Part shown: positions 1 to 5,408 of the stretch, piece by piece
Layout: the number at the start of each line of letters is the position of its first letter
Numbering within the stretch: the first letter of the stretch is position 1
Assembly (NCBI GenBank): GCA_031278575.1
Contig: JAITKD010000004.1
Location: 1 to 5,408, forward strand
Direction of reading: 5' to 3'
Length of the DNA: 5,408 nucleotides
Source of the DNA: Spirochaetaceae bacterium
GTDB lineage: Bacteria; Spirochaetota; Spirochaetia; Treponematales; Breznakiellaceae
Notes under the pieces: model-generated
What the model was told of the DNA's origin: nothing
Databases searched by the model: none
The model's input: only the letters and a program-made list of their open reading frames with translations
Program-made: the position numbers and the translations under genes

Positions 1-426
1 ATAGGGATTTACTTTACCCGGGGGGCGTCGCTCCGGGCCTTGGTATTTGGTTTCAGGCCCGCGGTGGACAAAACGGCGGCGGAACCGCCGCCGGCCCCGG
101 CGGCGCCCGCCCCGGTTGAGGCCGCACCGGTTCCCGCCCCCAAGGCGGAGGTGCCGGTTATCGAGGCGCCGGCGGTTCCCAAGCCTCCGGCGCCGGCCCA
201 GTCACGGGTACGGTCCCCGGCGCCGGTCGCCCGGTACAAGGTTCCGGCGGTTATTCCGGCAGCGGGGGTTCCGTATAAAATACAATGGGGAGATACCCTG
301 TGGGAAATTTCGGAGGCTTTTTATCGTAACCCTTGGCTTTATCCTCGTATTGCCCGGTTTAATAATATTCGTAATCCAAACCGTATTATCTCGGGAACCA
401 CGATCCGTATTCCGCCCAGGAATTAG
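1..426 (+). CDS. LysM-domain peptidoglycan-binding protein, C-terminal part (5' end outside window)
   Basis: This is the last 141 residues of a protein whose frame is open to the first base, so the N-terminus lies upstream of the window. A TTG at 40 could serve as a start, but nothing supports it. Visible order: a short lead segment (residues 1-22), a low-complexity Pro/Ala/Val-rich linker (about 23-90), then one LysM domain (about 91-139). The LysM signature is YKIQWGDTLWEISEAFY, with the WGDTLWEI core, an Asn-rich middle (NNIRNPN) and the closing GTTIRIPP strand. LysM domains bind N-acetylglucosamine-containing glycans, so the protein probably sits at the cell wall in the periplasm, with the linker acting as a flexible spacer. 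It ends in TAG at 424-426, overlapping the proposed start of the next gene, a lytic transglycosylase, which suggests co-translation and related jobs. The missing N-terminus may hold a signal peptide or another domain. The domain call is firm; the exact role is unknown. Confidence 0.88.
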   Translation: MGIYFTRGASLRALVFGFRPAVDKTAAEPPPAPAAPAPVEAAPVPAPKAEVPVIEAPAVPKPPAPAQSRVRSPAPVARYKVPAVIPAAGVPYKIQWGDTLWEISEAFYRNPWLYPRIARFNNIRNPNRIISGTTIRIPPRN

Positions 427-2623
427 GCGCCGGCCCCCGGTTCTGATTTTCCTCTTGGTCTTCGTCGTCAGCCTTGGCGCCTGCGATCCCAATTTTATAT
501 TGGATCTGCCCGTGGCGGAGGCCGCCGGACGGCTCGAAGCGGGGGATATTGATTTTATCCTTAACGCCGATCCCCGGCGGATAGACGAGCTGCGGCGGCT
601 CCACCCCTCGGCCTTGTTTTACGCGGGTCTTTTGGTCCAATCCCGGGAAGCCGGGGGCGTTATGGGGGATAAACCCGGCGGCATCGGCCTTTCGGCGCTT
701 CTGTTTGAGTCCGCCCTGGAAAGCCCTTCCCCCAAGGTACAGGACGCGGCGGCCGCGGAGCTTTTGAAAGCGGTGCTGGAAGGGGAAGACGGGGTCTTGG
801 CGGAGCGGCTCCTGCCGGGGCTGCGTAAAAAGCGGGCCGTCTTTGCCGGGGCCCCTTTTTTGGAGGAACTCTACGGCGCCGCCCTTTATGCCCTGGGGAG
901 GTTTGACGAGCTTTCGGCCCTGTACCAAGACCGGGAGCCCCCGTCCCTCCGGGGCAGGTCCCTTTTCCTCCTGGCATCCCTCCGGCGCGGGGAAAACACC
1001 CGCCGGGAACTCCTGGACTTTTTTCTTTCGGAGCCTTTGCGGGATCCGCACCACTGGGCCTTTCGGGAAATCGAAAAATTCCCCCCCGCTTTTTCAAATT
1101 CCGAAGCCGCCGCGGTCGCGGGCCGGTTTTCCGTATCCCGTTTTTTCTATGACGCGGGGCTTCAGCATTTCAGAATCCCCCTCGCGGAGGGGCCCCGTCT
1201 TTTTTTTGAATACCCCGAACTCCTCTCCGATCTGGGCAAGGCGTTTCAATATACCGCCGCCGGGAAAGAGGGGATAAAACTTTTTTTGGAATGGGACGAT
1301 CTTATTACCGCGGGGAAGGCGGGCCTTGCCGGGGGGGATACCGGGGACATCCGGTTCAGGCTGTGGTATTATGGGGGGAGGATCCAACGGCAGGGGGAAC
1401 AGTACGGGGAGGCGGCCCGGTCTTTTGCCCGGGCCCTGCCTTTTGCCCCAACGCCCCTCCAGCGGGACGCCTGTATCTGGTATATCCTCCGGATAAACCT
1501 GGATGAAAACCCCGCCGGGATGATACCCCTCCTGGGGGCCTATGTCCCCCGTTGGCACTCGGACGTTTATTTTGCCGATATATTGGACCTGCTTTCCCGG
1601 GAGCTGCTGGTAAAACGGCAGTGGGATTCGTTTTTGGAGGTTTTTTCCCTGATCCGCGGGGGAACCGATGGGGCCACCCGGGCTAAATACGCCTATATCA
1701 TTGGCCGGGCCGTTATGGAAGGCTATATACCGGCGGTAAAAGCCGGGGCGGCCCGGGATTATTTTAGGATAGCTATGGAAGAAAAAGGGGCCCCCTGGTA
1801 TTACCGCGCCCTCTCCGCCTCCTATTTAGGGGAAAAGCTCCCCCCAATACCGAAAAAAGTCCCTGCCCCGGTCCCGGGGGACAGGGTGGATTTTTTCCGG
1901 GATTTTTTTACCTACGGCGCCGGAACCTACGCGTTTCTTTACCTCAGGCCGGTGATGGAGGAGTTGACCATACCGGAATTACGGCTGCTGGCGGAAACCT
2001 TTGCCAAGGCCGGACGCTGGGGGGAATCCATCAGGATAAGCGCCCACTATATGAGCCGGGACGATTATGAACCCGACCTTTGGGACCTGGAACTGGCTTA
2101 TCCCCGGCCCTTTTCCCGTCTGATCGAGGAAAGCGCCCGGAAAGAGGGTCTGTCCCCGGAAATTTTATACGGCCTTATCCGGACGGAAAGCGCCTTTATC
2201 CCCGATATCGGTTCCCGGGCCGGGGCCATAGGGCTGACCCAGCTTATGCCCGCCACCGCCATGGAGATGGCCGGCCGGATCCGCCGGGAGGGGGGGCTTG
2301 AGTACCCGGACCGGGAAGAACTCGACCTCCGAGACCCGGACATCAACGTCCCCCTGGGGGCCCGGTATTTGCGGTACCTGATAGACCGTATGGGGAGTCT
2401 CATGCCGGCCCTGCTGGCCTACAACGGCGGCATGGGCCGTATTCCCCGCTGGCGGGCCGCCCAGAAGGACCTGCCCGAAGACCTTTTCCCCGAAACCATC
2501 GAATTAAGCGAAACCCGGGATTACGGCAGAAAGGTCCTGTCCGCGGCGGCGGTTTACGGATATTTGTATTATGGTATGACGATGGAAGCGGTAATTGCCG
2601 ATATATTTAAAGCCGGTCAATAA
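422..2623 (+). CDS. Lipoprotein soluble-lytic-transglycosylase-like (Slt70-type) murein hydrolase
   Basis: This enzyme family cleaves the MurNAc-GlcNAc bond of peptidoglycan, forming 1,6-anhydroMurNAc. The C-terminal SLT domain (about residues 564-715 of 733) carries the family motifs: catalytic Glu589 in IRTESAF, GLTQLMP at 604-610, AYNGG at 666-670 and SETRDYG with Glu697. The region before it (about 22-560) is helical and solenoid-like, with TPR-like stretches near 313-345 and 421-470, like the U-shaped arm of Slt70. With the ATT at 422 as start, the N-terminus is Met-Arg-Arg-Arg-Pro-Pro, a hydrophobic run and lipobox LGAC with Cys21, an ideal lipoprotein signal peptide followed by Asp at +2. 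No ATG or GTG gives this. The alternatives are TTG 350 (a 44-residue leader), TTG 455 (too short) and ATG 662 (loses the signal). None has a Shine-Dalgarno, so translation is probably coupled to the upstream LysM gene. The frame is open further upstream, but that part is an Arg-rich shadow of the LysM gene. Function is confident; the start is not. Confidence 0.88.
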   Translation: MRRRPPVLIFLLVFVVSLGACDPNFILDLPVAEAAGRLEAGDIDFILNADPRRIDELRRLHPSALFYAGLLVQSREAGGVMGDKPGGIGLSALLFESALESPSPKVQDAAAAELLKAVLEGEDGVLAERLLPGLRKKRAVFAGAPFLEELYGAALYALGRFDELSALYQDREPPSLRGRSLFLLASLRRGENTRRELLDFFLSEPLRDPHHWAFREIEKFPPAFSNSEAAAVAGRFSVSRFFYDAGLQHFRIPLAEGPRLFFEYPELLSDLGKAFQYTAAGKEGIKLFLEWDDLITAGKAGLAGGDTGDIRFRLWYYGGRIQRQGEQYGEAARSFARALPFAPTPLQRDACIWYILRINLDENPAGMIPLLGAYVPRWHSDVYFADILDLLSRELLVKRQWDSFLEVFSLIRGGTDGATRAKYAYIIGRAVMEGYIPAVKAGAARDYFRIAMEEKGAPWYYRALSASYLGEKLPPIPKKVPAPVPGDRVDFFRDFFTYGAGTYAFLYLRPVMEELTIPELRLLAETFAKAGRWGESIRISAHYMSRDDYEPDLWDLELAYPRPFSRLIEESARKEGLSPEILYGLIRTESAFIPDIGSRAGAIGLTQLMPATAMEMAGRIRREGGLEYPDREELDLRDPDINVPLGARYLRYLIDRMGSLMPALLAYNGGMGRIPRWRAAQKDLPEDLFPETIELSETRDYGRKVLSAAAVYGYLYYGMTMEAVIADIFKAGQ

Positions 2624-2646
2624 TAATGTAGACCCATTGTACCGGC
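2612..2646 (+). other. Imperfect stem-loop at the end of the transglycosylase gene
   Basis: GCCGGTCAAT (2612-2621) can pair with ATTG (2636-2639) plus ACCGGC (2641-2646), giving ten base pairs with one bulged T at 2640 and a 14-nt loop. It spans the TAA stop at 2621-2623. No T-run follows, so it is not a convincing intrinsic terminator. It could be a processing or attenuation structure between the transglycosylase and ftsK, or chance. Confidence 0.25.
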
Positions 2647-2737
2647 CTTATTGAACAACGCTATTTAAGGAATGAGGCGCTTTCAGAATCCAACGGCCCA
2701 CAGCCCCCTGATTTTGAAACCGCCTCGAAAGATTTAT

Positions 2738-2745
2738 AAAGGAGG
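2738..2745 (+). promoter_or_regulatory. Strong Shine-Dalgarno that sets the ftsK start
   Basis: AAAGGAGG matches the consensus anti-Shine-Dalgarno complement. It lies 10 nt before the in-frame GTG at 2756. The alternative in-frame ATG at 2672 has only AAGGA touching the start codon, with no usable spacing. The site therefore favours GTG 2756 and makes 2672-2755 untranslated leader. Confidence 0.8.
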
Positions 2746-2755
2746 TTCCGGTTCC

Positions 2756-5131
2756 GTGATTTTGAAAATCTTTTTTTCCCGGCCTGATTATAAATTCCGT
2801 CTGGCGGCGGTGATAGGCGCCCTGATTTTGGGTATTTTCTCCCTTTTTTTGATTTTTTCCATCGCCGTTTCCCTTTTCAGTTTATCGGGGTTCCCCGCGC
2901 TGCCGGTGGATTTTTTGACCAACGCCTATGGGATGCTGGCCTTTATCATTCCCCTGTACTTTTTGGGGATGGCCCTGATCCTGGCGGATCCCCGCTATAA
3001 GCCCGGCCGGATATTTATCCTTAACGCCGGGGTTTTCCCCTTCCTGACCCTGGCCATTGGTTTTGCCTTTCTCCGGGATTTCGCCTATTATTCGGTACGG
3101 ATCGCCCTCCTCGTATCCCTGGGGAGAACCGGTTTTTGTTTTCTGGTTATTACCCTGACTTTTATTGAGGGCGTCATCATTATGGCTTTGGTTTCCCTTT
3201 TTTTCCCCGGGGAACCGCGGGGGCTTGATCCAAAAGACAAAACCGGCCTGTCCGAAGCCCGCCGGGGCTTGCTCCCTCCGCCCCAAACGACCGGGGGGGA
3301 TCTTTATATCGAAGCCGCTCCCCTGAGTGAAGGAAGCGGCCAAAACCAGATCCTCCTTCCGGCGGTTGATAAAAACGACCCGCCGGAATTTTCCGAATTA
3401 CCCCCCCTGTCCGGCAAAGCGGCCTTTAAGGAAGCCGAATCCCCCCAGCTTATCCGGGAGCGGGTGGAACAATTCGGCGCTTATATTGAGGAGCCTGACT
3501 TTTTTGAAGACGTCCGGGTTTTTGAGCCCCGGGATGCGGTTTTTTCCGGGGAAACGGAAGACGGGGACGGACCGGACTATGCCGGGGAAGAGGATCCGGA
3601 GGACGGGACGCCCTACGCCGAAGACCCCTGGGTAAAAGAGCCGGATCGGGAAGATGCCGAACCGGAAGAACCGGTCAGCCGGGGAACGGAACCAAAAATA
3701 GGGAAGATAAAAAAACACGGCCCCTACCGGGTCCCGGTGGAGGGGATCCTCAACCAATACCCCGACGGCCAATACTGGATCATCGATCAGGTTACCCGGG
3801 ACGCCGCCATAACCCTCAAGGAAACCCTGGAGGAATTCAAGATCCAGGCGGAGGTAACGGGGATCCGCAAGGGCCCGGTGATCACCATGTTCGAGATCCT
3901 CCCCGCTCCCGGGGTCAAGCTCTCCCGAATCGTGAACCTCCAGGACAATATCGCCCTCCGCCTGGCCGCCTCATCGGTGCGGATCGTGGCCCCTATTCCG
4001 GGGAAACACGCCGTGGGGATCGAGGTGCCCAACAAAAAACGGAACATCGTCTCCTTCCGGGAGATCATCGAGGGGGAATTACAGCGGGAGGGCAAGAAAC
4101 CTGAGATCCCCGTGGTTTTGGGGAAGGACATAACCGGGGAGGCCCAAACCGTGGACCTGGTTCAGATGCCCCACCTGCTCATCGCCGGTTCCACCGGATC
4201 GGGCAAGTCGGTCTGCGTCAACTCCATGATCCTTTCGATATTGTACCAACGGGCTCCCGCGGAATGCCGGCTGATCCTCATCGATCCCAAAATTGTGGAA
4301 CTCAAACTCTACAACGATATTCCCCATTTGTTAACCCCGGTGATCACCGAGCCGAAACGGGCCTTCCAGGCCCTTCAATACTGTATCTACGAGATGGAGC
4401 GGCGTTACGCCTGCCTGGACTCCATGGGGGTCCGGGACATCCGCAGTTACAACAAACGGATCCGGGAACGGGGGATCGCCGCGGAACACATGCCCTATAT
4501 CGTGGTGGTGATCGACGAATTCGCCGACCTTATGGCCACCACCGGCAAAGAACTGGAATCTACGGTGGCGCGTCTTGCGGCCATGAGCCGGGCCGTGGGG
4601 ATCCACCTGGTCCTGGCCACCCAGCGGCCCTCCATCGACGTGATCACCGGCCTTATCAAGGCCAATATCCCCAGCCGTATCGCCTTTATGGTGGCCAGCA
4701 AGATGGACAGCCGGATCATCATCGACATGGTGGGGGCGGAAAAGCTCCTGGGTAAGGGGGATATGCTCTACGCCGGGGTGGTGGACCCCTTCCCCGTCCG
4801 TATCCAGGGGGCCTTTGTCTCCGAAGAAGAGGTGGAGCGGGTGGTGGAGTTGGTGAAGACCCTGGGGTCCCCGGACTATATCGACGACGAAATTTTCTAC
4901 GACGAGGACGACGAGGCCGCCCCCTCCCTCTTTTCCGAGGGGGAAGACCCCCTGTACGACAAGGCCCTGGAGGTGGTGGTGCAACAGGGCAAGGCCAGCG
5001 CCAGCTATATCCAGCGGCGGCTCAAGATAGGCTACAACCGGGCCGCCCGGCTGGTGGAAGAAATGGAACACCGGGGCGTCGTCGGGCCCGCCCAGGGGTC
5101 GAAGCCGAGAGAGCTACTCAAAGGCGTATAA
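2756..5131 (+). CDS. ftsK: DNA translocase FtsK/SpoIIIE
   Basis: A septum-anchored hexameric ATPase that pumps chromosome DNA during division and, in well-studied bacteria, activates XerCD dimer resolution. The protein has 791 residues from the GTG chosen for its Shine-Dalgarno. Four membrane segments lie at about 16-42, 57-77, 85-106 and 126-150. A linker (about 152-320) is strongly acidic at 245-310 (many Asp/Glu, Pro) and ends in a basic patch (KIGKIKKHG). The alpha/beta motor starts near Tyr324. Walker A is GSTGSGKS (478-485, Lys484), Walker B is VVVIDEFADL (Asp587, Glu588), and the family signature TQRPSIDVITGLIKANIPSR starts at Thr622. The gamma winged helix (about 732-791) contains QRRLKIGYNRAARLVEEME and ends in QGSKPRELLKGV. 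This domain reads orienting octamers (KOPS/SRS) in relatives. The linker is short compared with E. coli FtsK and close to Bacillus-type translocases. All key residues are intact. The last 12 codons are duplicated downstream, an unusual arrangement. An ATG at 2672 would add 28 residues of unlikely leader. Confidence 0.96.
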   Translation: MILKIFFSRPDYKFRLAAVIGALILGIFSLFLIFSIAVSLFSLSGFPALPVDFLTNAYGMLAFIIPLYFLGMALILADPRYKPGRIFILNAGVFPFLTLAIGFAFLRDFAYYSVRIALLVSLGRTGFCFLVITLTFIEGVIIMALVSLFFPGEPRGLDPKDKTGLSEARRGLLPPPQTTGGDLYIEAAPLSEGSGQNQILLPAVDKNDPPEFSELPPLSGKAAFKEAESPQLIRERVEQFGAYIEEPDFFEDVRVFEPRDAVFSGETEDGDGPDYAGEEDPEDGTPYAEDPWVKEPDREDAEPEEPVSRGTEPKIGKIKKHGPYRVPVEGILNQYPDGQYWIIDQVTRDAAITLKETLEEFKIQAEVTGIRKGPVITMFEILPAPGVKLSRIVNLQDNIALRLAASSVRIVAPIPGKHAVGIEVPNKKRNIVSFREIIEGELQREGKKPEIPVVLGKDITGEAQTVDLVQMPHLLIAGSTGSGKSVCVNSMILSILYQRAPAECRLILIDPKIVELKLYNDIPHLLTPVITEPKRAFQALQYCIYEMERRYACLDSMGVRDIRSYNKRIRERGIAAEHMPYIVVVIDEFADLMATTGKELESTVARLAAMSRAVGIHLVLATQRPSIDVITGLIKANIPSRIAFMVASKMDSRIIIDMVGAEKLLGKGDMLYAGVVDPFPVRIQGAFVSEEEVERVVELVKTLGSPDYIDDEIFYDEDDEAAPSLFSEGEDPLYDKALEVVVQQGKASASYIQRRLKIGYNRAARLVEEMEHRGVVGPAQGSKPRELLKGV

Positions 5132-5200
5132 GGCCCTTTGGCCGTGAATAGCAGGAGGCCCCCGCCGGGGGCATCCTGCTATTCGTAGACCCTGCGCGCG
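5092..5200 (+). repeat. Direct repeat copy 1 (ftsK 3' end plus downstream hairpin)
   Basis: This segment matches 5300-5408 at 103 of 109 positions, with an offset of 208 bp. It covers the last 12 codons of ftsK, the TAA, a short GGCC-CTTT-GGCC hairpin (5132-5143), a long hairpin (5146-5184) and the start of a GC-only palindrome. Mismatches are at 5095, 5098, 5101, 5110 and 5114 (all in codons, all synonymous) and at 5188 (noncoding). Homology fades upstream of 5092. Confidence 0.93.
5146..5184 (+). terminator. Strong hairpin after ftsK, possible terminator
   Basis: GAATAGCAGGA (5146-5156) pairs perfectly with TCCTGCTATTC (5174-5184). After a single G/A mismatch, GCCCCC (5158-5163) pairs with GGGGGC (5167-5172) around a GCC loop, giving 17 pairs in all. 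Two G-U pairs can extend the base to 5144-5186. It begins 15 nt after the ftsK stop, a typical terminator place, but no T-run follows. It may act instead as a bidirectional or Rho-dependent 3'-end stabiliser, or be part of a repeat element. Confidence 0.55.
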
Positions 5201-5207
5201 GAGCGCG
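5195..5207 (+). repeat. Short GC-only palindrome
   Basis: CGCGC and GCGCG flank a GGA loop, giving five G-C pairs, followed by GGCTTTCCC. The T-run is too short for a standard terminator. The right edge of the window stops within the matching sequence of repeat copy 2. Confidence 0.4.
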
Positions 5208-5267
5208 GCTTTCCCAACAGCGTCGGCGCGGCGTGGCGCCCATGAGGGCCGCTGTCCCCCGCAACGG

Positions 5268-5291
5268 GCCGGAGGGCTTTAGCCGTCCGGC
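5268..5291 (+). repeat. Hairpin within the segment between the two repeats
   Basis: GCCGGAGGGC (5268-5277) pairs with GCCGTCCGGC (5282-5291) around a TTTA loop, giving nine pairs and one G/G mismatch. It lies just before repeat copy 2. Together with the palindrome at 5195-5207, it makes the 5201-5299 interval almost fully structured and unlikely to code. Confidence 0.5.
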
Positions 5292-5300
5292 GGCGCCGTC

Positions 5301-5339
5301 CAAGGATCAAAGCCGAGGGAGTTACTCAAAGGCGTATAA
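5301..5339 (+). pseudogene. Duplicated ftsK C-terminal tail (12 codons plus stop)
   Basis: Read from 5301, the sequence spells QGSKPRELLKGV and TAA, the exact C-terminus of the FtsK encoded just upstream. Five codons differ (CAG/CAA, GGG/GGA, TCG/TCA, AGA/AGG, CTA/TTA) and all keep the amino acid. The frame is closed upstream by a TAG at 5280-5282 and no start precedes it, so it is a detached gene end and not a gene. The differing codons in this copy are mostly A- or T-richer than those of the rest of ftsK here, which hints at a different source strain. Confidence 0.85.
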
Positions 5340-5353
5340 GGCCCTTTGGCCGT

Positions 5354-5392
5354 GAATAGCAGGAGGCCCCCGCCGGGGGCATCCTGCTATTC
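5354..5392 (+). terminator. Second copy of the strong hairpin
   Basis: This is base-for-base the same as the hairpin at 5146-5184, with the same 11-bp outer stem, G/A mismatch, 6-bp inner stem and GCC loop. It lies 15 nt after the TAA of the duplicated ftsK tail. If copy 2 is an ancestral gene end, this was its original 3' structure. No T-run follows. Confidence 0.5.
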
Positions 5393-5408
5393 GTATACCC
5401 TGCGCGCG

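Follow-up and report, generated by a model that had tools for sequence, protein, structure and literature searches.

The window analysed here is one whole contig of 5408 bp (G000:C148, from a genome bin that is 60% complete), and it raises the question of why the end of ftsK stands there twice and what separates the two copies. Upstream lie the end of a LysM protein and a lytic transglycosylase-like protein with an SLT domain. The first-pass annotation had reported that the last 12 codons and the stop of ftsK recur downstream. We found this second end as well (Table 1), and it also occurs in three more genomes. New compared with the earlier description is that the core between the two ends belongs to a dispersed, array-forming family of structured repeats.

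Table 1. Positions of the ftsK ends, hairpins and repeats in the window
Feature	Position	Strand	Basis
ftsK, 819 aa; its own 3' end is copy 1	2672..5131	+	ORF list; Pfam FtsK_alpha, FtsK_SpoIIIE, FtsK_gamma
Copy 1, last 12 ftsK codons and stop (QGSKPRELLKGV*)	5093..5131	+	Sequence comparison
Copy 2, second ftsK end, five silent transitions, frame differs from ftsK	5301..5339	+	Sequence
Direct repeat, copy 1: ftsK coding end and 69 nt past the stop	5080..5200	+	Repeat comparison
Direct repeat, copy 2, truncated where the contig ends	5288..5408	+	Repeat comparison
39-nt hairpin after ftsK, 19-nt arms, 95% complementary	5146..5184		Fold
39-nt hairpin repeated after copy 2	5354..5392		Repeat comparison
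Structured repeat of 109 nt between genes; belongs to a dispersed, array-forming family	5189..5297	+	Cross-genome comparison
H1, a hairpin of the repeat paired by eye, CGCGC-GGA-GCGCG	5195..5207	+	Sequence
Hairpin H2, TTTA loop at 5278-5281	5268..5291	+	Fold; covariation of the H2 arms across copies
12 nt identical to 5189-5200, truncated where the contig ends; possibly the start of the next repeat copy	5397..5408	+	Sequence

The two ends of ftsK in the window and in relatives

The reading frame of copy 2 differs from that of ftsK because the period of 208 is not a multiple of 3, and a TAG at 5280-5282 in H2 is an in-frame stop six codons ahead of it. The duplicate had been described as 12 codons and a stop; these are present, but the direct repeat is longer and comprises 121 nt with 92% identity. 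After the stop, the copies differ at one of 69 nt up to the contig end, and both have the 39-nt hairpin. The region of this hairpin after ftsK (5132-5188) gave a fold z-score of -6.2. A terminator scan of the window found none, and the hairpin has no terminator-like T run. As the contig ends inside copy 2, a third ftsK-end copy may exist beyond the contig end.

The same layout of an ftsK end, a repeat of 107-110 nt and an ftsK end was identified in G003, which belongs to the same genus as G000, and in G169 and G193, which represent two other genera, giving four genomes in three genera. The periods in the four genomes are 208, about 170, 167 and 192, with elements of 109, 110, 109 and 107 nt between the copies. 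The junction is fixed, as the copied Gln codon (CAR) starts 18 nt after the CTTTAG loop of the conserved hairpin in all four. In G003 the second end is complete and the first is cut by the contig end, leaving five codons including the stop; the 39-nt hairpin is missing from both of its copies. A second repeat after copy 2 is partial in G003 and absent in G169 and G193.

The first-pass annotation had named a chimeric assembly as an alternative. This is weakened by G169 and G193, in which the assembled sequence continues past both copies into other DNA; therefore, the layout is not only an assembly artefact. For the window itself, a chimera of two strains would agree with the contig ending inside copy 2 and with the bin G101, in which two contigs have ftsK ends that are alike to the stop and then differ (its second ftsK match is on another contig and starts inside ftsK). 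However, it is the repeat and not ftsK that precedes copy 2, with a junction as in G169 and G193, and we regard a chimera as very improbable.

A search with the ftsK C-terminus in 195 genomes of the family matched in 156, and the regions among the matches listed were fetched. Among the 150 distinct ftsK ends obtained in this way, 143 of them followed by 220 nt or more of sequence, a second end was present in three (G000, G169 and G193); their peptide scores were 64-65 and the next best was 36. A search for the end-codon pattern, which matched in 127 of the 195 genomes, found no further close pair and, within the limits of draft contigs, no distant second ftsK end on one contig. Accordingly, a large element with a far second ftsK end was rejected for these 127 genomes; in G095, two ftsK C-termini were found on different contigs. 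Moreover, no second ftsK end came from 80 loci of named genomes, which included 12 new ones. These loci are mostly from Treponema sp. and Spirochaetaceae and include Breznakiella homolactica; we take the isolates behind them to be largely insect-gut bins.

Probable coding constraint on both copies

The codons read CAG GGG TCG AAG CCG AGA GAG CTA CTC AAA GGC GTA TAA in copy 1 and CAA GGA TCA AAG CCG AGG GAG TTA CTC AAA GGC GTA TAA in copy 2. This codon comparison bears out the earlier observation of five differences in five codons, all of them transitions and all silent. Random placement of five transitions in copy 1 left the protein sequence unchanged in 0.5% of the trials (P 0.005). Similar results were obtained for the relatives. 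All three differences between the G193 copies are silent (P 0.048). The last five codons of G003 have six differing sites with a single residue change from Lys to Arg (P 0.0095), which comprises three sites within one codon; both residues are found at this position in relatives among the matches listed. Between copy 2 of G000 and copy 2 of G003 there are 13 differences with one Lys/Arg change, a result reached in none of 200,000 random placements. The conservation of sense stops at the junction: the two codons preceding the CAR codon read Pro-Ala versus Ala-Val in G000, and upstream of CAR, Gly-Pro-Ala stands against Ser-Ala-Ala in G193 and against Arg-Ala-Ala in G169. The P values in this section come from small numbers of changes, and the genome bins are drafts.

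Since the differences are silent or Lys/Arg, both ftsK ends have likely been real, working ends, and the proposal of the first-pass annotation to this effect stands as the best reading of the sequences. At codons 1, 2, 3 and 6, G000 copy 1 matches G003 copy 2; the silent changes at these codons would most simply be placed on G000 copy 2, supposedly the dead one. Divergence in G000 amounts to 5 of 39 positions in the coding part versus 1 of 69 in the part after it (Fisher P 0.022). Such an excess among coding positions is not expected if one duplication simply decayed; a mosaic formed by exchange would account for it. The 39-nt hairpin, which both copies have in G000 and neither has in G003, also points to exchange.

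Two ends could also derive from separate tandem duplications in each lineage, with copy 2 as a dead remnant and the silent pattern due to luck or to inconsequential gene conversion. The copies of G169 are identical across 39 coding positions, which indicates that recent duplication or conversion does happen, and the two copies within each genome carry common lineage-specific residues, e.g. GSRPRELLRGA in G193. Nevertheless, three diverged pairs and the comparison of copy 2 between G000 and G003 differ silently or by Lys/Arg only, and the junction spacing is identical in four of four genomes, so that we consider this explanation rather improbable. Far less credible is that copy 2 was kept for a function at the RNA level (processing or termination) and not as a spare protein end; hairpins flank copy 2 on both sides, but a constraint at the RNA level would not single out silent positions.

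Horizontal movement of ftsK ends between genera was rejected, as a comparison of 19 ends gave no consistent sign of it. Similarity at the end exceeds that upstream in some pairs (0.87 versus 0.70 for G193/G182) and falls below it in many. Eight ends with TCG and AGA, grouped by these two codons, were 0.55 alike at the end versus 0.54 upstream. As a separate observation, AGA/AGG is over-used at the arginine of Pro-Arg-Glu (61 of 147) compared with upstream arginines (72 of 688).

The structured repeat family and its units

The four inserts have in common a short hairpin, a middle part resembling GGC(G/C)T(A/G)GC and a hairpin with a CTTTAG loop. By eye, the short hairpin reads CACGC-GAA-GCGTG in G169 and CGCGC-G..-GCGCG in the other three. 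H1 is absent from the minimum-free-energy fold of the element; stems matching it, of other sequence, were seen by eye in other genomes. From 11 copies, including those at ftsK, we built a sequence-only model (R1), in which the top scores of the ftsK copies arise by construction. With this model the element was detected in 79 of the 195 family genomes (E up to 0.001), and in an order-wide sample of 390 genomes 55 were positive (E up to 0.0001), 54 of them from the same family. Per-genome copy numbers from these two scans are to be read as "at least", as the best 20 and the best 10 candidates, respectively, were scored. At E up to 0.1, there were 65 element matches in G169, 18 in G003, three in G000 and one in G193. 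The copies are solitary or arranged in head-to-tail arrays, and several of them lie where contigs of draft genomes end.

The two arms of H2 can pair in 44 of 62 copies, which between them have 14 different arm triplets, whereas 1000 shuffles gave a mean of 5.8 and a maximum of 13; this count is confined to units with CTTYAG in the H2 region, 62 of 129 distinct units. The folding energy of the whole element was not clearly better than that of shuffled sequences (z +0.2 to -1.6), and the structural claim therefore rests on the covariation of H2. An Rfam search of seven sources found no match at the element (E up to 0.5), and the insert was not found to be a tRNA, a tmRNA or a known RNA. Literature searches on repeats in Treponema and in termite-gut genomes gave nothing relevant, and a search for the wording of gene-end replacement found none. 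In these scans the repeat is almost confined to one bacterial family, and it lies next to gene ends and to tRNA genes.

Copying of the flank extends beyond ftsK. The upstream flank recurs after the element in 25 of 85 loci (score of at least 20) versus 2 of 251 mismatched pairs; these 25 flank copies mostly look like ordinary neighbouring array units and not like gene ends. In three further loci the repeated unit starts with 7 nt of a tRNA gene, from the 5' end of tRNA-Leu in G170 (L211) and G003 (L265) and of tRNA-Ser in G173 (L240). In G172 (L209), 43 nt from the 3' end of a tRNA-Pro recur beyond an element, on the side away from the gene. Since 5' ends of tRNA genes are copied in three loci, the copying is not confined to 3' ends. 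Judged by eye, the tRNA 7-mers (CGCCGGC, CCCCGGC and CGCTCCA) are similar to left cores found in ordinary arrays, such as CGCCCGC in L223, CGCCCGG in L204 and CGCCCAA in L241. The core motif is weak, with CGCCS present in 37 of 71 left ends and its stricter 10-nt form in 12 of 71.

In our preferred reading, for which we see about an even chance, the ftsK end and the 109-nt repeat likely act as one unit that would be gained, lost and exchanged through the host cell's replication or recombination. Such a unit would consist of a left core, a leader, H1, the middle part, H2 and a right end, with a leader that is short at other loci and at ftsK would comprise the gene's end and the intergenic stretch. 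Units would multiply head to tail, with a right boundary that appears fixed about 16 nt after H2 and a left boundary that would fall where a short core-like stretch, CGCCCRR, lies upstream. The ftsK codons for Pro-Ala-Gln (CCN GCN CAR) may supply such a stretch, and the unit would then carry the whole ftsK end. Comparison of the usual linker of G169, CGCCCAAG (L273), with the ftsK junction, GGCCCAAGG, suggests that the Ala-Gln codons could take the place of the core. Replication slippage or recombination between the two ends would change which copy joins the body of ftsK. As the joined end would be under purifying selection, changes would remain only where they are silent, and a copy no longer encoding a functional FtsK tail would be lost. 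Such slippage or recombination is the putative agent behind the swap of ftsK ends. No recombination event was seen directly in the analysis.

Several observations speak against this preferred reading: the core motif is weak, the sense is not conserved just before the CAR codon, and the flank copies are mostly ordinary units. In addition, copy 2 is not followed by another element in G169 and G193. A plain tandem duplication would leave a second full repeat; an insertion-like event, bounded by long direct repeats, is therefore favoured in these genomes. This keeps alive the explanation that a trans-acting site-specific recombinase inserts small cassettes at the Ala-Gln codons of ftsK, with the incoming cassette giving the new gene end and the old end being displaced downstream. 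The order of direct repeat, element and direct repeat in G169 and G193, the same junction in three genera and the constant length of the element are consistent with such insertions. Moreover, the tRNA-Pro locus of G172 resembles att repeats, and at three tRNA genes the copied stretch begins at an identical position, 7 nt in. However, the tRNA-Leu and tRNA-Ser loci copy the 5' end of the tRNA, the 127 pattern-matched genomes have no far second ftsK end, and at least the streptococcal ICEs at ftsK that the cited work treats use its 5' end (PMC4701971).

The search for a partner enzyme also counts against cassette insertion. We found two tyrosine recombinases each in G000, G193 and G091, whose bins are 60-74% complete (60-64% for G000 and G193). 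Of the 11 genomes searched, 9 have such a pair with a spacing of about 5 kb, including G193 and G091, and the two are therefore probably XerC and XerD; in G000 they lie on different contigs. A dedicated integrase for the element was not evident in G000 and G193. The integron integrase profile TIGR02249 passed its cut-off in 0 of 11 genomes, but also in 0 of 14 controls, so that this search has no positive control; weaker matches were present in 11 of 11 genomes and 14 of 14 controls. A Y1 (RAYT-like) transposase was rejected as partner, as G076, G173 and G193 hold the repeat and gave no match; the other 8 of the 11 genomes had 1-29 Y1 matches. Taking both sides together, we consider the insertion of cassettes by such a recombinase unlikely, though with some real chance of being right. 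The earlier proposal of an element that inserts with an integrase at a gene's 3' end was not supported: a core of 107-110 nt is too short for an integrase, far second ends are lacking in the pattern-matched genomes, and G000 and G193, both incomplete bins, have only the two recombinases each. A wider idea, which we judge improbable, is that insect-gut Treponema have a miniature cassette system in which the repeat serves as recombination site; units of a gene end and a structured site would be taken up, traded and piled up where essential genes and tRNA genes end, making the ftsK tail a swappable cassette.

Relation to known systems

Integrative elements at gene 3' ends resemble the ftsK locus in that a gene end stands on both sides and a replacement end is supplied, and direct repeats of the target-gene end are present on both sides here. 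They differ from it in that the insert core has no genes and no dedicated integrase is evident for it. Full-size relatives at the same site were not found among the draft contigs of the 127 pattern-matched genomes.

Integron cassette arrays share with the family the combination of a cargo and a structured site of about 100 nt (attC in integrons), the head-to-tail order and a structure that is kept while the sequence drifts. A 2013 survey reported no integrons for two termite-gut Treponema species (PMC3607928). Here, no integron integrase exceeded the cut-off, as in the controls, and inspection of the four ftsK junctions by eye showed no AAC/GTT core boxes.

BOX repeats are built modularly. Like BOX, RUP and REP/BIME, which the cited descriptions present as short interspersed intergenic repeats with many copies and a palindromic or composite build (PMC3049150, PMC3733652, PMC2817692), the element is dispersed with conserved stem-loops and a variable number of units, its intergenic position being judged from the loci read. 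It differs from them in its length of about 107 nt, its TTTA-loop hairpin, the lack of an Rfam match and in carrying the end of a protein gene at ftsK. If true, the ftsK case would be unusual, as an intergenic repeat would carry a stretch of an essential gene in its unit, and the record of silent sites would show that the end of this gene has been replaced.

Downstream flank and codon use of ftsK

At one locus in genome G095 (G095:C241, L047), which belongs to a different genus from G003 (the congener of the window's genome, G000), the 29 nt 3' of ftsK are the same as those following the ftsK end of G003 (L010). This identity reaches the first arm of H1, the first short hairpin of the repeat, and beyond it the two sequences diverge. 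L047 carries one ftsK end only. The common 29 nt may be the leftover of the same unit of ftsK end and repeat, or may reflect a shared transfer. Genome G101 has near-identical ftsK ends on two contigs. Immediately past the stop codon the two become unlike, a pattern that would fit variation among strains at the site 3' of ftsK.

In G003, copy 2 of the ftsK end (L010, minus strand) has an ATG immediately 3' of the in-frame TAG, the stop within the H2 loop region (CTTTAG) of the repeat, and could be read from there as a putative 18-residue peptide, MPGGAAQGSKPRELLRGV.

In 61 of the 147 ftsK ends of the family, AGA or AGG codes for the arginine in the terminal Pro-Arg-Glu; among the arginines of the 65 codons preceding the ftsK end these codons account for 72 of 688.

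tRNA genes and Y1 transposases

At L209 the 3' end of a tRNA-Pro gene is copied (43 nt), and a copy of the repeat separates the full gene from the duplicate. At L281 an apparent partial second tRNA-Leu, judged by eye, lies between the full tRNA-Leu and a repeat copy, into which it continues without break.

Across the whole of G000, a small bin, the Y1 (IS200-like) transposase family is matched 29 times, compared with five matches in G003 and 0-3 in each of nine other relatives.

Coordinates of regions with ftsK ends, tRNA features and example Y1 matches
Feature	Sequence	Positions
Region with ftsK end	G101:C66 (L367)	1-300
Region with ftsK end	G101:C181 (L368)	
tRNA-Pro 3'-end copy	L209	1438-1480
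Full tRNA-Pro	L209	1730-1805
Full tRNA-Leu	L281 (G169:C33)	1648-1730
Y1 match	G000:C158	2037-2336
Y1 match	G000:C226	7200-7499
Y1 match	G000:C70	519-815
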